Shown here one piece after another: positions 1 through 64,000 of a stretch of 64,000 nt of DNA. The stretch covers positions 1,152,001 to 1,216,000 of the forward strand of contig NZ_WPHG01000001.1 of NCBI RefSeq assembly GCF_009742725.1. Reading direction: 5' to 3'. Both the position numbers and the translations under genes were made by a program. The DNA comes from Nitratireductor arenosus (GTDB lineage: Bacteria; Pseudomonadota; Alphaproteobacteria; Rhizobiales; Rhizobiaceae). A model generated the notes under the pieces. That model worked only from the letters and a program-made list of their open reading frames with translations, was not told the origin of the DNA and ran no database searches. Each line of letters begins with the position of its first letter. Positions within the stretch are counted from its first letter, which is position 1.

Positions 1-2
1 TC

Positions 3-1790
3 GCGCCGCTTCTGCGCGCCCGCGCCCTCGACGCGCTCGCCGACGAGGACATGGTGGCGCTGCAGCGCCTCAACCTGCTCGACCCGAAATCGCCCAATCC
101 TTCCGTCGAGACGCTATTGCATGCATTTCTGCCGCATCGTTTCGTCGACCATACCCATTCAACCGCTATCCTGGCGCTGGTCGACCAGGTCCAAAGCCGC
201 GCGATCTGCGACGCTGTATTTGGCAACAAGCTCGGCTTCGTGCCCTATATCATGCCGGGCTTCGAACTCGCCAAGGTCGCGGCGGAGGTCTACGAGGCCG
301 ACCCGTCGGTGGAGGGCCTGATCCTCGACAAGCATGGCATCTTCACCTTCGGCGACACGGCCAGGCAGGCCTATGAGCGTATGATCCACTTTGTCAGCCT
401 GGCCGAGGCACATGTCGAGGCAAACGGGAAAGTGGTTTTTGCGCCGGCTAAACTTCCTGGTAACGTGGCCGACGCCGCGGAGATTGCGCCGGTGCTGCGT
501 GGCGCGGTGGCGCAGGCTCTCGGCGAGGGCCGCTTCACCCGCTTCGTTGCCGATTTCCGTGGTTCGCAAGCCGTGCGCGCCTTCGTCGACGGAGCCGATC
601 TGGAGGATTACGGCACGCGCGGCGTGTCCACGCCCGATATCACCATCCGCATCAAGAACCGGCCGGTGATCCTGCCGGCTCCGGACCGCGCCGACCTCGA
701 TGGCTGGGCCGACCGGGCCCGCGCCCGCGTTGCCGAGTTCGTCGGTTATTATTCGGCCTATTTCGCCCGTTGCGATGCCCTCGACGACGTCGCGCGCACC
801 ATGCTAGACCCGATGCCGCGCCTGGCGCTGGTGCCGGGTCTCGGCCTGTTCGGCTTCGGCCGCACCGCCAGGGACGCAAGCATTTCGGCCGATGTCGGCG
901 AGATCTGGATCGAGGCCGTCACCGGGGCCGAACGGCTCGGCCGTTTCACGCCGCTGCCTGAGGACGAGCTGTTCCGGCTCGAATATTGGTCGCTGGAACA
1001 GGCCAAGCTCGCCGGCGCGAAATATCTGCCGTTGACCGGCCAGGTCGCGGTGGTGACCGGCGGCGGTGGCGCGATCGGGGCGGCAACCGCCAAGCTCTTC
1101 GCCGAAAACGGCGCCCATGTCGTGGTCGCCGATCTCGACGCGGCCCGCGCCGAGTCCGCCGCCCAGGCGGCCGGCAATGCCGCGATCGGCCTTGCCTGCG
1201 ACGTGACGGACGCCGACAGCGTGGCGGCGTTGTTTAAAACGGCGGTGGCGCGTTTCGGCGGCGTCGACATTCTCGTCTCCAATGCGGGAGCGGCGATGGA
1301 GGGCGAGATCGGCACCCTGGCCGAAAAGGCCCTGCGCGACAGTTTCGAACTCAATTTCTTCGCCCATCAAAGCGTTGCGCAGCAAGCGGTGCGGGTGATG
1401 AAACAGCAACAGACCGGCGGCGTGCTTTTGTTCAACGCCTCCAAGCAGGCGGTGAATCCCGGCGCCAGATTCGGCGCTTACGGCCTGCCGAAGGCGGCGA
1501 CGCTGTTTTTGTCGCGCCAATACGCGCTCGAATATGGCGCGATCGGTATTCGCTCCAACGCGGTCAACGCCGACCGCATCCGCTCAGGCCTGCTGACCGA
1601 CCAGATGATCGCCAGTCGCGCCGAGGCGCGCCAGCTTTCGGAAAAGGATTATCTGTCGGGCAATCTGCTCGGCCAGGAGGTCACCGCCCGCGACGTCGCC
1701 CGGGCCTTTCTCGACCAGGCGCTCGCCGACCGCACCACCGCCGGCGTGACCACGGTCGACGGCGGCAACATCGCCGCCGCGCTGCGCTAG
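3..1790 (+). CDS. Bifunctional class II aldolase / short-chain dehydrogenase, 5' truncated by window edge
   Basis: The reading frame is open from base 3, so the true start lies upstream. The 595 visible codons are roughly 100 short of the usual ~700 aa of RhaD-type fusion proteins. The N-terminal half is a class II aldolase/adducin domain with a zinc-binding HxH in the motif DHTHSTAIL (about bases 147-173). The C-terminal half is a Rossmann SDR with a TGGGGAIG cofactor loop (about 1056-1080), a NAG motif and a catalytic YxxxK written YGLPK (about 1478-1492). The family typically splits rhamnulose-1-phosphate or a similar ketose phosphate and oxidises or reduces the released aldehyde; the substrate here is not determined. 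The next gene is the unrelated mod operon, so any sugar operon would lie upstream of the window. Confidence 0.9.
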   Translation, partial: APLLRARALDALADEDMVALQRLNLLDPKSPNPSVETLLHAFLPHRFVDHTHSTAILALVDQVQSRAICDAVFGNKLGFVPYIMPGFELAKVAAEVYEADPSVEGLILDKHGIFTFGDTARQAYERMIHFVSLAEAHVEANGKVVFAPAKLPGNVADAAEIAPVLRGAVAQALGEGRFTRFVADFRGSQAVRAFVDGADLEDYGTRGVSTPDITIRIKNRPVILPAPDRADLDGWADRARARVAEFVGYYSAYFARCDALDDVARTMLDPMPRLALVPGLGLFGFGRTARDASISADVGEIWIEAVTGAERLGRFTPLPEDELFRLEYWSLEQAKLAGAKYLPLTGQVAVVTGGGGAIGAATAKLFAENGAHVVVADLDAARAESAAQAAGNAAIGLACDVTDADSVAALFKTAVARFGGVDILVSNAGAAMEGEIGTLAEKALRDSFELNFFAHQSVAQQAVRVMKQQQTGGVLLFNASKQAVNPGARFGAYGLPKAATLFLSRQYALEYGAIGIRSNAVNADRIRSGLLTDQMIASRAEARQLSEKDYLSGNLLGQEVTARDVARAFLDQALADRTTAGVTTVDGGNIAAALR

Positions 1791-1866
1791 CGATCCCGGA
1801 CCGCCGCAGGGCGCCGGCCCGGCCATCGCGTCACGACCGCGCGATCACAAATCTCTTGACGGCGCA

Positions 1867-1894
1867 TTCGTTATATTCAATGAAATATATCGAA
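1867..1894. promoter_or_regulatory. Molybdate box (ModE-type operator) upstream of modA
   Basis: Two 11-base arms, TTCGTTATATT and AATATATCGAA, flank a 6-base spacer, with 10 of 11 positions inverted-complementary. This closely resembles the known ModE operator core (CGnTATAT-N6-ATATnnCG). It lies 53 bp upstream of the modA ATG, just downstream of a TTGACG (1856-1861) that could be a -35 element, so a bound repressor would cover the promoter. A short ModE-like protein is encoded at the end of the same operon, which suggests autoregulation by molybdate. Confidence 0.75.
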
Positions 1895-1947
1895 ACGTGA
1901 GCGATCAGCGGTCGTTCTGATCATACTGGCGGTCGGTGGAGGGATTT

Positions 1948-2757
1948 ATGTCGGGCTTGTTGCGTTTTCCCGTTGCCGTTCGGACCTTTCTCATCCTGGC
2001 GATTGCGAGCCTGTCGGCGGTCCCGGCGCCGGCCAATGCCGGCGACAGGGTACTGGTCTTTGCCGCCGCCAGTCTGCGCAACGCGCTCGACGAGATCGGC
2101 GCGGCCTGGGGGGAGAAGACCGGCGCGACGCTGGTGGTCTCCTATGCCGGCAGCTCGGCGCTCGCGCGCCAGATCGAGCAGGGCGCGCCGGCCGACCTGT
2201 TTGTCTCGGCCAATCTCGACTGGATGGACTATCTGTCCGAGCGTGGCCTGACCGACGCGGCGAGCGAACGTGAGCTGTTGTCGAACCGGCTGGTGCTGAT
2301 CGCGCCGAAGGACTCGGAGGTTGAGCTCGCCATCGCGCCCGGCGTCGATCTTCTCGCCGCGCTCGGCGATGACGGACGTCTCGCCATGGCCAACACCGAC
2401 GTGGTGCCGGCCGGCCGCTACGGCAAGGCCGCGCTGCAGTCGCTCAAAGCCTGGGACGCGGTCGAGCCGCGCGTCGCGCAGGCGGAGAACGTGCGCGCCG
2501 CGCTGGCCCTGGTCTCGATCGGCGAGGCGCCGCTCGGCATCGTCTACCAGACCGACGCCGCCGCCGATGCCGACGTGCGCGTCGTCGGACTTTTCCCGGA
2601 AGAGACCCACCCGCCGATCGTCTACGCCGCCGCGCTGATGGCCGGGGTCGACAAGGACGAGGCGCGCGCCTTCCTCGCCTTCCTGCGGTCGCCGGCGGCC
2701 TCGGCGATCTTCGCCGATCACGGCTTTGTGCCGCTCGCCGTCGCGACGACCGATTGA
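1948..2757 (+). CDS. modA: Molybdate ABC transporter substrate-binding protein
   Basis: ModA captures molybdate or tungstate in the periplasm and delivers it to ModBC. The 269-aa product begins with a signal peptide (hydrophobic core FLILAIASLSAV, likely cleavage after ANA, about residue 30), followed by the ModA signature FAAASLRNAL and YAGSSALARQIEQGAPAD, where the oxyanion-binding Ser residues lie. ATG at 1948 is preferred over the in-frame GTG at 1936 because GGAGGGA (1938-1944) sits just before it. The stop overlaps a TTG that could start modB. First gene of modABC plus a ModE-like gene. Confidence 0.93.
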   Translation: MSGLLRFPVAVRTFLILAIASLSAVPAPANAGDRVLVFAAASLRNALDEIGAAWGEKTGATLVVSYAGSSALARQIEQGAPADLFVSANLDWMDYLSERGLTDAASERELLSNRLVLIAPKDSEVELAIAPGVDLLAALGDDGRLAMANTDVVPAGRYGKAALQSLKAWDAVEPRVAQAENVRAALALVSIGEAPLGIVYQTDAAADADVRVVGLFPEETHPPIVYAAALMAGVDKDEARAFLAFLRSPAASAIFADHGFVPLAVATTD

Positions 2758-2774
2758 ACGCCGCCGCGCTGACG

Positions 2775-3476
2775 ATGGATTGGCTCGGCCTCGGCCCGCA
2801 GGAATGGACGGCCGTGCGCCTCTCGCTCAAGGTGGCGCTGTGGGCCGTGGCGGCGAGCCTGCCCTTCGGGATCGCTGTGGCGCTGCTTCTGGCGCGCGGC
2901 CGCTTCTGGGGCAAGGCGCTGCTCAACGGCGCGGTGCACCTGCCGCTGATCCTGCCGCCGGTCGTCACTGGCTATGCGCTCCTGCTGGGCTTCGGCCGAC
3001 AGGGCCCGCTCGGCTCCTTTCTCGCCGAGCAGTTCGGCATCGTCTTCGCCTTTCGCTGGACGGGCGCGGCGCTGGCCGCAGCGGTGATGGGGTTTCCGCT
3101 GATGGTCAGGGCGATCCGCCTGTCGATCGAATCCGTCGACCGACGGCTCGAGCAGGCGGCCGGAACGCTGGGCGCCAACCCGCTGCAGGTGTTTTTGACC
3201 GTGACCCTGCCGCTGATCCTGCCGGGCATTCTCGCCGGCACGGTGCTCGCCTTCGCCAAGGCGATGGGCGAATTCGGCGCCACCATCACCTTCGTCTCCA
3301 ACATTCCCGGCGAGACCCAGACGCTGCCGTCGGCGATCTACACCTTCCTGCAGGTGCCGGGCGGCGAGGGCGGCGCGCTGCGGCTCACCGCGGTGTCGGT
3401 GGCGATCGCCATGGCGGCGCTGGTCGCCTCCGAATTCCTGGCCCGGCGGGCCGGGCGTGGCGCGGGTGCGGGTTGA
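2775..3476 (+). CDS. modB: Molybdate ABC transporter permease
   Basis: Inner-membrane channel subunit of the molybdate importer, about 233 aa with five or so hydrophobic segments. The EAA cytoplasmic loop that docks on ModC is visible as EQAAGTLGANPLQVF, and the ModB-typical GEFGATITFVSNIPGET follows; resemblance to the E. coli protein is strong throughout. The start is uncertain: the ATG used here gives MDWLGLGPQEW, while a TTG at 2754, overlapping the modA stop, would add seven residues. The stop codon shares its A with the modC ATG (TGATG), indicating translational coupling. Confidence 0.93.
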   Translation: MDWLGLGPQEWTAVRLSLKVALWAVAASLPFGIAVALLLARGRFWGKALLNGAVHLPLILPPVVTGYALLLGFGRQGPLGSFLAEQFGIVFAFRWTGAALAAAVMGFPLMVRAIRLSIESVDRRLEQAAGTLGANPLQVFLTVTLPLILPGILAGTVLAFAKAMGEFGATITFVSNIPGETQTLPSAIYTFLQVPGGEGGALRLTAVSVAIAMAALVASEFLARRAGRGAGAG

Positions 3477-4636
3477 TGTTCTCGCTCGACGTCACCCATC
3501 GCCAGGGCGCCTTCACGCTCGATTGCCGCTTCGAGAGCGCCGGCCGCCTGACGGCGCTGTTCGGTTCTTCCGGCTCCGGCAAGACGACGCTGGTCAACAT
3601 CGTCGCCGGGCTGATCCGTCCCGACCGCGGCCGCGTCGCGGTCGGCGAGCGCGTGCTTGTCGATACTGCGCGCCGCCTCGCCCTGCCCGTTCACCGCCGC
3701 CGCATCGGCTACGTGTTCCAGGACGCGCGATTGTTTCCGCATATGAGCGTCGCCCAGAATCTGCGTTACGGCGAGCGCCACATCCCGCAGGCCGAGCGCT
3801 ATGCGCGGTTCGACCACGTCGTCGACCTGCTCGGCATCGGCCATCTTCTGGCGCGCCGCCCCGAGGCGTTGTCGGGTGGCGAAAAACAGCGCGTGGCAAT
3901 CGGCCGGGCGCTGCTGGCCAGCCCCCGGCTGTTGCTGATGGACGAGCCGCTGGCCGCGCTCGACGAGGCGCGCAAGGAGGAAATCCTGCCCTATGTCGAG
4001 CGGCTGCGCGACGAGGCGGCGGTGCCGATCCTCTATGTCAGCCACGCGCTGGCGGAAGTGTCGCGCCTGGCCACCGACATGGTGGTGCTGGCCGGCGGCG
4101 CGGTGCGCGCGGCCGGTCCCACCGACGCCATCATGCAGCGCCTCGACCTGTTGCCGGAAGACGAGCAGGGTGAAGGCGGCGCGGTGCTCGACGGCGTGGT
4201 GGCCAGCCACGACGAGACGTTCGAGCTGACGGTCATCGACACGGGCGCCGGCGCGCTGCGCCTGCCGCGTCTCGATGCCGAGCCGGGAAAGCGCGTCAGG
4301 ATCCGGATTCGCGCCCGCGACGTGATGGTGGCGACCGAACGGCCGCGCGGCCTGTCGGCGCTCAACGTGATCGAGGGCACGATCAGGGCGCTGGAGCCGC
4401 GCGCCGGCGCTGCCGTCGACGCCTTTATCGATTGCGGCGGCCACACGCTGGTGGCGCGCATCACCCGCCAGTCCGAACGCCTGCTCGATCTCCGGCCCGG
4501 CCGCCCGGTCTTCGCCGTCGTCAAGTCGATCAGCTTCGATCGCGGCGGTCTGGCGACGTTCCGCGCCGCCGGAGAGGCCCCGTCGCCCGCCCCAGCGAAA
4601 GACGCATGGATTGCCCCGCCCGGCTCCATGGATTAG
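3476..4636 (+). CDS. modC: Molybdate ABC transporter ATP-binding protein
   Basis: Energises molybdate import. The 386-aa protein has Walker A GSSGSGKTT (30-38), Q-loop FQD (81-83), signature LSGGEKQRV (132-140), Walker B LLLMDEP (152-158) and an H-loop histidine near 190, followed by a C-terminal Mop domain (about 285-355) of the type that binds molybdate and gives feedback inhibition. The start overlaps the modB stop by one base. The same frame stays open upstream across modB, but that part is antisense-like noise. Slightly longer than the usual 350-370 aa because of a Pro/Ala-rich tail. Confidence 0.93.
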   Translation: MFSLDVTHRQGAFTLDCRFESAGRLTALFGSSGSGKTTLVNIVAGLIRPDRGRVAVGERVLVDTARRLALPVHRRRIGYVFQDARLFPHMSVAQNLRYGERHIPQAERYARFDHVVDLLGIGHLLARRPEALSGGEKQRVAIGRALLASPRLLLMDEPLAALDEARKEEILPYVERLRDEAAVPILYVSHALAEVSRLATDMVVLAGGAVRAAGPTDAIMQRLDLLPEDEQGEGGAVLDGVVASHDETFELTVIDTGAGALRLPRLDAEPGKRVRIRIRARDVMVATERPRGLSALNVIEGTIRALEPRAGAAVDAFIDCGGHTLVARITRQSERLLDLRPGRPVFAVVKSISFDRGGLATFRAAGEAPSPAPAKDAWIAPPGSMD

Positions 4637-4668
4637 GACCGGGTGAACGCCGGTTTCGCGAGGCCCCC

Positions 4669-5010
4669 ATGCCAACCCTGAGTTTGCGGATCGACCTCGA
4701 CCCCGAAGGCCGCATCGGCCCGGGCAAGATCGCGCTTCTCGAAAACATCGCCGCGTGCGGCTCGATCTCGGCCGCCGCGCGCTACATGGCCATGTCCTAC
4801 AAGCGCGCCTGGGATCTGGTCGAGGAGATGAACCGCATCTTCGGCAAGCCGCTCGTCGCCGCCCGCACCGGCGGCAAGCGCGGCGGCGGCGCCGAATTGA
4901 CGCCGGTCGGGCTGGCGGTGGTGAAACGCTTTCGCGCTATCGAGGAGGCCGCGAGCGCGGCCACCGCCCATCACATTAGCGCGCTGCAGGCCGCAATCGA
5001 CGCGGCGTGA
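4669..5010 (+). CDS. modE: ModE-like winged-helix regulator, DNA-binding domain only
   Basis: A 113-aa protein matching the N-terminal LysR-like winged helix of ModE: GPGKIALLENIAACGSIS followed by the recognition helix AARYMAMSYKRAWDLVEEMN and a wing with GGKRGGGAELTPVG. It lacks the C-terminal molbindin repeats of E. coli ModE, as do many alphaproteobacterial and standalone ModE-type proteins. It starts 32 bp after modC in the same direction, so it is probably the last gene of the mod operon. With the palindrome upstream of modA it probably represses the operon; how it senses molybdate without a Mop domain is open. Confidence 0.85.
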   Translation: MPTLSLRIDLDPEGRIGPGKIALLENIAACGSISAAARYMAMSYKRAWDLVEEMNRIFGKPLVAARTGGKRGGGAELTPVGLAVVKRFRAIEEAASAATAHHISALQAAIDAA

Positions 5011-5091
5011 AACCGGCGACGATGGCGCAAAAGCCGTCCGGCCGCCCCGGGCGCGGATCGATAGCGCGTCTTCTCGAAACGGCTGGTCGGC

Positions 5092-5616
5092 TCACGTCGT
5101 CGGCGCGCCCGCTTCCGCCTGCTTACGCGCGACAACCGCTTCGTAGGCCGTTTGCAAATGAGCCCGTACGCCCGGCGCGTCTCGTTTCGTATCCGCAACG
5201 ATCCGCAGATGCTCTTCGCGCAGCTCGTTCATGAAGGCCTCCCACATCGCCGGCCCGCCCTCCTCCAACAGCTTGGCGCGAATGCTCAGCTCTTCGCTTA
5301 CCGGCAGCCAGACCCGGCCCCAGGCGCCGAGTTGCGCCAGCACCGGCACCAGCGAGATCGCCATTTCCGTCAGACTGTAGATCGCCTTTTGCTTATGGCT
5401 TGGATCGTCCGCCTTGGTCAGCATGCCGATCTGGACGAGCATTTTCAGTCGGTCGGCGAGGATGTTGGAGGAAATGCCTTCCTGCGAGCGCAACAGCTCG
5501 CGGAAATGCCGTTTGCCGCCGAAGATCATGTCGCGAATGATCAAAAGGGACCATTTGTCCCCGAACACTTCCAGCGACAGATTGATCGGGCAGCCTGATC
5601 GGTGTTCCTCGTTCAT
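5092..5616 (-). CDS. HxlR/DUF24-family transcriptional regulator
   Basis: A 174-aa winged-helix protein. The HxlR pattern is clear: SGCPINLSLEVFGDKWSLLI near the N-terminus with the conserved cysteine, then RHFRELLRSQEGISSNILADRL as recognition helix region. The C-terminal ~70 aa is longer than in minimal HxlR proteins (~110 aa). ATG at 5616 (MNEEHRSGC) is preferred; an in-frame extension upstream exists but would place repeated operator-like sequence inside the gene. It is divergent from maiA, and the shared intergenic region holds three copies of CCGGTTGCA, so it may control maiA, itself, or both. HxlR proteins commonly sense electrophiles or oxidants through the cysteine. Confidence 0.88.
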   Translation of the reverse strand: MNEEHRSGCPINLSLEVFGDKWSLLIIRDMIFGGKRHFRELLRSQEGISSNILADRLKMLVQIGMLTKADDPSHKQKAIYSLTEMAISLVPVLAQLGAWGRVWLPVSEELSIRAKLLEEGGPAMWEAFMNELREEHLRIVADTKRDAPGVRAHLQTAYEAVVARKQAEAGAPTT

Positions 5617-5631
5617 GATACGCTCGCAAGT

Positions 5632-5700
5632 CCGGTTGCAATCCGAGATCGCCCGTTCTAGGCAAACCGGTTGCATATTGCAATCGAACGTCCGGTTGCA
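5632..5700. promoter_or_regulatory. Three CCGGTTGCA repeats, candidate HxlR operator
   Basis: The 9-mer CCGGTTGCA occurs at 5632-5640, 5667-5675 and 5692-5700, all in the same orientation. The middle copy extends into an inverted repeat TTGCA-TAT-TGCAA (5671-5683). The cluster lies between the divergent HxlR regulator and maiA starts. Confidence 0.5.
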
Positions 5701-5791
5701 TCCATTCGCCTTGTGTGGGTCGGAAGGCTTGACCCCGGCGCGCAAATGACCGACCCAGATCGGATCACTTCGTCTTCAGGATCGATCGACC

Positions 5792-6436
5792 GTGAAACTC
5801 TATACTTATTTCCGTTCCTCCGCCGCCTACCGGGTGCGGATCGCGCTTGCCCTCAAGGGACTGTCGTTCAAACCCGTCTACGTCCATCTCGTCAAGAATG
5901 GCGGCGAACACCGCTCCTCGAGCTACCGTGCGGTCAATCCACAAGGGCTGGTGCCCGCGCTCGAGGACGATGGTGCCGTCGTTTCCCAATCGATCGCGAT
6001 CTGCGAATATCTTGAGGAAAAATATCCCGATCCGGCCCTGCTGCCGGCAACGCACGCGGACCGTGCCTATGTGCGCGCGCTCATGGCAGCGGTTGCCTGC
6101 GACATCCATCCGCTCAACAATCTGCGCGTCCTCAACCATTTGACCGGCCCGCTGCAGCTTAGCGACGACGTCCGGCTCGGCTGGTATAAGCACTGGATCG
6201 CCGTCGGTTTCGAGGCGCTGGAATCGCAACTCGTCGCCTCGGGCGTTGCCGGGCGTTTTGCCTTTGGCGACACCCCGACGCTCGCCGACGCCTTCCTCGT
6301 GCCGCAGGTCTACAATGCGCGGCGCTTCGACTGCCCGCTCGACGCCTATCCCACGATCACGCGCATCGCCGATGCCTGCGAAGCGCTCGACGCCTTTCAC
6401 GCCGCCCGTCCGGAGGCGCAGGGCGACGCCGCCTGA
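5792..6436 (+). CDS. maiA: Maleylacetoacetate isomerase (zeta-class glutathione transferase)
   Basis: Catalyses glutathione-dependent cis-trans isomerisation of maleylacetoacetate to fumarylacetoacetate in tyrosine/homogentisate breakdown, in the cytosol. The 214-aa product has the zeta-class N-terminal motif SSAAYRVRIAL (residues 9-19), where the usual SSCSWRVR reads SSAAYRVR, then the glutathione-binding VPALEDDG and SQSIAICEYLEE, and the C-terminal helical domain with CDIHPLNNLRVL. GTG start at 5792. No homogentisate dioxygenase or fumarylacetoacetase lies beside it, so the assignment rests on the family. The divergent HxlR regulator is a plausible controller. Confidence 0.88.
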   Translation: MKLYTYFRSSAAYRVRIALALKGLSFKPVYVHLVKNGGEHRSSSYRAVNPQGLVPALEDDGAVVSQSIAICEYLEEKYPDPALLPATHADRAYVRALMAAVACDIHPLNNLRVLNHLTGPLQLSDDVRLGWYKHWIAVGFEALESQLVASGVAGRFAFGDTPTLADAFLVPQVYNARRFDCPLDAYPTITRIADACEALDAFHAARPEAQGDAA

Positions 6437-6445
6437 GGAGCCGCC

Positions 6446-6612
6446 GCCGTCCATCGGCACGGTCGCCGTCTCGCTCTCGGGCAAAAGGGGCAGCGGGGTT
6501 TCGGCAAGGGTCGATTTGCCGGCGCCGGGCGGGCCCGCCATCGCCACCATGAGGCGCGACAATCCCGCGCGCGCCGAAACAGGGTGGCGGCGAGGTGGGC
6601 GATCTCGGTCAT
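6446..6612 (-). pseudogene. Remnant of a P-loop sugar/nucleoside kinase (N-terminal fragment, frameshifted)
   Basis: Reading the minus strand from an ATG at 6612 gives MTEIAHLAATLFRRA, and after a frameshift near a GCGCGCGC run (about 6567-6574) LMVAMAGPPGAGKSTLAET and VPMDG. This is the start of the uridine kinase/pantothenate kinase-like family common in rhizobia, whose Walker A is AGPPGAGKST and which continues MDGFH. Similarity stops at MDG, about 10 bp from the maiA stop, so the remaining ~150 residues are gone. This accounts for most of the 331-bp gap between maiA and the LysM gene. The rest of that gap shows nothing except the RBS of the next gene. Confidence 0.65.
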
Positions 6613-6767
6613 GGAACGACCTCGTCAGGAGCCTTGCCGACGATCCAACGGTCGTAGTCTGACACCAGGAAATGGACCGGCGCGCCCAACTTACTGATGC
6701 GGACTTCCATTTGTCGCAGGCAAATGCAAGATTTCCGGCAGGATCATCAGATTGGAGCTGAGCTGCC

Positions 6768-7283
6768 ATGGGAATCTTCGACTTCGTCAAATCGGTCGGT
6801 AAGAAAATCGGTATCGGAGGCGACGACGAGGCGCCTGACGCCGGATCGGTGAAAAAGGAACTCGATTCCCACAAGCTCGGCACCGACAAGGTCGATGTCG
6901 AGGTGAAGGGCGACAAGGTGGTGCTGAAGGGTGTGGTTTCCGACCAGTCCGCCTTCGAAAAGGCGGTGATCGCGGTCGGCAACACGCTCGGCATCTCCAA
7001 GGTCGAGGCGAGCGAGCTCAAGGTGGTCGCGCCGGAATCCGGGCTGAAGCTCGATAGCGTCGACATGACCGAGCTGGTCGCCGCGGCCGCGCCGGCCAAG
7101 GACCCGGTTTTCCACACTGTCGAGAAGGGCCAGAATCTGTGGAAGATCGCCGAGGCGCATTACGGCAAGGGCAAGGGCGCCAAATATACGGTGATCTTCG
7201 AGGCCAACCGGCCGATGTTGTCGGACCCCGACAAGATCTATCCCGGTCAGGTCCTGCGGATTCCGGATCTGGCCGCGGCCTGA
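6768..7283 (+). CDS. lysM: BON/LysM domain protein (LysM, Kbp-like)
   Basis: A 171-aa soluble protein with no signal peptide: MGIFDFVKSVGKKIG at the N-terminus, a BON domain (about 25-85, KVDVEVKGDKVVLKG) and a C-terminal LysM domain (about 112-168, HTVEKGQNLWKIAEAHYG ... NRPMLSDPDKIYPGQVLRIP). This architecture is that of E. coli YgaU/Kbp, a cytoplasmic potassium-binding protein; rhizobial annotation often calls it peptidoglycan-binding LysM. Monocistronic: a strong rho-independent hairpin lies 38 bp after the stop. Confidence 0.92.
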   Translation: MGIFDFVKSVGKKIGIGGDDEAPDAGSVKKELDSHKLGTDKVDVEVKGDKVVLKGVVSDQSAFEKAVIAVGNTLGISKVEASELKVVAPESGLKLDSVDMTELVAAAAPAKDPVFHTVEKGQNLWKIAEAHYGKGKGAKYTVIFEANRPMLSDPDKIYPGQVLRIPDLAAA

Positions 7284-7320
7284 GCCGCCGGATCCGGTTT
7301 CGGGTTGCCAACGAAGAAGC

Positions 7321-7345
7321 GGCGGAACACAGGTTCCGCCGTTTT
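7321..7345 (+). terminator. Rho-independent terminator after lysM
   Basis: Perfect 8-bp stem GGCGGAAC/GTTCCGCC with a 4-base ACAG loop, followed by GTTTT. It separates lysM from alkB, whose own RBS lies 17 bp further on. Confidence 0.75.
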
Positions 7346-7373
7346 GCATTCGAGAGAACCCGAGAAGGTCGAT

Positions 7374-7994
7374 ATGACGGAACTGCCGCCCGGGGTGCGC
7401 CACATCGCCAGCTATCTGACGCCGGCCGCCCAGGCCGCGCTGGTGGCGGACATCCGTGCCGTCGTCGCCGATGCGCCGCTCTACACGCCCGAAATGCCGA
7501 GGACCGGCAAGCCGATGAGCGTGCGCATGACCAATTGCGGATCGCTCGGCTGGGTGACCGACCGCGACGGCGGGTACCGCTACCAGCCGACCCATCCCGA
7601 AACGGGCCGGCCATGGCCGGCGATCCCCCACAGCCTGCGCGCGATCTGGGGCGATCTTTCCGGTTACCCGTATCCGCCCGAGGCCTGCCTGGTGAATTTT
7701 TATACGCCCGCCGCCAGGATGGGCCTGCATCAGGATCGCGACGAGAACGAATTCGCCGCGCCGGTCCTGTCGATCTCGCTCGGCGATGCCTGCCTGTTCC
7801 GTGTCGGCGACACAAGGCGCGGCGGGCGCACCGTCTCGATCAGGCTGGAAAGCGGCGACCTCGTCGTGCTCGGCGGCGAGGGACGGCTTTGCTATCACGG
7901 CGTCGACCGCATCTATCCCGGCACATCGGATCTGCTGAAGACGTCCGGCCGCATCAATTTGACCCTGCGCCGCGTGACCAAACCGGACGCATAG
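7374..7994 (+). CDS. alkB: Alpha-ketoglutarate-dependent dioxygenase AlkB (DNA repair)
   Basis: Oxidative demethylase for 1-methyladenine and 3-methylcytosine in DNA/RNA, using Fe(II) and 2-oxoglutarate. The 206-aa product has the substrate-side motif SVRMTNCGSLGW, the Fe-binding HxD in LHQDRDENEF, the distal Fe ligand His in CYHGVDRI, and the 2-oxoglutarate-binding RINLTLRR. ATG 7374 follows GAGAAGG (7362-7368); the frame is open further upstream, but that would run into the lysM terminator. Single gene, convergent with the aldolase downstream. No ada-like partner nearby. Confidence 0.93.
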   Translation: MTELPPGVRHIASYLTPAAQAALVADIRAVVADAPLYTPEMPRTGKPMSVRMTNCGSLGWVTDRDGGYRYQPTHPETGRPWPAIPHSLRAIWGDLSGYPYPPEACLVNFYTPAARMGLHQDRDENEFAAPVLSISLGDACLFRVGDTRRGGRTVSIRLESGDLVVLGGEGRLCYHGVDRIYPGTSDLLKTSGRINLTLRRVTKPDA

Positions 7995-8085
7995 CCCCGT
8001 ATGTCCTCTATGCCGGCGCCTTCGGGATCGACAGCCGCGCATGGCCGGAACGGCGGCGGTCGGCGCCGTCGGTAACCTGATCTGC

Positions 8086-8862
8086 TCAGTTGCGGTAGGT
8101 CGAGCCTTCCTCGTCGAGAATCGCCTTCAGCTCGTCGAGATGGCGCCGGGCGGCGGCGACCGGATAGGCGTCCATCTGCTCGGCCACCGTGCGTGCCACC
8201 GTGTCGGACAGGCGACGCAATGTCTTTCCGGTCCACAGCGCCTTGACGTAGGTTTCGCAGGCGCGTTCGAAATAATAGAGCCGGTCGAAGGTTTCCGCCA
8301 CGGTGTCGCCGATCACCAGCACGCCGTGATTACCCATCACCATCACTTTGACCCTGGGGTCGGTCAGGAGCGCGGCGCAGCGCGCGCCCTCCTCCGCGAA
8401 GGCGAGCCCGCCATAGTGCTCGTCCACCACGACGCGCTCGAAGAAGGTGGCCGAGGTCTGGTCGATCGGCGGCAGGGTGGAGTCGGCGAGCGAGGCGAGC
8501 ACGGTGGCATGGACGGAATGCACGTGCATGATGCAGCGCGCGTGCGGGCAGTCGCGATGCAGTGCGCCGTGCAGGCCCCAGGCCGTCGGGTCGGGCGCGT
8601 CGGGGCGGTTCATCGTGTCGGGGTCTTCGGCGTCGAGTTCGATCAGGTCGCTCGCTTTGATACGGGAAAAATGCATCATGTTCGGATTGATCAGGAAACG
8701 CCTGCCGGCCTGGTCGAGCGCCAGCGAGAAATGGTTGGCGACCGCCTCGTGCATGCCGAGCCGCGCCGTCCAGCGGAAGGCGGCGGCCAGATCGGCACGC
8801 TCTTCGGCGAAGGGCAGATTGGTGCCGCGCGGTTGACGGGCCGGGGCTGCAACGACGTTCAT
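8086..8862 (-). CDS. Class II aldolase/adducin family protein
   Basis: A 258-aa single-domain class II aldolase/adducin protein. Visible features are MHEAVANHFSLAL near the N-terminus, the zinc site HVHSVHATVL in mid-protein and VMGNHGVLVIG, where the third zinc His lies. ATG 8862 is preceded by AGGAG; the frame continues upstream but without an RBS. Bacterial members act as fuculose/rhamnulose phosphate aldolases or decarboxylases; this subgroup, with a long C-terminus, is usually of unknown substrate. No sugar kinase or isomerase is adjacent. It is followed on the same strand (upstream in coordinates) by the YrhK gene. Confidence 0.85.
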   Translation of the reverse strand: MNVVAAPARQPRGTNLPFAEERADLAAAFRWTARLGMHEAVANHFSLALDQAGRRFLINPNMMHFSRIKASDLIELDAEDPDTMNRPDAPDPTAWGLHGALHRDCPHARCIMHVHSVHATVLASLADSTLPPIDQTSATFFERVVVDEHYGGLAFAEEGARCAALLTDPRVKVMVMGNHGVLVIGDTVAETFDRLYYFERACETYVKALWTGKTLRRLSDTVARTVAEQMDAYPVAAARRHLDELKAILDEEGSTYRN

Positions 8863-8896
8863 GGCAAGGCTCCTGTTTGGTTCCGATCGTGCAGCG

Positions 8897-9178
8897 TCAC
8901 CGCTTCGACGCGGCTTCCAGATCGTCGAGGTCGCCGATCCTGACATAGTGCAATTCTCGGATGAGCCGGATCGTCGGCTTCAGGCCGAAAGCCGCCGAGC
9001 CGATGACGAAGAACCAGATCGCGGTGGTCTCGACCGATGGGTAGAAGAACAGCACCGAGCCGACGAGGAAAAGCAGCGCCGCCGAAAAGTCGACGAGCGT
9101 GTAGCCGAGTTCGTAGGCGGCGTAGATCCGGCGGTGGCGTTCGGAGCGGTTTTTGTTGGCTGGATCGAAAAGGGTCAC
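8897..9178 (-). CDS. YrhK-domain membrane protein
   Basis: A 93-aa protein with a basic N-terminus (LFDPANKNRSERHRRIYAAYE), two hydrophobic helices (SAALLFLVGSVLFFY and TTAIWFFVIGSAAFGLKP) and the tail RLIRELHYVRIGD. This matches the YrhK domain, a two-helix module of unknown function in many proteobacteria and bacilli. The GTG start is chosen because AGGGAGA lies upstream; a GTG at 9211 would add 11 residues. It lies 34 bp before the class II aldolase and could be its operon partner. Confidence 0.75.
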   Translation of the reverse strand: MTLFDPANKNRSERHRRIYAAYELGYTLVDFSAALLFLVGSVLFFYPSVETTAIWFFVIGSAAFGLKPTIRLIRELHYVRIGDLDDLEAASKR

Positions 9179-9347
9179 GGTGTCCGGTTCTCCCTGTCGC
9201 GCTCTTCGCACCTCTTCGTTGCGGTCGCCGGGGCGAGACCTGGGCGCGGCGCCCAGCCGTGGCTGGCTTGGTTATGGCGAAGCCGGGTCGGCTCATGCGT
9301 ATGGCCGCGTTCGCAACAGGTGCCGCGCAAGGGCTTGGTCCGACGCA

Positions 9348-9950
9348 TCAAAACCCGCCGCCCGCCGCCTGCGCGCGCTCTCGGGCCGGGCGCGCCAGAA
9401 CGCGGTCCAGATAGGTGTTGACCCGCTCTGAGGCGATCGCGAACTTGCCGCCGCGTGCCCAGGCGCCAATGTCGCCCAGCATCACGTCGACGGCGGAAAA
9501 GCGCTTGCCAAGCGCGTAGTCGCGGTCTGCGAGACGCCGGTCGAGTCCCTTGATCTCGTTGGCGAAATCATGCGCCGTCGCCGGTCCGACCTCGGCACGC
9601 AGTTCCTGCGGCAGCAGGAAACGGTGGCGCAATTTGTTCCACAACGGCGCCTCCAGCTCCGATTGCAGAAAGAACATCCAGCCGTCCATTTCGGCTCTCC
9701 CGGCGAGACCGGGCTCCGGACCCATGCCCTTGTCGGCATGCTTTTCGGCGAGATAGCAGCAGATCGCCGCCGAATCCGTCACCACCGTCTCGCCGTCGAC
9801 CAGCATCGGCACCTTGCCGGACGGGTTGAGCGCGAAAGCCTCGGGCGACCGGATCTTGACCTCGACGAATTCGTAGGGCTCGCCGAGTTCCTCCAGCATC
9901 CACAATACGCGGCTGACCCGCGATCCGCGCGACCCGACGGCCTTGTACAT
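9348..9950 (-). CDS. Glutathione S-transferase family protein
   Basis: A 200-aa GST. The thioredoxin-fold half has SRGSRVSRVLWMLEELG (2-20), PSGKVPMLVDGE with the cis-Pro, and the glutathione-binding TDSAAICCYLAEK; the helical half has RRLADRDYALGKRFSAVDVML, the N-capping box. GGAGGA lies 9 bases upstream of the ATG, fixing the start. The frame is open far upstream, but that part is antisense to nothing recognisable. Substrate unknown; the family detoxifies electrophiles. The gene following it on the same strand is YrhK, about 170 bp away. Confidence 0.88.
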   Translation of the reverse strand: MYKAVGSRGSRVSRVLWMLEELGEPYEFVEVKIRSPEAFALNPSGKVPMLVDGETVVTDSAAICCYLAEKHADKGMGPEPGLAGRAEMDGWMFFLQSELEAPLWNKLRHRFLLPQELRAEVGPATAHDFANEIKGLDRRLADRDYALGKRFSAVDVMLGDIGAWARGGKFAIASERVNTYLDRVLARPARERAQAAGGGF

Positions 9951-10003
9951 GATCTGTCGTCCTCCACCGCGGCCCGGCCGCGTTCCGATTTCAGGTGCAC
10001 ACC

Positions 10004-10594
10004 CTATCCAGGCGTGTCGAACAGGCGCCAGATCCACGATATCTGGTAGATCAGCGCAAAGGCAACGAAGGCGGCGTGAAAGACGCGATTTCGCGTCGCC
10101 ATGGCTACTACGCATAACGTCACGAACAGCACCGTGCGCACCATATATTCCTTGCCGAAGCGTTCGAAATGGGCTTCGCCCTTCAACAGCGTGTCGACCA
10201 CTTCGAACAGATAGGTCGTCGCCAGCAAGCCGAAGAACCAGGCCCGGCGGGCAAGGAAAAACTCCTCGTAGCTCCGATAATCCCACATCGAATCGGGAAA
10301 CAGCAGCGCGCAGAGCAGGAACAGCGCAATCGCGTAGGATATGATGAAGAGATAGACCCCGAAGGTCCAACTCTCGACCTTGAACAGCCCGAACTCCCAC
10401 CACCAGAAATGCACCAGCATCAGCATCAGCGATGCCACCCAGCCGAGATGGACCGGATAAAGCTATTGGCGCGGATGCTGGACGATACGTGCCACGCCCG
10501 ACAAAAGCCGCGCGACCGCCAGGCCCACCACCATGCCCATCACGATGCGGATATGCGGATAGATCTGGGTTGAAGAGATCGTGTCCGTTTCCAT
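10004..10594 (-). pseudogene. Multi-spanning membrane protein interrupted by an in-frame TAG
   Basis: From ATG 10594 the minus strand reads METDTISSTQIYPHIRIVMG, a first membrane segment and VQHPRQ, then TAG (10463-10465), and continues in the same frame with LYPVHLGWVASLMLMLVHF and four more hydrophobic segments to a TAG at 10004. About six membrane helices are seen in total (VMGMVVGLAVARLL; GWVASLMLMLVHFWWW; YLFIISYAIALFLLCALLF; WFFGLLATTYLFEVV; TVLFVTLCVVAMA; AFVAFALIYQISWIW). Continuous membrane-protein composition on both sides of the stop, with no frameshift, indicates a nonsense mutation, a sequencing error, or less likely read-through. An internal ATG at 10438 could give a truncated 144-aa product. 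Function unknown. Confidence 0.7.
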
Positions 10595-10682
10595 CGTCAT
10601 CACGTCGGTTCGTCAATGCGGCGCCCATATCGCCGCAGGTGACGGGAGGCGGATCACACTACTATGCGGGAATCTGTCGCCC

Positions 10683-10720
10683 AAAAACAAACCCCGGCGC
10701 GCATGCGGCCGGGGTTTGTT
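10683..10720 (-). terminator. Rho-independent terminator of the peroxiredoxin gene
   Basis: A 12-bp perfect stem AACAAACCCCGG/CCGGGGTTTGTT (10686-10697 with 10709-10720) with an 11-base loop. On the minus strand it is followed by TTTTTGG. It lies 25 bp after the peroxiredoxin stop. Confidence 0.85.
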
Positions 10721-10744
10721 CGATCGTCGGCGCAGGGCCCGGGG

Positions 10745-11290
10745 TCAGGCCGCTTCGGCCACCTTGTCTTTCTTCAGCGCCTCAAGGATGGTCTGTGGCG
10801 AGGACACGCCATAGGGATCGCTGTCGCAATTGTCGGAGAAACCCTCCTCCTCGAACCATTTTTCGACCACGCCATCGTTGACGACGGCGCCGTAGCGCCA
10901 GGAGCGCATCCCGAAGCCGAGATTGTCCTTGGCGACCAGCATGCCCATCTTGCGCGTGAACTCGCCCGAGCCGTCTGGAATGAGCTCGACATTCTTCAGG
11001 CCCTGCGCCTTGCCCCAGGCGTTCATGACGAAGGCGTCGTTGACCGAGATGCAGTAGATCGCGTCGATGCCTGCAGCCTTGAACTCGTCATAGAGCTTCT
11101 CGAAATCGGGAAGCTGATAGGTCGAGCAGGTCGGCGTGAAGGCGCCCGGCAGCGAGAACAGGACGACGCGCTTGCCGGCGAAATAGTCGGCGCTGGTCTT
11201 GTCTTCCCAGCGGAAAGGGTTGGAACCCTCGATCGTCTCGTCGCGCACGCGGGTGCGGAAGGTGACATCGGGTACTTTTCTGACGGTCAT
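10745..11290 (-). CDS. Peroxiredoxin (Prx5/AhpC-TSA family)
   Basis: Reduces hydrogen peroxide and alkyl hydroperoxides in the cytosol. The 181-aa product has the Prx5-class peroxidatic site PGAFTPTCSTYQLP, with the catalytic Cys about residue 56, the RWEDKTSADYFAGKRV lead-in, and SVNDAFVMNAWGKAQG. A second cysteine in DNCDSDPYG near the C-terminus is typical of this alphaproteobacterial subgroup, in which glutathione/glutaredoxin usually recycles the enzyme. The ATG at 11290 has GGAG seven bases upstream; an ATG at 11302 would overlap that RBS. A promoter is proposed at 11372-11399. Single gene ended by a strong terminator. Confidence 0.92.
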   Translation of the reverse strand: MTVRKVPDVTFRTRVRDETIEGSNPFRWEDKTSADYFAGKRVVLFSLPGAFTPTCSTYQLPDFEKLYDEFKAAGIDAIYCISVNDAFVMNAWGKAQGLKNVELIPDGSGEFTRKMGMLVAKDNLGFGMRSWRYGAVVNDGVVEKWFEEEGFSDNCDSDPYGVSSPQTILEALKKDKVAEAA

Positions 11291-11371
11291 GTACAACTCC
11301 ATTTACGTCAAGAAGGAACGGCCGCGCCGAGGGGAGGAAGTGGCTGGCCGGCGCTAAACGCGCTCGGCGCG

Positions 11372-11399
11372 AACATAGTCTTTGGCTTTGACCTGTCCA
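11372..11399 (-). promoter_or_regulatory. Candidate sigma-70 promoter of the peroxiredoxin gene
   Basis: On the minus strand TGGACA (11399-11394), a 16-base spacer and TATGTT (11377-11372), about 80 bp upstream of the start. The rest of the 336-bp gap 11291-11626 holds a TTGACA at 11484-11489 facing the other way, with only a poor -10, and no gene. Confidence 0.45.
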
Positions 11400-11626
11400 G
11401 AGATGCGTGCGTGGCATCGCGTCGCGGTCGATGCTTCCAGCCGGGCTTGATCCACAAAACACCGCAATCGGCAAAAAGCGCGCTTGACATCACATTCTCG
11501 ACGGATTGGGAACGACAATGACGCGCGGCGCGTTTCGGTATGCTGGCGAACGCGGGCCTGATAGAAGCGGCAAGGAGAGAGCGGCGGATGTTCGATACGA
11601 TGGACGGCGAAACCGGAGTACTTCAC

Positions 11627-12076
11627 ATGACGGTCGGCGCGCTGCTGTTTGCGGCCGCCTTGTCCGTGACGCCACTGGCCGCCCAGGGCCTCGACAGCGA
11701 GAAGGCGATCGATACGATCGTCGGGTCGGATGTCGTGGAGGAGGAACAACAGGCCGCAGCCGAGCCGGAACGGATCGTCAAGGCGATCGAAAACACCGCG
11801 CAGAACGCCAGGGAAGTGCGCCGAAAGTTCAACCTCGAACGGATCGACATTGTCTTTCTTCCCGATGCCGCCGAGAACAGGGCGCCGAGCGAGATCGACG
11901 GCAAGCTGAAGGAATACGCCGAGGAGATCGCCGATCTGCGCCGCGAGATCGAAGGCAATGCCATGCTTTACCACGCGATCGATTCCCGTTCCGTGATGGT
12001 CAAGGACGTGCTCGCGGTCGAGTTCGACGGCCAGAATGGCGCAACCGTCTTCGCCGCCGCCAAACCCGTCCGATAG
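11627..12076 (+). CDS. Hypothetical periplasmic protein with signal peptide
   Basis: I do not recognise this 149-aa protein. It starts MTVGALLFAAALSVTPLAAQ, a good Sec signal peptide with cleavage after about residue 19, preceded by GGAG at 11614-11617. The mature part is acidic and predicted helical (EEEQQAAAEPERIVKAIENT, then DGKLKEYAEEIADLRREIEG, coiled-coil-like), ending in a short beta-rich stretch VLAVEFDGQNGATVFAA. In-frame ATGs at 11588 and 11600 would bury the signal sequence, so the later start is chosen. No conserved enzyme motif is seen. Probably monocistronic. Confidence 0.65.
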   Translation: MTVGALLFAAALSVTPLAAQGLDSEKAIDTIVGSDVVEEEQQAAAEPERIVKAIENTAQNAREVRRKFNLERIDIVFLPDAAENRAPSEIDGKLKEYAEEIADLRREIEGNAMLYHAIDSRSVMVKDVLAVEFDGQNGATVFAAAKPVR

Positions 12077-12243
12077 CAGCGGCGCGGTCCGTGGATGGAC
12101 CGTCGGGCCCGCCATCTCATAAATTTCCCATCGTCATCTGCCGGAACCCGTTGATCCGCCGGTCGTCGCGGCCGCGCTTGGCGTATCGTCGCGGAGTGTC
12201 GAGCGGGCGGTAAATGGCCGAGGCTAAGCCTTCCCCTCCCTTA

Positions 12244-12272
12244 TTGTGGCCGGGAGTTTAAGCGTCTAGAAC
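12244..12272 (+). promoter_or_regulatory. Candidate promoter of the ACP/ketosynthase pair
   Basis: TTGTGG (12244-12249), a 17-base spacer and TAGAAC (12267-12272), 47 bp before the ACP start. Confidence 0.4.
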
Positions 12273-12318
12273 ACCGAACGAGGACGCAGGTCCGCCTTGC
12301 AGAGGGATCCGGGGATTG

Positions 12319-12573
12319 ATGAGCGATCGGCTTACTGACGACATTCTTGACAAGATCGCTGACCATGCCGGTCTCGACAAGGCCGAGATCACCGCTGATA
12401 CCGAGCTGATGGAACTCGGGATCCATTCCCTGGAACTGACGGAGATCATCTTCGACATCGAGGAAAAATACGACATCGAGGTGGAGATGAACACGTCGGA
12501 GGCCTGGAGCCGGCTCAAGAATGTCGGCGATGTCGTCAAGGCCGTGCGCGACCTGATCGAAGCCAAGTCCTGA
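12319..12573 (+). CDS. Acyl carrier protein (specialised, NodF-like)
   Basis: An 84-aa acyl carrier protein. The phosphopantetheine attachment serine lies in [12 protein letters not shown], with His replacing the usual Asp of DSL (about residue 37). The helix II-III region reads [21 protein letters not shown], unlike housekeeping AcpP or lipid A AcpXL. ATG 12319 is used; a TTG one codon earlier is also possible. The stop is one base before the ketosynthase ATG, so the two are co-translated. The pair resembles nodFE in organisation, but no other nodulation gene is present, so it more likely makes a special acyl chain or intermediate. Confidence 0.85.
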
Positions 12574-12574
12574 C

Positions 12575-13789
12575 ATGCCGGATCGGGGCCGGATCGTCAT
12601 AACGGGGCTGGGAGGCATCTGTGCGCTGGGTACCGACGCCGGCGCGATCTGGCAATCGATGATCGCCGGCCGGCAGGGGATCGCCCCGCTCACGACGGTC
12701 CCGCTGCACGATTTGAAGGTGACGATCGGCGGCGAGATTGCGGAATTGCCGGACCACGGGCTCGAGCGGCGCCAGCTTGTCACGATGGACCGCTTCAGCC
12801 TGCTGGCCGCGATCGCCTCGCGCGAGGCCCTGCACCATGCCAAGATTAAGGTCACGCCCGAAAACGAACATCGCATCGGCTCAGTGATCGGAACCGGCAT
12901 ATGCGGCTGGGAGGCGATCGAGGAAAGCTATCGTACGGTCTTTCTTGAGGGAAAGAAGCGTGCCAACGTCTTCACCGTGCCGCGCGTCATGCCGGGTGCC
13001 GCCGCCGGCCAGGTCAGCATGGTGAACGGCCTGCGCGGACCGGTCTTCGGCGTGACCTCGGCCTGTTCGTCCTCCAATCACGCCTTTGCCGCCGCCCTCG
13101 ACCAATTGCGGGCCGGGCGCGCCGACGTGATGGTGGCGGGCGGTGCCGACGCGCCGCTGGTCTATGGTGTACTGAAGGCATGGGAATCGCTGCGCGTTCT
13201 GGCGAAGCAGGCTTGCCGCCCGTTCTCGGCCGATCGCGACGGCCTCGTGCTTGGCGAAGGCGCGGGCGTGGCGGTGTTGGAGACCTATGACCATGCCCGC
13301 CGCCGCGGGGCTCCGATCCTTGCCGAGCTTGTCGGCGTTGGCATGTCGGCCGACGCTTCCGACATCGTCGCACCGAGCGTCGAGGGCCCGGCGGCCGCCA
13401 TGCGGGCCTGTCTCGCCGATGCCGGGCTCGCCGCCAACGAGGTCGACTATGTCAACGCCCACGGCACGGGGACCAAGGCCAACGACAAGATCGAGACCGA
13501 GGCGCTCGGGCGTGTGTTCGGCGATCACGCCGGCGATCTGTCGGTGTCCTCGACCAAGTCGATGCATGCGCATTGCCTCGGGGCGTCCGGCGCGCTGGAA
13601 ATGATCGCCTGCGTCATGGCGGTGCGCGAGGGCATCGTGCCGCCGACCATCGGATATCGCGAGGTCGATCCCGACTGCCCACTTGACGTGACGCCCAACC
13701 AGGCCCGACAGCGCGACGTGCGCGTGGCGATCAGCAACGCCTTTGCCTTCGGCGGTACAAACGCCGTGGTCGCGGTCAAACGGGTCTGA
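12575..13789 (+). CDS. Beta-ketoacyl-ACP synthase II-type (FabF/NodE-like)
   Basis: A 404-aa decarboxylating condensing enzyme. The Cys-His-His triad is visible: nucleophile in [11 protein letters not shown] (about residue 165), first His in [11 protein letters not shown] (about 297), second His in [15 protein letters not shown] (about 331), with the KAS Gly-rich end [13 protein letters not shown]. It extends malonyl-ACP on the dedicated ACP encoded one base upstream. Slightly divergent from primary FabF and lacking fabG/fabZ neighbours, it probably has a specialised role. Convergent with the DUF900 hydrolase. Confidence 0.9.
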
Positions 13790-13871
13790 TGTCGGCGCGA
13801 CGGTTTTCTGATAATTGGGCGGTCGGCTGATCGGCTGGTTTGCGGCCGACGCCTCTCGCCGCTGCCGCCGT

Positions 13872-15647
13872 TCAATTTCCGAAAAGCTTGCCGAGCGCCT
13901 TTTCGAGCTTCGAGCGTTCCTCGGGATCGGCAGTCGCCGGCATGATGAAGCGGTTCAGAAAAAGTCGCGCATCCTTGACGCTCGCCACGCTGCCGCGGCG
14001 CAGATAGGACAGCGTCGACAACAAGACATTGTCGTCGCCGCAGGCCGCCGGTGAATAGATCCAATAGGACCCGTTCTCGCCTTCCGCCTCCTGCATGCCG
14101 CAACGCTTGTCGGGCGGCGCGTCGCGCCAGAACAGGGACAGGATGTCGGTCAGCGCCGAGGGGTTGTTGGCGTAGTAGCTGTGCTTGAGCATGTCCTCGC
14201 CAATCCCGGTCATGTCTATGCTGTCGACCTCGGCCGTGTGCAGGATGCTGCGGCCGCCCTGGCCGGCGCGCGGCGCATCGCCATGAAGTTGCCGCGACAC
14301 GGCCAGCGCCCAATCCTTGTTTGACGCGTAGAGTGTGATGCGGTTGGCGATCGGGCGGATGGTCTTCATCATCTCGGCGAACAGCCCGGCGTCGAGATCG
14401 GGCGCGGTGAACAACACCTGGTCGAAAGCAGGGTTCTTGCCCCGGTAGCGCAGCGCAAACAGTTCCAGCGCGTCGGTCATGGCACGGTTGCCCATCGAAT
14501 GGGCGATCAGGTGAATGCGCGTCGCGCCCGATTTGGCGACCAGATCCTCCAGAAAGCGGCTGAGGCGCCGGCCTGACAGGTTCACCACGGCTGTGTCGGC
14601 GATATAACTCATCACCGAAGCGCGCGAAGGCCAGGAATAAAGCACCGGCAGGCCGTCGAAATTCATGTCGTAGGCCATCTGGGCGGTGCGCTGCGCCGCC
14701 TCGTGGAACGGCACATTGAAGCCGTGCACGAAGACGAAGGCCTCCGGCGAGCCGGAGGCGGTGGCCTGCTGGCGCATCTCGCCGAACACCGTCTCGGGCG
14801 AGCCCGGAGTGACCGACTGCAGCACCACGTGCCGTTCCGGGTCTTCGCGGAACTGAAAGGTCCACCAGGACGGTTTCTCGATCTGACCGGGGCGATGCTG
14901 CTCGGGAATGCTCACCGTCGCCGTGCCCAGTTCCAGCTCGCCGCGCTGCCCGCCGTAAAACTCGTTCGGCACCGCGCTGCCCGAGCGCGCCCGGTCCGTG
15001 GCGTAGTATATCTTGACCCTGGTGAATTCCTTTTCGGGGTCGGGATCGAAGGCGCGGCTGGTTTCCTCGAGCCGGCGTGCGCTTTCCTCATGGCTGGCGA
15101 CCACGCGGTTGGCCGCCTCGGCGACGGCACTGTCGTTCGCCGCCTCGGCGATCGCAGCGAGTTCCCGCAGCAGGGGTGGGATCGCCTCGGCCAATGCGGC
15201 CGTGCGGGCGATCGCGAGCGCCTGTTCGAGCGTCGCGACCGCGGCCGCAAGATCGCCCAGCGCGCGCTGATCGCTCGCCAGCGCGCGCAGTACGGGAACG
15301 AGTTCGGGAGCGGTCTGTCCGGCGCTGGCGCCGATCTGCGCGGCAAGACCCGCGCGGGCCCGTGCAGCCGCCGCCCGGTCGCCCTTAAGCTCCTGTAGTT
15401 CGGCCAGGCGTGAAAGCAGGTCGCGGATGGTGCGCGGATCGGTTTCGTCAGCACGGGCTGTTTCCAGCAACGCGATCGCCGCGTCGAGATCGCCCTCGAC
15501 AACCGCCTGTTCGATCCTGACGCCGAGCAGCGGATCGGCCGCGCCCGCCGGGCCAAGTGTGCTCACACCCAATGCCGCCGCCAGCCCGATGGCGCGAAGT
15601 CCGCCTCCTATCGGAAAGACGGGGGACGTCAAAAACCTGCCAAACAT
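13872..15647 (-). CDS. TPR-like/DUF900 alpha/beta hydrolase, exported
   Basis: A 591-aa protein starting with a hydrophobic leader (LRAIGLAAALGVSTLGPAGAA), then a helical-repeat region (about 40-200) rich in TPR-like helices such as AAVATLEQALAIARTAALAE, then the DUF900 hydrolase domain (about 215-440): IYYATDRARS, FVHGFNVPFHEAAQRTAQ, LYSWPS and the nucleophile elbow LIAHSMGNRAM. The C-terminus has CGMQEAEGENGSYW. DUF900 proteins are predicted periplasmic or envelope esterases or lipases of unknown substrate. Convergent with the ketosynthase; probably monocistronic. Confidence 0.85.
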   Translation of the reverse strand: MFGRFLTSPVFPIGGGLRAIGLAAALGVSTLGPAGAADPLLGVRIEQAVVEGDLDAAIALLETARADETDPRTIRDLLSRLAELQELKGDRAAAARARAGLAAQIGASAGQTAPELVPVLRALASDQRALGDLAAAVATLEQALAIARTAALAEAIPPLLRELAAIAEAANDSAVAEAANRVVASHEESARRLEETSRAFDPDPEKEFTRVKIYYATDRARSGSAVPNEFYGGQRGELELGTATVSIPEQHRPGQIEKPSWWTFQFREDPERHVVLQSVTPGSPETVFGEMRQQATASGSPEAFVFVHGFNVPFHEAAQRTAQMAYDMNFDGLPVLYSWPSRASVMSYIADTAVVNLSGRRLSRFLEDLVAKSGATRIHLIAHSMGNRAMTDALELFALRYRGKNPAFDQVLFTAPDLDAGLFAEMMKTIRPIANRITLYASNKDWALAVSRQLHGDAPRAGQGGRSILHTAEVDSIDMTGIGEDMLKHSYYANNPSALTDILSLFWRDAPPDKRCGMQEAEGENGSYWIYSPAACGDDNVLLSTLSYLRRGSVASVKDARLFLNRFIMPATADPEERSKLEKALGKLFGN

Positions 15648-15852
15648 AACCCACCCGCGCGTATCGAAATCCTGTTGCCGTGCCTGTCGTTCTAGCGACT
15701 ATCCCGGCTTCGCGCGACAGTCCAATAAACGGGGACTTGATCGGCCTGTTCCCGGCCGCGGCACAGCCGATACTGGCCGGCGAATGTGGAATATTTGCGG
15801 TTCGTCGTATCGCGGCAGCAAAGTCCACGGCCTCGCCGGATGGAGCGGGCAT

Positions 15853-15883
15853 GAAAAAACCCCGCCGGAACGATCCGGCGGGG
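15853..15883 (-). terminator. Rho-independent terminator of rpsA
   Basis: A perfect 10-bp stem CCCCGCCGGA/TCCGGCGGGG (15860-15869 with 15874-15883), a 4-base loop, and TTTTTT on the minus strand. It lies about 30 bp after the rpsA stop. The rest of the 15648-15911 gap shows no gene. Confidence 0.9.
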
Positions 15884-15911
15884 CCTGGTTTCGAGCCTGC
15901 TCGGGCAGGGA

Positions 15912-17612
15912 CTAGTTGTCGCCCTGCTTCTTGAGCGCGGCGCCGAGAATGTCGCCGAGCGAGGCGCCGGAATCGGTCGACCCGAACTGGGCCACCGCCT
16001 GCTTCTCCTCGGCGATTTCCAGCGCCTTGATCGACACGTTGATCTTGCGCGTCTTCTTGTCGAACATGGTCACGCGGCCGTCGACCTTCTGGCCGACCGC
16101 AAAACGCTCGGGGCGCTGCTCGTCGCGGTCGCGCGACAGGTCGGAGCGGCGGATGAAGGCCTCCAGGTCGTGATCGACCAGCTTGACCTCGATGCCGCCA
16201 TCCTTGATCGCGATGACCTCGCAGGTGACGATCGCGTTCTTGCGCAGATCGCCGGAGGCGGCCGCCTCGCCGACGGCGTCACGCGAAAGCTGCTTGATGC
16301 CGAGCGAGATGCGCTCCTTGTCGGTATCGACGTCGAGCACCTGCGCCTTGACCATGTCGCCGCGATTGTACTCCTCGATCACCTGCTCGCCCGGACGCAC
16401 CCAGTCGAGATCCGACAGATGCACCATGCCGTCGACGTCGCCTTCCAGGCCGATGAACAGGCCGAACTCGGTCTTGTTCTTGACCTCGCCCTCGACGATC
16501 GCGCCGACCGGATGGCTGCTGGCGAATGCATCCCACGGATTTTCCAGGGTCTGCTTGAGGCCGAGCGAAATGCGGCGCTTCTGCGGGTCGACCTCGAGCA
16601 CCACGACGTCGACCTGCTGCGTGGTCGACAGGATCTTGCCCGGATGCACGTTCTTCTTGGTCCACGACATCTCGGAGACGTGGATAAGACCCTCGATCCC
16701 CGGTTCCAGCTCCACGAAGGCGCCGTAATCGGTGATGTTGGTGACCGTGCCGGTGATCTTCTTGCCGAGCGGATATTTGGTGCCGATATCTTCCCACGGA
16801 TCCGCCTCGAGCTGCTTCATGCCCAGCGAGATACGGTGGGTTTCCTGGTTGATGCGGATGATCTGCACCTTGACCGTCTGGCCGATCGACAGGATCTCGG
16901 TCGGGTGGTTGACCCGGCGCCACGCCATGTCGGTGACATGCAGCAGGCCGTCGATGCCGCCGAGATCGACGAAGGCGCCGTAATCGGTGATGTTCTTGAC
17001 AACACCTTCCACGACCTGGCCTTCCTCGAGATTCTGCACGATCTCCGAACGCTGCTCGGCACGGCTCTCCTCGAGCACGGTGCGGCGCGAGACGACGATG
17101 TTGCCGCGGCGGCGATCCATCTTCAGGATCTCGAAGGGCTGCGGATTGTGCATCAGCGGGGTGACGTCGCGGATCGGCCGGATGTCGACCTGGCTGCGCG
17201 GCAGGAAGGCGACGGCGCCGTCGAGATCGACCGTGAAGCCACCCTTGACCTGGTTGAAGATGATGCCTTCGACGCGTTCGCCCTTGGAGAATTTCTCTTC
17301 CAGGCGCGTCCAGCTTTCCTCGCGGCGCGCCTTGTCGCGGCTGAGCATGGCTTCGCCGAGCGCGTTTTCGATCCGCTCGACATAGACCTCGACCGTGTCG
17401 CCGACATTGAGCTGGCCGTCCTTGGCCTTGGCGCCGAATTCCTTCAGCGGCACGCGGCCTTCGACCTTGAGGCCGACATCGATGATGGCCATGTCCTTCT
17501 CGATGGCCGTGACCGTCCCCTTGACGACCTGACCTTCGCCGGCATTGGTTTCCTGGAAGGATTCTTCGAGAAGGCTCGCGAAATCATCGCGGGTGGGATT
17601 GGATTGTGACAT
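15912..17612 (-). CDS. rpsA: 30S ribosomal protein S1
   Basis: Binds mRNA and helps the 30S subunit unfold structured leaders. The 566-aa protein has six S1 (OB-fold) repeats, seen from recurring motifs such as GTVTAIEKDMAIIDVG (repeat 1), GVVKNITDYGAFVDLGG, GTVTNITDYGAFVELEPG, GEVKNKTEFGLFIGLEG and the tail DILGAALKKQGDN typical of alphaproteobacteria. ATG 17612 is preceded by AGGAG. The frame is open upstream without an RBS. It lies 210 bp after cmk and ends in a strong terminator. Confidence 0.97.
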   Translation of the reverse strand: MSQSNPTRDDFASLLEESFQETNAGEGQVVKGTVTAIEKDMAIIDVGLKVEGRVPLKEFGAKAKDGQLNVGDTVEVYVERIENALGEAMLSRDKARREESWTRLEEKFSKGERVEGIIFNQVKGGFTVDLDGAVAFLPRSQVDIRPIRDVTPLMHNPQPFEILKMDRRRGNIVVSRRTVLEESRAEQRSEIVQNLEEGQVVEGVVKNITDYGAFVDLGGIDGLLHVTDMAWRRVNHPTEILSIGQTVKVQIIRINQETHRISLGMKQLEADPWEDIGTKYPLGKKITGTVTNITDYGAFVELEPGIEGLIHVSEMSWTKKNVHPGKILSTTQQVDVVVLEVDPQKRRISLGLKQTLENPWDAFASSHPVGAIVEGEVKNKTEFGLFIGLEGDVDGMVHLSDLDWVRPGEQVIEEYNRGDMVKAQVLDVDTDKERISLGIKQLSRDAVGEAAASGDLRKNAIVTCEVIAIKDGGIEVKLVDHDLEAFIRRSDLSRDRDEQRPERFAVGQKVDGRVTMFDKKTRKINVSIKALEIAEEKQAVAQFGSTDSGASLGDILGAALKKQGDN

Positions 17613-17822
17613 TGAAGCTCCTGGGTGCCCGGCTGTCTCGCGGGCGGCACCGGCGGTTCGTGTTGCGTTTCGCCTGTCGGCGCGCCCCGCTCTTGCGAGC
17701 AAATCGCCGCTTTGGGCGGCGGTCCGGTGCATCGGGACGCGGACGGACAATGATTGGATCGAAAGCAAAAAAGCGGTCCGCCTGCCTTCCCCGAATGGGG
17801 ACGAGCAGCGCGCCGCCTCGCT

Positions 17823-18482
17823 TCAGCTCCCGTTCCGGCCGGCAATCGCGTCGTCAATGATCGCTTTTGCTGTCTGGAACGCGGTTTCTATATCCATTTC
17901 GGACGTATCGAGCAAGTGCGCATCGGCCGCCGGCCGCAGCGGCGAATCGGCCCGCCCCATGTCGCGGGCGTCGCGGCGCTCGATGTCGGCGAGGATCGTG
18001 GCGTAGTCCGCGGCGCCGCCGCGATCGAGGATCTCGTGCAGGCGCCTTGTCGCGCGCACGTCGGCCGATGCGGTGGCGTAGAGCTTCACCGCCGCGTCGG
18101 GGCACACCACCGTGCCGATATCGCGCCCGTCGAGCACCGCGCCGGGAAGCGCCGATGCGAAGGCGCGCTGGGCCTCGACCAGGATGGCGCGTACGCTTGC
18201 CATCACCGCCACCTTGGAGGCCGCCTCGCCGATGACGTGGGTCGACAGCAGATCGCGGTCGAGTTGCGCTAGGTCGAGCTGCCCGGCCGCCGTCTCGGCC
18301 GCCGACACATTGTCGAGCGGCAGGCCGTAGGCCAGCATGCGCTGCGCCACGGCGCGGTAGGTCAGGCCGGTATCGAGATGGCGCAGCCCGTAATGCGCGG
18401 CCAGCCGGCGCGCCAGCGTGCCCTTGCCGGACGCGGCCGGACCGTCGATGGCGATGACGAGCGGTGCGGCAGCGCTGCTCAT
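17823..18482 (-). CDS. cmk: Cytidylate kinase
   Basis: Phosphorylates CMP and dCMP with ATP. The 219-aa product has the P-loop [19 protein letters not shown] (9-27), the CMP-kinase signatures [12 protein letters not shown] and [14 protein letters not shown], and the lid and C-terminal [14 protein letters not shown]. The start overlaps the stop of the upstream SDR gene (ATGA), so the two are co-translated. In most relatives cmk directly follows aroA; here an SDR gene is interposed. Confidence 0.96.
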
Positions 18483-19183
18483 ACCGACCTGGTGATGCCG
18501 CCGTCGATGCGCAGATTCTGGCCGGTGATATAGGATGATTTGTCCGAGGCGAGGAAGACGATCAGCTCGCCGACCTCGTCGACCGTGCCGTAGCGGCCGG
18601 CGGGAATGCGCGCGCGGCGGTCTTCCTTCTCGGGCAGCGAATCGATGAAGCCCGGCAGCACGTTGTTCATGCGGATATTGTCGGCGGCGTATTTATCGGC
18701 AAACAGCTTGGTGAAGGCGGCGAGCCCGGCCCGGAACACGCCAGAGGTCGGAAAGGTCGCTTCCGGCTCGAAAGTGGCATAGGTGGAGATGTTGACGATC
18801 GCGCCGCTCTTTTGCGCCTGCATCAGCGGCGTGACGAGACGGGCGATGCGCACGACGTTGAGCAGATAAAACTCCATGCCATGGTGCCAGTCCTCGTCGG
18901 AGATCGAGAGCACGTCGCCCTTGGGACCGTGGCCGGCGCCGTTCACCACCGCGTCCACGCGGCCGTAGCGCTCCATCGTCAGATCGACGAAACGCTTGAG
19001 ATCCTGGGGTTTGAGGTTGGAGCCGGTGAAGCCGAGCCCGCCGAGTTCGCGCCCCAGCGCCTCGCCCTTGCCTGACGACGACATCACCGCCACGGCAAAG
19101 CCAGCCGTGGCCAGCTTGCGCGCGGCTGCCGCGCCCATACCGGAGCCGCCGCCGACGATCATCGCGACTTTTTGATCACCCAT
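18479..19183 (-). CDS. SDR-family oxidoreductase with replaced catalytic Tyr/Lys
   Basis: A 234-aa Rossmann SDR inserted between aroA and cmk. The cofactor loop is [15 protein letters not shown] and the NAG-like motif is NGAGHGPKG. The catalytic region reads [19 protein letters not shown] then [11 protein letters not shown]: at the spacing where YxxxK is expected there is SxxxR, so classical SDR chemistry may be lost or altered. The end, [19 protein letters not shown] and [11 protein letters not shown], is standard. GGGAGG before ATG 19183 fixes the start, 17 bp after aroA. Overlap with cmk by 4 bp. Could be a reductase of an unusual substrate or a non-catalytic NAD(P) binder. Confidence 0.85.
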
Positions 19184-19200
19184 TGTAACCTCCCTTTGCG

Positions 19201-20601
<1,401 letters not shown>

Positions 20602-20679
20602 CTATCATGGCTTTCCGCCCTGGTCATCCCCGCCGGGCTGGGCTTGGAAAGACAGCGGACGCTAAGGCCGCATTTGGCT

Positions 20680-20708
20680 TTGACAGCACGCCAAACTGTG
20701 TTTATGGG
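20680..20708 (+). promoter_or_regulatory. Candidate sigma-70 promoter of the TIGR02300 gene
   Basis: TTGACA (20680-20685), a 17-base spacer and TATGGG (20703-20708), 93 bp before the GTG start, in the aroA/TIGR02300 divergent gap. Confidence 0.5.
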
Positions 20709-20800
20709 GACCGATCTTTTTTCAGCAATGAAATGCCCGTTACCGAGGCGTCAGGCGATGCGGCCGGCCGGAGCGGGCCACATCGTGACGAGGCGCTGCC

Positions 20801-21205
20801 GTGGCTAAATCCGAACTAGGCACCAAACGCATTTGCCCCGAAACGGGTCGCAAATTCTACGATCTGGGCAAGGACCCGATCGTTTCCCCCTATACCGGCA
20901 CCACCTATCCGCTGTCCTACTTCGAGGCCGGCACGGCCGTGGAGAAGGAAGAGGAGGAGATCGAGCAAGCCGATACCGAAGCCGATACCGAGGAGGCGGG
21001 CGCGGAAATCGTCTCCCTCGAAGAGGCCGAGGAGGAGGAAACCGGCAAGAACAGCGATCTTCCCGATGTCGACGGCGATGACGACGACGTCGATCTGGGC
21101 GACGATGACGACGACGATACTTTCCTGGCAAGCGAGGACGAGGATGACGACGATGACGTCACCGGGATCATCGGCGTCGGCGGCGAGGACGACGAGGAAA
21201 CCTGA
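20801..21205 (+). CDS. TIGR02300 family acidic protein (FYDLN_acid)
   Basis: A 134-aa protein of an alphaproteobacteria-specific family. The N-terminal ~45 aa is conserved: MAKSELGTKRICPETGRKFY followed by DLGKDPIVSPYTG, which contains the FYDLN-type motif and resembles a small zinc-ribbon half with a single Cys. The remaining two thirds is extremely acidic low complexity (runs of E, then D). GTG start. Function unknown. Its place between aroA and tRNA-Ala is conserved in many Hyphomicrobiales. Confidence 0.93.
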   Translation: MAKSELGTKRICPETGRKFYDLGKDPIVSPYTGTTYPLSYFEAGTAVEKEEEEIEQADTEADTEEAGAEIVSLEEAEEEETGKNSDLPDVDGDDDDVDLGDDDDDDTFLASEDEDDDDDVTGIIGVGGEDDEET

Positions 21206-21244
21206 CCGCCCGAAAATTCACGCGCGGATCGCGTCCATGCGGGC

Positions 21245-21273
21245 TTGATCTTCGCGTCTGGCGGGGATAGAAG
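21245..21273 (+). promoter_or_regulatory. Candidate promoter of tRNA-Ala
   Basis: TTGATC (21245-21250), a 17-base spacer and TAGAAG (21268-21273), about 75 bp before the mature tRNA 5' end. Confidence 0.5.
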
Positions 21274-21350
21274 CCGCCAGCACTTGCGCACCGGCGAAAC
21301 TGGTGCGCCGACCTCTTCGCCGGAAACGGCGCCGGCTTCGGCCGGAGTGT

Positions 21351-21426
<76 letters not shown>

Positions 21427-21564
21427 ATTTTTCGCTCTCGCTGAATTTTTCGCGGCCGCCGACATCCCGCGGCCGGGCTGACCCGATCTGGAATTTTGCC
21501 TATCGCGTCGGGGGGATCATCGGTGCTATCCGGGCGGCGACGATTCTATGAAGGTGGACCCGGT

Positions 21565-22209
21565 TTGAGCACGCTTCCCGAAACGAGCTGGCCGAAACTT
21601 GACCGCGATCTGGTCGCCATCCTGCGCGGCGTCGACCCGGGCGAGATCGAGGCGATCGGCGACGCGCTGGTCGAGGAGGGCTTCGAGGCGATCGAGGTGC
21701 CGCTCAATTCCCCCGACCCCTTGCGTTCGATCGAAACGCTTGCTGCGCGTCACGGCGCGCGCTGCCTGATCGGCGCCGGCACGGTGCTGACAAAGGCCGA
21801 TTGCGGCCGCGTGGCAGACGCCGGCGGTCGGCTGATGGTGAGCCCGAATGTCGATCCGGTCGTCATCGGCGCGGCGCGGGCCCGCGGCATGGTTACCATG
21901 CCGGGCGTATTTACGCCGACCGAGGCGCTGCAGGCGCTTGCCGCCGGCGCGTCCGGCCTGAAATTCTTCCCCGCCGGCGCGCTCGGACCGTCGGGCATTG
22001 CCGCGATCAAGGCCATCCTGCCCGCCGACGCGCTGGTCGCCGCCGTCGGCGGCGTTTCGGAGGCGAGTTTCGCCGATTATGCCCGGATCGGCGTGCGCGC
22101 CTTCGGCCTTGGCACCGGCCTCTACAGGCCGGGCGACGGAGCGGACACGGTGCGCGACCGCGCCAGGCGGGCCGTGGCCGCCTATGACGCGGTCTATGCC
22201 CGGAACTGA
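21565..22209 (+). CDS. dgoA: 2-dehydro-3-deoxy-6-phosphogalactonate aldolase
   Basis: Cleaves KDPGal to pyruvate and glyceraldehyde-3-phosphate in the De Ley-Doudoroff galactonate route, or a related KDPG-type aldol. The 214-aa TIM barrel shows the catalytic Glu in FEAIEVPLNSPDPL, IGAGTVLTKAD, the Schiff-base Lys in GLKFFPAGALGP, VGGVSEASF and the phosphate-binding FGLGTGLYRPG typical of DgoA. The start is taken as TTG 21565, behind AAGGTGGA; no ATG is in frame nearby. No dgoK kinase is adjacent, but two FGGY kinases lie 9 kb downstream. Convergent with the PTE-like gene. Confidence 0.88.
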   Translation: MSTLPETSWPKLDRDLVAILRGVDPGEIEAIGDALVEEGFEAIEVPLNSPDPLRSIETLAARHGARCLIGAGTVLTKADCGRVADAGGRLMVSPNVDPVVIGAARARGMVTMPGVFTPTEALQALAAGASGLKFFPAGALGPSGIAAIKAILPADALVAAVGGVSEASFADYARIGVRAFGLGTGLYRPGDGADTVRDRARRAVAAYDAVYARN

Positions 22210-22225
22210 ACGGCTACGTTGACCC

Positions 22226-23200
22226 TCAGCTGCTGAACGCGAAGGCGCGCTGCGGATTCTCGACCAGGAATTTGTGCACCAACGCCGGGCCGTCGAAACC
22301 GGCCTCGCCGGCCTCCTCGATAAAACGCGGCACCCATTTTTCCAGGATATAGCCCATGCCGAGGCCGCCTTCGCCGTAGCTGGCGAACATGGTGCGCCGG
22401 GCGATGTCGCCGCCGACCAGCACCTGGTCCTCGTGGCCGTGGCGGACGAGATCGAGAATGCAGCGCGTGCGCACGTCCTCGGGATAATATTTGACCCGGG
22501 TGATGCCGTCGAAGGAGAAAAAGGCGCCGCTATCGGCGACCTTGCGGTGTAGCCAGCCGTCGGGATTGCGGTCGAGATGGGCGATCGTCAGCCGGGCCGG
22601 ATCGACGCCTTCCTGCCTGACGAGTTCGAGCTGCTCGAGCGCCATCGTGCCGAGTTCGGTGTGCGAATGGATCGGCGCGCCGGTCTGCTTGTGCGCGTCG
22701 AGAACGGCAAGCAGCACCTTGATCTCGGCCTCGCTCATCGTGTTGTAGCCCGTGCCGAACTTGACCACACCGCCCTTGATGTCGGTGCCGTCCATGCCCT
22801 CGGTGACCTCGGCGACGACGTGGCGGGCGAGTTCGGCGCGGCTCTTTGCTCCGATCCACTGCGCGAAGGTCATGCCGGTGCCGGGCATCGTACCCGGCCA
22901 CATGATCGCCTTGTTGAAGCCGGCCGTGGCGATCACCTGCACGCCGGCCGCCTTGGCGATGCGCTTGACCGTGCCGACGTCGCGGCCGTAATCGATCGCG
23001 GTCGCGTCGTAGATCGTGCGCCCGCCCGCCTTGGCAAACAGCGCCAGTTCGGCCTGCGACGCTTCCGGACTGTCGAGCAACAGGTCGACGTCGCCCTTTT
23101 CCTTCCACAGCGCCGGAATGCAGTAAATATGGTCGTGGGCGTAGGTCACGCCCATCTCGGCCGGATCGATATCGCCGTCCACGGTTCGCACAAAACCCAT
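22226..23200 (-). CDS. Phosphotriesterase-homology amidohydrolase (putative lactonase) 1
   Basis: A 324-aa amidohydrolase of the phosphotriesterase-related family. Metal ligands are recognisable: HxH in TYAHDHIY, the bridging (carboxylated) Lys in GGVVKFGTGY, His in HSHTELGT, His in IAHLDRNPDG and the catalytic Asp in VGGDIARRT. Family members with this motif set are mostly sugar lactonases rather than true phosphotriesterases. The start at ATG 23200 (MGFVRTVDGD) matches family length; the open frame upstream overlaps an operator-like palindrome. It is divergent from a second paralogue at 23361 and probably shares its regulation. Confidence 0.88.
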   Translation of the reverse strand: MGFVRTVDGDIDPAEMGVTYAHDHIYCIPALWKEKGDVDLLLDSPEASQAELALFAKAGGRTIYDATAIDYGRDVGTVKRIAKAAGVQVIATAGFNKAIMWPGTMPGTGMTFAQWIGAKSRAELARHVVAEVTEGMDGTDIKGGVVKFGTGYNTMSEAEIKVLLAVLDAHKQTGAPIHSHTELGTMALEQLELVRQEGVDPARLTIAHLDRNPDGWLHRKVADSGAFFSFDGITRVKYYPEDVRTRCILDLVRHGHEDQVLVGGDIARRTMFASYGEGGLGMGYILEKWVPRFIEEAGEAGFDGPALVHKFLVENPQRAFAFSS

Positions 23201-23213
23201 CTCGTCGCTCCGT

Positions 23214-23230
23214 ATGAAAATGATTTTCAT
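23214..23230. promoter_or_regulatory. Perfect palindrome ATGAAAAT-G-ATTTTCAT, candidate operator
   Basis: An 8-bp perfect inverted repeat with a 1-base centre, 13 bp upstream of the first PTE-like start, in an AT-rich island (23205-23300) unlike the surrounding GC-rich DNA. An RpiR-family regulator is encoded 1.9 kb away in the same block. Confidence 0.5.
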
Positions 23231-23280
23231 GGTGATTATATCAAGAAAATCACGCATAAGCACGTCAGAAAAAGTTTGAC

Positions 23281-23294
23281 GAAAATAATTGCAA
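23281..23294. promoter_or_regulatory. Repeat motif GAAAATAATTGCAA, copy 1
   Basis: The 14-mer matches 13 of 14 bases of GAAAATATTTGCAA at 25953-25966, upstream of the sugar ABC operon. TTGCAA at its end, with TACCTT 16 bases later (23311-23316), could be the promoter of the second PTE-like gene. Confidence 0.45.
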
Positions 23295-23360
23295 TAGTCC
23301 GCGCATTTGCTACCTTAGGCGCGACGCGCCGCTTCGGGCGCATTTCGTCAAGAGGCACGC

Positions 23361-24275
23361 ATGGCTTTGATCCGCACGGTGCTTGGAGATATCGAGGCCG
23401 AAGGTCTCGGATTGATCTATACCCACGAGCATCTCATCACCTGTCCGCCCGCCGTCCAGAAGGATCGTGATCTCGAGCTGTCGAGCTATGAGTGCTCGCT
23501 GCGCGAACTGACGATCTTCAAGCAATGCGGCGGCACGCTTCTGGTCGAGGCGACGACGCTGGATTATGGCCGCGATCCGGCCGCCATGGCGCGCATGTCG
23601 GCCGAGGCTTCTGTGCCGGTCGTGGCGGTCAGCGGCTTCAACAAGGCGGCCTATTTCCCGCTCTGGGTAGAGACGACGCCGCTCAACCAGATCGCCGACA
23701 AGCTCGTGCGCGACGTGGTGGAGGGCATGGATGGCGGCCCGCACAAGGCCGGCCATCTGAAATCCGGCGGTTCCTACAATTTCATTCATGCGCTCGAGGA
23801 AAAGACCACCCGCGCGGTCGGGCGCGCGCACAAGGAAACTGGCGCGCCGATCTGGCTGCATACCGAAGCCGGCACGATGGGCCTGGAAATGCTTGACCTG
23901 CTCGAGGATGAAGGCGTCGATCTGGAGGCGGTCGTGGTCGGCCATTCCGACCGCAATCCCGACCCCTATTACCACGCCGCGATCGCCAATCGCGGCGCCA
24001 CCGTCCAGTTCGACGGCGTCGCCAAGGTGAAATATCATCCCGACAGCACGCGCATCGCCTGCGCCAAGACGCTGATCGAGGCCGGGCATGCGTCGCGCCT
24101 GATGATTTCGGGAGACATGGGCCGCGCGTCCTACCTGGCCGGTTATGGCGGCGGACCGGGTTTTGCCTTCATCGCCACGAAATTCATTCCGCGCATGCGT
24201 GGCGAAGGCATAGACGATACGGTCATCGACGCGATCTTCAAGGCGAACCCCGTGCGCTGGCTCGCGCGGTTCTGA
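23361..24275 (+). CDS. Phosphotriesterase-homology amidohydrolase (putative lactonase) 2
   Basis: A 304-aa paralogue of the divergent neighbour. Metal-site motifs: HxH in IYTHEHLI, bridging Lys in GHLKSGGSYN, His in LHTEAGTMG, His in GHSDRNPDPYY, catalytic Asp in SGDMGRAS. Both proteins share LDYGRD/IDYGRD and GFNKA segments, so they diverged from a duplication but probably act on different stereoisomers or on successive intermediates. First gene of a plus-strand series PTE2-creatininase-RpiR-ABC-kinases. Confidence 0.9.
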   Translation: MALIRTVLGDIEAEGLGLIYTHEHLITCPPAVQKDRDLELSSYECSLRELTIFKQCGGTLLVEATTLDYGRDPAAMARMSAEASVPVVAVSGFNKAAYFPLWVETTPLNQIADKLVRDVVEGMDGGPHKAGHLKSGGSYNFIHALEEKTTRAVGRAHKETGAPIWLHTEAGTMGLEMLDLLEDEGVDLEAVVVGHSDRNPDPYYHAAIANRGATVQFDGVAKVKYHPDSTRIACAKTLIEAGHASRLMISGDMGRASYLAGYGGGPGFAFIATKFIPRMRGEGIDDTVIDAIFKANPVRWLARF

Positions 24276-24310
24276 CCGATCGGCCCCGAAACATCGAAGC
24301 GCGAGACCCC

Positions 24311-25039
24311 ATGACCGTCGAAGCGAAATATCTGAGCCGCGATGCCTTTGCCGAGCGCATTGCCAAAGTTCCCGCGGTCATCCTGCCGCTGGGCGCGACC
24401 GAGCAGCATGGCCACCACCTGCCGCTCGGGGTCGACATCATCCTGGCCGATGCGCTGTCCAAACGGATTGCCGAGGCGACCGGCGCCACGGTGATGCCGG
24501 CCATGCCGTTCGGCTATTCCTGGGTGTGGCGCGACGATCCGGGCTCGGTCAGCGTCGAATCGCGCACGCTCGAGGACGTGATCTGCCAGGTGGCCGAAAG
24601 CCTCGCCCGCCACGGCGTGCGCCACGTCTTCCTCGTCAACGGCCACGAAGCCAACGGCGCGACGATGAAATATGCCTCGCGCCGGCTTTGGGACCACGCC
24701 GACGTCAAGGTCTGGCGGCTGTTTTATCCCGATCTCGCCGCCGTGATGGCCGAACATTGCGAAAGCCCGACCTGGCAGGGCATCGTTCATGCCTGCGAGT
24801 TCGAGACGTCGCTGATGCTGGCCGTCGCGCCCGAGCTCGTCGACATGACCAAGGCGGTGCGCGAATATCCCGAGCGCGATCGCGGCTACTTCCAGGGCGG
24901 ACGTCCGATGGGCGAGCTCAGCCGCAGTGGCGTGTTCGGCGACGCCACGCTCGCCACGGCCGAGAAGGGCGATGCGATGCTGTCGATCTTCGTTGAGAAC
25001 ATGGCCACAGCCGTACGCGAGATTTGCGCGGGCGGCTGA
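24311..25039 (+). CDS. Creatininase-family hydrolase
   Basis: A 242-aa member of the creatininase fold. The di-metal site is recognisable in PLGATEQHGHHLPLGVD (Glu, His, Asp ligands), LVNGHEANGA and the distal Glu in HACEFETSLM. Known members hydrolyse creatinine, cyclic amides or formamide groups (for example in cofactor biosynthesis), and some act on cyclic diketo-polyols in inositol breakdown. Here it lies 35 bp after a lactonase-like gene and 48 bp before an RpiR regulator, so a ring-opening step on a sugar-derived substrate is more likely than creatinine use. No creatinase or sarcosine genes are present. Confidence 0.88.
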   Translation: MTVEAKYLSRDAFAERIAKVPAVILPLGATEQHGHHLPLGVDIILADALSKRIAEATGATVMPAMPFGYSWVWRDDPGSVSVESRTLEDVICQVAESLARHGVRHVFLVNGHEANGATMKYASRRLWDHADVKVWRLFYPDLAAVMAEHCESPTWQGIVHACEFETSLMLAVAPELVDMTKAVREYPERDRGYFQGGRPMGELSRSGVFGDATLATAEKGDAMLSIFVENMATAVREICAGG

Positions 25040-25087
25040 CCTGCTTCATACCGGTTCCACCGCCAAACGAAGTCGCCGGGATGGACC

Positions 25088-25954
25088 ATGAATGACGTCT
25101 TCAGCCGCATCAGCAAGATCTATCCCAGCCTGAAGAAGGCGGAACGGCGCATCGCCGACCTCATTCTGGCCGACGCGGATTTCTTCCTGCGCGGCTCGAT
25201 CACCGAGGTCGCGCAGGCGGCCGGCGTGTCCGCCTCGTCGCTGACCCGCTTCAGCCGCCATCTCGAGGTCGAGGGGTTCCGCGAGCTCAAGCTCTCGGTC
25301 GCGCAGGCCAAGAGCGCGCAGAGCCCCTATTACCACCAGTCGGTACAGGCGTTGAACGAGATCGAGATCGCCGAGGGGCGTCTTGAATATCTCTATCTCC
25401 AGCAGATCGTCGCCGCGCTCAACTCGACCTTCACCCGGCTGGACGCCGAGGCGCTGGTTGACGCGATCCGCGCGATCCGTTCGGCGCGCCGCATCCGCAC
25501 CTTCGGGGTGGCCGTCTCCGGCCTGATCGCGTCCGAGACGGCGATGCGGTTCATGCGGCTGGGACTGGAGGCGAGTTATGTCGGCGACGCCCATTTCATG
25601 CGTATCGCCTCAAGCCTGCTCGGCGCCGGCGATGTCGCGATCTGCATATCGCATACCGGCCGCTCGCAGGAGGTGCTCGAGGCCGCCGACATGGCGCGCC
25701 GGCAAGGCGCCCAGGTCGTCGGGCTCACCGCACCCCACACGCCGCTGTCGCGCAAGGCCGACATTTTGCTCGAACTCTCCGTTTTCGAGGAGATCGACAT
25801 CTACACGCCGTCGATCTCGCACTTCGCCTATCACTACGTCATCGGCCTGCTGGCGTTTCATATCGGGCAGTCGTCGGATCTCGACAGGGATGCGCTGCTG
25901 GCCAAGATCAAGGCGGGACTCGCGCCGGGGCAAAGCGCGGAACCTGCACAATGA
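25088..25954 (+). CDS. MurR/RpiR-family transcriptional regulator
   Basis: A 288-aa regulator with an N-terminal HTH_6 domain (1-77: SLKKAERRIADLIL, ITEVAQAAGVSASSLTRFSR) and a C-terminal SIS sugar-phosphate-binding domain (about 125-255: RRIRTFGVAVSGLIASETA, VAICISHTGRSQEVLEAADM). Such proteins sense phosphosugars and regulate adjacent catabolic genes. It sits between the hydrolases and the ABC importer. The repeated 14-mer GAAAATAwTTGCAA upstream of PTE2 and directly at its own 3' end is a candidate binding site. Confidence 0.92.
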   Translation: MNDVFSRISKIYPSLKKAERRIADLILADADFFLRGSITEVAQAAGVSASSLTRFSRHLEVEGFRELKLSVAQAKSAQSPYYHQSVQALNEIEIAEGRLEYLYLQQIVAALNSTFTRLDAEALVDAIRAIRSARRIRTFGVAVSGLIASETAMRFMRLGLEASYVGDAHFMRIASSLLGAGDVAICISHTGRSQEVLEAADMARRQGAQVVGLTAPHTPLSRKADILLELSVFEEIDIYTPSISHFAYHYVIGLLAFHIGQSSDLDRDALLAKIKAGLAPGQSAEPAQ

Positions 25955-25966
25955 AAATATTTGCAA
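25953..25966. promoter_or_regulatory. Repeat motif GAAAATATTTGCAA, copy 2
   Basis: Second copy of the 14-mer found at 23281-23294, located at the very end of the RpiR gene, at the start of an AT-rich leader to the ABC operon. Confidence 0.45.
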
Positions 25967-26023
25967 GTTTCTTTAAACAATAAAATCAACGAATTAGCAG
26001 TTTCACATGTCTGTAGGAAAATC

Positions 26024-26051
26024 TTTACATTTCTGGAGGTGATGTTAGAGT
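26024..26051 (+). promoter_or_regulatory. Candidate promoter of the sugar ABC operon
   Basis: TTTACA (26024-26029), a 16-base spacer and TAGAGT (26046-26051), about 80 bp before the substrate-binding protein start. AGGGGAA precedes that ATG. Confidence 0.45.
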
Positions 26052-26132
26052 CGGCCGCGATGGAAACCGGTCGCGGCTATGTCCTGAACGATCCAGGCAC
26101 AGCGGGGCCGACCAACGCACAGGGGAACGGCA

Positions 26133-27209
26133 ATGAGAATTTCGGGTATCTGCACAGCCTTCACGGCGCTTCTTCTCGCCTCGACCGCGCAGGCCGAGAC
26201 AGAGGTGACGCTGCATTCGGGCCTGGGGCCGGCCGAGGGCGCAACGCTCGTCGACGTGTCGAAATACGAAGCGCGCCGCGACGGCGCCTACACGATCGGC
26301 TTTTCCAACGTTTTCACCGGCAACAGCTGGGTGGTGCAGCTGCTGGAAGAGGCCGCCTGGCGCGCCGAGCAGTTCCCGGAAATCGAGCGCTACATCGTGA
26401 CCGACGCCAATTTCGACCCCTCCAAACAGGTGGCCGACGTTGAGGATATGCTCGCCCAGGGCGTCGACGCGATCGTCATCAATCCGACATCGCCGGTGGC
26501 GATCGTTCCGGTGCTGGAAAAGGCCTATGATGCCGGCGTCGCCGTGATCATCGTGGCCGCCGACGCCGAGACCGACAAGGCGACCGTTCGCATTCTGGCC
26601 GATCAGGTCAAGTTCGGCCGCGACGGCGGTGAATTCCTCGCCGAGGCGATGGGCAACGAAGGCAAGGTGATCGCGCTGCGCGGCATTGCCGGCATATCCG
26701 TCGATACCGATCGCTGGGCCGGTGCGGAGGAAGTCTTCGCCAAGCATCCCGGCATCGAGGTTGTCGGCGAGGTCTATGCGCAATGGGCCTACGATCAGGG
26801 TCGTCAGGCCTGCGAGAGCCTCGCGCTCGCCCATCCGCAGATCGACGGCGTGTGGTCTTCGGGCGGCGCCATGACCCAGGCCTGCATCGAAGTCTTCAGC
26901 GAACTCGGTCGCGACCTCGTGCCCATGACCGGCGAAGCCAATAACGGCTTCTTCGGAGCCTGGAAAAAGAACCAGGACGCCGGCTTCGATTCGATCGCCC
27001 CGCAGAACCCGACCTGGATGGTCGCCGAGGGCGTCGCTGCGGCGGTGGCGGTGTTGAACGGCCAGGAGATCTATGCCGAATACAAAGTGGTCGCCGAGCC
27101 CTACACCTCCAAGGACCTGGACACGCTCTACCGTCCGGACCTGAACGATTCCTACTGGGTCGGCTCGATCCTGCCCGACGACAAGCTCAAGCAGCTTTAC
27201 GGCAACTGA
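26133..27209 (+). CDS. Sugar ABC transporter substrate-binding protein (RbsB-like)
   Basis: A 358-aa periplasmic binding protein. Signal peptide MRISGICTAFTALLLASTAQ with cleavage after AQA, then the periplasmic-binding-protein-4 fold: IGFSNVFTGNSWVVQLLEE, QVADVEDMLAQGVDAIVINP, GVAVIIVAADAE, hinge GRDGGEFLAEAMGNEGK and VWSSGGAMTQACIEV. A conserved Trp/Asp-rich binding cleft is typical of ribose/galactose-type pentose and polyol binders, but the ligand cannot be read from sequence. It is followed by a large intercistronic hairpin and then the ATPase, two permeases and two kinases. Confidence 0.92.
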   Translation: MRISGICTAFTALLLASTAQAETEVTLHSGLGPAEGATLVDVSKYEARRDGAYTIGFSNVFTGNSWVVQLLEEAAWRAEQFPEIERYIVTDANFDPSKQVADVEDMLAQGVDAIVINPTSPVAIVPVLEKAYDAGVAVIIVAADAETDKATVRILADQVKFGRDGGEFLAEAMGNEGKVIALRGIAGISVDTDRWAGAEEVFAKHPGIEVVGEVYAQWAYDQGRQACESLALAHPQIDGVWSSGGAMTQACIEVFSELGRDLVPMTGEANNGFFGAWKKNQDAGFDSIAPQNPTWMVAEGVAAAVAVLNGQEIYAEYKVVAEPYTSKDLDTLYRPDLNDSYWVGSILPDDKLKQLYGN

Positions 27210-27226
27210 GCCGCGCAACGTGTCAC

Positions 27227-27258
27227 CGGGCCGGACGGTCGCTCGACCGCCCGGCCCG
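27227..27258 (+). other. Intercistronic hairpin between binding protein and ATPase genes
   Basis: Stem CGGGCCGG/CCGGCCCG (8 bp), one mismatch, then CGGTC/GACCG with a GCTC loop. No U-tract, so it is not a classical terminator. Hairpins here commonly stabilise the upstream binding-protein mRNA and lower downstream expression. Confidence 0.6.
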
Positions 27259-27347
27259 TATCCTGTCCGGCGCGGCCGGATGTGCGGGCGGTGCAAACGG
27301 GCTATGGTCCCGAAAGTCGATCGCAATTCCCCGGCAGGGAAATGGCG

Positions 27348-28877
27348 ATGCAGCGAGGATGCGTGAAAGACGTCATGGCGGCCACCGCACCCCTGATCGA
27401 GGTCGAGTCTCTCAGCAAGTCTTTCGGGGCCGTGCGCGCGCTTCAGGACATGGCGCTCGCCGGTCATGCCGGCAAGGTCCATGCTGTCATGGGCGAGAAC
27501 GGCGCCGGCAAGTCGACGCTGATGAAATTGCTGTCCGGCGTGTTCCGACCCGATTCCGGCTCGATCAGACTGCGTGGCGCCGAAATGGCCTTTCATCATC
27601 CGCGTGACGCCCAAAAGGCGGGGATCTCGACGATCTTTCAGGAATTTTCCCTGCTGCCCAACCTGTCGGTCGCGGAAAATCTCTTCCTGGGGCGGGAACG
27701 CGAGGGCGGACGCAGGCTTGGCGCCGCCGAGATCCGCCGCCGCACGCGCGAGGCGCTCGCCGCGCTCGACCTGCGCATCGATCCGGACCGGCGCGTCGGC
27801 TCGCTGAGTGTCGGTCACCAGCAGATGGTGGAAATCGCCAAGGGCGTGCTCGCCGATGCATCGGTCTTCATCTTCGACGAGCCGACGGCGGCACTCGCCT
27901 CGCATGAGGTCGAGACGCTGTTCGCGCTGATCCGCCGCCTTGCCGGCAACGGCAAAGTCATCTTCTACATCTCGCATCGCCTGAGCGAGATCTTCGCCAT
28001 TTGCGACGACATCACCATCATGAAGGACGGTCGCTTCGTACGCACCGTCGCGACCGTCGAAACCGATGTCGACGAAGTCATCCAGGGTATGGTCGGCCGG
28101 CCGATCGAGGAACTGTTCGAGCCGCGCGCCGAAACCCTCGGTCCGGTGCTGCTTAAGGCCGAAGCTCTGGTCGGGGAGGCGGCGCCGAAGCCGCTTTCGC
28201 TCGAAATCCGGGCGGGCGAGATCGTCGGCATCGCCGGTCTCGAGGGCCAGGGCCAGCAGGAGCTGATGCGGCTGATCGCAGGCTTCGCCCCGGCGCGCGC
28301 CGGCGTCCTGACGCTCGCCGACAGGCGTATCGAAGGCCTGTCCGCCCGGCGCCGGATGGCAGCCGGCATCGGTTTCGTGCCGGAAAACCGCAAGGATGAC
28401 GGCCTGTTTTTGTCGCTCGACATCGGCGCCAACATGGCCACGGCCGAGATCGCGCGGCGCCGGCTGTTCGGCTGGGTGCCGGGGATGGGCGCGCGCACCG
28501 CCGAGATCATGCGCCAGCTTGCCGTCAAGGCGCCCGACGCCCGCACGCCGGTCGTCGATCTCTCCGGCGGAAACCAGCAGAAGGTCGTGCTCGGTCGCTG
28601 GCTGATGGCCGGTGCCCGCGTGCTTCTGTGCGAGGAGCCGACCCGCGGCGTCGATGTCGGCGCCAAGCGCGAGATCTATCGCCAGTTGCGCAATTTCGCC
28701 GGCCAGGGCCGCGGCGTGCTCGTCACCTCGCGCGAATTGCCGGAGTTGATCGGCTTGTGCGACCGGCTTCTCGTCATTCGCGACGGCGAACTTGTGGCCG
28801 AGACGATGGCGCACGAGGCAAGCGAGGACGACTTGCTGCGCAGCGCGCTGCCGGTTGCCGAAAGCGAGGCGGCATGA
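27348..28877 (+). CDS. Sugar ABC transporter ATP-binding protein (RbsA-like, two NBDs)
   Basis: A 509-aa tandem ATPase. First domain: VESLSKSFGAVRAL, Walker A MGENGAGKSTLMKLLSG, TIFQEFSLLPNLSVAENLFL, signature LSVGHQQMVEIAKG, Walker B FIFDEPTAAL. Second domain: degenerate Walker A IAGLEGQGQQELMRLI, IGFVPENRKDDGLF, signature LSGGNQQKVVLGRWL, Walker B LLCEEPTRGVDVGAK. This is standard for carbohydrate-uptake class 2. ATG 27348 is chosen because AGGGA lies seven bases upstream; ATG 27375 and GTG 27363 are alternatives. The stop overlaps the first permease start (ATGA). Confidence 0.94.
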   Translation: MQRGCVKDVMAATAPLIEVESLSKSFGAVRALQDMALAGHAGKVHAVMGENGAGKSTLMKLLSGVFRPDSGSIRLRGAEMAFHHPRDAQKAGISTIFQEFSLLPNLSVAENLFLGREREGGRRLGAAEIRRRTREALAALDLRIDPDRRVGSLSVGHQQMVEIAKGVLADASVFIFDEPTAALASHEVETLFALIRRLAGNGKVIFYISHRLSEIFAICDDITIMKDGRFVRTVATVETDVDEVIQGMVGRPIEELFEPRAETLGPVLLKAEALVGEAAPKPLSLEIRAGEIVGIAGLEGQGQQELMRLIAGFAPARAGVLTLADRRIEGLSARRRMAAGIGFVPENRKDDGLFLSLDIGANMATAEIARRRLFGWVPGMGARTAEIMRQLAVKAPDARTPVVDLSGGNQQKVVLGRWLMAGARVLLCEEPTRGVDVGAKREIYRQLRNFAGQGRGVLVTSRELPELIGLCDRLLVIRDGELVAETMAHEASEDDLLRSALPVAESEAA

Positions 28878-29854
28878 GCGCGCTGCCCGCCGAACCCGTC
28901 CGCGCCGGCCTGCTCGCGCGGTTCCGCCAGGACGCCTTCTGGTATCGCCAGCGCGGCGCGGTGCTGTCCTTTGCCGTGCTGGCCGCGATGCTGGCGCTCG
29001 TGGCGGCCGTCGTTCCGGGAACCTTCTATTCCGCGACCAACCTGTCCAATCTCGCCGGCCAGCTCGCGCCGCTGTTTCTGGTTTCTCTCGGCCAGACCTT
29101 CGTGCTGCTGGGCGCCGGGTTCGACCTGTCGGTCGGCGCGGTAATCTCGCTGTCCTCGGCGATCCTGACGCTCGACCTTGCCGATCCGGTCAAGATCCCG
29201 CTCGCCTTCGCCGCCGCCGCCACGGTCGGCCTCGTCAATGGCTGGGGCTGCGTTCATCTGCGCGTCCATCCGATCATCATGACGCTGGCGACCAGCTCGA
29301 TTGTCCAGGGGCTGGCGCTGATCCTGCTGCCGACCCCCGGCGGCGCCGCGCCCGGCCTGCTCGTCCAGCTGGCCTCCGGCACGTTCATGGGCCTGCCGGC
29401 CGGCTTCTACTGGATCGTCGCCGGCACGGCCGCCGCGATCTGGCTCGTCCACGGCACGACCTATGGCGTGCGTCTTTACGCGACCGGCCAGAACCCCCAG
29501 GCGGCGTGGATGAGCGGCATCGAGGCGCCGCGGATCCGCATCCTGACCTATGTCATCTCGTCGCTGATGGCCGCGCTTGCCGGCGCCTACCTCACCGGCC
29601 GGCTCGCCTCCGGCGATCCCAATGTCGGCAGCGCGCTCGGCCTCGACAGCGTCTTGGGCGCCGCGCTCGGCGGCACGCTGCTTTCGGGCGGCGTCGGCGG
29701 GCCGATCGGCACCATCGCGGGCGTGCTCATTATCGGCGTGCTCAACAACGGTCTCAATCTCGCGGGCGTGTCGCCCTATTACCAGTTCGTGGTGAAAGGA
29801 TCGATGCTGGTGCTCGCCGTCAGCCTGTTCCGCCGCAAGGAGGCCGGGCTTTGA
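28874..29854 (+). CDS. Sugar ABC transporter permease 1 (RbsC-like)
   Basis: A 326-aa inner-membrane protein with about 8-10 helices. Diagnostic motifs are FLVSLGQTFVLLGAGFDLSV, the BPD_transp_2 signature with the cytoplasmic loop, VGLVNGWGCVHLRVHPIIMT and ATGQNPQAAWMSGI. It forms a heterodimer with the next gene product. The 4-bp overlap with the ATPase stop and a TTGA overlap with permease 2 show strong coupling. The use of two different permeases is typical of polyol, erythritol-type and Lsr-type importers rather than RbsC homodimers. Confidence 0.92.
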   Translation: MSALPAEPVRAGLLARFRQDAFWYRQRGAVLSFAVLAAMLALVAAVVPGTFYSATNLSNLAGQLAPLFLVSLGQTFVLLGAGFDLSVGAVISLSSAILTLDLADPVKIPLAFAAAATVGLVNGWGCVHLRVHPIIMTLATSSIVQGLALILLPTPGGAAPGLLVQLASGTFMGLPAGFYWIVAGTAAAIWLVHGTTYGVRLYATGQNPQAAWMSGIEAPRIRILTYVISSLMAALAGAYLTGRLASGDPNVGSALGLDSVLGAALGGTLLSGGVGGPIGTIAGVLIIGVLNNGLNLAGVSPYYQFVVKGSMLVLAVSLFRRKEAGL

Positions 29855-30780
29855 AACGCATCCTCACCGCCCTTCCGCCGGCCCTGTGGGGCCTGGCCGC
29901 GGTCTGCGTCTTCGCGGCCTTCACCCAGCCGCAATTCCTGTCGCTGCCCTTCCTGATGATCCTGTTGCGCCAGGCGGCGCCGCTCGGCATCGTCGCGCTC
30001 GGCCAGACCTTCGTCGTCGCCAACCGTTCGCTCGACCTGTCGGTCGGGGCCACCATCGCCTTCGTCAACCTGATCGTCGCCCACGCCATGTGGAACGGCT
30101 ACCCGCCGGCGCTGGTCATCGCGATCGCCTTGTCGGCCGGCCTGGTCATCGGGCTGGTCAACGGCGTGCTCGTCACGGTCCTGCGCGCCTCCGCGGTGGT
30201 GGTCACGCTCGGCACGGCGGCGATCATCACCGGCATCGGCTTCATCTATTCGGGCGGGGCGCCGGGCAACGCCATGCCGGACATAATCAAATGGCTCGGT
30301 CGCGGCCGCATCGGCATGGTTCCGGTCTCCGGTCTGGTCTGGGCCGCCTTCGGTATCGTCGCCTTCGTCCTGCTGCGCCGGCTGACCCTCGGCCGTTACA
30401 TCTTCGCCGCCGGCGACAATCCCTCCGCCGCCACCTATTCCGGCATCCCGGTCAACACCACGCTGCTGATTTCGCATGTGTTGAGCGGACTGTTCGCCGC
30501 CAGCGGCGGGCTGCTCCTGTCCGGCCTCGTCGGCGTCGGCTCGCTCAATCTCGGCGCCGATTACATCTTGAGCTCGATCGCAGCGGTGATTCTCGGCGGC
30601 GCGGTCTTCGGCGGCGGCGCCGGCGGCGCCATCGGCACCATGCTCGGCACCGCGCTCCTGGTGATGGTGCTCAACCTGCTGACCGTCTTCGGCGTCGACC
30701 AGCCGGGCAAGCTTATCGTGCAGGGCTTGGTGATCGCCGTCGCCGCCGTGATCTACCAGCAGGGCCGCCGCGGTGGCTGA
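29851..30780 (+). CDS. Sugar ABC transporter permease 2 (RbsC-like)
   Basis: A 309-aa paralogue of permease 1: LGIVALGQTFVVANRSLDLS, GLVIGLVNGVLVTVLRASAV, AAGDNPSAATYSGI and ADYILSSIAAVILGGAVFGG. It starts with TTG 29851 directly overlapping the upstream stop, with AAGGAGG seven bases before it. It ends with an 8-bp overlap into the first FGGY kinase, showing that importer and kinases are one transcription and translation unit. Confidence 0.92.
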   Translation: MKRILTALPPALWGLAAVCVFAAFTQPQFLSLPFLMILLRQAAPLGIVALGQTFVVANRSLDLSVGATIAFVNLIVAHAMWNGYPPALVIAIALSAGLVIGLVNGVLVTVLRASAVVVTLGTAAIITGIGFIYSGGAPGNAMPDIIKWLGRGRIGMVPVSGLVWAAFGIVAFVLLRRLTLGRYIFAAGDNPSAATYSGIPVNTTLLISHVLSGLFAASGGLLLSGLVGVGSLNLGADYILSSIAAVILGGAVFGGGAGGAIGTMLGTALLVMVLNLLTVFGVDQPGKLIVQGLVIAVAAVIYQQGRRGG

Positions 30781-32248
30781 AACACTCACGCTCGGGATCG
30801 ATTTCGGCACCTCCGCCGTCAAGGCGGTCGCGCTCGACGCCGCAGGCGGCGTCCGCGCGCTCGCCAGCGCCGCCTACCAGACGGACAAGCCGGCGCCCGA
30901 CCGCGCCGAGCAGGACCCGCAGGACTGGTGGCGGGGGCTCGGCGAGGTCTCCCGCACCGTCATGGCCGCGATCGGCACCGCCGGGATCGGCGCGATCGGC
31001 CTGTCGGGCCAGTTGAACGGCATCGTGCTCGTCGATAGATCAGGCGCGGTGCTGCGCCCGAGCCTGATCTGGCTCGACCAGCGCTGCGCCGAGGAGACGG
31101 CGGAGCTCGAGACGCGTCACGCCGGCCGGCTCGCCGAGACCGCGTCCTCGCCGATCTCGCCGATCGCAGTGCTGCCCAAGCTGCAATGGCTTGCCCGCCA
31201 CGAGCCCAAGACCATGCGGCGGACGGCGCGGGTTTTCCAGGTCAAGGATTACATCTTGTGGCGGCTGACCGGCGTGGCCGCGACCGAGGCCAACGAGGCC
31301 TCGGCCACGCTGCTGATGGATCTCGGCCGCCGTGCCTGGGTGGACGATCTGGTCGACCTGGCCGGGCTTGCGCCGGCCCAGCTTCCGCCGATCCGTCCTT
31401 CCGCCGCCGTCGCCGGCCATGTCCACGACGCCGCGGCGTCCGCAACCGGCCTGCCGGCGGGCGTGCCGGTCGTGCCGGGCTCCGGCGACACCGGCGCACT
31501 CGCCGTTGGCTGCGGCGCCTACGAGGCCGGCGTCGCCGCCGTCACGCTGGGCACTGCCGGCCATGTCGTGGCCGCGGCACCCAATCGCGGGCCGGGCGCT
31601 GTCAACGGGCTCTGGCGCATGGCCCATGTCAGCGCCGACCGCGAGCTCTGGCTCGGACTGATCCCGGCCGGTGGCCTGTCGATCGCCTGGCTGCGCAACC
31701 TGGCCGCCGGTTTCGGCGGCGCGGCGACGGGTTTCGAGGCGCTGGAGCGCCTGCTTGCCGCCGCGCAAGCGGGGTCGGCCGGTGCGACATTCCTGCCTTT
31801 CCTGGAAGGCGCCGGCACGCCATGGAACGATCCCCAGCGTCTGGCCGGCTTCGCCAATCTCAACGTCACCCATGGCGCGGCCGAGCTGGTGCGCGCCGTC
31901 TATGAAGGTGTCGCCTTCAATATCCGCGCCTGTCTCGACGCCTTCGAGGCGGCGGGCGTCGGCCTCTCGCGTATCCATCTCGCCGAGGGCGGCGCCAGTT
32001 CGCCCGCCTGGTGCCAGATCATCGCCGACGCGCTCGACCGTGATGTCCATGTCGTGGCCGAGCGCGACACTTCGGCGGTCGGCGCCGCGATCCTGGCGCG
32101 GGCGGCGATCGAGAAGGCCGATCTCGCGGCGATCGTGGCGCGGTCGGTGCGTATCGAGCGCGTCCACCGGCCCGAGCCCGCCCATCGCGCGGCGATGGAC
32201 GCGGCCTGGCGGCGTTTTTGCCGTCATGCGGGAGGGGCGGTTGAATAG
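30773..32248 (+). CDS. FGGY-family carbohydrate kinase 1 (xylulokinase-like)
   Basis: A 491-aa sugar kinase with the two-domain FGGY fold: phosphate-1 motif LGIDFGTSAVKAVALD (7-22), LSGQLNGIVLVD with the catalytic-side Asp nearby in IWLDQRC, adenosine motif LAEGGASSPAWCQIIADALD and GTAGH/PGSGDTGALAVG. The LSGQLNG segment is like XylB (LSGQMHG), so D-xylulose or a related ketopentose/ketose is a reasonable guess. GTG start inside the permease 2 stop. No xylose isomerase is present, so the substrate is probably imported as a ketose or polyol derivative or made by the adjacent hydrolases. Confidence 0.9.
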   Translation: MAETLTLGIDFGTSAVKAVALDAAGGVRALASAAYQTDKPAPDRAEQDPQDWWRGLGEVSRTVMAAIGTAGIGAIGLSGQLNGIVLVDRSGAVLRPSLIWLDQRCAEETAELETRHAGRLAETASSPISPIAVLPKLQWLARHEPKTMRRTARVFQVKDYILWRLTGVAATEANEASATLLMDLGRRAWVDDLVDLAGLAPAQLPPIRPSAAVAGHVHDAAASATGLPAGVPVVPGSGDTGALAVGCGAYEAGVAAVTLGTAGHVVAAAPNRGPGAVNGLWRMAHVSADRELWLGLIPAGGLSIAWLRNLAAGFGGAATGFEALERLLAAAQAGSAGATFLPFLEGAGTPWNDPQRLAGFANLNVTHGAAELVRAVYEGVAFNIRACLDAFEAAGVGLSRIHLAEGGASSPAWCQIIADALDRDVHVVAERDTSAVGAAILARAAIEKADLAAIVARSVRIERVHRPEPAHRAAMDAAWRRFCRHAGGAVE

Positions 32249-33746
32249 CCGGCTCTATATCGGCCTCGACGCGGGCACCTCGCTGACCAAGGCCGCCATC
32301 TTCGATCTGGACGGTCGCGAGCTGGCGGTCGCGGAGAAACCGACCGCCGTACAGCGGCCGCGGCCGGGCTGGAGCGAGATCGATCCCGGCGAGGCCTGGG
32401 CCGCGGCTGTCGAGGTCATCGCCGGCGTCGTGCGCGACAGCGGCGTCGACCCCGGCTCGATCGGCGGCATCGGGCTTTCGGCCGCCATGGTCGGCGCCTG
32501 GGTGCTGGACCGGCACGGCCGGCCGCTGCGGCCCGCGATCACCTGGGAAGACAGCCGCGCGCAGGCGCTGATCGACGAGCACGTCGCCGCCGACTCGGCC
32601 TTTCTCAGCCGCATCTTCGCCTCCTCCGGCTCGGTCATGCAGCAGGGCTGCACCCTGCCGGTGATGGCCTGGCTTGCCCGCCACGAGCCGGCCGTGCTGG
32701 CGCGCGCCGCCCATGTGCTGAGCTTCAAGGACTATCTCAGGCTGCGCATGACGGGCCGGATCGCCACCGACCGCAGCGAGGCGGCGGTGGTGCCGGGCTC
32801 GGCACGCGAGCGAAACCGTTCCGAGGCGATGATCGCCCTTTTCGGCCTTGCCGACCACGCGCATTTGCTGCCGCCGGTCGCTGATTCGGAGACCTTTCTC
32901 GGCGGGCTGACGGCCGAGGCCGCCGCCCTGACCGGTCTGCGCCCGGGGCTGCCGGTCGCCATCGGCGCCGGCGATGTCGCGGCGACCGTGATCGGCGCGG
33001 GCGGGCTTGCCGCCGGCACCGCCACCGCCGTGCTCGGCACTGCCTGCATGGTCGGCGTCACCCATGATCGCCCGGTGTTCGAGCCGGCCGATATCGGGCT
33101 GTTGTTCACCCTGCCCGGCGATCGATGGTACCGGGCGATGCTCAACGTCGCCGGCACGCTCAATCTCGACTGGGCCTTTGCCACGCTCGCGCCCGAGCTT
33201 GCTTCGCGCCCGGACCGTTTCGCCGCGCTCGACCGCATGTTGGAGACGACGCCGCCCGGCGCGCACGGCCTGACCTATCTTCCTTATCTGTCCGACAGCG
33301 GCATCATCGCGCCGCGCGTCGATCCCGCCGCGCGCGCCCAGTTCAGCGGTCTGACCCCGCGCCATGACCGCGCCTGCCTGTTCCGCGCCGTCGTCGAGGG
33401 TGTGGCCTTCGCCATGCTCGACCTTCTGGAGGCGCTGTCCTTCGACGGGGAACGGCTGGTTCTGACCGGCGGCGGGGCCAAGAATCCGCTGTGGGCACAG
33501 ATGATCTGCGATCTCGTCGCGCGGCCGGTCGAGGTTCCGCGGGGATCGCAGTTCGGCGCGCGCGGCGCGGCGCTGCTTGCCGCCACCGCCGCCGGAGAGT
33601 TCACCACCGTCCACGCCGCGTCCGCCGCCTTTTCCGGCCTTGCCCGCCGCTTCGAGCCCGAGCCGGCCCGGCGCGCGGCGCTGATGCCGGCTCTGGAGCG
33701 CTATCGCGCCGCGCGCGACAGGCTGTTGCGGGCGTCCGGAGCCTAA
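32241..33746 (+). CDS. FGGY-family carbohydrate kinase 2
   Basis: A second, distinct FGGY kinase of about 501 aa: YIGLDAGTSLTKAAIFDLDG, GIGLSAAMVGAWVLDRHG, catalytic-region TWEDSRAQ, FKDYLRLRMTGRIATDRSEA, AIGAGDVAATVIGAGG and VLTGGGAKNPLWAQMICDL. TTG 32241 is selected as start: GGAGGGG precedes it and it overlaps kinase 1 by 8 bp; an ATG at 32226 lacks an RBS. It differs from kinase 1 throughout, so the two are unlikely to be redundant. It resembles the L-xylulose/erythritol/glycerol-kinase branch, without a specific match. Last gene of the block. Confidence 0.9.
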   Translation: MNSRLYIGLDAGTSLTKAAIFDLDGRELAVAEKPTAVQRPRPGWSEIDPGEAWAAAVEVIAGVVRDSGVDPGSIGGIGLSAAMVGAWVLDRHGRPLRPAITWEDSRAQALIDEHVAADSAFLSRIFASSGSVMQQGCTLPVMAWLARHEPAVLARAAHVLSFKDYLRLRMTGRIATDRSEAAVVPGSARERNRSEAMIALFGLADHAHLLPPVADSETFLGGLTAEAAALTGLRPGLPVAIGAGDVAATVIGAGGLAAGTATAVLGTACMVGVTHDRPVFEPADIGLLFTLPGDRWYRAMLNVAGTLNLDWAFATLAPELASRPDRFAALDRMLETTPPGAHGLTYLPYLSDSGIIAPRVDPAARAQFSGLTPRHDRACLFRAVVEGVAFAMLDLLEALSFDGERLVLTGGGAKNPLWAQMICDLVARPVEVPRGSQFGARGAALLAATAAGEFTTVHAASAAFSGLARRFEPEPARRAALMPALERYRAARDRLLRASGA

Positions 33747-33848
33747 GCCGGCGCCCGCGGCCCGGAATCGATGTGAATCGACCTGACTTTGGTCTACTCT
33801 GCGCTGGATCTCGTAGAAATGCGCAGCGTGCTCACCGGACACCAGACC

Positions 33849-35222
33849 ATGGATGCCAAGCCGGCTCCCTTCATCCCGCCCGCGCCGAAGCCGCGGACCA
33901 AGCCGCCCTCGACGCTGCAGATGATGCGGATCGTCTATAAGAACCCGCTCGAACTGTGGGGCGAGCCCTCCTACAACGAAAAGTGGATTTCGATTTCCAC
34001 CGGTATCGGCGGGCCGCTGGTGATCGCCAACGACCCGCGCCTCATTCGCCATGTGCTGGTCGACAACGCCAGGAACTACAAGATGGCGCGGGTGCGCCAG
34101 AAAATCCTGCGCCCGATCCTGCGCGACGGCCTGCTGACGGCCGAGGGCCAGGTCTGGCGGCGTTCGCGCAAGGCGATGGCGCCGGTCTTCACGCCGCGCC
34201 ACATCCATGGCTTCGCCGCGCCGATGCTGGCCAGGAGCGAGGCCTTCGCCACCCGCTACGAGGACAACGCCGGGCCGGTCGACATCGCCCGCGACATGAC
34301 GATGCTGACCTACGACATTCTGGCCGAGACGCTGTTTTCCGGCGAGATCGCCGGCGAACCCGACAATTTCGCGCGCCAGGTCGACCATCTGTTCGAGACC
34401 ATGGGCCGGGTCGATCCGCTCGACCTTCTGGGCGCGCCCGACTGGCTGCCGCGCTTCACCCGCATTCGCGGCCGCAAGACGATGGCCTTTTTCCGCCAGA
34501 TCGTCGCCGAGACGATGGCGATGCGCAAGCAGCGCATGGCCGACGATCCCGATGGCGTGCCGAACGATTTCCTGACCTTGCTGCTGCGCGCCGAGGGGCC
34601 GGACGGTCTCGGCGCGGCCGAGATCGAGGATAACATCATCACCTTCATCGGCGCCGGCCACGAGACCACCGCCCGGGCGCTGGGCTGGACGCTTTATTGC
34701 CTCGCCGAAGCGACCTGGGAACGCGACAGGGTCGAGGCGGAGATCGATGCGGTTCTTGCCGCCGAGCCGGATCCGGCCGCGTGGCTCGACAAGATGCCGG
34801 CGACCCGCGCCGCCTTCGAGGAGGCGATGCGGCTCTACCCGCCGGCCGCCTCGATCAGCCGCGAGGCGGTCGAGCCGGACCGCTTCGAGGATCTGGAGAT
34901 CGTCAAGGGCGCGCAGATCCAGGTCATGCCGTGGACGATCCACCGCCACCGCAAGCTGTGGGACCAGCCCGAGGCCTTTTTGCCGGAGCGGTTCCTGCCG
35001 CAGAACCGCGAGCGCATCGACCGTTATCAATATCTGCCCTTCGGCGCCGGGCCACGGGTGTGCATCGGCGCCAGCTTCGCCATGCAGGAGGCGGTGATCG
35101 CGCTCGGCGTGCTGTTGTCGCGCTACCGCTTCGATACGGTCGCCGGAACCAGGCCGTGGCCCGTGCAAAAACTCACCACCCAGCCCGAGGGTGGGCTGCC
35201 GATGCGAGTTTCCCGGCGCTGA
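33849..35222 (+). CDS. Cytochrome P450
   Basis: A 457-aa soluble bacterial P450. I-helix oxygen-binding motif FIGAGHETTARALGW, ExxR in AFEEAMRLYPPA, the PERF region in FLPERFLPQ and the heme-binding loop YLPFGAGPRVCIGASFAMQE with the axial Cys. The N-terminus, FIPPAPKPRTKPPSTLQMMR, has no membrane anchor. This subgroup is widespread in rhizobia as an orphan gene without its own ferredoxin or reductase; the substrate is unknown (fatty acids or hydrocarbons in relatives). ATG 33849 is chosen; upstream in-frame ATGs extend into the intergenic region. Nothing suggests co-transcription with the kinases 102 bp upstream. Confidence 0.92.
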   Translation: MDAKPAPFIPPAPKPRTKPPSTLQMMRIVYKNPLELWGEPSYNEKWISISTGIGGPLVIANDPRLIRHVLVDNARNYKMARVRQKILRPILRDGLLTAEGQVWRRSRKAMAPVFTPRHIHGFAAPMLARSEAFATRYEDNAGPVDIARDMTMLTYDILAETLFSGEIAGEPDNFARQVDHLFETMGRVDPLDLLGAPDWLPRFTRIRGRKTMAFFRQIVAETMAMRKQRMADDPDGVPNDFLTLLLRAEGPDGLGAAEIEDNIITFIGAGHETTARALGWTLYCLAEATWERDRVEAEIDAVLAAEPDPAAWLDKMPATRAAFEEAMRLYPPAASISREAVEPDRFEDLEIVKGAQIQVMPWTIHRHRKLWDQPEAFLPERFLPQNRERIDRYQYLPFGAGPRVCIGASFAMQEAVIALGVLLSRYRFDTVAGTRPWPVQKLTTQPEGGLPMRVSRR

Positions 35223-35277
35223 CGCCGCACCGGGGGACCGCGGGCGCCAGGGCCGGGCTGATCGAATCGGCGGCCGG

Positions 35278-36105
35278 CTACACCATGGCGATGACGCGCG
35301 AAGGGCCGCCCGTGCCGCCGCGCAGCTTCGGTGCGCCGACCACCAGGGTCGCGCCGCTCGCCGGCAGGCTCTCCAGATTGGCGACGCATTCCAGCCCCCA
35401 GCGCCCCGACGGAAGCCAGGCATAATGCACGGCGAAATCGGGGGAGGGTCCGTGATCGAGCGACAGCGTGTCGACCGCGATGCCCTTGACCGACGGCGCT
35501 TCCATCAGCATCTGCGCGGCCTCGATGTGGAAGCCGGGGAAATGCATGGTCTTGCCGTCCTCGCCGACATTGCGGAATTTACCCGTCTCCAGATGCGCGC
35601 CCCAGCCCGACAGCATCGCCACGCACGCCCCTTCGGGCAGATCGCCATTGGCGTCCGTCCAGGCCGTGATGTCGTCCGGCGTCACCTGGGCGTCGGCATT
35701 GTCGGCCGCCTTCTGGCGGATATCGATGATGGCGAGCGGGCAGACCAGGTCCGCCACCGGGATTTCGGCCACCGATTTGCCGTCGGCGGAAAAATGCAGC
35801 GGCGCGTCCAGATGCGTGCCGGTGTGCTCGTTGAAGCGCCATTCGTTGATATTGAATTTGTGCTCGGCGTAGTTGAACAGGGCCTTCTTGAACAATTGCT
35901 GCTCGTTGAAGAAGGTCGGGAACGCCTCGAACAGTTCGTGGGTCAGATCCTCGGCCTTGGTCGGCATCGCCTTTTGTGCAAATAGCGGCGCCGGCGCCGC
36001 GAGCGAGGCGGCCGCGGCCGCGCCGGCGACCGCGCCGCCCTTGAAAAAGTCGCGCCGGGAAAGCATGCGGTCCTTGACGCTGTCGATCACGCAATGGTGG
36101 CACAT
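35278..36105 (-). CDS. Cyclase-family hydrolase with Tat signal
   Basis: A 275-aa exported hydrolase of the cyclase/kynurenine formamidase-like family (PF04199). The metal-binding motif HTGTHLDAPLHF is in the middle, with VDTLSLDHGPSPDFAVH later. The N-terminus is MCHHCVIDSVKDRM then the twin-arginine motif SRRDFFKGGAVAGAAAAASL, ending in AQKAMP, so the folded metalloenzyme is exported by Tat. GGGAGGA places the start at ATG 36105; an ATG at 36111 would be too close to it. Substrate unknown. Convergent with the P450 (55 bp), not necessarily functionally linked. Confidence 0.9.
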   Translation of the reverse strand: MCHHCVIDSVKDRMLSRRDFFKGGAVAGAAAAASLAAPAPLFAQKAMPTKAEDLTHELFEAFPTFFNEQQLFKKALFNYAEHKFNINEWRFNEHTGTHLDAPLHFSADGKSVAEIPVADLVCPLAIIDIRQKAADNADAQVTPDDITAWTDANGDLPEGACVAMLSGWGAHLETGKFRNVGEDGKTMHFPGFHIEAAQMLMEAPSVKGIAVDTLSLDHGPSPDFAVHYAWLPSGRWGLECVANLESLPASGATLVVGAPKLRGGTGGPSRVIAMV

Positions 36106-36117
36106 GGTCATTCCTCC

Positions 36118-36148
36118 CTTGAGAATGAAGTCGCCGCATTCTCTCAAG
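36118..36148. promoter_or_regulatory. Imperfect inverted repeat upstream of the cyclase gene
   Basis: CTTGAGAATG (36118-36127) and CATTCTCTCAAG (36137-36148) are inverted with a 2-base insertion in one arm, in the leader region of the cyclase gene. Possibly an operator or RNA stem. Confidence 0.35.
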
Positions 36149-36218
36149 AATGATCCGGCGCGCGGGATGACGCAAGGCAAGCTTCTGCCGTCCCGTCTGG
36201 CGTTTACGGGAGCGCGAC

Positions 36219-36596
36219 CTACCGGCCACGCCCGAAAAACGCGTTTTCGACATGCACCGGCCAGCGCCGGGGCAGTACCGCGACCAGGTCGAAGCGGATC
36301 GACAGCCGGGCGAAATCGGTCTGCCGCGACAGCCATATGTCGGCGGCGGCCTCGATGCGTCGTTGCGCAAGCGGGCCCACCGCCTCCATCGCCGCGGCGA
36401 GCGTCGGCCGTGCCTTGACCTCGACGATGGCGACGAGATCGCCGCGCCGGGCGATCAGGTCGATCTCGCCGAGCCGCGTCCGATAGCGGCGCGCGACGAT
36501 CCGGTAACCCTTGAGCGTCAGGGCGAGCGCCGCCAGCCACTCGCTGCGGTGACCCCGGCGATAGGCGCGCCGACGCGAGGAGGACTCATCGGCCAT
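36219..36596 (-). CDS. yraN: YraN/UPF0102 family protein
   Basis: A 125-aa predicted nuclease of the restriction-endonuclease fold: [40 protein letters not shown] and FVEVKAR-like VEVKARPTL, the (D/E)xK catalytic signature. Family members are found next to rsmI in most proteobacteria and assist in Holliday junction or DNA processing; the role is unproven. It overlaps the rsmI 3' end by 11 bp and follows it in the same operon. ATG 36596 is chosen. Confidence 0.93.
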
Positions 36597-37497
36597 CGGC
36601 TTCGGCCTTGAGTGCAATCAGCCGGCGATAGAGGTCGGTCTTCGTGCCGCCGGTCATGCGCGCGGCTTCGCCGGCGGCCTTCGCTGCCGGCATCTCGGCG
36701 GCGAGCTCGAGCAACAGCGCGTCGACATCCTCCGGCGCATGTGGCGCGGCGTCCTCGGGTGGCGCAACGCACACCACCACCTCGCCCTTCGGCGCTCCGG
36801 CTTCGGCGTAGTGTTGGCCAAGCTCGGCCAGGGTGCCGCGCCGCACTTCCTCGTAAGCCTTGGTGAGCTCGCGGCAGACGGCCGCCTGCCGCGACCCGCC
36901 CAGCATCTCGGCCATCGCGGCCAGCGTGTCGGCGAGGCGGCGCGGCGATTCGAAAAAGATCAGCGTCGCTGGAACCGGGGCGAGCCCGACGAGCCGGGTG
37001 CGGCGTTGGCTGGACTTAGTCGGCAAAAAACCGGCGAAGAAGAACGAATCCGACGGCAGTCCCGAGGCGACTAGCGCGGCCAGCGGGGCCGAGGCGCCGG
37101 GGATCGGCACGACCTTGCAGCCTTCGCCGAGGGCCTGGCGCGCGAGGCGAAAGCCCGGATCCGACACCAGCGGCGTGCCGGCGTCGGAGACCAGCGCTAC
37201 CGAGCGGCCTTCCTTGAGCGCGGCAAGCAGCTTCGGGCCGGCCTCGGCGGCATTGTGTTCGTGATAGGCGACCGGTTTGCGCCGGATCGCATAGCGTTCG
37301 AGCAGGCGGCGGGTTATGCGCGTGTCCTCGCAGGCGACGAGATCGGCCGCCGCCAGCGTTTCCAGCGCCCTGATGGTTATGTCGGCGAGATTGCCGATCG
37401 GCGTGGCGACGAGATAAAGCGCCGGCTCCGGCGCACGGGCCGTCAGCGTGGCCTGGCCGATCACGAATGTGCGCTCCGGCAATGGTCGATCGCTCAT
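36586..37497 (-). CDS. rsmI: 16S rRNA (cytidine(1402)-2'-O)-methyltransferase
   Basis: Methylates C1402 in the ribosomal P site, with AdoMet. The 303-aa tetrapyrrole-methylase-fold protein shows [88 protein letters not shown] and [17 protein letters not shown] 37497 is used; the frame is open above. Overlapping yraN downstream is the usual arrangement. Confidence 0.96.
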
Positions 37498-37576
37498 CGT
37501 CGTTCCCGATTGTCCATCCGGCCGGGCGCTGGATACCAAGCCTCGGCGGCGTGACCCCGACCGTCCAGGGCCGACC

Positions 37577-38737
37577 CTACCGTGCCAGATCGGCGACCAC
37601 CGCGTCGAGCACGATCATGCCCGCCTGCGTCGCGCGCAGCCTGGAATTGCCGATCGGGGCGACGAGGTGTTCGCCTTGCAGGACGGATATGCGCGCCTGC
37701 GAAAGCGGCCTGCCGGCGAGCGCCTCATAGCGGGCAAGGTCGATGCCTTCGGCCAGTCGCAACCCCATCAGCAGGAATTCGTCCGCCTCCTGCGATCGGG
37801 AAAGCACCTCTCCGTCGACGATGCCGTGACCATTTTCCTCGACCAGGGCGCACCATTTTTCCGGTAGGCGCTCGGCGATGGTGACCGTGCGCGCGTCGTT
37901 TTCGAGGAAACGGCCATGCGCGCCCGGTCCCACCCCGACATATTCGCCGTAGCGCCAATAGATGAGATTGTGGCGGCTTTCGGCGCCGGGCCTGGCATGA
38001 TTGGAAATCTCGTAGGCCGGCAGGCCGCGCGCCGCCGTCACCTCCTGCGTCAGCCGATAGAGCTCGGCCGCGTGACCCGGGTCCGGCACCGCGAACTTTC
38101 CCGCCTGATGCAGCGCAAAGAACGGCGTGCCCTGCTCGATGGTCAGCTGATAGAGCGACAGATGGTCGGCGGCGAGCCCGATTGCCTCGTCAAGCTCAGC
38201 GCCCCACGCCTCCGGCGTCTGGCCGGGCCTTGCATAGATCAGGTCGAAGGACAGCCGCGCGAAGGTCGAGCGCGCGATCTCGATCGCCCGGCGGGCCTCG
38301 GCGACATCGTGCAGCCGGCCGAGAAAGCGCAGATCTTGATCGTTGAGGGCCTGCACGCCGAGCGAGACCCGGTTGACGCCCGCGTCGCGATAGCCGCGAA
38401 AGCGCTCCGCCTCGACCGACGAAGGATTGGCCTCGAGCGTGATCTCGGCTCTGTCGTCGACGCTCCAATTTCGATTGATCGATTCGAGTATCGCACCGAC
38501 GGTTGCCGGCTCCATCAGTGACGGCGTACCGCCGCCGAAAAAGATGCTGGTGACGGCGCGCGGACCGGTGCGGGCGCGCATAAGCGCCATCTCGGCTGCG
38601 AAGGCGCGCACGAAGCGCTGCTGGTCGACGGGCTGGTGGCGGACATGGCTGTTGAAGTCGCAATACGGGCATTTGGCCGCGCAGAACGGCCAATGGACAT
38701 AGACCCCGAAACCTGGCGAGCGGTCGATATCGCTCAT
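37577..38737 (-). CDS. hemW: Radical SAM heme chaperone HemW
   Basis: Heme-trafficking radical SAM protein once annotated as an oxygen-independent coproporphyrinogen oxidase. The 386-aa product has the 4Fe-4S motif [14 protein letters not shown] (Cx3Cx2C), [37 protein letters not shown] and the HemW C-terminal domain ([17 protein letters not shown]). It starts by 4-bp overlap with the rdgB stop. Confidence 0.95.
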
Positions 38738-39387
38738 GCGGTCTCCAGCATCGCGGTGGCGAAGCGCGCGAAAGCGCGTGCCCGGTGCGACAGGCCGAGA
38801 TCGCCGCGCCCGGCCTCCCAGGCATGTTTCTCGCCCGCCGTCATCTCGCCGAAGGTCTGCTCGTACCCGTCGGGCTTGAACACGGGATCGTAGCCGAACC
38901 CCCTGTCGCCGCGCGGTGGCCACACAAGCGTGCCCTCGACCTCGCCGCGGAAATATTCCGCATGGCCGTCCGGCCAGGCCAGGCACAGAACGGCGACGAA
39001 GCGGCCGGTGCGCCGGTCCGGCGTGGTCGCACCCCTGTCCTGCAGCAGCGTTTCGACCTTTTGCATCGCCATCAGGAAGTCGCGGCCCGAGCCGTCGGGT
39101 CTTTCCGCCCAGTCGGCGGTGTAAACGCCGGGTTGGCCGTCGAGCGCGTCGACCACCAGCCCCGAATCGTCCGACAGCGCCGGCAGGCCCGTCGCGGAGG
39201 CGGCGGCGAACGCCTTGGTCAGGGCGTTTTCCTCGAAACTGGTTCCGGTTTCCGGCGGTTCCGGCAGGCCATAGTCACCGGCCGAACGCGCTTCCAGCCC
39301 ATAAGGCGCGATTAGCTCCGAAATTTCGGCCAGCTTGCCTTTGTTGTGGGTCGCCACGACGAGTTTTCTGCCGTCCAGTCGTCTCAT
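38734..39387 (-). CDS. rdgB: RdgB/HAM1 non-canonical purine NTP pyrophosphatase
   Basis: Hydrolyses dITP and XTP to keep them out of DNA and RNA. The 217-aa product has [19 protein letters not shown] (10-28), [31 protein letters not shown] and the end [20 protein letters not shown] with KHAWEAGR-type basic site. Its start immediately follows the stop of the upstream VOC gene, and its stop overlaps hemW. Confidence 0.96.
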
Positions 39388-39798
39388 TCACAGCCCCCAG
39401 ATTCTCGGTTCCGCGAATTCCAGCGAATTGCCGCCCGGATCGCGGAAATAGATCGACCGGCCGCCCTGCGGCCATTCGAAATCGGCCTCGATCGTCACGC
39501 CGGCGGCCTCAAGATGCGTCTTCCAACGCTCGATCTCGGCCGCCGACGCCGAAAAGCAGAGATGGCCCGGACCATGCGCGCCGTGCGGCGGCACCGGCAG
39601 CCCGGCGCCCGGCGCGCGCGGCACTTCGGTGACCCTGGCGTCGAAAAGCAGCACGACGCCACTGCCGCAGCGGAAAAAGACGTGCCGGCCCTCATCCTTG
39701 GCGATGCGCTCGAGGCCCAGTATGCCGCCGTAAAACGCCTCGGCGGCATCGAGGTCGTCGACATAGAGCGCGGATTCAAGAATCGCCGCCGGTCGCAC
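39388..39798 (-). CDS. VOC (glyoxalase/bleomycin-resistance) family protein
   Basis: A 136-aa single vicinal-oxygen-chelate protein with two beta-alpha-beta-beta-beta modules: ALYVDDLDAAEAFYGGILGL in the first, HLCFSASAAEIERWKTHL and GGRSIYFRDPGGNSLEFAEP in the second, carrying the C-terminal metal-ligand Glu. GTG start. It is inserted between rph and rdgB, with its stop abutting the rdgB start, so it is co-transcribed with nucleic-acid housekeeping genes. Substrate unknown; a detoxifying lyase or dioxygenase is possible. Confidence 0.88.
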   Translation of the reverse strand: MRPAAILESALYVDDLDAAEAFYGGILGLERIAKDEGRHVFFRCGSGVVLLFDARVTEVPRAPGAGLPVPPHGAHGPGHLCFSASAAEIERWKTHLEAAGVTIEADFEWPQGGRSIYFRDPGGNSLEFAEPRIWGL

Positions 39799-39810
39799 TG
39801 TCCGTCCTAT

Positions 39811-40527
39811 CTATCCGATCGCCATCTTCTGCAACTCGACAAGCCGGCCGATTCCCTTGCGGGCAAGCCGCATCAGTTCCTGGAACTGGTCGTCGGAGAA
39901 CGGTTCCCCCTCGGCCGTGCCCTGGATCTCGACGATGCCGCCCTTGCCGGTCATGACGAAATTGGCGTCGGTGCCGGCGGCCGAATCCTCGATATAGTCG
40001 AGATCGAGCACCGGTTGCCCGTCGTGAATGCCGCAGGAAATCGCCGCGACCTGATCCTTCAGCACCTTGGCCACCGACACCATGCTGCGCGCCTCCATCC
40101 AGGAAAGGCAGTCGTGCAGTGCGATGAATCCGCCGGTGATGGACGCCGTGCGAGTACCGCCGTCGGCTTGCAGCACGTCGCAATCGACGGTGATCTGGAC
40201 TTCGCCGAGCGCTTCCAGATCGACAACCGCGCGCAGCGATCGCCCGATCAGACGCTGGATCTCCAGCGTGCGCCCGCCCTGCTTGCCGGCCGTCGATTCG
40301 CGGCGCATGCGCTCGCCGGTTGACCGCGGCAGCATGCCGTATTCGGCGGTGACCCAGCCCCGGCCCGCATTGCGCAGCCATGGCGGAACCCTTTCCTCCA
40401 GGCTCGCCGTGCACAGCACATGGGTGTCGCCGAACTTGACCAGGCAGGAGCCTTCGGCATGTTTCGAAATGCCGCGCTCGAAGCTGACGGCACGCATTTC
40501 GTCGGGCTTCCGCTTGGAAGGACGCAT
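39811..40527 (-). CDS. rph: Ribonuclease PH
   Basis: Phosphorolytic 3'-5' exoribonuclease that trims tRNA 3' ends. The 238-aa product begins [19 protein letters not shown], with [73 protein letters not shown] and [13 protein letters not shown]. The start is set at ATG 40527; the frame continues upstream through the intergenic hairpin and is not believed. First gene of the rph-VOC-rdgB-hemW operon, divergent from hrcA. Confidence 0.96.
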
Positions 40528-40594
40528 CACTCTGTTTTCCGCTTTTTTCATGCAAGAAGTGGGCTTGTAGCGAGCCCAAACCCGCGACGCAAAG

Positions 40595-40618
40595 AAAATC
40601 CGGCTTCGGCCGGGTTTT
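40595..40618. terminator. Bidirectional terminator-like hairpin in the rph/hrcA divergent gap
   Basis: AAAATCCGGC-TTCG-GCCGGGTTTT: a 10-bp stem with one G-T pair and a TTCG tetraloop, A-tract on one side and T-tract on the other. It sits between two divergent genes rather than after one, 68 bp upstream of rph and 66 bp upstream of hrcA. Confidence 0.6.
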
Positions 40619-40641
40619 GTCGGCGACACGCCGCCCACACT

Positions 40642-40669
40642 TTGTCCTGGCGGCGGGCGCGACTATATA
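40642..40669 (+). promoter_or_regulatory. Candidate hrcA promoter
   Basis: TTGTCC (40642-40647), a 16-base spacer and TATATA (40664-40669). If used, transcription starts at about 40676, which fits a start codon at 40684, 40690 or 40711. No CIRCE repeat is seen in this gap. Confidence 0.4.
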
Positions 40670-40683
40670 TGTTGACAGGCCTC

Positions 40684-41781
40684 ATGGGCATGGCGGAACG
40701 TGCTGCGGAGATGACCAAACCCTTGATCGACCGGACCTTGCAAAATCTCGACGCGCGCTCGCGCGACATTTTCCGGCTGATCGTCGACACCTATCTGCGC
40801 GACGGCGAGCCGGTCGGCTCGCGCAATCTGTCGCGCATGCTGCCGTCCTCGCTGTCGCCGGCGACCGTACGCAACGTCATGAGCGACCTGGAACATCTCG
40901 GCCTGGTCTATGCGCCGCATGTTTCGGCCGGGCGGCTCCCCACCCAGAAAGGGCTGCGCTTCTTCGTCGACGCGTTCATGGAAATCGGCGACCTCTCGGA
41001 GGAGGAGCGGCGCGTGATCGAGGCCCAGGTCAAGGCCTCGGGCAGCGACGCCTCGCTCGAACACATGCTCACCGAGGCAAGCCAGATGCTTTCGGGCATG
41101 TCGCGCGGCGCCGGGCTGGTGCTGGCCGCCAAGCACGAAACCGCGCTCAAACATATCGAATTCATCCAGCTCGAGCCGACCAAGGCGCTGGCGGTGCTGG
41201 TATCGCAATCCGGCGACGTCGAAAACCGCATCGTCGACCTGCCGGCGGGCGTGACGGCTGCGCAGTTGCACGAGGCGTCCAACTTCCTCAACGCCCATAT
41301 TCGCGGCAAGACCCTGGCCGAGGCGCGCTCCGACATCGCCCGCCTGCTCGAGGAGACTCGCGCCGCGCTCGACACCTTGTCTCAGGACCTGGTTGAAAAG
41401 GGTCTGGCCGTATGGGCCGGCGCCGATGCCGGCCTGCCGGCGCGGCTGATCGTGCGCGGGCGCGCCAATCTGCTGGAAAACCTGTCGGCGCCTGACGATA
41501 TCGAGATGCTCAAGCATCTGTTCGACGACCTTGAGACCAAGGAAGGGCTGGTCCAGCTCCTCAACCTGGCCGAGGAAGGCTCCGGCGTGCGCATCTTCAT
41601 CGGTTCCGAAAACAAGTTGTTTTCCCTGTCCGGTTCCTCGCTGGTCGTTGCCCCCTATCGCGATAAGGATGCGCGCGTGGTGGGCGCGCTCGGCGTGATC
41701 GGACCCACCCGGCTCAACTATGCCCGCATCGTGCCGATGGTCGATTACACCGCCCAGGTATTGTCGCGCCTGATGCAGTGA
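40684..41781 (+). CDS. hrcA: Heat-inducible transcription repressor HrcA
   Basis: Repressor that binds CIRCE elements at groESL promoters. About 365 aa: wHTH domain with NLDARSRDIFRLIVDTYLRD, GEPVGSRNLSRMLPSSLSPA, TVRNVMSDLEHLGLVYAPHV, SAGRLPTQKGLRFFVD, and C-terminal VRIFIGSEN, VVAPYRDKDARVVGALGVIG, GPTRLNYARIVPMVDYTAQVL. Four in-frame ATGs (40669, 40684, 40690, 40711) precede the conserved part; 40684 has AGG five bases upstream, but 40690 or 40711 are also possible. It is followed by grpE in the usual order. Confidence 0.94.
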   Translation: MGMAERAAEMTKPLIDRTLQNLDARSRDIFRLIVDTYLRDGEPVGSRNLSRMLPSSLSPATVRNVMSDLEHLGLVYAPHVSAGRLPTQKGLRFFVDAFMEIGDLSEEERRVIEAQVKASGSDASLEHMLTEASQMLSGMSRGAGLVLAAKHETALKHIEFIQLEPTKALAVLVSQSGDVENRIVDLPAGVTAAQLHEASNFLNAHIRGKTLAEARSDIARLLEETRAALDTLSQDLVEKGLAVWAGADAGLPARLIVRGRANLLENLSAPDDIEMLKHLFDDLETKEGLVQLLNLAEEGSGVRIFIGSENKLFSLSGSSLVVAPYRDKDARVVGALGVIGPTRLNYARIVPMVDYTAQVLSRLMQ

Positions 41782-41839
41782 CCGGTCCGTCGGCGCCACG
41801 CCCCGAACCGCGCCTGCACGCTCCCGACAATCGTGCCTC

Positions 41840-41868
41840 TTGATTTTCCGGTCCCGAGCATCGATATC
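41840..41868 (+). promoter_or_regulatory. Weak candidate promoter of grpE
   Basis: TTGATT (41840-41845) and GATATC (41863-41868) with a 17-base spacer, in the 128-bp hrcA-grpE gap. The preceding CTTGAT also resembles the -35 of alphaproteobacterial RpoH promoters, but the -10 fit is poor. Confidence 0.3.
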
Positions 41869-41909
41869 GGACGCAACTCCGGAAACTTTGTGACACACGG
41901 GATCAGTCG

Positions 41910-42605
41910 ATGAACGACCATCCGAAGAACGAACGCGGCAACGACGACAAGGTCGCCATGCCCGACATGGAAACGGCGAAAGGCCACTATGCCGAAATGG
42001 GCGGTGAGGCGGATGCCGCCGAAACCGGTCAGGACGGTCAGGACGGCGGGTTCGAGGCCGAGCGCGAGGCGTTTCTGCGGCTCGCGAAGGAGAACGATGA
42101 GCTGAAAGACCGCGCCCTGCGTCTCGCCGCCGAGATGGAAAATCTGCGCCGGCGCACGGCGCGCGACGTCCAGGACGCCCGCGCTTATGCGATCGCCAAT
42201 TTCGCCCGCGACATGCTGACGGTTTGTGACGATCTGCGTCGGGCGATCGATGCCGTGCCTGCCGAGGCGCGCGAGCGGGGCGAGGCGGGTCTCGTCGCGC
42301 TGATCGACGGCGTCGAGATGACGGAGCGCTCCATGCATGCCGCGCTCGAGCGCCATGGCGTGAAGAAGATCGACCCCGACGGCGAGAAATTCGATCCGAA
42401 TTTTCATCAGGCCATGTTCGAGGTGCCGAACCCGGAGGTTCCCGCCAGCACTGTCGTGCAGGTGGTGCAGAGCGGTTACGTGATCGGCGAGCGCGTCCTG
42501 CGCCCGGCTATGGTGGGGGTGGCCAAAGGCGGCCCCAAAACTGCCGCCAGGGACGAGGCCGCCGAACCGGGTCCGGTCAACGAGCAGGCCGAAAAGGACG
42601 CCTGA
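41910..42605 (+). CDS. grpE: Nucleotide exchange factor GrpE
   Basis: Exchanges ADP for ATP on DnaK. The 231-aa product has a disordered acidic N-terminus (about 1-50), a long coiled coil (about 50-110: [40 protein letters not shown]) and a C-terminal beta-domain with [20 protein letters not shown] and [19 protein letters not shown]. Longer than average because of the acidic extension and a 25-aa tail. dnaK is not in the window. Confidence 0.96.
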
Positions 42606-42783
42606 GCCGCCGGGCGGCATCCCGCGCTCCCGGAGGCGGCCCGGATATGACGCCGGCCCGGCCTGGGTCGTGAAGACGGTTCGCCGCGCCGCCTTCATGG
42701 TCTATCGTCCCGTCGGGGCATGACCTTTGCAGAAGACCGACCTCCGGTCTTCGGGATCATGGCCGGATTGCTGGGACGCTGCG

Positions 42784-43419
42784 ATGAACCCGCTTCTATT
42801 GCTCGATTATGCCGGCGTGGCGGTGTTTGCCGCCACCGGCGCCCTGGCGGCGTCGCGCAAGGAGCTCGACATTATCGGTTTCCTGTTTCTCGCCGGCGTG
42901 ACCGGCGTCGGCGGCGGCACGCTGCGCGACCTCGTGCTGGGCGAGCTGCCGGTCTTCTGGGTGGTAAACCCGGCCTATCTTCTGGTCTGCGGTGTCGTCG
43001 CCGTGATCGGCTTCTTCACCGCGCCGCTGGTCGAATCGCGCTACAGGCTGCTTCTATGGTTCGATGCGCTCGGCCTTTCGGCCTATTGCGTCATGGGTGC
43101 GGCCAAGGGCCTGGCGGTCGCCGCTTCGCCGCTGGTCGCCATCGTCACCGGCATCATGACGGCGACCTTCGGCGGCATTCTGCGCGACCTGCTTGCCGGC
43201 GAGCCGTCGGTTCTGCTGCGTCCCGAAATCTACGTCACCGCCGCGCTGGGTGGCGCGGCTGCTTATGTAGCCCTCGACCTTGCCGGGCTCGACCCGGCTT
43301 CGGCGGCGTTCGCCGCCTTTGCCGTGGCCTTCGCCGTGCGCGGCGGGGCGCTGCGCTTCGGCTGGGCGTTTCCGCGCTACCGCAGCCGCCCGGGGCGCCG
43401 CCCGGAGGACATTCCGTAG
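42784..43419 (+). CDS. TRIC/UPF0126 family cation channel protein
   Basis: A 211-aa inner-membrane protein with seven hydrophobic helices arranged as a duplicated three-helix unit: GVAVFAATGALAASRKELDI, GFLFLAGVTGVGGGTLRDLV, then GIMTATFGGILRDLLAGEPS repeating the GGGxxRD signature. Prokaryotic TRIC homologues form trimeric monovalent-cation channels. ATG 42784 (MNPLLLLDYAG) is preferred over an upstream start that lacks hydrophobic character. Convergent with adenosine kinase, 16 bp apart. Confidence 0.9.
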   Translation: MNPLLLLDYAGVAVFAATGALAASRKELDIIGFLFLAGVTGVGGGTLRDLVLGELPVFWVVNPAYLLVCGVVAVIGFFTAPLVESRYRLLLWFDALGLSAYCVMGAAKGLAVAASPLVAIVTGIMTATFGGILRDLLAGEPSVLLRPEIYVTAALGGAAAYVALDLAGLDPASAAFAAFAVAFAVRGGALRFGWAFPRYRSRPGRRPEDIP

Positions 43420-43435
43420 CGTACGACCGATCGCG

Positions 43436-44437
43436 CTAGAGCAGACCGGACTGCTGGGCGGCCTCGCGCAGGTTCTTCTGCGGGCGCGGGCCGATCTGCT
43501 GGATGACGATGCCGGCGGCGAGCGATCCCAGACGGCCGCAATCGACCAGATCGCGCCCGGTCACGTAGCCGTAAAGGAAGCCCGCCGCATAAAGGTCGCC
43601 GGCGCCGGTCGTGTCGACCAGCTCGTTAATCTCAACCGCGTCGATCGCAATGGTTTCCGCCCCGCGCACGATCACCGAGCCGTGCTCGGAACGGGTCACG
43701 GCCGCGAGCTTGCAATCCTTGCCGATCGCCTCAAGCGCCGTCTCGAACGAGGCGGTCTGGTAGAGCGATTTCAACTCGCTCTCATTGGCGAACACGATGT
43801 CGACCGTACCCGAGCGCATCAGTTCCAGGAACTCGTCACGATAGCGGTCGACGCAGAACGGATCCGACAGGGTCATCGACACCTCGCCGCCCGCCGCGTG
43901 GGCATGCTGTGCGGTCAGGCGGATTGCGTCCTTGGCCAGCGGGGGATCCCACAGATAGCCCTCGAAATAGACGAGCTTGCTCCGTTCGGCCTTGTCGCGC
44001 TCGACATCGTCGGGGCCAAGCTCGACGCAGGCGCCCAGATAGGTGTTCATCGAGCGCTCGCCGTCCGGTGTGACGAAGATCATCGACCGGGCGGTCGGCG
44101 TCTGGCCATTGAGCGGCTGCGTGTCGAAGGCCACGCCCTGGGCGCGGATGTCGTGGGCGTAGACCTTGCCGAGATGGTCGTCGGCCACCTTTCCGAAAAA
44201 CGCCGCGGCCGCGCCGAAGCTCGCAATGCCGGCGGCCGTGTTGCCGGCGCTTCCGCCCGATGCCTCGATCGCCGGTCCCATGCGGCTGTAGAGCAGCTCG
44301 GCGCGTTCGGCATCGATCAGGTTCATGGCTCCCTTGACGATGCCGTTGTCGACAAGGAAATCGTCATCGCAGCGTGCGAACACGTCCACAATGGCATTGC
44401 CGATACACAACACGTCGAATGGCTTGGCTGAGGTCAC
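43436..44437 (-). CDS. Adenosine kinase (PfkB family)
   Basis: A 333-aa ribokinase-fold enzyme of the adenosine-kinase branch common in alphaproteobacteria. Features: FDVLCIGNAIVDVFARCDDD at the N-terminus, GGSAGNTAAGIASFG (PfkB signature 1), SMNTYLGACVEL, and ELVDTTGAGDLYAAGFLYGY (signature 2, with catalytic Asp). Phosphorylates adenosine to AMP with ATP. GTG start; the frame continues upstream but without family resemblance. Monocistronic; divergent from the CysZ-like gene. Confidence 0.92.
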   Translation of the reverse strand: MTSAKPFDVLCIGNAIVDVFARCDDDFLVDNGIVKGAMNLIDAERAELLYSRMGPAIEASGGSAGNTAAGIASFGAAAAFFGKVADDHLGKVYAHDIRAQGVAFDTQPLNGQTPTARSMIFVTPDGERSMNTYLGACVELGPDDVERDKAERSKLVYFEGYLWDPPLAKDAIRLTAQHAHAAGGEVSMTLSDPFCVDRYRDEFLELMRSGTVDIVFANESELKSLYQTASFETALEAIGKDCKLAAVTRSEHGSVIVRGAETIAIDAVEINELVDTTGAGDLYAAGFLYGYVTGRDLVDCGRLGSLAAGIVIQQIGPRPQKNLREAAQQSGLL

Positions 44438-44585
44438 CTTAGGTTCCGCTGGATTGTTTCGGGGAGGATTCGTTGCCGGTTTAAAGCATCTGCCGGGCGT
44501 GACAAGCCCCCCGCCGGGTTGCATCGCCAGTGCTTGCCAATCGGCGCGGGGGTTCTTATCTGCGCCGGGCACGACGGAGCAGACC

Positions 44586-45290
44586 ATGATCCTTGACGCG
44601 GCGCGCGCGGCGGCGGCGCAACTGTTCACCGCCGAATTCCGGCAGGTTTTCCTGAAGTCGCTCGGCCTGACGCTTCTGGCACTGGTGGCGTTGTGGTTCG
44701 GCCTGAGCGGCCTTTTCGACACGTTCGCCATGCCGTGGATCGACGAGCTGCTGCCCGGATTCCCGGCATGGGCCGGCTGGCTCGGCTTCGTGACCGCGCT
44801 GCTGTTCGGCCTCGGGCTGGCGATCGGGCTTGCGCTTCTGGTCGCCCCGGTCACCGCGCTTATCGCCGCGCTTTTCCTCGACGACGTCGCAGAGATCGTC
44901 GAGGCCGAAGACTATCCGGGCGATCCGCCCGGTCAGCCGCTGCCGGCGATGCGCGCGCTGTGGCTGTCGCTGAAATTCTTCGCCGTCGTGATCCTGGCCA
45001 ATCTGGTCGCGCTCTTGCTGCTGCTTGTTCCCGGCGTCAACATCGCCGCGTTCTTCCTGGTCAACGGCTATCTGCTCGGCCGCGAATTCTTCGAATTCGC
45101 CGCCTTGCGCTTCCGCTCCGAAGAGGACGCGCGCGCCCTGCGCCGGCGCCATGCCGGTACGGTGTTCATGGCCGGTTTGGTGATTGCGGCATTCCTCGCG
45201 GTGCCGCTCCTCAATCTTCTGACGCCGCTGTTTGCGGCGGCGATGATGGTCCACCTGCACAAGGCCCTGTCGGCACAATCCGCGCCATGA
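44586..45290 (+). CDS. CysZ/EI24-like membrane protein (sulfate transporter family)
   Basis: A 234-aa inner-membrane protein of the EI24/CysZ family with about five helices: FLKSLGLTLLALVALWFGLS, WLGFVTALLFGLGLAIGLAL, LKFFAVVILANLVALLLLLV, and VFMAGLVIAAFLAVPLLNLL. The stretch GVNIAAFFLVNGYLLGREFF is the family signature loop. E. coli CysZ takes up sulfate; that function is plausible here but the sulfur operon is 2-6 kb away and on the other strand. ATG 44586 after GGAG (44577-44580 region). Confidence 0.82.
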   Translation: MILDAARAAAAQLFTAEFRQVFLKSLGLTLLALVALWFGLSGLFDTFAMPWIDELLPGFPAWAGWLGFVTALLFGLGLAIGLALLVAPVTALIAALFLDDVAEIVEAEDYPGDPPGQPLPAMRALWLSLKFFAVVILANLVALLLLLVPGVNIAAFFLVNGYLLGREFFEFAALRFRSEEDARALRRRHAGTVFMAGLVIAAFLAVPLLNLLTPLFAAAMMVHLHKALSAQSAP

Positions 45291-45305
45291 GGCGCGGGCC
45301 CGCAG

Positions 45306-46916
45306 TCAGCCGCGCGCGGCCTGCATCATCTCGGCCGCCCGTTCCGCGATCATGATCGTCGGCGCATTGGTGTTGCCGCCGATCAGGGTCGGCATCACCG
45401 AGGCGTCGACCACTCTGAGACCGTCGACGCCGTGGACGCGCAATTGCGGATCCACCACCGCCATCGCGTCGGCGCCCATGCGGCAGGTGCCGACCGGGTG
45501 ATAGATGGTGTCGGCGCGGGCGCGGATATGCTGCATCAGTTCGGCGTCGGTTTCGCCGCCGGTGAGATAAAGCTGCTTGCGCCGATAGCGCGCCAGCGCC
45601 GGCGCGTCCAGGATGGCGCGCATCATCTTGGCGCCTTTCAAGAGCAAGGCCGCGTCGCGGTCGTCGGCGAGATAGGCCGGGTCGATCGCCGGCGGCGCCA
45701 GCGGATCGGCGCTCGCCAGGCTGACGGTGCCGCGCGAATGCGGCCGCAGCACGCAGACATGGCAGGAAAATCCGTATCCCAGATGCAGTTTACGGGCATG
45801 GTCGTCGACGACCGAGATGACGAAATGAAGCTGTAGGTCGGGCCTGGCGAGCGCCGGGTCGGATTTGATGAAGGCGCCGGCTTCGGCGAACGGGGTCGCG
45901 ATCATGCCCGACCCGTCGCGCCGCCAGCGCAGGATGTGGCGCACCAGCTGCGCCGTTCCGCGCAGACCGATGCCGAACAGGTCGGTGTCGTCCGATTTCC
46001 AGGATTGGATGAAGTCGAGATGGTCCTGCAGGTTTTTCCCGACGCCGGGCAATTCGTGCAGCGTCGCAACGCCGTGCCGGGAAAGTTCGTCCCTCGGTCC
46101 TATTCCCGACAGAAGCAGCAAATGCGGCGACCCGAACGCCCCGCCGCACAGCACGACCTCGCGCCTGGCCTCGACCAGCTCGTCGCGGCCCTTTCGACGG
46201 TAGCGCAGGCCGGTCGCCCGCTTGCCGTCGAAGACGATCCCCGTCGCGTGCGCCTTGGTGATCACGGTCAGGTTCGCCCGCTCCATCGCCGGGTGCAGAT
46301 AGGCCGCCGCCGCCGAGCAGCGCTCGCCCGTGCGCGGCCCGTCCCAGAACTGGGTGACCTGGTAGAGCCCGGCGCCTTCCTGCTCGGGGCCGTTGAAATC
46401 GTCGTTGCGGCGGATCTGGGTCTGGGCGCAGGCCTCGACGAAAGCGTGGCTGATCGCACGCGGTTCCCGCTGTTCGCCGACCTTCAGCGGGCCGTCGCCG
46501 CCATGCAGGGCGTCGCCGCCGCGCTGATTGCCCTCCGCCCGCCGGAAATAGGGCAGCACCTCGTCCCACGACCAGCCCGCGCAGCCCGCCTCGGCCCAGT
46601 CGTCATAGTCGCCGGGGTGGCCGCGCACGTAAAGCATGGCGTTGATCGCGCTCGATCCGCCAAGCGCCTTGCCGCGCGGCTGGTATCCCCGGCGGCCGGC
46701 AAGGCCCGCCTGCGGGACGGTCTCGAACGCCCAGTTGTTGAGTTTCGGTCGTCCCGGCAAAAGCGCGACCACCCCGGCCGGCGCCCGGATGAAAAGGTCG
46801 CGCCCGTCGCCGCCGGCCTCGACCAGGCACACCGAGATGGCGGGATCCTCTGAAAGCCGTGCCGCCAGGGTGGCGCCGGCCGAGCCGCCGCCGGCGATCA
46901 CATAGTCGTAAGCCAT
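45306..46916 (-). CDS. GMC-family FAD oxidoreductase (choline dehydrogenase-like)
   Basis: A 536-aa flavoprotein of the glucose-methanol-choline family. FAD-binding DYVIAGGGSAGATLAARLSE (4-23), VEAGGDGRD, GMC signature 1 YQPRGKALGGSSAINAMLYV, signature 2 GAFGSPHLLLLSGIGP, and the C-terminal active-site pair in YHPVGTCRMGAD and GGNTNAPTIMIAERAAEMM. BetA- and AlkJ-like, but without betB, betI or choline transport nearby, so the alcohol substrate is unknown. ATG 46916. Convergent with the CysZ-like gene. Confidence 0.92.
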   Translation of the reverse strand: MAYDYVIAGGGSAGATLAARLSEDPAISVCLVEAGGDGRDLFIRAPAGVVALLPGRPKLNNWAFETVPQAGLAGRRGYQPRGKALGGSSAINAMLYVRGHPGDYDDWAEAGCAGWSWDEVLPYFRRAEGNQRGGDALHGGDGPLKVGEQREPRAISHAFVEACAQTQIRRNDDFNGPEQEGAGLYQVTQFWDGPRTGERCSAAAAYLHPAMERANLTVITKAHATGIVFDGKRATGLRYRRKGRDELVEARREVVLCGGAFGSPHLLLLSGIGPRDELSRHGVATLHELPGVGKNLQDHLDFIQSWKSDDTDLFGIGLRGTAQLVRHILRWRRDGSGMIATPFAEAGAFIKSDPALARPDLQLHFVISVVDDHARKLHLGYGFSCHVCVLRPHSRGTVSLASADPLAPPAIDPAYLADDRDAALLLKGAKMMRAILDAPALARYRRKQLYLTGGETDAELMQHIRARADTIYHPVGTCRMGADAMAVVDPQLRVHGVDGLRVVDASVMPTLIGGNTNAPTIMIAERAAEMMQAARG

Positions 46917-47000
46917 GCCCGCGTCCTCCCGCGCGCCGGTTTCCCGGCTTTGAAGGATATGAGCAAGTCGGTGGCGCGCTGTAAAGCGGGCGCGCGGCGG

Positions 47001-47540
47001 TTACGAGGCCGCCGGCAGGCGCCGCCAGGCATAACCGGCCGCGACCGGTGCGCCCTTTGCCGCCGGCTGGTAGTGCACGGGCAGCCCGCCGACGCGACCG
47101 GCTTCAAGCCGCGCCAGCGCGGTCGGGTGCGAGACCTCGAATTCGTCGAAGCCGGTGCGCAGCATCAGGGCGATCTGGTCGATCAGCACCTGCCCCGTCG
47201 CCCGCAGCCGCCCGCGATAGCCATGGCGCTGCCGCAGCAGCGCGGCCTTCGAATAGGAGCGGCCGTCGGCGAAGCCGGGAAAGGCGAGCGCGACGAGGGG
47301 AATGTCGGCAAGCATGTCGACGATCGCGGCGATGTCGTCGCCGGGGGCGAGCGCGACGCCGAGGCGGCCGCTTTCGGCCCGGCGCGTGGTCGCATCCAGC
47401 GCCAGCCACGCCGCCAGCGGCAGGATCACGCTGTCATTGCCGGCAAGCGCCTCGGCGCTGTCCGAATGGCGCCAGAAATCGTCGCGAAACCCGTCCGGTG
47501 TCCACAGCCGGCAATTGGAAGCGGATGCCTGGTCGTTCAT
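47001..47540 (-). CDS. DUF934 protein of the sulfur-assimilation operon
   Basis: A 179-aa protein of the DUF934 family, always linked with cysI/cysH in alpha- and betaproteobacteria. Visible: LPLAAWLALDATTRRAESGR, GVALAPGDDIAAIVDMLADI, PLVALAFPGFADGRSYSKA and LRQRHGYRGRLRATGQVLID. Molecular function unknown; probably an accessory to sulfite reduction. Starts 2 bp after the cysH stop; last gene of the operon. Confidence 0.9.
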   Translation of the reverse strand: MNDQASASNCRLWTPDGFRDDFWRHSDSAEALAGNDSVILPLAAWLALDATTRRAESGRLGVALAPGDDIAAIVDMLADIPLVALAFPGFADGRSYSKAALLRQRHGYRGRLRATGQVLIDQIALMLRTGFDEFEVSHPTALARLEAGRVGGLPVHYQPAAKGAPVAAGYAWRRLPAAS

Positions 47541-47542
47541 TC

Positions 47543-48301
47543 TCAGCCTCGAAATCGGGGATCGGCGGCGCCGGAAGCCGCGCTCATGCCGGGAAGGTGA
47601 ATGCCGCATTCGGTCTTGGCCGAACCGGCCCAACGCCCGCTGCGCGCGTCCTCGCCGGGTTTGACCGGCTGCGTGCACGGGAAACAGCCGATCGACAGAT
47701 AGCCATAGGCGATGAGCGGGTTTTCGCGCAGGTCGTTGGCGCGCATATAGGCGGCGAGATCATGCGTGGTCCACGACGCGAGCGGGTTGATGCGGATCCG
47801 CGTTCCCACCGCTTCGAACACCGGCAGACCGGCGCGCGAGCTTGCCTGGAAGCGCTTGCGCCCGGTCAGCCAGGCCGCAAATGGCGCAACGGCGCGGGCC
47901 ATCGGTTCGACCTTGCGGATGTCGCAGCAGGCATCCGTGTCGCGCCGGTGCAGCGTGCCGTCCGGATCGCGCGCCGCAAGCAGATCGTCGCGCGGCGTGA
48001 TCACCCTGAGATCGGCGAGACCGAGATCGTCGGCCAGCAGGTCGCGATAAGCGATCGTCTCGGAAAAATGCTTGCCGGTATCGAGAAACAGCACCGGCAC
48101 GGTCGGATCGACCGCCGCCAGCATGTGCAAAAGCACCGCCGAATCGGCGCCGAAGGAGGAGACCGCCGCGATCTCGCCGGCAAAAAGCTGGTGCGCCGCC
48201 TTCTCCACGACCGCGATCGGCGCAAGCCCACCATGGTGTGCCTCGAGCTCGGCGGCGAGGGCGCGCGCCTCGGCCTCAGGCCGCCCTGGCTTCGCGACCA
48301 T
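47543..48301 (-). CDS. cysH: Phosphoadenylyl-/adenylyl-sulfate reductase, Fe-S type
   Basis: Reduces activated sulfate to sulfite with thioredoxin. The 252-aa product shows AVSSFGADSAVLLHMLAAVD (PP-loop), LFLDTGKHFSETI, the cysteine pairs DACCDIRKVEP and IGCFPCTQPVKPGEDARSGR, and the C-terminal active Cys in TECGIHLP. The CC...CxxC set binds a 4Fe-4S cluster, which usually means preference for APS rather than PAPS. ATG 48301 lies inside the cysI 3' end (26-bp overlap). Confidence 0.94.
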   Translation of the reverse strand: MVAKPGRPEAEARALAAELEAHHGGLAPIAVVEKAAHQLFAGEIAAVSSFGADSAVLLHMLAAVDPTVPVLFLDTGKHFSETIAYRDLLADDLGLADLRVITPRDDLLAARDPDGTLHRRDTDACCDIRKVEPMARAVAPFAAWLTGRKRFQASSRAGLPVFEAVGTRIRINPLASWTTHDLAAYMRANDLRENPLIAYGYLSIGCFPCTQPVKPGEDARSGRWAGSAKTECGIHLPGMSAASGAADPRFRG

Positions 48302-49946
48302 AAAGCGCCTCCTTGAACGGCGCCGGCCCGACCCGGCGATAGGCGTCGATGAAGCGTTCGGACGGGTCGTTGCGCAGGCCGAGATAGGTCTCGACCACCG
48401 TTTCGACGGCGTCGGTGATCGCGTCGGGCGCGAAGCCGCGGCCGACGATCTCGCCGATCGAGCTCGTCTCGTCGCCCGAGCCTCCGAGCGTGATTTGGTA
48501 AAGCTCGCTGCCCTTCTTCTCGACCCCCAGAATGCCGATATGGCCGACATGGTGGTGGCCGCAGGCATTGATGCAGCCGGAGATCTTCAGCTTCAGCTCG
48601 CCGATCTCGCGCTGCCGCTCCAGCGAGGCGAAACGGCGCGAAATCTCCTGCGCGACCGGGATCGAGCGCGCATTGGCGAGCGCGCAATAGTCGAGCCCGG
48701 GGCAGGCGATGATGTCGCTGATCAAATTGGAGTTCGCCGTCGCCAGGCCGGTCTCCACCAGCCGGTCGTAGACGGCTTTCAGGTCGGCGCGCGCAACATG
48801 CGGCAGCACCAGATTCTGTTCGTGGCTCACCCGGATCTCGTCGAAACCGTATTGCTCGGCGAGGGCGGCGACGGCCTCCATCTGCTGGTCGGTGGCGTCG
48901 CCCGGCGCCTCGCCGATGGCTTTCAGCGAAATCGTCACCGCCGCGTAGTCGGCGTGTTTGTGGGTGGTTACGTTCTGGCCCAGCCAGTCGGCGAAATCCT
49001 TCGAATCCAGCCGCGCCAGGCGCACGGCGTCGTCGCCCTCGGGGCGCGGCGTCAGCGGCGGCGGCGCGAAATAGGTTTCGATGGCGCGGATGTCTTTATC
49101 CGGCAGTTTGAGTTCGCCATCGCGCAGCGCGGCGAATTCCGCTTCGATCTGTTTGGTCAGTTCCTCCGTGCCGGTCTCGTGCACGAGGATCTTGATGCGC
49201 GCCTTGAATTTGTTGTCGCGACGGCCGTGAAGATTGTAAACGCGCACGATCGCCGTCGTATAGGACAGCAGATCCTCCTCGGGCAGGAAGTCGCGGATTT
49301 TTTTGGCGATCATCGGCGTGCGGCCCTGACCGCCGCCGACATAGACGGCGAACCCGAGCCGGCCATCCGCATCCTTCTTCAGATGCAGGCCGATATCGTG
49401 CACCTGGATCGCGGCGCGGTCGCGTCCGGCACCGGTCACCGCGATCTTGAATTTGCGTGGCAGATAGGAAAATTCCGGGTGCACCGATGACCATTGCCTG
49501 AGGATCTCGGCATAGGGGCGCGGGTCGGCGACCTCGTCGGCGGCGGCGCCGGCGAAATGATCGGCCGTGACGTTACGGATGCAGTTGCCGGACGTCTGGA
49601 TGGCGTGCATCTCCACGCTCGCCAGTTCTTCCAGGATCGCGGGAATGTCCGACAGGGCGGGCCAGTTGAACTGGATGTTCTGCCGTGTGGTGAAATGGCC
49701 ATAGCCCTTGTCGTAGGTGCGCGCGACATGGGCCAGCTTGCGCATCTGGCGGCCGTTCAAGGTGCCGTAAGGCACCGCGATGCGCAGCATATAGGCATGA
49801 AGCTGCAGGTAGACGCCGTTCATCAGCCTGAGCGGCTTGAACTGGTCCTCGGTGATCTCGCCGGCCAGCCGGCGCTCGACCTGGTCGCTGAACTGGGCCA
49901 CGCGGGCATTCACGAAACTGCGGTCGAATTCGTCGTAGCGATACAT
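48276..49946 (-). CDS. cysI: Sulfite reductase hemoprotein (nitrite/sulfite reductase family)
   Basis: Six-electron reduction of sulfite to sulfide with siroheme and a 4Fe-4S cluster. The 556-aa product has the duplicated ferredoxin-like halves (GYGHFTTRQNIQFNWP; HEQNLVLPHV), TSGNCIRNVTADHFAGAA, and cluster ligands CPGLDYC (Cx5C) and CINACGHHH (Cx3C). Electron donor is probably ferredoxin, since no cysJ is present. Overlaps cysH. Confidence 0.93.
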   Translation of the reverse strand: MYRYDEFDRSFVNARVAQFSDQVERRLAGEITEDQFKPLRLMNGVYLQLHAYMLRIAVPYGTLNGRQMRKLAHVARTYDKGYGHFTTRQNIQFNWPALSDIPAILEELASVEMHAIQTSGNCIRNVTADHFAGAAADEVADPRPYAEILRQWSSVHPEFSYLPRKFKIAVTGAGRDRAAIQVHDIGLHLKKDADGRLGFAVYVGGGQGRTPMIAKKIRDFLPEEDLLSYTTAIVRVYNLHGRRDNKFKARIKILVHETGTEELTKQIEAEFAALRDGELKLPDKDIRAIETYFAPPPLTPRPEGDDAVRLARLDSKDFADWLGQNVTTHKHADYAAVTISLKAIGEAPGDATDQQMEAVAALAEQYGFDEIRVSHEQNLVLPHVARADLKAVYDRLVETGLATANSNLISDIIACPGLDYCALANARSIPVAQEISRRFASLERQREIGELKLKISGCINACGHHHVGHIGILGVEKKGSELYQITLGGSGDETSSIGEIVGRGFAPDAITDAVETVVETYLGLRNDPSERFIDAYRRVGPAPFKEALYGREARAA

Positions 49947-49979
49947 GGCTTCGGTTCTCGTTGGCCGGCGCGACCCGCC

Positions 49980-50288
49980 TCAGGCGGCGCGCGAAATTGC
50001 CGGGCGGGCCTGCTTGCCCAGATCGTTGCGGTTGGTCGGGCCGGCGGCGCGGATGCGTTCGCGCAGCCTTTTCGGCAGGATCTGCCCGTCGGCGAGTTCG
50101 ACGTCGATCAGTTCGACATCGACCACCTGGTTGTTTTCGAACGCCTCTGCGCCGATGCGCTTGAGCGCGGTCACGGTCTCGTCGTCGACAGCGATCGCGG
50201 CGCCGGCGAGCGCCTCGTTCCAGTGTCCGTTGGTTCCGAACCAAACGGCTTCGCCGTCATGCAGGCGGTTGGCGGTCAAGATCTTCAT
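49980..50288 (-). CDS. DUF2849 protein of the sulfur-assimilation operon
   Basis: A 102-aa protein, MKILTANRLHDGEAVWFGTN followed by GHWNEALAGAAIAVDDE, matching the DUF2849 family that sits between cysG and cysI in many alphaproteobacteria. Function unknown; possibly an Fe-S or siroheme insertion accessory. The start is ATG 50288, 23 bp after cysG. It has no Cys residues, so it does not itself bind a cluster by cysteine. Confidence 0.9.
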   Translation of the reverse strand: MKILTANRLHDGEAVWFGTNGHWNEALAGAAIAVDDETVTALKRIGAEAFENNQVVDVELIDVELADGQILPKRLRERIRAAGPTNRNDLGKQARPAISRAA

Positions 50289-50310
50289 GGCTGGGTCCCG
50301 ATCATGTGCA

Positions 50311-51738
50311 TTACGCGGCAAGCGCCGTCGCCGCGGCGGCTGCGAGCGGCTGCGAGCGGTCGAAATTGGCGCCGGCGACGGCATCGCCGATAATCGTCAT
50401 CACCGGTCCGGCCAGTTCCTCGCGTCGCTGAAGCGCCGGCAGGTCGGCGAGCGTGCCGTGGAAAAGCCGGCGGCCGGGCAGGCTGGCGTTTTCGACCACC
50501 GCCACTGCGGTCTCCGGCGACAGTCCGGCCTCGATCAGGCGTCCGGCCACCTCCGCGGCCACGGAGCGGCCCATATAGACGGCGACCGTCGCCCCGCCGA
50601 TGGCAAGCCGCGCCCAGTCCGGCAGGGTCGATCCCTTGAGGTCGTGGCCGGTGGTGAACACCATCGACGACGACACGCCGCGCAGCGTCAAAGGCAGTTC
50701 GAAATCGGCCGCCGCGGCGAAGGCGGCGGTCACGCCCGGCACGATCTCGTAGGCGATGCCGGCGTCGCGCAGCGCCCACATTTCCTCGCCGGCCCGGCCG
50801 AAGATCAGCGGGTCGCCGCTTTTCAGCCTGACGACGCGTTTGCCTGCCGCGGCGAGCTCGACCAGCAGCGCGTTGATCTCGCCCTGCGCCTTGGAATGGC
50901 AGCCCTTGCGCTTGCCGACCGCGATCCGCTCGGCGTCGCGGCGCCCCATCTCCACGATCGGCTGCGGCACCAGCGCATCGAACAGGATCACGTCGGCCTG
51001 CATCAACAGGCGTTGCGCGCGCAGCGTCAACAGGTCTTCGGCGCCCGGCCCGGCACCGATCAAGGCGACATGGCCGCGTACCGGCGCCGCCTGTCCGAGC
51101 AGGCGCTCGGCCGCCGCGCGCGCTTCCGAGATGTCGCCGATCTCCATCAGCCTGGCCGGCTCGCCGTCGAAAAAATCGGTCCAAAAGCGCCGGCGCGCGC
51201 TGCCGCGCGGCACCAGCCGGTCGACCGTCTCGCGCAGCCCGGCCGCAAGCCCGGCCAGCGGTCCAAGTGCGGGCGAAAGCATCCGCTCGATCCGGGCGCG
51301 GATGATTTGCGCCAGCACCGGGCCGGCGCCTTCGGTGCCGATCGCTACGGTGACCGGGGCGCGGTTGACGATTGCGGGCGTCAGGAAGTCGCAAAGCTGC
51401 GGCCGGTCGACGGCGTTGGCGGGAATGTTGCGCGCCCGGGCGTCGGCGATCACCCGTGCGTCCTGCGCTTCTTCGCCGGTGGCGGCAAACACCAGCACGG
51501 CGCCGTCGATCTGCGCCGCCTCGTAGGGCGCGCGCAGCAGCTCCGCGCCCTGCTCGGCGGCGAAGGCGGCGAGCACCGGCACGGGGGCGTCGGCGACGAT
51601 GCGGATCGCGGTGTCGCATTGCGCGACCAGCCGGGCCTTGGCGAGCGCTTCCTCGCCGCCGCCGACAATCACGACGGTCCGGTCCTTGACCCGCATGAAC
51701 ACGGGAAAAGTGTTGAGCTTGCCGGCATACGCAGCCAT
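50311..51738 (-). CDS. cysG: Siroheme synthase (trifunctional)
   Basis: Makes siroheme for CysI from uroporphyrinogen III. The 475-aa fusion has the N-terminal dehydrogenase/ferrochelatase half (VVIVGGGEEALAKARLVAQC; GTEGAGPVLAQIIRARIERM) and a C-terminal SUMT methyltransferase half from about residue 215 (VALIGAGPGAEDLLTLRAQR, FDALVPQPIVE, VRLKSGDPLIFGRAGEE, EIVPGVTAAFAAAA). ATG 51738 follows GGAGA; TTG 51747 is an alternative. First gene of the operon. Confidence 0.95.
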   Translation of the reverse strand: MAAYAGKLNTFPVFMRVKDRTVVIVGGGEEALAKARLVAQCDTAIRIVADAPVPVLAAFAAEQGAELLRAPYEAAQIDGAVLVFAATGEEAQDARVIADARARNIPANAVDRPQLCDFLTPAIVNRAPVTVAIGTEGAGPVLAQIIRARIERMLSPALGPLAGLAAGLRETVDRLVPRGSARRRFWTDFFDGEPARLMEIGDISEARAAAERLLGQAAPVRGHVALIGAGPGAEDLLTLRAQRLLMQADVILFDALVPQPIVEMGRRDAERIAVGKRKGCHSKAQGEINALLVELAAAGKRVVRLKSGDPLIFGRAGEEMWALRDAGIAYEIVPGVTAAFAAAADFELPLTLRGVSSSMVFTTGHDLKGSTLPDWARLAIGGATVAVYMGRSVAAEVAGRLIEAGLSPETAVAVVENASLPGRRLFHGTLADLPALQRREELAGPVMTIIGDAVAGANFDRSQPLAAAAATALAA

Positions 51739-51807
51739 TACGGCCAATCTCCATTTGGGTTATCGCAATTCTCCGCCCGTCGGCACCAAATCAGAAGAAA
51801 TGGGCTC

Positions 51808-51840
51808 GCGCGCCCCGCCATGGCGCGCAATCGCTTTTTT
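51808..51840 (+). other. Hairpin plus T6 in the leader region of cysG
   Basis: GCGCGCC-CCGCCAT-GGCGCGC (7-bp perfect stem), then AATCGC and TTTTTT on the plus strand. No plus-strand gene precedes it, so it either ends an unannotated short transcript or forms a stem in the cysG leader. Confidence 0.4.
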
Positions 51841-51858
51841 ACGACCGTGGCTGGCTGC

Positions 51859-51871
51859 GGAATAAAATTCC
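51859..51871. promoter_or_regulatory. Palindrome GGAAT-AAA-ATTCC upstream of the sulfur operon
   Basis: A 5-bp perfect inverted repeat with AT-rich centre, about 120 bp upstream of cysG and in the divergent gap with the host-attachment gene. On the minus strand it holds TTTTATT, like a -10. It resembles Rrf2-family operators in form only. Confidence 0.35.
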
Positions 51872-52012
51872 CCGAAATGCGGGACGAGACTGCCCTATCG
51901 GGAACGTGATGCTTCGCGATACGTTGTGCTCGGCCGGAAGCAATTGCGATCGCGGCCTTTTCGGACGGCGGTTCGGCTGCAAATGCCCTCGACCAAGCAA
52001 CAGGAGATTTCG

Positions 52013-52462
52013 ATGACCCTCACGAAACTGCAACGCGGAACCTGGGTGCTGGTGGCGGACGGCGAAAAGGCACTGTTCCTATGCAATGAGGGCACGGCTT
52101 TCGAGCCGGCGCTGGTGGTGGTCGACGAGGCCCGGCAGGACAATCCGGCCACCCGCGACCAGGGCACGGACCGGCCGGGGCGGTTCAATGACGGGCCGAA
52201 CCGGCATCGCAGCGCAGTCGCCGACACCGATTGGCACCGTATCGCCAAGGAGCGTTTCGCCGACGAGATTGCGGACAAGCTTTACCGGCTGGCACAGAAG
52301 GACGCGTTCAAGCGGATCGTCCTGGTCGCGCAGCCGCACGTGCTGGGCGAAATTCGCAAGAGCTTGCACAAGGACGTCAGCGCCCGCGTCACGGCGGAGG
52401 TGGCCAAAACGCTTACCAACCACGCGCTCGACGACATCGAGAAGGTGCTGATGGAGGACTGA
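52013..52462 (+). CDS. Host attachment family protein (AtsE-like)
   Basis: A 149-aa protein of the family named after an Agrobacterium attachment locus. Motifs: GTWVLVADGEKALFLCNEGT, then ATRDQGTDRPGRFNDGPNRH and FADEIADKLYRLAQKDAFKR, IVLVAQPHVLGEIRKSLHKD. It resembles eRF1-domain/Rossmann-like baeRF modules and probably acts in the cytosol on RNA or ribosomes rather than as an adhesin, but this is not established. ATG 52013 follows AGGAG by six bases. Divergent from cysG; convergent with the alpha/beta hydrolase 4 bp away. Confidence 0.87.
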   Translation: MTLTKLQRGTWVLVADGEKALFLCNEGTAFEPALVVVDEARQDNPATRDQGTDRPGRFNDGPNRHRSAVADTDWHRIAKERFADEIADKLYRLAQKDAFKRIVLVAQPHVLGEIRKSLHKDVSARVTAEVAKTLTNHALDDIEKVLMED

Positions 52463-52466
52463 ACGG

Positions 52467-53306
52467 CTACCCGGCGAGGAAATCGCGCAACAGCGCGATT
52501 TCGCGCTCGCTTGCCAGGGTCGGGGCGTGGCCGCAATCGGCGAAGGTGACGAGTTCGGGCGCCGGACCGCGCCGGGTCATCGTCTCGGCCACCTCCGGCG
52601 ACAGCACGTCGGAGGCTTCGCCGCGCAGAAGCAGGGTTTTGGCGGTGACCGCGTCGTATTTGTCCCACACGTCGAGGTCGCCCTTGTGCAGGGTGAACTG
52701 GGTGACGATCGCCGGGTCGTAATGCACGGTCACCTTGCCGTCGTCGGTGCGGCGCATCGAGGTATCGGCCATGCGCCGCCAGAAGGCGTCCGTGTTGCGG
52801 CCGAAGGGCGCATAGTTGGTCCGCAGCCAGGCCTCGAGCTCGCCGACCGTGTCGTAAACCGGCGGGTTGCCGACATAGGAGACGATCCGGCCGCTGCCGG
52901 CCTGCGGAATGTCGGGGCCGATATCGTTGATGACCAGGTGGCTCATGCGCTCCTTCAGCGCGCCGGCCGCCAGCGTCACGCCGATCAGCCCGCCCATCGA
53001 CGTGCCGACCCAGCGCAGCCTGTCGATTTGGTAGTGGTCGAGCATGGCAAGCGCGGTCTCGCCGAAGCTCTTGTAGGAATAGTCGGCGCCGCCCGGCCGC
53101 GACCAGCTCGACAGCCCGCGCCCGAGCGTGTCCGGACACAGCACGAAATAGCTGTCGCTCAGCGCTTCGGCGGCCTCGTCGAAATCGCGGCCCGTGCGGG
53201 CCAGCCCGTGCCACATGACGAGCGCCGGCCGGCCGGGATCGCCCCATTCGCTCACATGCAGTTCGTGGCCGCCGGCGGCGACGTAGGTCGAGCGGGGGCT
53301 GGTCAT
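52467..53306 (-). CDS. Alpha/beta hydrolase at the end of the Liv-type operon
   Basis: A 279-aa alpha/beta hydrolase. Oxyanion-region HGLARTGRDFDEAAEALSDS, nucleophile elbow WVGTSMGGLIGVTLA (Ser), acid in LLLRGEASDVLSPE, His in ADCGHAPTLAS. The start overlaps the livM stop (ATGA), so it belongs to the import operon. Possible role: hydrolysing an imported ester or a ring-cleavage product. The CoA ligase at the other end of the operon suggests that an acid is released and activated. Confidence 0.87.
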   Translation of the reverse strand: MTSPRSTYVAAGGHELHVSEWGDPGRPALVMWHGLARTGRDFDEAAEALSDSYFVLCPDTLGRGLSSWSRPGGADYSYKSFGETALAMLDHYQIDRLRWVGTSMGGLIGVTLAAGALKERMSHLVINDIGPDIPQAGSGRIVSYVGNPPVYDTVGELEAWLRTNYAPFGRNTDAFWRRMADTSMRRTDDGKVTVHYDPAIVTQFTLHKGDLDVWDKYDAVTAKTLLLRGEASDVLSPEVAETMTRRGPAPELVTFADCGHAPTLASEREIALLRDFLAG

Positions 53307-54418
53307 CGATGGTGTCCCTTTTTCATGAGGGTTCCCGCAATCCCGGCGGGGAAGAAATAGACGAGCAGGATGAAGAGCAGTCCGAGCCACAAGAGCCAGC
53401 GGTCCGGATTGAGCAGATCGGGCAAGAGCGGCACACCGGCCGTCGCCTCGGCCGCGATCTCCATCACATCCTTCAGGTAGAACTGCGCCAGGCTCATCAG
53501 GACGACGCCGATCAGCGCACCGACCAGCGTGCCCATGCCGCCGATGACGACCATCAACAGGATGTCGATCATGATCGCGAACGACAGCACCACTTCCGGG
53601 CCGACATATTTCAGCCACACCGCCCGCAGCACGCCGGCCAGCGCGGCGATCACCGCCGAAATGCAGAAGATCGCGGTGCGGTAGCTGACGACGCGATAGC
53701 CGATCGCCTCGGCGCGCAATTCGTTCTCGCGGACCGCCTGCAGCACGGTGCCCATCGGCGAGGCGACGATGCGCATCATCGCCAGAAACAGCACCAGGCA
53801 GCCCAGAAAGACGAAATAATAGGCCGCGATCTTGCCGTTCAGCGGCACGTCGAACAGCCTGAGCACCTTGCCGTCGGCGTCGGTGACGAGCTTGAAGGCC
53901 GGCGAGAACAGGCGCGGGACCTGGTAGGTGAAACCGTCCTCGCCGCCGGTGAAGTCGGAGAGCTGGTTGGCGAGCACCATCATCACCGAGGCCGCGGCCA
54001 GCGTCACCATGGCGAAAAAGATCGCCTTGACCCGGAGCGACAGCATCCCGATCAGCACCGCCAGCACCAGGGCGGCGGCGACGCCGAGCCCGCCGCCGAC
54101 CAGGATCGCGTCGAAACCCGGCCCCCAGGCCTTCAGCATCATCGCCGTGCCGTAGGCGCCGAGCCCGAAAAACATCGTGTGGGCGAAGGAGACGATGCCG
54201 GTATAGCCGATCAGAAGATCGTAGCTGGCGACCAGCACGATGAACACGCAGATGCGCGCGGCGACTTCCTGGGCGCGCACGTCGGGAAACAGGAACGGCG
54301 CGAAGGCGAGGCAGAGCGCGATTGCCAGCGCGACGGCGTAGACGAGGAGCCGGCCGGCCGGCACACGCCGGCGCTCGCTGGATGTGGCCGAAGGGGCAGT
54401 GATCGACTGGTCCGACAT
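53303..54418 (-). CDS. Branched-chain-amino-acid-type ABC transporter permease LivM
   Basis: A 371-aa permease with about 9-10 helices: LIGYTGIVSFAHTMFFGLGA (LivM signature), MLSLRVKAIFFAMVTLAAAS, RENELRAEAIGYRVVSYRTA (EAA-like loop), VVIGGMGTLVGALIGVVLM. It carries an insertion with FTGGEDGFTYQVPRLFSPAF, typical for LivM-type subunits of aromatic-acid and carboxylate importers. Starts 5 bp after livH. Confidence 0.92.
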   Translation of the reverse strand: MSDQSITAPSATSSERRRVPAGRLLVYAVALAIALCLAFAPFLFPDVRAQEVAARICVFIVLVASYDLLIGYTGIVSFAHTMFFGLGAYGTAMMLKAWGPGFDAILVGGGLGVAAALVLAVLIGMLSLRVKAIFFAMVTLAAASVMMVLANQLSDFTGGEDGFTYQVPRLFSPAFKLVTDADGKVLRLFDVPLNGKIAAYYFVFLGCLVLFLAMMRIVASPMGTVLQAVRENELRAEAIGYRVVSYRTAIFCISAVIAALAGVLRAVWLKYVGPEVVLSFAIMIDILLMVVIGGMGTLVGALIGVVLMSLAQFYLKDVMEIAAEATAGVPLLPDLLNPDRWLLWLGLLFILLVYFFPAGIAGTLMKKGHHR

Positions 54419-54423
54419 GGCGC

Positions 54424-55419
54424 TTACCCCTTGATCGCCGGCTTGAGGCCGAACGGACGCCACAAAAGGATGATCATCATCAGCAGCATGTTGGAGGCGA
54501 GCGACAGTTTGGGAAACAGGAAGGCGACGTAATTGGCCAGGAGCCCGACCAGAATGGCGCCGAGCAGCGAGCCCTCGATCGAGCCCAGCCCGCCGATGAT
54601 GACGACGATGAACACCAAAATCATCAGTTCGCCGCCCAGCGCCGGCGTGATCAGCCCCTGATAGCCGGCCCACATCGCGCCGCCCATCGCCGCCAGCGCC
54701 GAGCCGGCCATGAACACGCCGATGAACAGCCGGTCGATGCGGAAGCCGAGCGCCTCGACCATCTCGCGGTTTTCCACCCCGGCGCGGATCAAAAGGCCGA
54801 TGCGGGTCCGGTTGAGCGCGAAATGCATCGCCACATAGACGGCGAGCCCGAGCAGGAAGGCGAACACGCGGTAGATCTCGATGGCCACGTCGCCGATGAT
54901 CAGCGAGCCCTCGAGCACTTTCGGGCGCGGCACGGCCACCGGCGCCCCGCCCCAGATCGCCAGCAGCAATTGCTCGGCCACGATCAGCGCGCCGATGGTG
55001 ATCAGGATCTGGCGCAGATGGTCCTTGTAGACCGGCTTGACGATGACACGCTCGAAGAACCAGCCGGCCGCCGCGCCGAAAGCGGTGGCCGCCGCCACCG
55101 CGAGCAGCAGGGCGGCGATGTTGAGGATGGCGCTGTCGCCGGCCACCCAGCCCGCCAGCGCGGCGAGCGTGGACGCGGCGATGAACGCGCCGAAGGAGAC
55201 GAAGGCCGAATGGCCGAAATTCAACACGTCCATCAGCCCGAAGATCAGCGACAGGCCCGATGCCATCAGAAAGATCATCATGCCCATGGCGAGCCCCGCA
55301 ACCGTCAGCGTCACCCATGTCGACGGCACGCCGATCAGCGCGAAGGCGAGCGCGGCAATGGCGACCGGCAGCAGGTAGACGCCGCCGAGCCGGTTCAGAT
55401 GTGAGGAAATCGCGGTCAT
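54424..55419 (-). CDS. Branched-chain-amino-acid-type ABC transporter permease LivH
   Basis: A 331-aa permease: MGMMIFLMASGLSLIFGLMD then VLNFGHSAFVSFGAFIA (LivH signature), GLLIRAGVENREMVEALGFR (EAA-like loop), GGAMWAGYQGLITPALGGEL, VVIIGGLGSIEGSLLGAILV. Partner of LivM. Starts 7 bp after livF. The signature VLNFGHSAFVSFGAF distinguishes it from LivM. Confidence 0.92.
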   Translation of the reverse strand: MTAISSHLNRLGGVYLLPVAIAALAFALIGVPSTWVTLTVAGLAMGMMIFLMASGLSLIFGLMDVLNFGHSAFVSFGAFIAASTLAALAGWVAGDSAILNIAALLLAVAAATAFGAAAGWFFERVIVKPVYKDHLRQILITIGALIVAEQLLLAIWGGAPVAVPRPKVLEGSLIIGDVAIEIYRVFAFLLGLAVYVAMHFALNRTRIGLLIRAGVENREMVEALGFRIDRLFIGVFMAGSALAAMGGAMWAGYQGLITPALGGELMILVFIVVIIGGLGSIEGSLLGAILVGLLANYVAFLFPKLSLASNMLLMMIILLWRPFGLKPAIKG

Positions 55420-55426
55420 GATCGTC

Positions 55427-56148
<722 letters not shown>

Positions 56149-56149
<1 letters not shown>

Positions 56150-56928
56150 CAGGCCACCTCCTCTTCGTCGTCGGCGCCGACGCCGAGATAGATCTCGCGC
56201 ACGATCGGCAGCGTCATCACCGCGTCAGGCGCGCCGTCGGCGACCAGTTCGCCGTTGTGAAGCACGACGATGCGGTCGGCGAGCGCGCGCACCACGTCCA
56301 TCTTGTGCTCCACCAGAAGCACCGTCTTGGTCGTATCTTTCTTGATCTCGGCGATCAGGTCGAGGATCGCCGGCGCCTCGTCGACCGACATGCCGGCGGT
56401 CGGTTCGTCGAACATGTAGATGTCGGGCTGCATGGCGATCAGCATCGCCACTTCGAGCTTGCGCTGGTCGCCATGCGGCAGGGCGGCGGCTGGATAGTCG
56501 GCGACGGCCGAAAGCCTTGCGCTTGTTAGATGCTGTGCTGCCTCCTCGCGGATAGCATCCAGGCCGGCCGCCCGGCGGAAGATGCTCGGCCCGGCGCCCT
56601 GGCGCGCCTGCACCGCCAGGCGGACATTTTCCAGCACGGAGAGCTGCGGAAACAGATTGGTAAGCTGGAAGGCGCGGCCGATCCCGGCCTTGGCCCGCGC
56701 CGACGGCGACAGCGCGGTGATGTCGCGCCCGTCCTTGTAGACACGACCCGCCGTAGGATGAAGCTGGCCCGAGACCAGGTTGAACCATGTCGTCTTGCCG
56801 GCGCCGTTGGGGCCGACGATGACGGTCAGCTCGCCGGGACGAAAGGCACAGCTCACGCCGTCGACGGCGGCGTGGCCGCCGAACCGGATCGTCAGGTCTT
56901 CGGTTCGCAGGGAGAAACTGTCAGACAT
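56149..56928 (-). CDS. Branched-chain-amino-acid-type ABC transporter ATPase LivG
   Basis: A 259-aa ATPase: LTIRFGGHAAVDGVSCAFRP, Walker A VGPNGAGKTTWFNLVSGQ, GIGRAFQLTNLFPQLSVLEN, Walker B IYMFDEPTAGMSVDEAP, H-loop LLVEHKMDVVRAL. The signature is LPHGDQRKLEVAMLIAM rather than LSGGQ; this HG-DQ form occurs in LivG proteins. It ends with acidic DDEEEVA and is followed after one base of overlap by livF. It lies 135 bp after livJ. Confidence 0.92.
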
Positions 56929-57036
56929 CGATAAGGGGTCCTGACGTCAGGCTGGCATGCTGCTTGGGTGGGGACGGAGGAAGGGGCGCGGGCAGATCGT
57001 CGCCGGCATGTCCGCGCCCCCCATAATCGGTGCCGC

Positions 57037-57052
57037 TCCCCGCGAACGGGGA
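57037..57052 (-). other. Intercistronic UUCG hairpin between livJ and livG
   Basis: On the minus strand TCCCCG-TTCG-CGGGGA, a 6-bp stem capped by an extra-stable C(UUCG)G loop, 11 bp after the livJ stop, without a U-tract. It probably protects the binding-protein mRNA, as for the sugar ABC operon. Confidence 0.5.
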
Positions 57053-57063
57053 ACGCAAACCCG

Positions 57064-58272
57064 TCACTCCTGGTTGTTGCGGCCGATCGGAATGTTCATT
57101 TCCTCCGGCTTGATCTCGCGGACCAGTTCCGGGATCGCCCAGTCGACGGCATCGTCGACCTTGATTTTGAAGTGGTACATGGACTGCAGCGCCTGGTGGT
57201 CTTCTGGACGGAAGGTCATCATGCCCTTCGGCGTGTCCCAGCTCATGCCTTCCATGGTCGCGATCAGCGTCTCGGTCTCCCAGTCGTCGGCCGTTTCCAG
57301 CGCCTTGACGATGGCGAGCGCCGCCGCCATGCCACCGGCGGTGAAGAAGTCCGGCGGCGCGTCGAAGCGCTTCTTGTGCTCTGCCACCAGCCAGTCGTTG
57401 ATCGCGTTGTCCGGGTTTTCGTAATAATAGTAGATCGCGCCTTCCATGCCGGGCACGCGCTTATAGGTCGGCAGCACCGGCAGGATGTGGCCGCCGGTCG
57501 AGATCTCGATGCCGTAGCGCGACGGATCGGCCGACACCAGCGCCCCCATCGGGTCGCCGGAGCCGGCGACGTAGATCAGCACCACCTTGCGGCCATCCTT
57601 GTCCTTGAGCGCGTTGAACAGCCGCTCGATAGTCGCCGTGTAGTCGGTGGTCTTCAGCGGCACGTATTCCTCCGCCACGATGGTCGCGCCGGTGCCTTCG
57701 AGCGCCGTCTTGAAGGCGGCGATGCCGTCCTTGCCGAAAGCGTAGTCCTCGGCGAGCGTCGCCACGGAGAGGGTCTCGTCGGGTTTCAGCGCCAGCGCCT
57801 GGGCCTGCATGTCCATCGACGAGTTGCGCGAGGTCTTGAACACGTAGCGGTTGGAGTCCGGGCCGGTGAGCGAATCGGCGACCGCCGGCTCGACCAGCAG
57901 GAGGCGCTCATATTCGGCCGCGATCGGCAGCATGGCGGTGGTCACGCCCGAGGAGGTGCCGCCGACGGCGATCAGAACCCCGTCGTCGCCATAGGCTTCG
58001 GCCAGCACCGAGCGGGCGACGTCGGGCTTGAACTGGGTGTCCTTCTCGATCACCTCGATCTTGCGGCCCTTGATCTCCATCGTGCCGTTGGTGGCGTATT
58101 CGAGACCGAGAGTGAAGCCGTTGGTGGTCTGTTTGGAAAACGCCTCGAGCGGCGAGCCGGACAGGCCGTGCACGAGCGCGATCTTGACGGGGTCCTCCTG
58201 GGCGGGCGCGTTAGCCACACCGGCCACGGCCAGCGCCGTGGCGAGGGATAAGGCGGATAGTATCTTTTTCAT
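57064..58272 (-). CDS. Branched-chain-amino-acid-type ABC transporter substrate-binding protein
   Basis: A 402-aa periplasmic-binding-protein-6 type receptor. Signal peptide MKKILSALSLATALAVAGVA with cleavage near APAQ, then VKIALVHGLSGSPLEAFSKQ, TNGTMEIKGRKIEVIEKDTQ, VGGTSSGVTTAMLPIAAEYE and TLAEDYAFGKDGIAAFKTAL. Such LivJ-like proteins in operons with CoA ligases commonly bind aromatic or other carboxylic acids rather than leucine. AGGAGG precedes the start by seven bases. It starts 40 bp after the acyl-CoA ligase stop. Confidence 0.92.
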   Translation of the reverse strand: MKKILSALSLATALAVAGVANAPAQEDPVKIALVHGLSGSPLEAFSKQTTNGFTLGLEYATNGTMEIKGRKIEVIEKDTQFKPDVARSVLAEAYGDDGVLIAVGGTSSGVTTAMLPIAAEYERLLLVEPAVADSLTGPDSNRYVFKTSRNSSMDMQAQALALKPDETLSVATLAEDYAFGKDGIAAFKTALEGTGATIVAEEYVPLKTTDYTATIERLFNALKDKDGRKVVLIYVAGSGDPMGALVSADPSRYGIEISTGGHILPVLPTYKRVPGMEGAIYYYYENPDNAINDWLVAEHKKRFDAPPDFFTAGGMAAALAIVKALETADDWETETLIATMEGMSWDTPKGMMTFRPEDHQALQSMYHFKIKVDDAVDWAIPELVREIKPEEMNIPIGRNNQE

Positions 58273-58312
58273 CGGGGTTCCTCCTGTGGATTCCGGATTG
58301 GTCGATACGCGT

Positions 58313-59857
58313 TCAGACCTCTTCCCCTTCGGGGGTTTCGGCCAGTATGGCGCGCAATTCGGTCTTCAAGACTTTGCCGTAATTGTTCTTCGGTAGTTCT
58401 GCGACGAAGCGGTAGGTCTTGGGCCGCTTGAAGCGGGCGATGCGGTCGAGGCAGTACCGGTCGAGTTCGCCAGCGTCGATCGCTGCGTCGGGCGCGGCCA
58501 CGACGAAGGCGATCACCGCCTCGCCCCATTGCGCATCCCGTTGCCCCACCACCGAAACCTCGCGAATGGCGGGATGCGTCAAAAGCACCTCCTCGACCTC
58601 ACGTGGATAGATATTGGCGCCGCCGGAAATGATGACGTCCTTCGACCGGTCTTTGAGCGTCAGGAAGCCGTCGGCGTCGAAGGCGCCGATATCGCCGGTC
58701 CGCAGCCAGCCGTCGCGCAGAGTGTCGACGGTAGCGGCGGGATTGTTCCAGTAGCCGGACATGACCGAAGCGCCGCGCACCGCCACCTCGCCGGCTTCGC
58801 CAACGGGCACTGGCCGGCCTTCGCCGTCCAGCGTGCGGACGGCGACGCAGGACTGCGCCGTACCGACCGAGGCCAGCCTTTCGCGCCAGCGCGGATGGGC
58901 GCGGTCGGCGACCAGATCGCGCCCGAGGGCAGTGATCGTCATCGGGCTCTCGCCCTGGCCGTAGATCTGGCAAAAGCGCGGCCCCATCACGTCAACCGCG
59001 TCGATAATGTCGGCGAGATACATCGGCCCGCCGCCATAGATGACGGTGCGAATGCCGTCGCCATTGGTGCCGGCGGTCCTGGCCGCGTCGACGAGGCGGC
59101 GTACCATGGTGGGGGCGGCGAACATGTGCACGTCGCGCAGCAGCGCGGCACTCTCCAGGATTTCGGCCGGATCGAAACCGCCGGATTCAGGCACCACGTG
59201 CCGCGCGCCCTTCAAGACGTGCTGGACGTTGTAGAGCCCCGCTCCATGGCTCATCGGCGCGGCGTAGAGGGCGGCGTCGCGCGCGTTGACAGCGTCCACG
59301 TCGACGACATAGGCAAAGACCATGGCGTGAATATTACCGTTGGAGATCATCACGCCCTTGGGCCGACCGGTGGTGCCGGACGTGTAGAACAGCCAGGCCA
59401 GGTCGTCGCGCTGGCGCGCGACCGGTTCGGCGAGCGCGTCGCCGCCGCAATCGGCCTGGAAATCCGGCGATCCCAGTTCGATGACGGTGCCGCACGAGGC
59501 CGGCAGGAGTGGTGCCAGGGCCGCGCCCGGCTTTTCGGTGACGAACGCCAGCCTCGCGCCCGAATCCTCGACGATCCAGGCCGCCTCGCGCGCATGCAGC
59601 TTGGCGTTGATCGGCACCGCCGCCGCGCCGGCGAACCAGATTCCGTAAAGGGCGATGAGATAGTCCGGCGTGTTGGCCGCGAAAATCGCGACGCGGTCAC
59701 CCGGCGCGATTTTGTAGCGGTGGCCAAGCGCCCGTCCGAGTGCCGCCGCAGATCGCGCGAAAACGCGATAATCCGCCAGCGACGCCGTGCCGCGCATCAG
59801 CGCGGGCCGGTCCGGGCACAAGCGAGCGGTTCTGACCAGCCAGGTGGCCAGGTTCAT
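58313..59857 (-). CDS. AMP-dependent acyl-CoA ligase
   Basis: A 514-aa member of the ANL superfamily. AMP-binding P-loop LFYTSGTTGRPKGVMISNGN, YGGGPMYLADIIDAVDVMG, motif IYGQGESPMTIT, WLRTGDIGAFDADGFLTLKD and the C-terminal catalytic Lys in ELPKNNYGKVLKTELR. Activates a carboxylic acid to its acyl-CoA. Head gene of the Liv-type operon; the substrate is likely what LivJ imports. GGGAGG precedes ATG 59857. Divergent from the PAS-LuxR regulator. Confidence 0.9.
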   Translation of the reverse strand: MNLATWLVRTARLCPDRPALMRGTASLADYRVFARSAAALGRALGHRYKIAPGDRVAIFAANTPDYLIALYGIWFAGAAAVPINAKLHAREAAWIVEDSGARLAFVTEKPGAALAPLLPASCGTVIELGSPDFQADCGGDALAEPVARQRDDLAWLFYTSGTTGRPKGVMISNGNIHAMVFAYVVDVDAVNARDAALYAAPMSHGAGLYNVQHVLKGARHVVPESGGFDPAEILESAALLRDVHMFAAPTMVRRLVDAARTAGTNGDGIRTVIYGGGPMYLADIIDAVDVMGPRFCQIYGQGESPMTITALGRDLVADRAHPRWRERLASVGTAQSCVAVRTLDGEGRPVPVGEAGEVAVRGASVMSGYWNNPAATVDTLRDGWLRTGDIGAFDADGFLTLKDRSKDVIISGGANIYPREVEEVLLTHPAIREVSVVGQRDAQWGEAVIAFVVAAPDAAIDAGELDRYCLDRIARFKRPKTYRFVAELPKNNYGKVLKTELRAILAETPEGEEV

Positions 59858-59976
59858 GCCGGTTTTCCTCCCAAGCGCGCGCAAAATACGGCTGCGAGCC
59901 ATTCTTGTGTTGCGAAGCCGCGCGCCTTGGTACTATCCGACTGGCCGGGACTTGGTGCAATATCGTACAAATACGC

Positions 59977-60534
59977 ATGATCGATCGCGAAGACACGCTG
60001 CGGGAACTGGCCTTCGAGCATGCGCCGGTGGGAATCGTGTTGACGGAAAACCGCGTCATCCGCGCCTGCAACGTCACCTTCGCCGCCATGTTCGGCTATG
60101 GTCGGGGCGAGTTGGTCGACCAGTCCTTCGCCATTCTCTACCCCTCTTTCGAGGAGTTTGTGCGTATCCGCGATGTCGGTGTGGAACCGCTGCGCACGAG
60201 CAACCGCTATTCGGACGAGCGGATCATGGCGCGCAAAAATTCCTCCCTGTTCTGGTGTCGCGTGCGCGGCCATTCCTTCACCCGAAACGAACCGCTGGCG
60301 CGCGCGGTCTGGACCTTCGCCGACCTTTCGGCCTCGCGTCCGGTCACGCGGCTGACGACGCGTGAACGCCAGATCGTCATGCATCTCGGCGAAGGCCGCA
60401 CCAGCAAGGATATCGCCCGGCTCTTGTCGATCTCGCCGCGCACGGTTGAGGCGCATCGCGCCCGGCTTTTGAAGAAATACCACGCCGCCAACGTGGCCGA
60501 GTTGCTCGCCGGCCTGAGCGGCATGCCGCATTGA
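59977..60534 (+). CDS. PAS-LuxR family transcriptional regulator
   Basis: A 185-aa regulator. N-terminal PAS domain (about 5-105: ELAFEHAPVGIVLTENRVIR, ACNVTFAAMFGYGRGELVDQ, SSLFWCRVRGHSFTRNEP) and a C-terminal LuxR-type HTH (about 118-180: RLTTRERQIVMHLGEGRTSK, DIARLLSISPRTVEAHRARL). No signal or membrane segment, so it senses a cytosolic small molecule or redox state, or is modified by a partner. It is divergent from the acyl-CoA ligase/Liv operon, which it presumably controls. ATG 59977 gives the conserved PAS start. CTTGG(T) repeats at 59926 and 59951 in the gap may be its sites. Confidence 0.9.
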   Translation: MIDREDTLRELAFEHAPVGIVLTENRVIRACNVTFAAMFGYGRGELVDQSFAILYPSFEEFVRIRDVGVEPLRTSNRYSDERIMARKNSSLFWCRVRGHSFTRNEPLARAVWTFADLSASRPVTRLTTRERQIVMHLGEGRTSKDIARLLSISPRTVEAHRARLLKKYHAANVAELLAGLSGMPH

Positions 60535-60571
60535 GCACTGCAGGCATCGGACCGCTGGTGGGAACGTATGG

Positions 60572-60590
60572 AAAACGCCGCTCCGCGGCG
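60572..60590 (-). terminator. Probable terminator of the PBP1A gene
   Basis: CGCCGC-TCC-GCGGCG (6-bp stem) directly followed on the minus strand by TTTT; it lies between the convergent LuxR and PBP genes, 2 bp after the PBP stop. Confidence 0.45.
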
Positions 60591-60591
60591 G

Positions 60592-62775
60592 TCAGCGGCC
60601 CAGGATGATGTCGACGATCGAACGCGGCGAGCCCTCGCGCGACGCGCCGAGCTCGGCCTTCGGCCGCCGGATCGACGCCGTGCTGGTTTTCTCGACCGCG
60701 GGCACGGAGGGTTCGCCGGCGCCGTCCTGCGTGGCGGCGACCGGCAGCGCCGGCCTCGGTGGCTGATCCGGAGCCGGTGCGCGCCGCCAGCCGGCGCCGG
60801 GAAGCATCTTCACCGGCACACCGCGATGCGCGGCCTCCATGAATTCACGCCAGGCAAGCACGGGCAGGGTGCCGCCGGTGACGTTTTTCGTCGGCGTGCC
60901 GTCGTCGTTGCCGAACCACACACCCGTCGTCAGATTGGCCGTGTAGCCGATGAACCAGGCGTCGCGCGCGTTCTGGCTGGTGCCGGTCTTGCCTGCGGCC
61001 GGCCAGCCGAAAGCGGCCTTGCGCGCGGTCCCCGAACGAACTGTCTCGGCCATCATGGCGTTCATCATCGCGACGATGTCCGGCTTGAGCACCCTCGGCA
61101 CCGCCCCCGACCTGTGCTCGTAGAGCACCTTGCCGCCGACGGTGCGTACGCGGCGCACGAGATGGATTTCCGGACGATAGCCGCCATTGGCGAACGGCAC
61201 ATAGGCGGCGGTGATCTCGAGCGGGGTGACCTCCGACGTGCCGAGCGCGATCGAGGTGTTGGCGGAAAGCCGCGATTCCACGCCGAGCCGATGGGCGGCC
61301 TCGACCACGGCGCGCGGGCCGACCTCCATGGCAAGTTGCGCGGCGACGGAATTCAGCGATTTCGCCAGCGCCGTCTTCAAGCTCACCTGCCCGTAATATT
61401 TGCCCTTGTAATTGTCGGGCGTCCATTTGCCGATCCGCACCGGCGCGTCGTTGCGCGTACTTTCGGGCGTGCGGCCCTGTTCCAGCGCGGCCAGGAAGAC
61501 GAAGGGTTTGAAGGCCGAGCCCGGCTGGCGGCGGGCTTCGGAAGCGCGGTCGAACTGGCTGTTGGCGTAATCATAGCCACCGACCATGGCGCGCACCGCA
61601 CCGGTGCCGTCGATCGATACGAGCGCGCCCTGGCTGACCCTGAGCTTGGCGCCGTTTTCGCCGATCAGACGCCGGATCGAGCGTTCGGCGAGTTTCTGCA
61701 GCGTGAGGTCGACCGTCGTTTCCACGATGACGTCGGCGCGCACGTCGCCGATCAGGCTGGGCAGTTCCTCCATCACCCGGTCGGCGACGTAGTGCTCCGC
61801 GCCCGACCAATAGGCCGCCGCCCTCGTCGCCGGCGCGCTCATCGCGGTGGTCATTTCGCGGCCGTTGATCATGCCCTGTTCGTTCATCGCGGAAAGCACG
61901 ATCTGCGCGCGTTCCTCGGCCGCCTTGGGATCGCGGGCCGGCGAAAGCCGCGACGGCGCCTTGAGCAGGCCGGCCAGCAGCGCCGCTTCGGGCAGGCTGA
62001 CCTCGCGCGCCGCCTTGCCGAAATAGCGGCGCGATGCGGCCTCGACGCCATAGGAGCCGGAGCCGAAATAGACCCGGTTGAGATACATTTCCAGGATCTG
62101 CGCCTTGGTGTGGCGCTGCTCCAGCCATAGTGCCAAAAGCACTTCCTGGACCTTGCGCTCTATCGTGCGGTCAGGTTGCAGAAACAGGTTTTTGGCGAGC
62201 TGCTGGGTGAGCGTGGACCCACCCTGGACGAGCCGGCCCTGCACCAGATTGGCCAGCATGGCGCGCGCGAGCCCGATCGGGTCGACGCCGAAATGGGAAT
62301 AATAGCGCCGGTCCTCGATCGCGATCACCGCCTGCGGGATATAGGGCGACATTTCGTGCAGCCCGACGGCCTCGCCGCCGGTCATGCCGCGATTGGCGAT
62401 CAGTTCGTCCTTCACCGACAGGATCTTGACGTTGGGCGGCCGGTCGGGAATCGACCAGGTCGTAGCGCTCGGAAGTCGTGCGCCATAAAAGGCGATCAGG
62501 CCGACACCGGCGATTCCGACCCAGATCGACAGCACCAGCGACCAGTAGGCGCCACCGCGCAGCAGCGAAAACAGCGCGCCGCGCCGCCGCCGGCGCGCCT
62601 TGCCGGCGGCCGGCCTGCGTCGGGCGCTGGATTTGGACGGAACGGATTTCTTTTTCCGCGGGCCCGGCTTTTTGGCTGCCCCCGTACCGCGCGTTCCGGT
62701 GCCGGACGCGCGGGACCGAGCCTTCGTCTCGCCGAAGGTCGGTTCGATCCGTCTGGGTTTCTTGGGTCTGGCCAT
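60592..62775 (-). CDS. Penicillin-binding protein 1A-type (bifunctional transglycosylase/transpeptidase)
   Basis: A 727-aa class A PBP that polymerises and crosslinks peptidoglycan. Basic N-terminal tail (1-68, rich in K/R/P), one membrane anchor (SLVLSIWVGIAGVGLIAFYG), GT51 domain with AVIAIEDRRYYSHFGVDPIG and GGSTLTQQLAKNLFL, and a transpeptidase domain with the SxxK in PGSAFKPFVF, SxN in AKSLNSVAAQ and KTGT in AAGKTGTSQNARDAWFIGY. The C-terminus is a Pro/Ala-rich tail. PBP1A/PbpC-like family members are several per rhizobial genome, so no symbol is given. Convergent with the regulator. Confidence 0.93.
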   Translation of the reverse strand: MARPKKPRRIEPTFGETKARSRASGTGTRGTGAAKKPGPRKKKSVPSKSSARRRPAAGKARRRRRGALFSLLRGGAYWSLVLSIWVGIAGVGLIAFYGARLPSATTWSIPDRPPNVKILSVKDELIANRGMTGGEAVGLHEMSPYIPQAVIAIEDRRYYSHFGVDPIGLARAMLANLVQGRLVQGGSTLTQQLAKNLFLQPDRTIERKVQEVLLALWLEQRHTKAQILEMYLNRVYFGSGSYGVEAASRRYFGKAAREVSLPEAALLAGLLKAPSRLSPARDPKAAEERAQIVLSAMNEQGMINGREMTTAMSAPATRAAAYWSGAEHYVADRVMEELPSLIGDVRADVIVETTVDLTLQKLAERSIRRLIGENGAKLRVSQGALVSIDGTGAVRAMVGGYDYANSQFDRASEARRQPGSAFKPFVFLAALEQGRTPESTRNDAPVRIGKWTPDNYKGKYYGQVSLKTALAKSLNSVAAQLAMEVGPRAVVEAAHRLGVESRLSANTSIALGTSEVTPLEITAAYVPFANGGYRPEIHLVRRVRTVGGKVLYEHRSGAVPRVLKPDIVAMMNAMMAETVRSGTARKAAFGWPAAGKTGTSQNARDAWFIGYTANLTTGVWFGNDDGTPTKNVTGGTLPVLAWREFMEAAHRGVPVKMLPGAGWRRAPAPDQPPRPALPVAATQDGAGEPSVPAVEKTSTASIRRPKAELGASREGSPRSIVDIILGR

Positions 62776-62886
62776 CAGGTGTCCGCGCCGCCCGGTCCCT
62801 CGGGCTTGGGACGGAAAATTAGGCGTCGCGGTTTAAGGTCGGGTTAAGCGGGCGCGGCGGACGGCCGGGCGCCCGTCGCGACACGG

Positions 62887-63504
62887 TCAGCTATGGGCGA
62901 AGATGTCGGCCTCCGGCCAGCCCATCAGGTCGAGCCGGGCCCGCGTCGGTAGAAAACGGAAACAGGCCTCGGCCTCCGTGACGCGGTCCTCGCGTTGAAG
63001 ACGTTCGACCAGAACGTCACGCAGCCGATGCAGGTAAAGCACGTCGGAGGCGGCATATTCCAACTGCTCTTCCGTCAGCGTCTCGGCCGCCCAATCCGAG
63101 CTCTGTTGCGCCTTCGACATCGAGACGCCGAGCAGTTCGGATGAGATGTCCTTCAGCCCGTGCCGATCGGTATAGGTGCGGGTCAGCCGCGAGGCGATCT
63201 TGGTGCAGAACACCGGCTGCGGCATCGCACCGAGCGCGTGCGACAAAACCGCCAGATCGAAACGCGCGAAATGGAATATCTTGGTGATCTTGCGGTTCTT
63301 CAGCAGGCTGACCAGATTGGGCGCCTTTTTCTGCCCCTTGTCGATCTGGATCACGTCGGCGGTGCCGTCGCCCGGCGACAATTGCACCACGCATAACCGG
63401 TCGCGATGCGGATTGAGGCCCAGCGTCTCGGTGTCGATGGCGATCGCGTCGACATCGTAGTTGGACAGGTCGGCAAGGTCGTTGCGGTGAAAACGGATCG
63501 TCAT
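62887..63504 (-). CDS. rnd: Ribonuclease D-like 3'-5' exonuclease (short form)
   Basis: A 205-aa DEDDy exonuclease. DExx motifs: AIAIDTETLGLNPHRDRLCV (Exo I, DxE), FARFDLAVLSHAL (Exo II, D), and YAASDVLYLHRLRDVL (Exo III, YxxxD). It has no C-terminal HRDC domains, unlike E. coli RNase D (375 aa), but this short form is common in alphaproteobacteria. Acts on tRNA 3' trailers or other RNA in relatives. ATG 63504 is 16 bp before the peptidase stop, so both may be co-transcribed. Confidence 0.92.
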   Translation of the reverse strand: MTIRFHRNDLADLSNYDVDAIAIDTETLGLNPHRDRLCVVQLSPGDGTADVIQIDKGQKKAPNLVSLLKNRKITKIFHFARFDLAVLSHALGAMPQPVFCTKIASRLTRTYTDRHGLKDISSELLGVSMSKAQQSSDWAAETLTEEQLEYAASDVLYLHRLRDVLVERLQREDRVTEAEACFRFLPTRARLDLMGWPEADIFAHS

Positions 63505-63520
63505 GATGGTCTCCGGCGGG

Positions 63521-64000
63521 TCAGCGGGCGAGGGCGTCGAGAATCCGCGCCCAGGAGCGCTGGCCGCCATGGAAGGAGGACATCTCGTATTTCTCGTTGG
63601 GCGAATGCACGCGATCGTCCGGCAGGCCGAAGCCGACCAGCAGCGAGTCCATGCCCAGCATCTTCTGGAAGTCGCCGACGATCGGGATCGAGCCGCCCAT
63701 GGCGATCATCACCGCCTCGTTCGGCCATTCCTCCGACAGCGCGGTCTTGGCCTTTTGCAGAAGCGGCGAATCGTAAGGCAGGTGGATCGCCGGCGAGGAG
63801 CCGTGCTCGGTAAATTCCACCGAACAGTCGGCCGGGATGCGGGCGCGCACGAAATCGCGGAACCCGGCGCGGATCTTGACCGGGTCCTGGCTGTGGACGA
63901 GCCGGAAGGAAACCTTGGCCGAGGCCTCGGCCGCGATCACCGTCTTGAAGCCCTCGCCCTCGTAACCGCCGGAAATCCCGTTGACCTCGGCCGTCGGCCG
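63521..64000 (-). CDS. M20/M25/M40-family metallopeptidase (dipeptidase), 5' end beyond the window
   Basis: The visible 159 C-terminal residues, open to the window edge, read PTAEVNGISGGYEGEGFKTV at the edge, then AKVSFRLVHSQDPVKI in the dimerisation (lid) domain and the second catalytic-domain part with MGGSIPIVGDFQKML, GFGLPDDRVHSPNEKY with the metal-ligand His, and WARILDALAR at the end. This matches bacterial M20-family dipeptidases of about 460 aa that work on dipeptides or related amides. The N-terminal two thirds with the other metal ligands is missing. Adjacent to the RNase D gene on the same strand. Confidence 0.88.
   Translation of the reverse strand, partial: RPTAEVNGISGGYEGEGFKTVIAAEASAKVSFRLVHSQDPVKIRAGFRDFVRARIPADCSVEFTEHGSSPAIHLPYDSPLLQKAKTALSEEWPNEAVMIAMGGSIPIVGDFQKMLGMDSLLVGFGLPDDRVHSPNEKYEMSSFHGGQRSWARILDALAR

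Follow-up and report, generated by a model that had tools for sequence, protein, structure and literature searches.

A predicted Mo-box in front of modABC and a one-domain ModE(S) in Nitratireductor arenosus

ModE of Escherichia coli is a dimer of 262–265 aa chains. It controls molybdate uptake through Mo-boxes, and its C-terminal molbindin domains bind molybdate. Agrobacterium tumefaciens has a one-domain form, ModE(S) (Atu2564). In work attributed to Hoffmann et al. from 2016, this ModE(S) reportedly represses modABC, and Tn5 insertions in Moco genes are said to relieve the repression. A. tumefaciens likewise carries Mo-boxes before modA, and its modE(S) is cotranscribed with atu2565. MopA and MopB of Rhodobacter capsulatus are full-length proteins with molbindin, unlike the ModE(S) considered here. 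Both are ModE-type repressors of a modABC operon, acting on mopA-modABC through Mo-boxes when molybdate is present (PMC6925177).

We analysed a 64,000-nucleotide stretch of N. arenosus DNA (the window), in which modA, modB, modC and modE are arranged head to tail in that order on the plus strand. The modA gene (1948–2757, start codon ATG at 1948) encodes the molybdate-binding protein (TIGR01256, 203.7 bits, cut-off 62.5; NF007958, 260.5 bits, cut-off 253), and its likely ribosome-binding site, GGAGGG at 1938–1943 on the same strand, was located by eye. The permease gene modB (2754–3476; NF006939, 366.6 bits, cut-off 262; TIGR02141, 213.6 bits, cut-off 182.6) overlaps both modA and modC, and a later ATG at 2775 is a possible alternative start. 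The ATPase gene modC (3476–4636; TIGR02142, 432.2 bits, cut-off 285.05) encodes a C-terminal TOBE/Mop-type domain at residues 294–351, about 4355–4528 (PF03459, 50 bits). All three products score above curated cut-offs as molybdate transporter components. The modE(S) gene (4669–5010), assigned by profile matches and a fold model, encodes a one-domain ModE of 113 aa and follows modABC, whereas its A. tumefaciens counterpart is transcribed with atu2565. An aldolase/dehydrogenase gene lies upstream of the operon, and an HxlR-type regulator lies 3′ of it on the opposite strand. The window also holds a tRNA gene at 21351–21423 (Rfam, 67 bits).

The predicted operator of modABC-modE is a 28-bp sequence at exactly 1867–1894, TTCGTTATATTCAATGAAATATATCGAA, to which no strand is assigned; it is a Mo-box by core fit and by conservation in relatives. 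Its arms form an inverted repeat with 10 of 11 matches around a 6-bp spacer, and it stands 53 bp from the modA start. A first-pass annotation had described this palindrome, placed it before modABC and read it as a Mo-box, and in all three respects it proved accurate. For scoring we used the Mo-box core TCGNTATAT-N8-ATATANCGA (16 positions), which the boxes of relatives later supported. The site scores 16/16. The runner-up in the window scores 11, and shuffling the modA upstream stretch 300 times gave a mean best score of 9.2 and a maximum of 12. It is the sole exact match to the core in the 4.8-Mb genome, and the reversed-pattern control gave none. Palindromes of this kind (11-bp arms, at least 10 matches, spacer 6) number four in the window versus a mean of 2.2 and a largest count of 6 in 60 shuffles, and the idea that the site stands out through symmetry alone was rejected. 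We regard the box as real because it combines consensus fit, position and conservation. A. tumefaciens has two Mo-boxes, whereas this operon has one: the second-best core site upstream of modA reaches 9/16. Among 36 relatives whose box is good, seven have a second site scoring at least 11.

A –35-like hexamer, TTGACG (1856–1861, plus strand), was noticed by eye 5 bp before the Mo-box and is also found in Nitratireductor alexandrii and in the genus mate G199. A promoter scan returned zero promoter-like sites and no full sigma-70 match, so the overlap of promoter and box is argued from this hexamer as seen by eye. Given the 5-bp distance, a bound dimer would sit at the RNA polymerase site, and repression would be likely.

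The 113-aa protein scores 97.1 bits against TIGR00637, just below the cut-off of 98.5 (1.4 short), and HTH_1 (34.2 bits, cut-off 26.6) is its sole Pfam domain. The structure model (pLDDT 93.8) consists of a winged helix and C-terminal helices, with no further domain visible; neither Pfam nor the model contains molbindin or TOBE. The first-pass description of an operon-end ModE reduced to its DNA-binding domain is thus confirmed. The model matches 2ijl, a solved structure entered as 'putative ModE from Agrobacterium tumefaciens', which has the same one-domain form (TM 0.80 over the query; 92 bits by sequence). It also matches E. coli ModE (1b9m, 1o7l), whose winged-helix DNA-binding domain is homologous (55 bits) and whose chain, at more than twice the length, includes the molbindin domains absent here. 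The profile for the E. coli type, NF007957, gives 66.5 bits against a cut-off of 369. What marks a ModE(S), namely a winged helix, a length of about 110–135 aa, no molbindin or TOBE and a Mo-box before modA, is found here throughout. A TIGR00637 search recovered no other clear ModE in the genome; the match ranked after it (E 2.3e-4) is in a 311-aa frame of LysR length.

A ModE match at E ≤ 1e-8 occurs in 104 of 199 genomes of the order, this one included. The other genomes gave 115 matches, from which 100 loci were fetched; the 15 not used were weaker matches or second copies. One-domain proteins of about 106–136 aa account for 88 of the 100 loci, or 87 of 99 genes since one gene appears as both L062 and L110, and the other 12 measure 257–350 aa. 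The 350-aa ModE is that of L098, and L232 has one of about 587 aa. The first-pass annotation had treated the reduction as unusual, which these counts and the solved structure 2ijl do not support: a sensor-less ModE is the usual form in the order rather than a defect. The closest named relative that we found is N. alexandrii, with 93% identity in ModE and an identical Mo-box. The system of N. arenosus is a further example of the known, conserved ModE(S) kind.

Among the one-domain loci of the order with a modA match, the box beats all 30 shuffles of its own upstream stretch in 38 of 47, and 36 of 47 score at least 12/16 (shuffle mean best, 8.9). The nine loci with no box above their shuffles are L056, L069, L095, L116, L123, L126, L127, L135 and L142. 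Named loci with modA, a set that overlaps in part with the 47, have a box above shuffles in 37 of 38 cases, and none was found at the Tectomicrobia locus L261. Two-domain loci with a modA match have a box in 0 of 4, although the scanned stretches may be wrong because several of these modA matches score low or lack part of their front end. Seven chosen modA upstream stretches were aligned, which hold six distinct sequences at most as the G199 and N. alexandrii rows look alike, and 16 of 17 invariant columns fall inside the box. Column counts were also taken from the boxes of 38 relatives, which had been picked by the same core. The Mo-box is therefore kept at most loci where modA adjoins a one-domain ModE.

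The box, its conservation at one-domain loci, the gene order and the predicted fold form the basis of our reading, and from them we infer binding by ModE(S), its dimeric state, repression and promoter overlap. Judging from sequence and structure model, we think it likely that modABC-modE is governed by negative feedback of the standard ModE(S)/Mo-box type, with Moco status as the probable signal. ModE(S), encoded by the last gene of the operon, would bind the Mo-box as a dimer. The box would occupy the expected –10 side of the modA promoter, and bound ModE(S) would block modABC-modE transcription under molybdenum sufficiency. As ModE(S) lacks molbindin, it probably responds to Moco status rather than to molybdate itself, and may sense it on its own or by way of a Moco-handling protein, as is reported for A. 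tumefaciens. The question of sensing raised by the first-pass annotation has a published answer in that relative, reported to be Moco status. The presence of MoaA and MoCF_biosynth proteins counts in favour of the loop.

A DUF2478 gene lies at L248:5445–6023, and genes of the same cluster occur near ModE(S) in 10 of 49 loci not beside modABC (L248 included), the Pfam assignment having been checked for the L248 copy only. Such a gene is possibly a Moco-related partner.

Without a sensor domain, and as the product of the last gene of the operon that it would control, ModE(S) might also occupy the box regardless of molybdenum, so that repression would be constitutive or merely autoregulatory. We give this very little credence, given that repression in A. 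tumefaciens is reported to depend on Moco and that constitutive repression of an uptake operon would be hard to explain across so many genomes. Alternatively, the small domain itself might bind molybdate or Moco, which would make a partner unnecessary. Alignment of 31 relatives shows invariant residues, GG-x-x-x-GG in the wing among them, that are compatible with such a role, and an inter-subunit site could form if the protein pairs like its E. coli relative. However, these residues seem to resemble DNA-contact or fold residues, no metal-site motif is evident in the 31-relative alignment, and Cys30 is not conserved. We consider direct binding by the small domain unlikely.

A separate molybdate sensor is the other way to replace the missing molbindin, either the Mop domain of ModC, as the first-pass annotation had proposed, or a free Mop protein. 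The ModC of this operon does carry a TOBE/Mop domain. At four ModE(S) loci (L088, L095, L102 and L111), however, ModC has 203–243 aa and no TOBE/Mop match. One of them, L088, belongs to G001 (completeness 100), which is unique among the eight genomes searched in having no TOBE match at E ≤ 0.01 and nonetheless retains ModE(S), with a box scoring 12/16 where its own 30 shuffles reach 11 at most. L095 is both Mop-less and without a box above shuffles, and at L102 no modA was found, so that its box is unscored. The Mop domain of ModC is therefore a poor candidate sensor, and the proposal is disfavoured.

As for a free Mop protein, a short TOBE frame of 71–79 aa is present elsewhere in three of the four genomes with Mop-less ModC (G177, G152 and G186), and a free Mop may exist there. 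A genome search for Mop-domain proteins, also suggested at first pass, did list seven TOBE matches besides ModC in N. arenosus, but no short free-Mop frame is among the matches listed: the five checked all lie beside ABC ATPase sequence, and the other two belong to long frames, of 674 and 433 aa. We consider a separate molybdate sensor of either kind quite improbable. One suspect is removed in the genomes with Mop-less ModC, and these, G001 foremost, lend themselves naturally as test cases.

Turning to the distribution of the core, we find an exact copy in 5 of the 199 genomes of the order, with none in the reversed control, and four of the five sites precede a modA. The fifth (G147, L155:7955–7980) has a HemN-type radical SAM gene on one side and a ketol-acid reductoisomerase gene on the other, and no molybdenum gene was recognised adjoining it. 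When two mismatches are allowed, 84 of the 199 genomes hold at least one site; by hand count there are about 115 sites, compared with about 82 in the reversed control. Because this excess over the control is modest, two-mismatch matches count only with positional support. N. arenosus itself has eight sites at three mismatches versus one in the reversed control, and for the four genomes of the genus the control is empty at up to two mismatches. The genus members G200 and G201 have no modA box at this tolerance.

The first-pass annotation had also suggested a search for further Mo-boxes. At up to two mismatches, N. arenosus has two sites only (control, 0): the modA box and a Mo-box-like site of 15/16 at C8:836728–836753 (L144:1501–1526). 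The latter is flanked by moaA, 71 bp away, and by a divergently oriented GBBH-like_N (PF06155) gene; the moaA product matches Mob_synth_C with 132.9 bits. G199 has both a modA box and a moaA site (15/16), in G201 the site before moaA scores 14/16, and G200 has no site at all within two mismatches.

A moaA match occurs in 192 of 199 genomes of the order, and we scanned 41 moaA upstream stretches, this one included. Among the other 40, six score 12–13/16 (L156, L157, L158, L160, L164 and L172), one scores 11, and 33 score 8–10, like shuffles; the site of L158 merely equals its best shuffle. L156, L157 and L158, of the same family, have a different, weaker site (12/16) at 14–15 bp from moaA. The motif TTGGTAACAT is common to all five aligned moaA upstream sequences. 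The idea of a broad moaA box across the order is thus weakened, as a good site in the same place is found in genus mates only. Rfam at gathering scores, run on L151, L002 and the window, found no Moco riboswitch before moaA or modA and a tRNA only. In E. coli, ModE, FNR and ArcA control the Moco genes, and a Moco riboswitch acts in addition on the moa operon (PMC10845959).

The second site beside moaA raises the possibility that ModE(S) also governs Moco synthesis. We tentatively propose for the genus, as a possibility that we do not favour outright, a two-target end-product loop with Mo-boxes at modA and at the moaA/GBBH-like gene pair. Moco supply would then set both the import of molybdate and the initial step of Moco synthesis, and the cofactor would tune the pathway that makes it, with neither a molybdate sensor domain nor an Rfam-known Moco riboswitch. 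Our literature searches found no paper on ModE(S) itself, and the predicted moaA box may be the only part of the system that is new. If this box is bound, the control exerted by ModE(S) would extend from molybdate uptake to cofactor synthesis.
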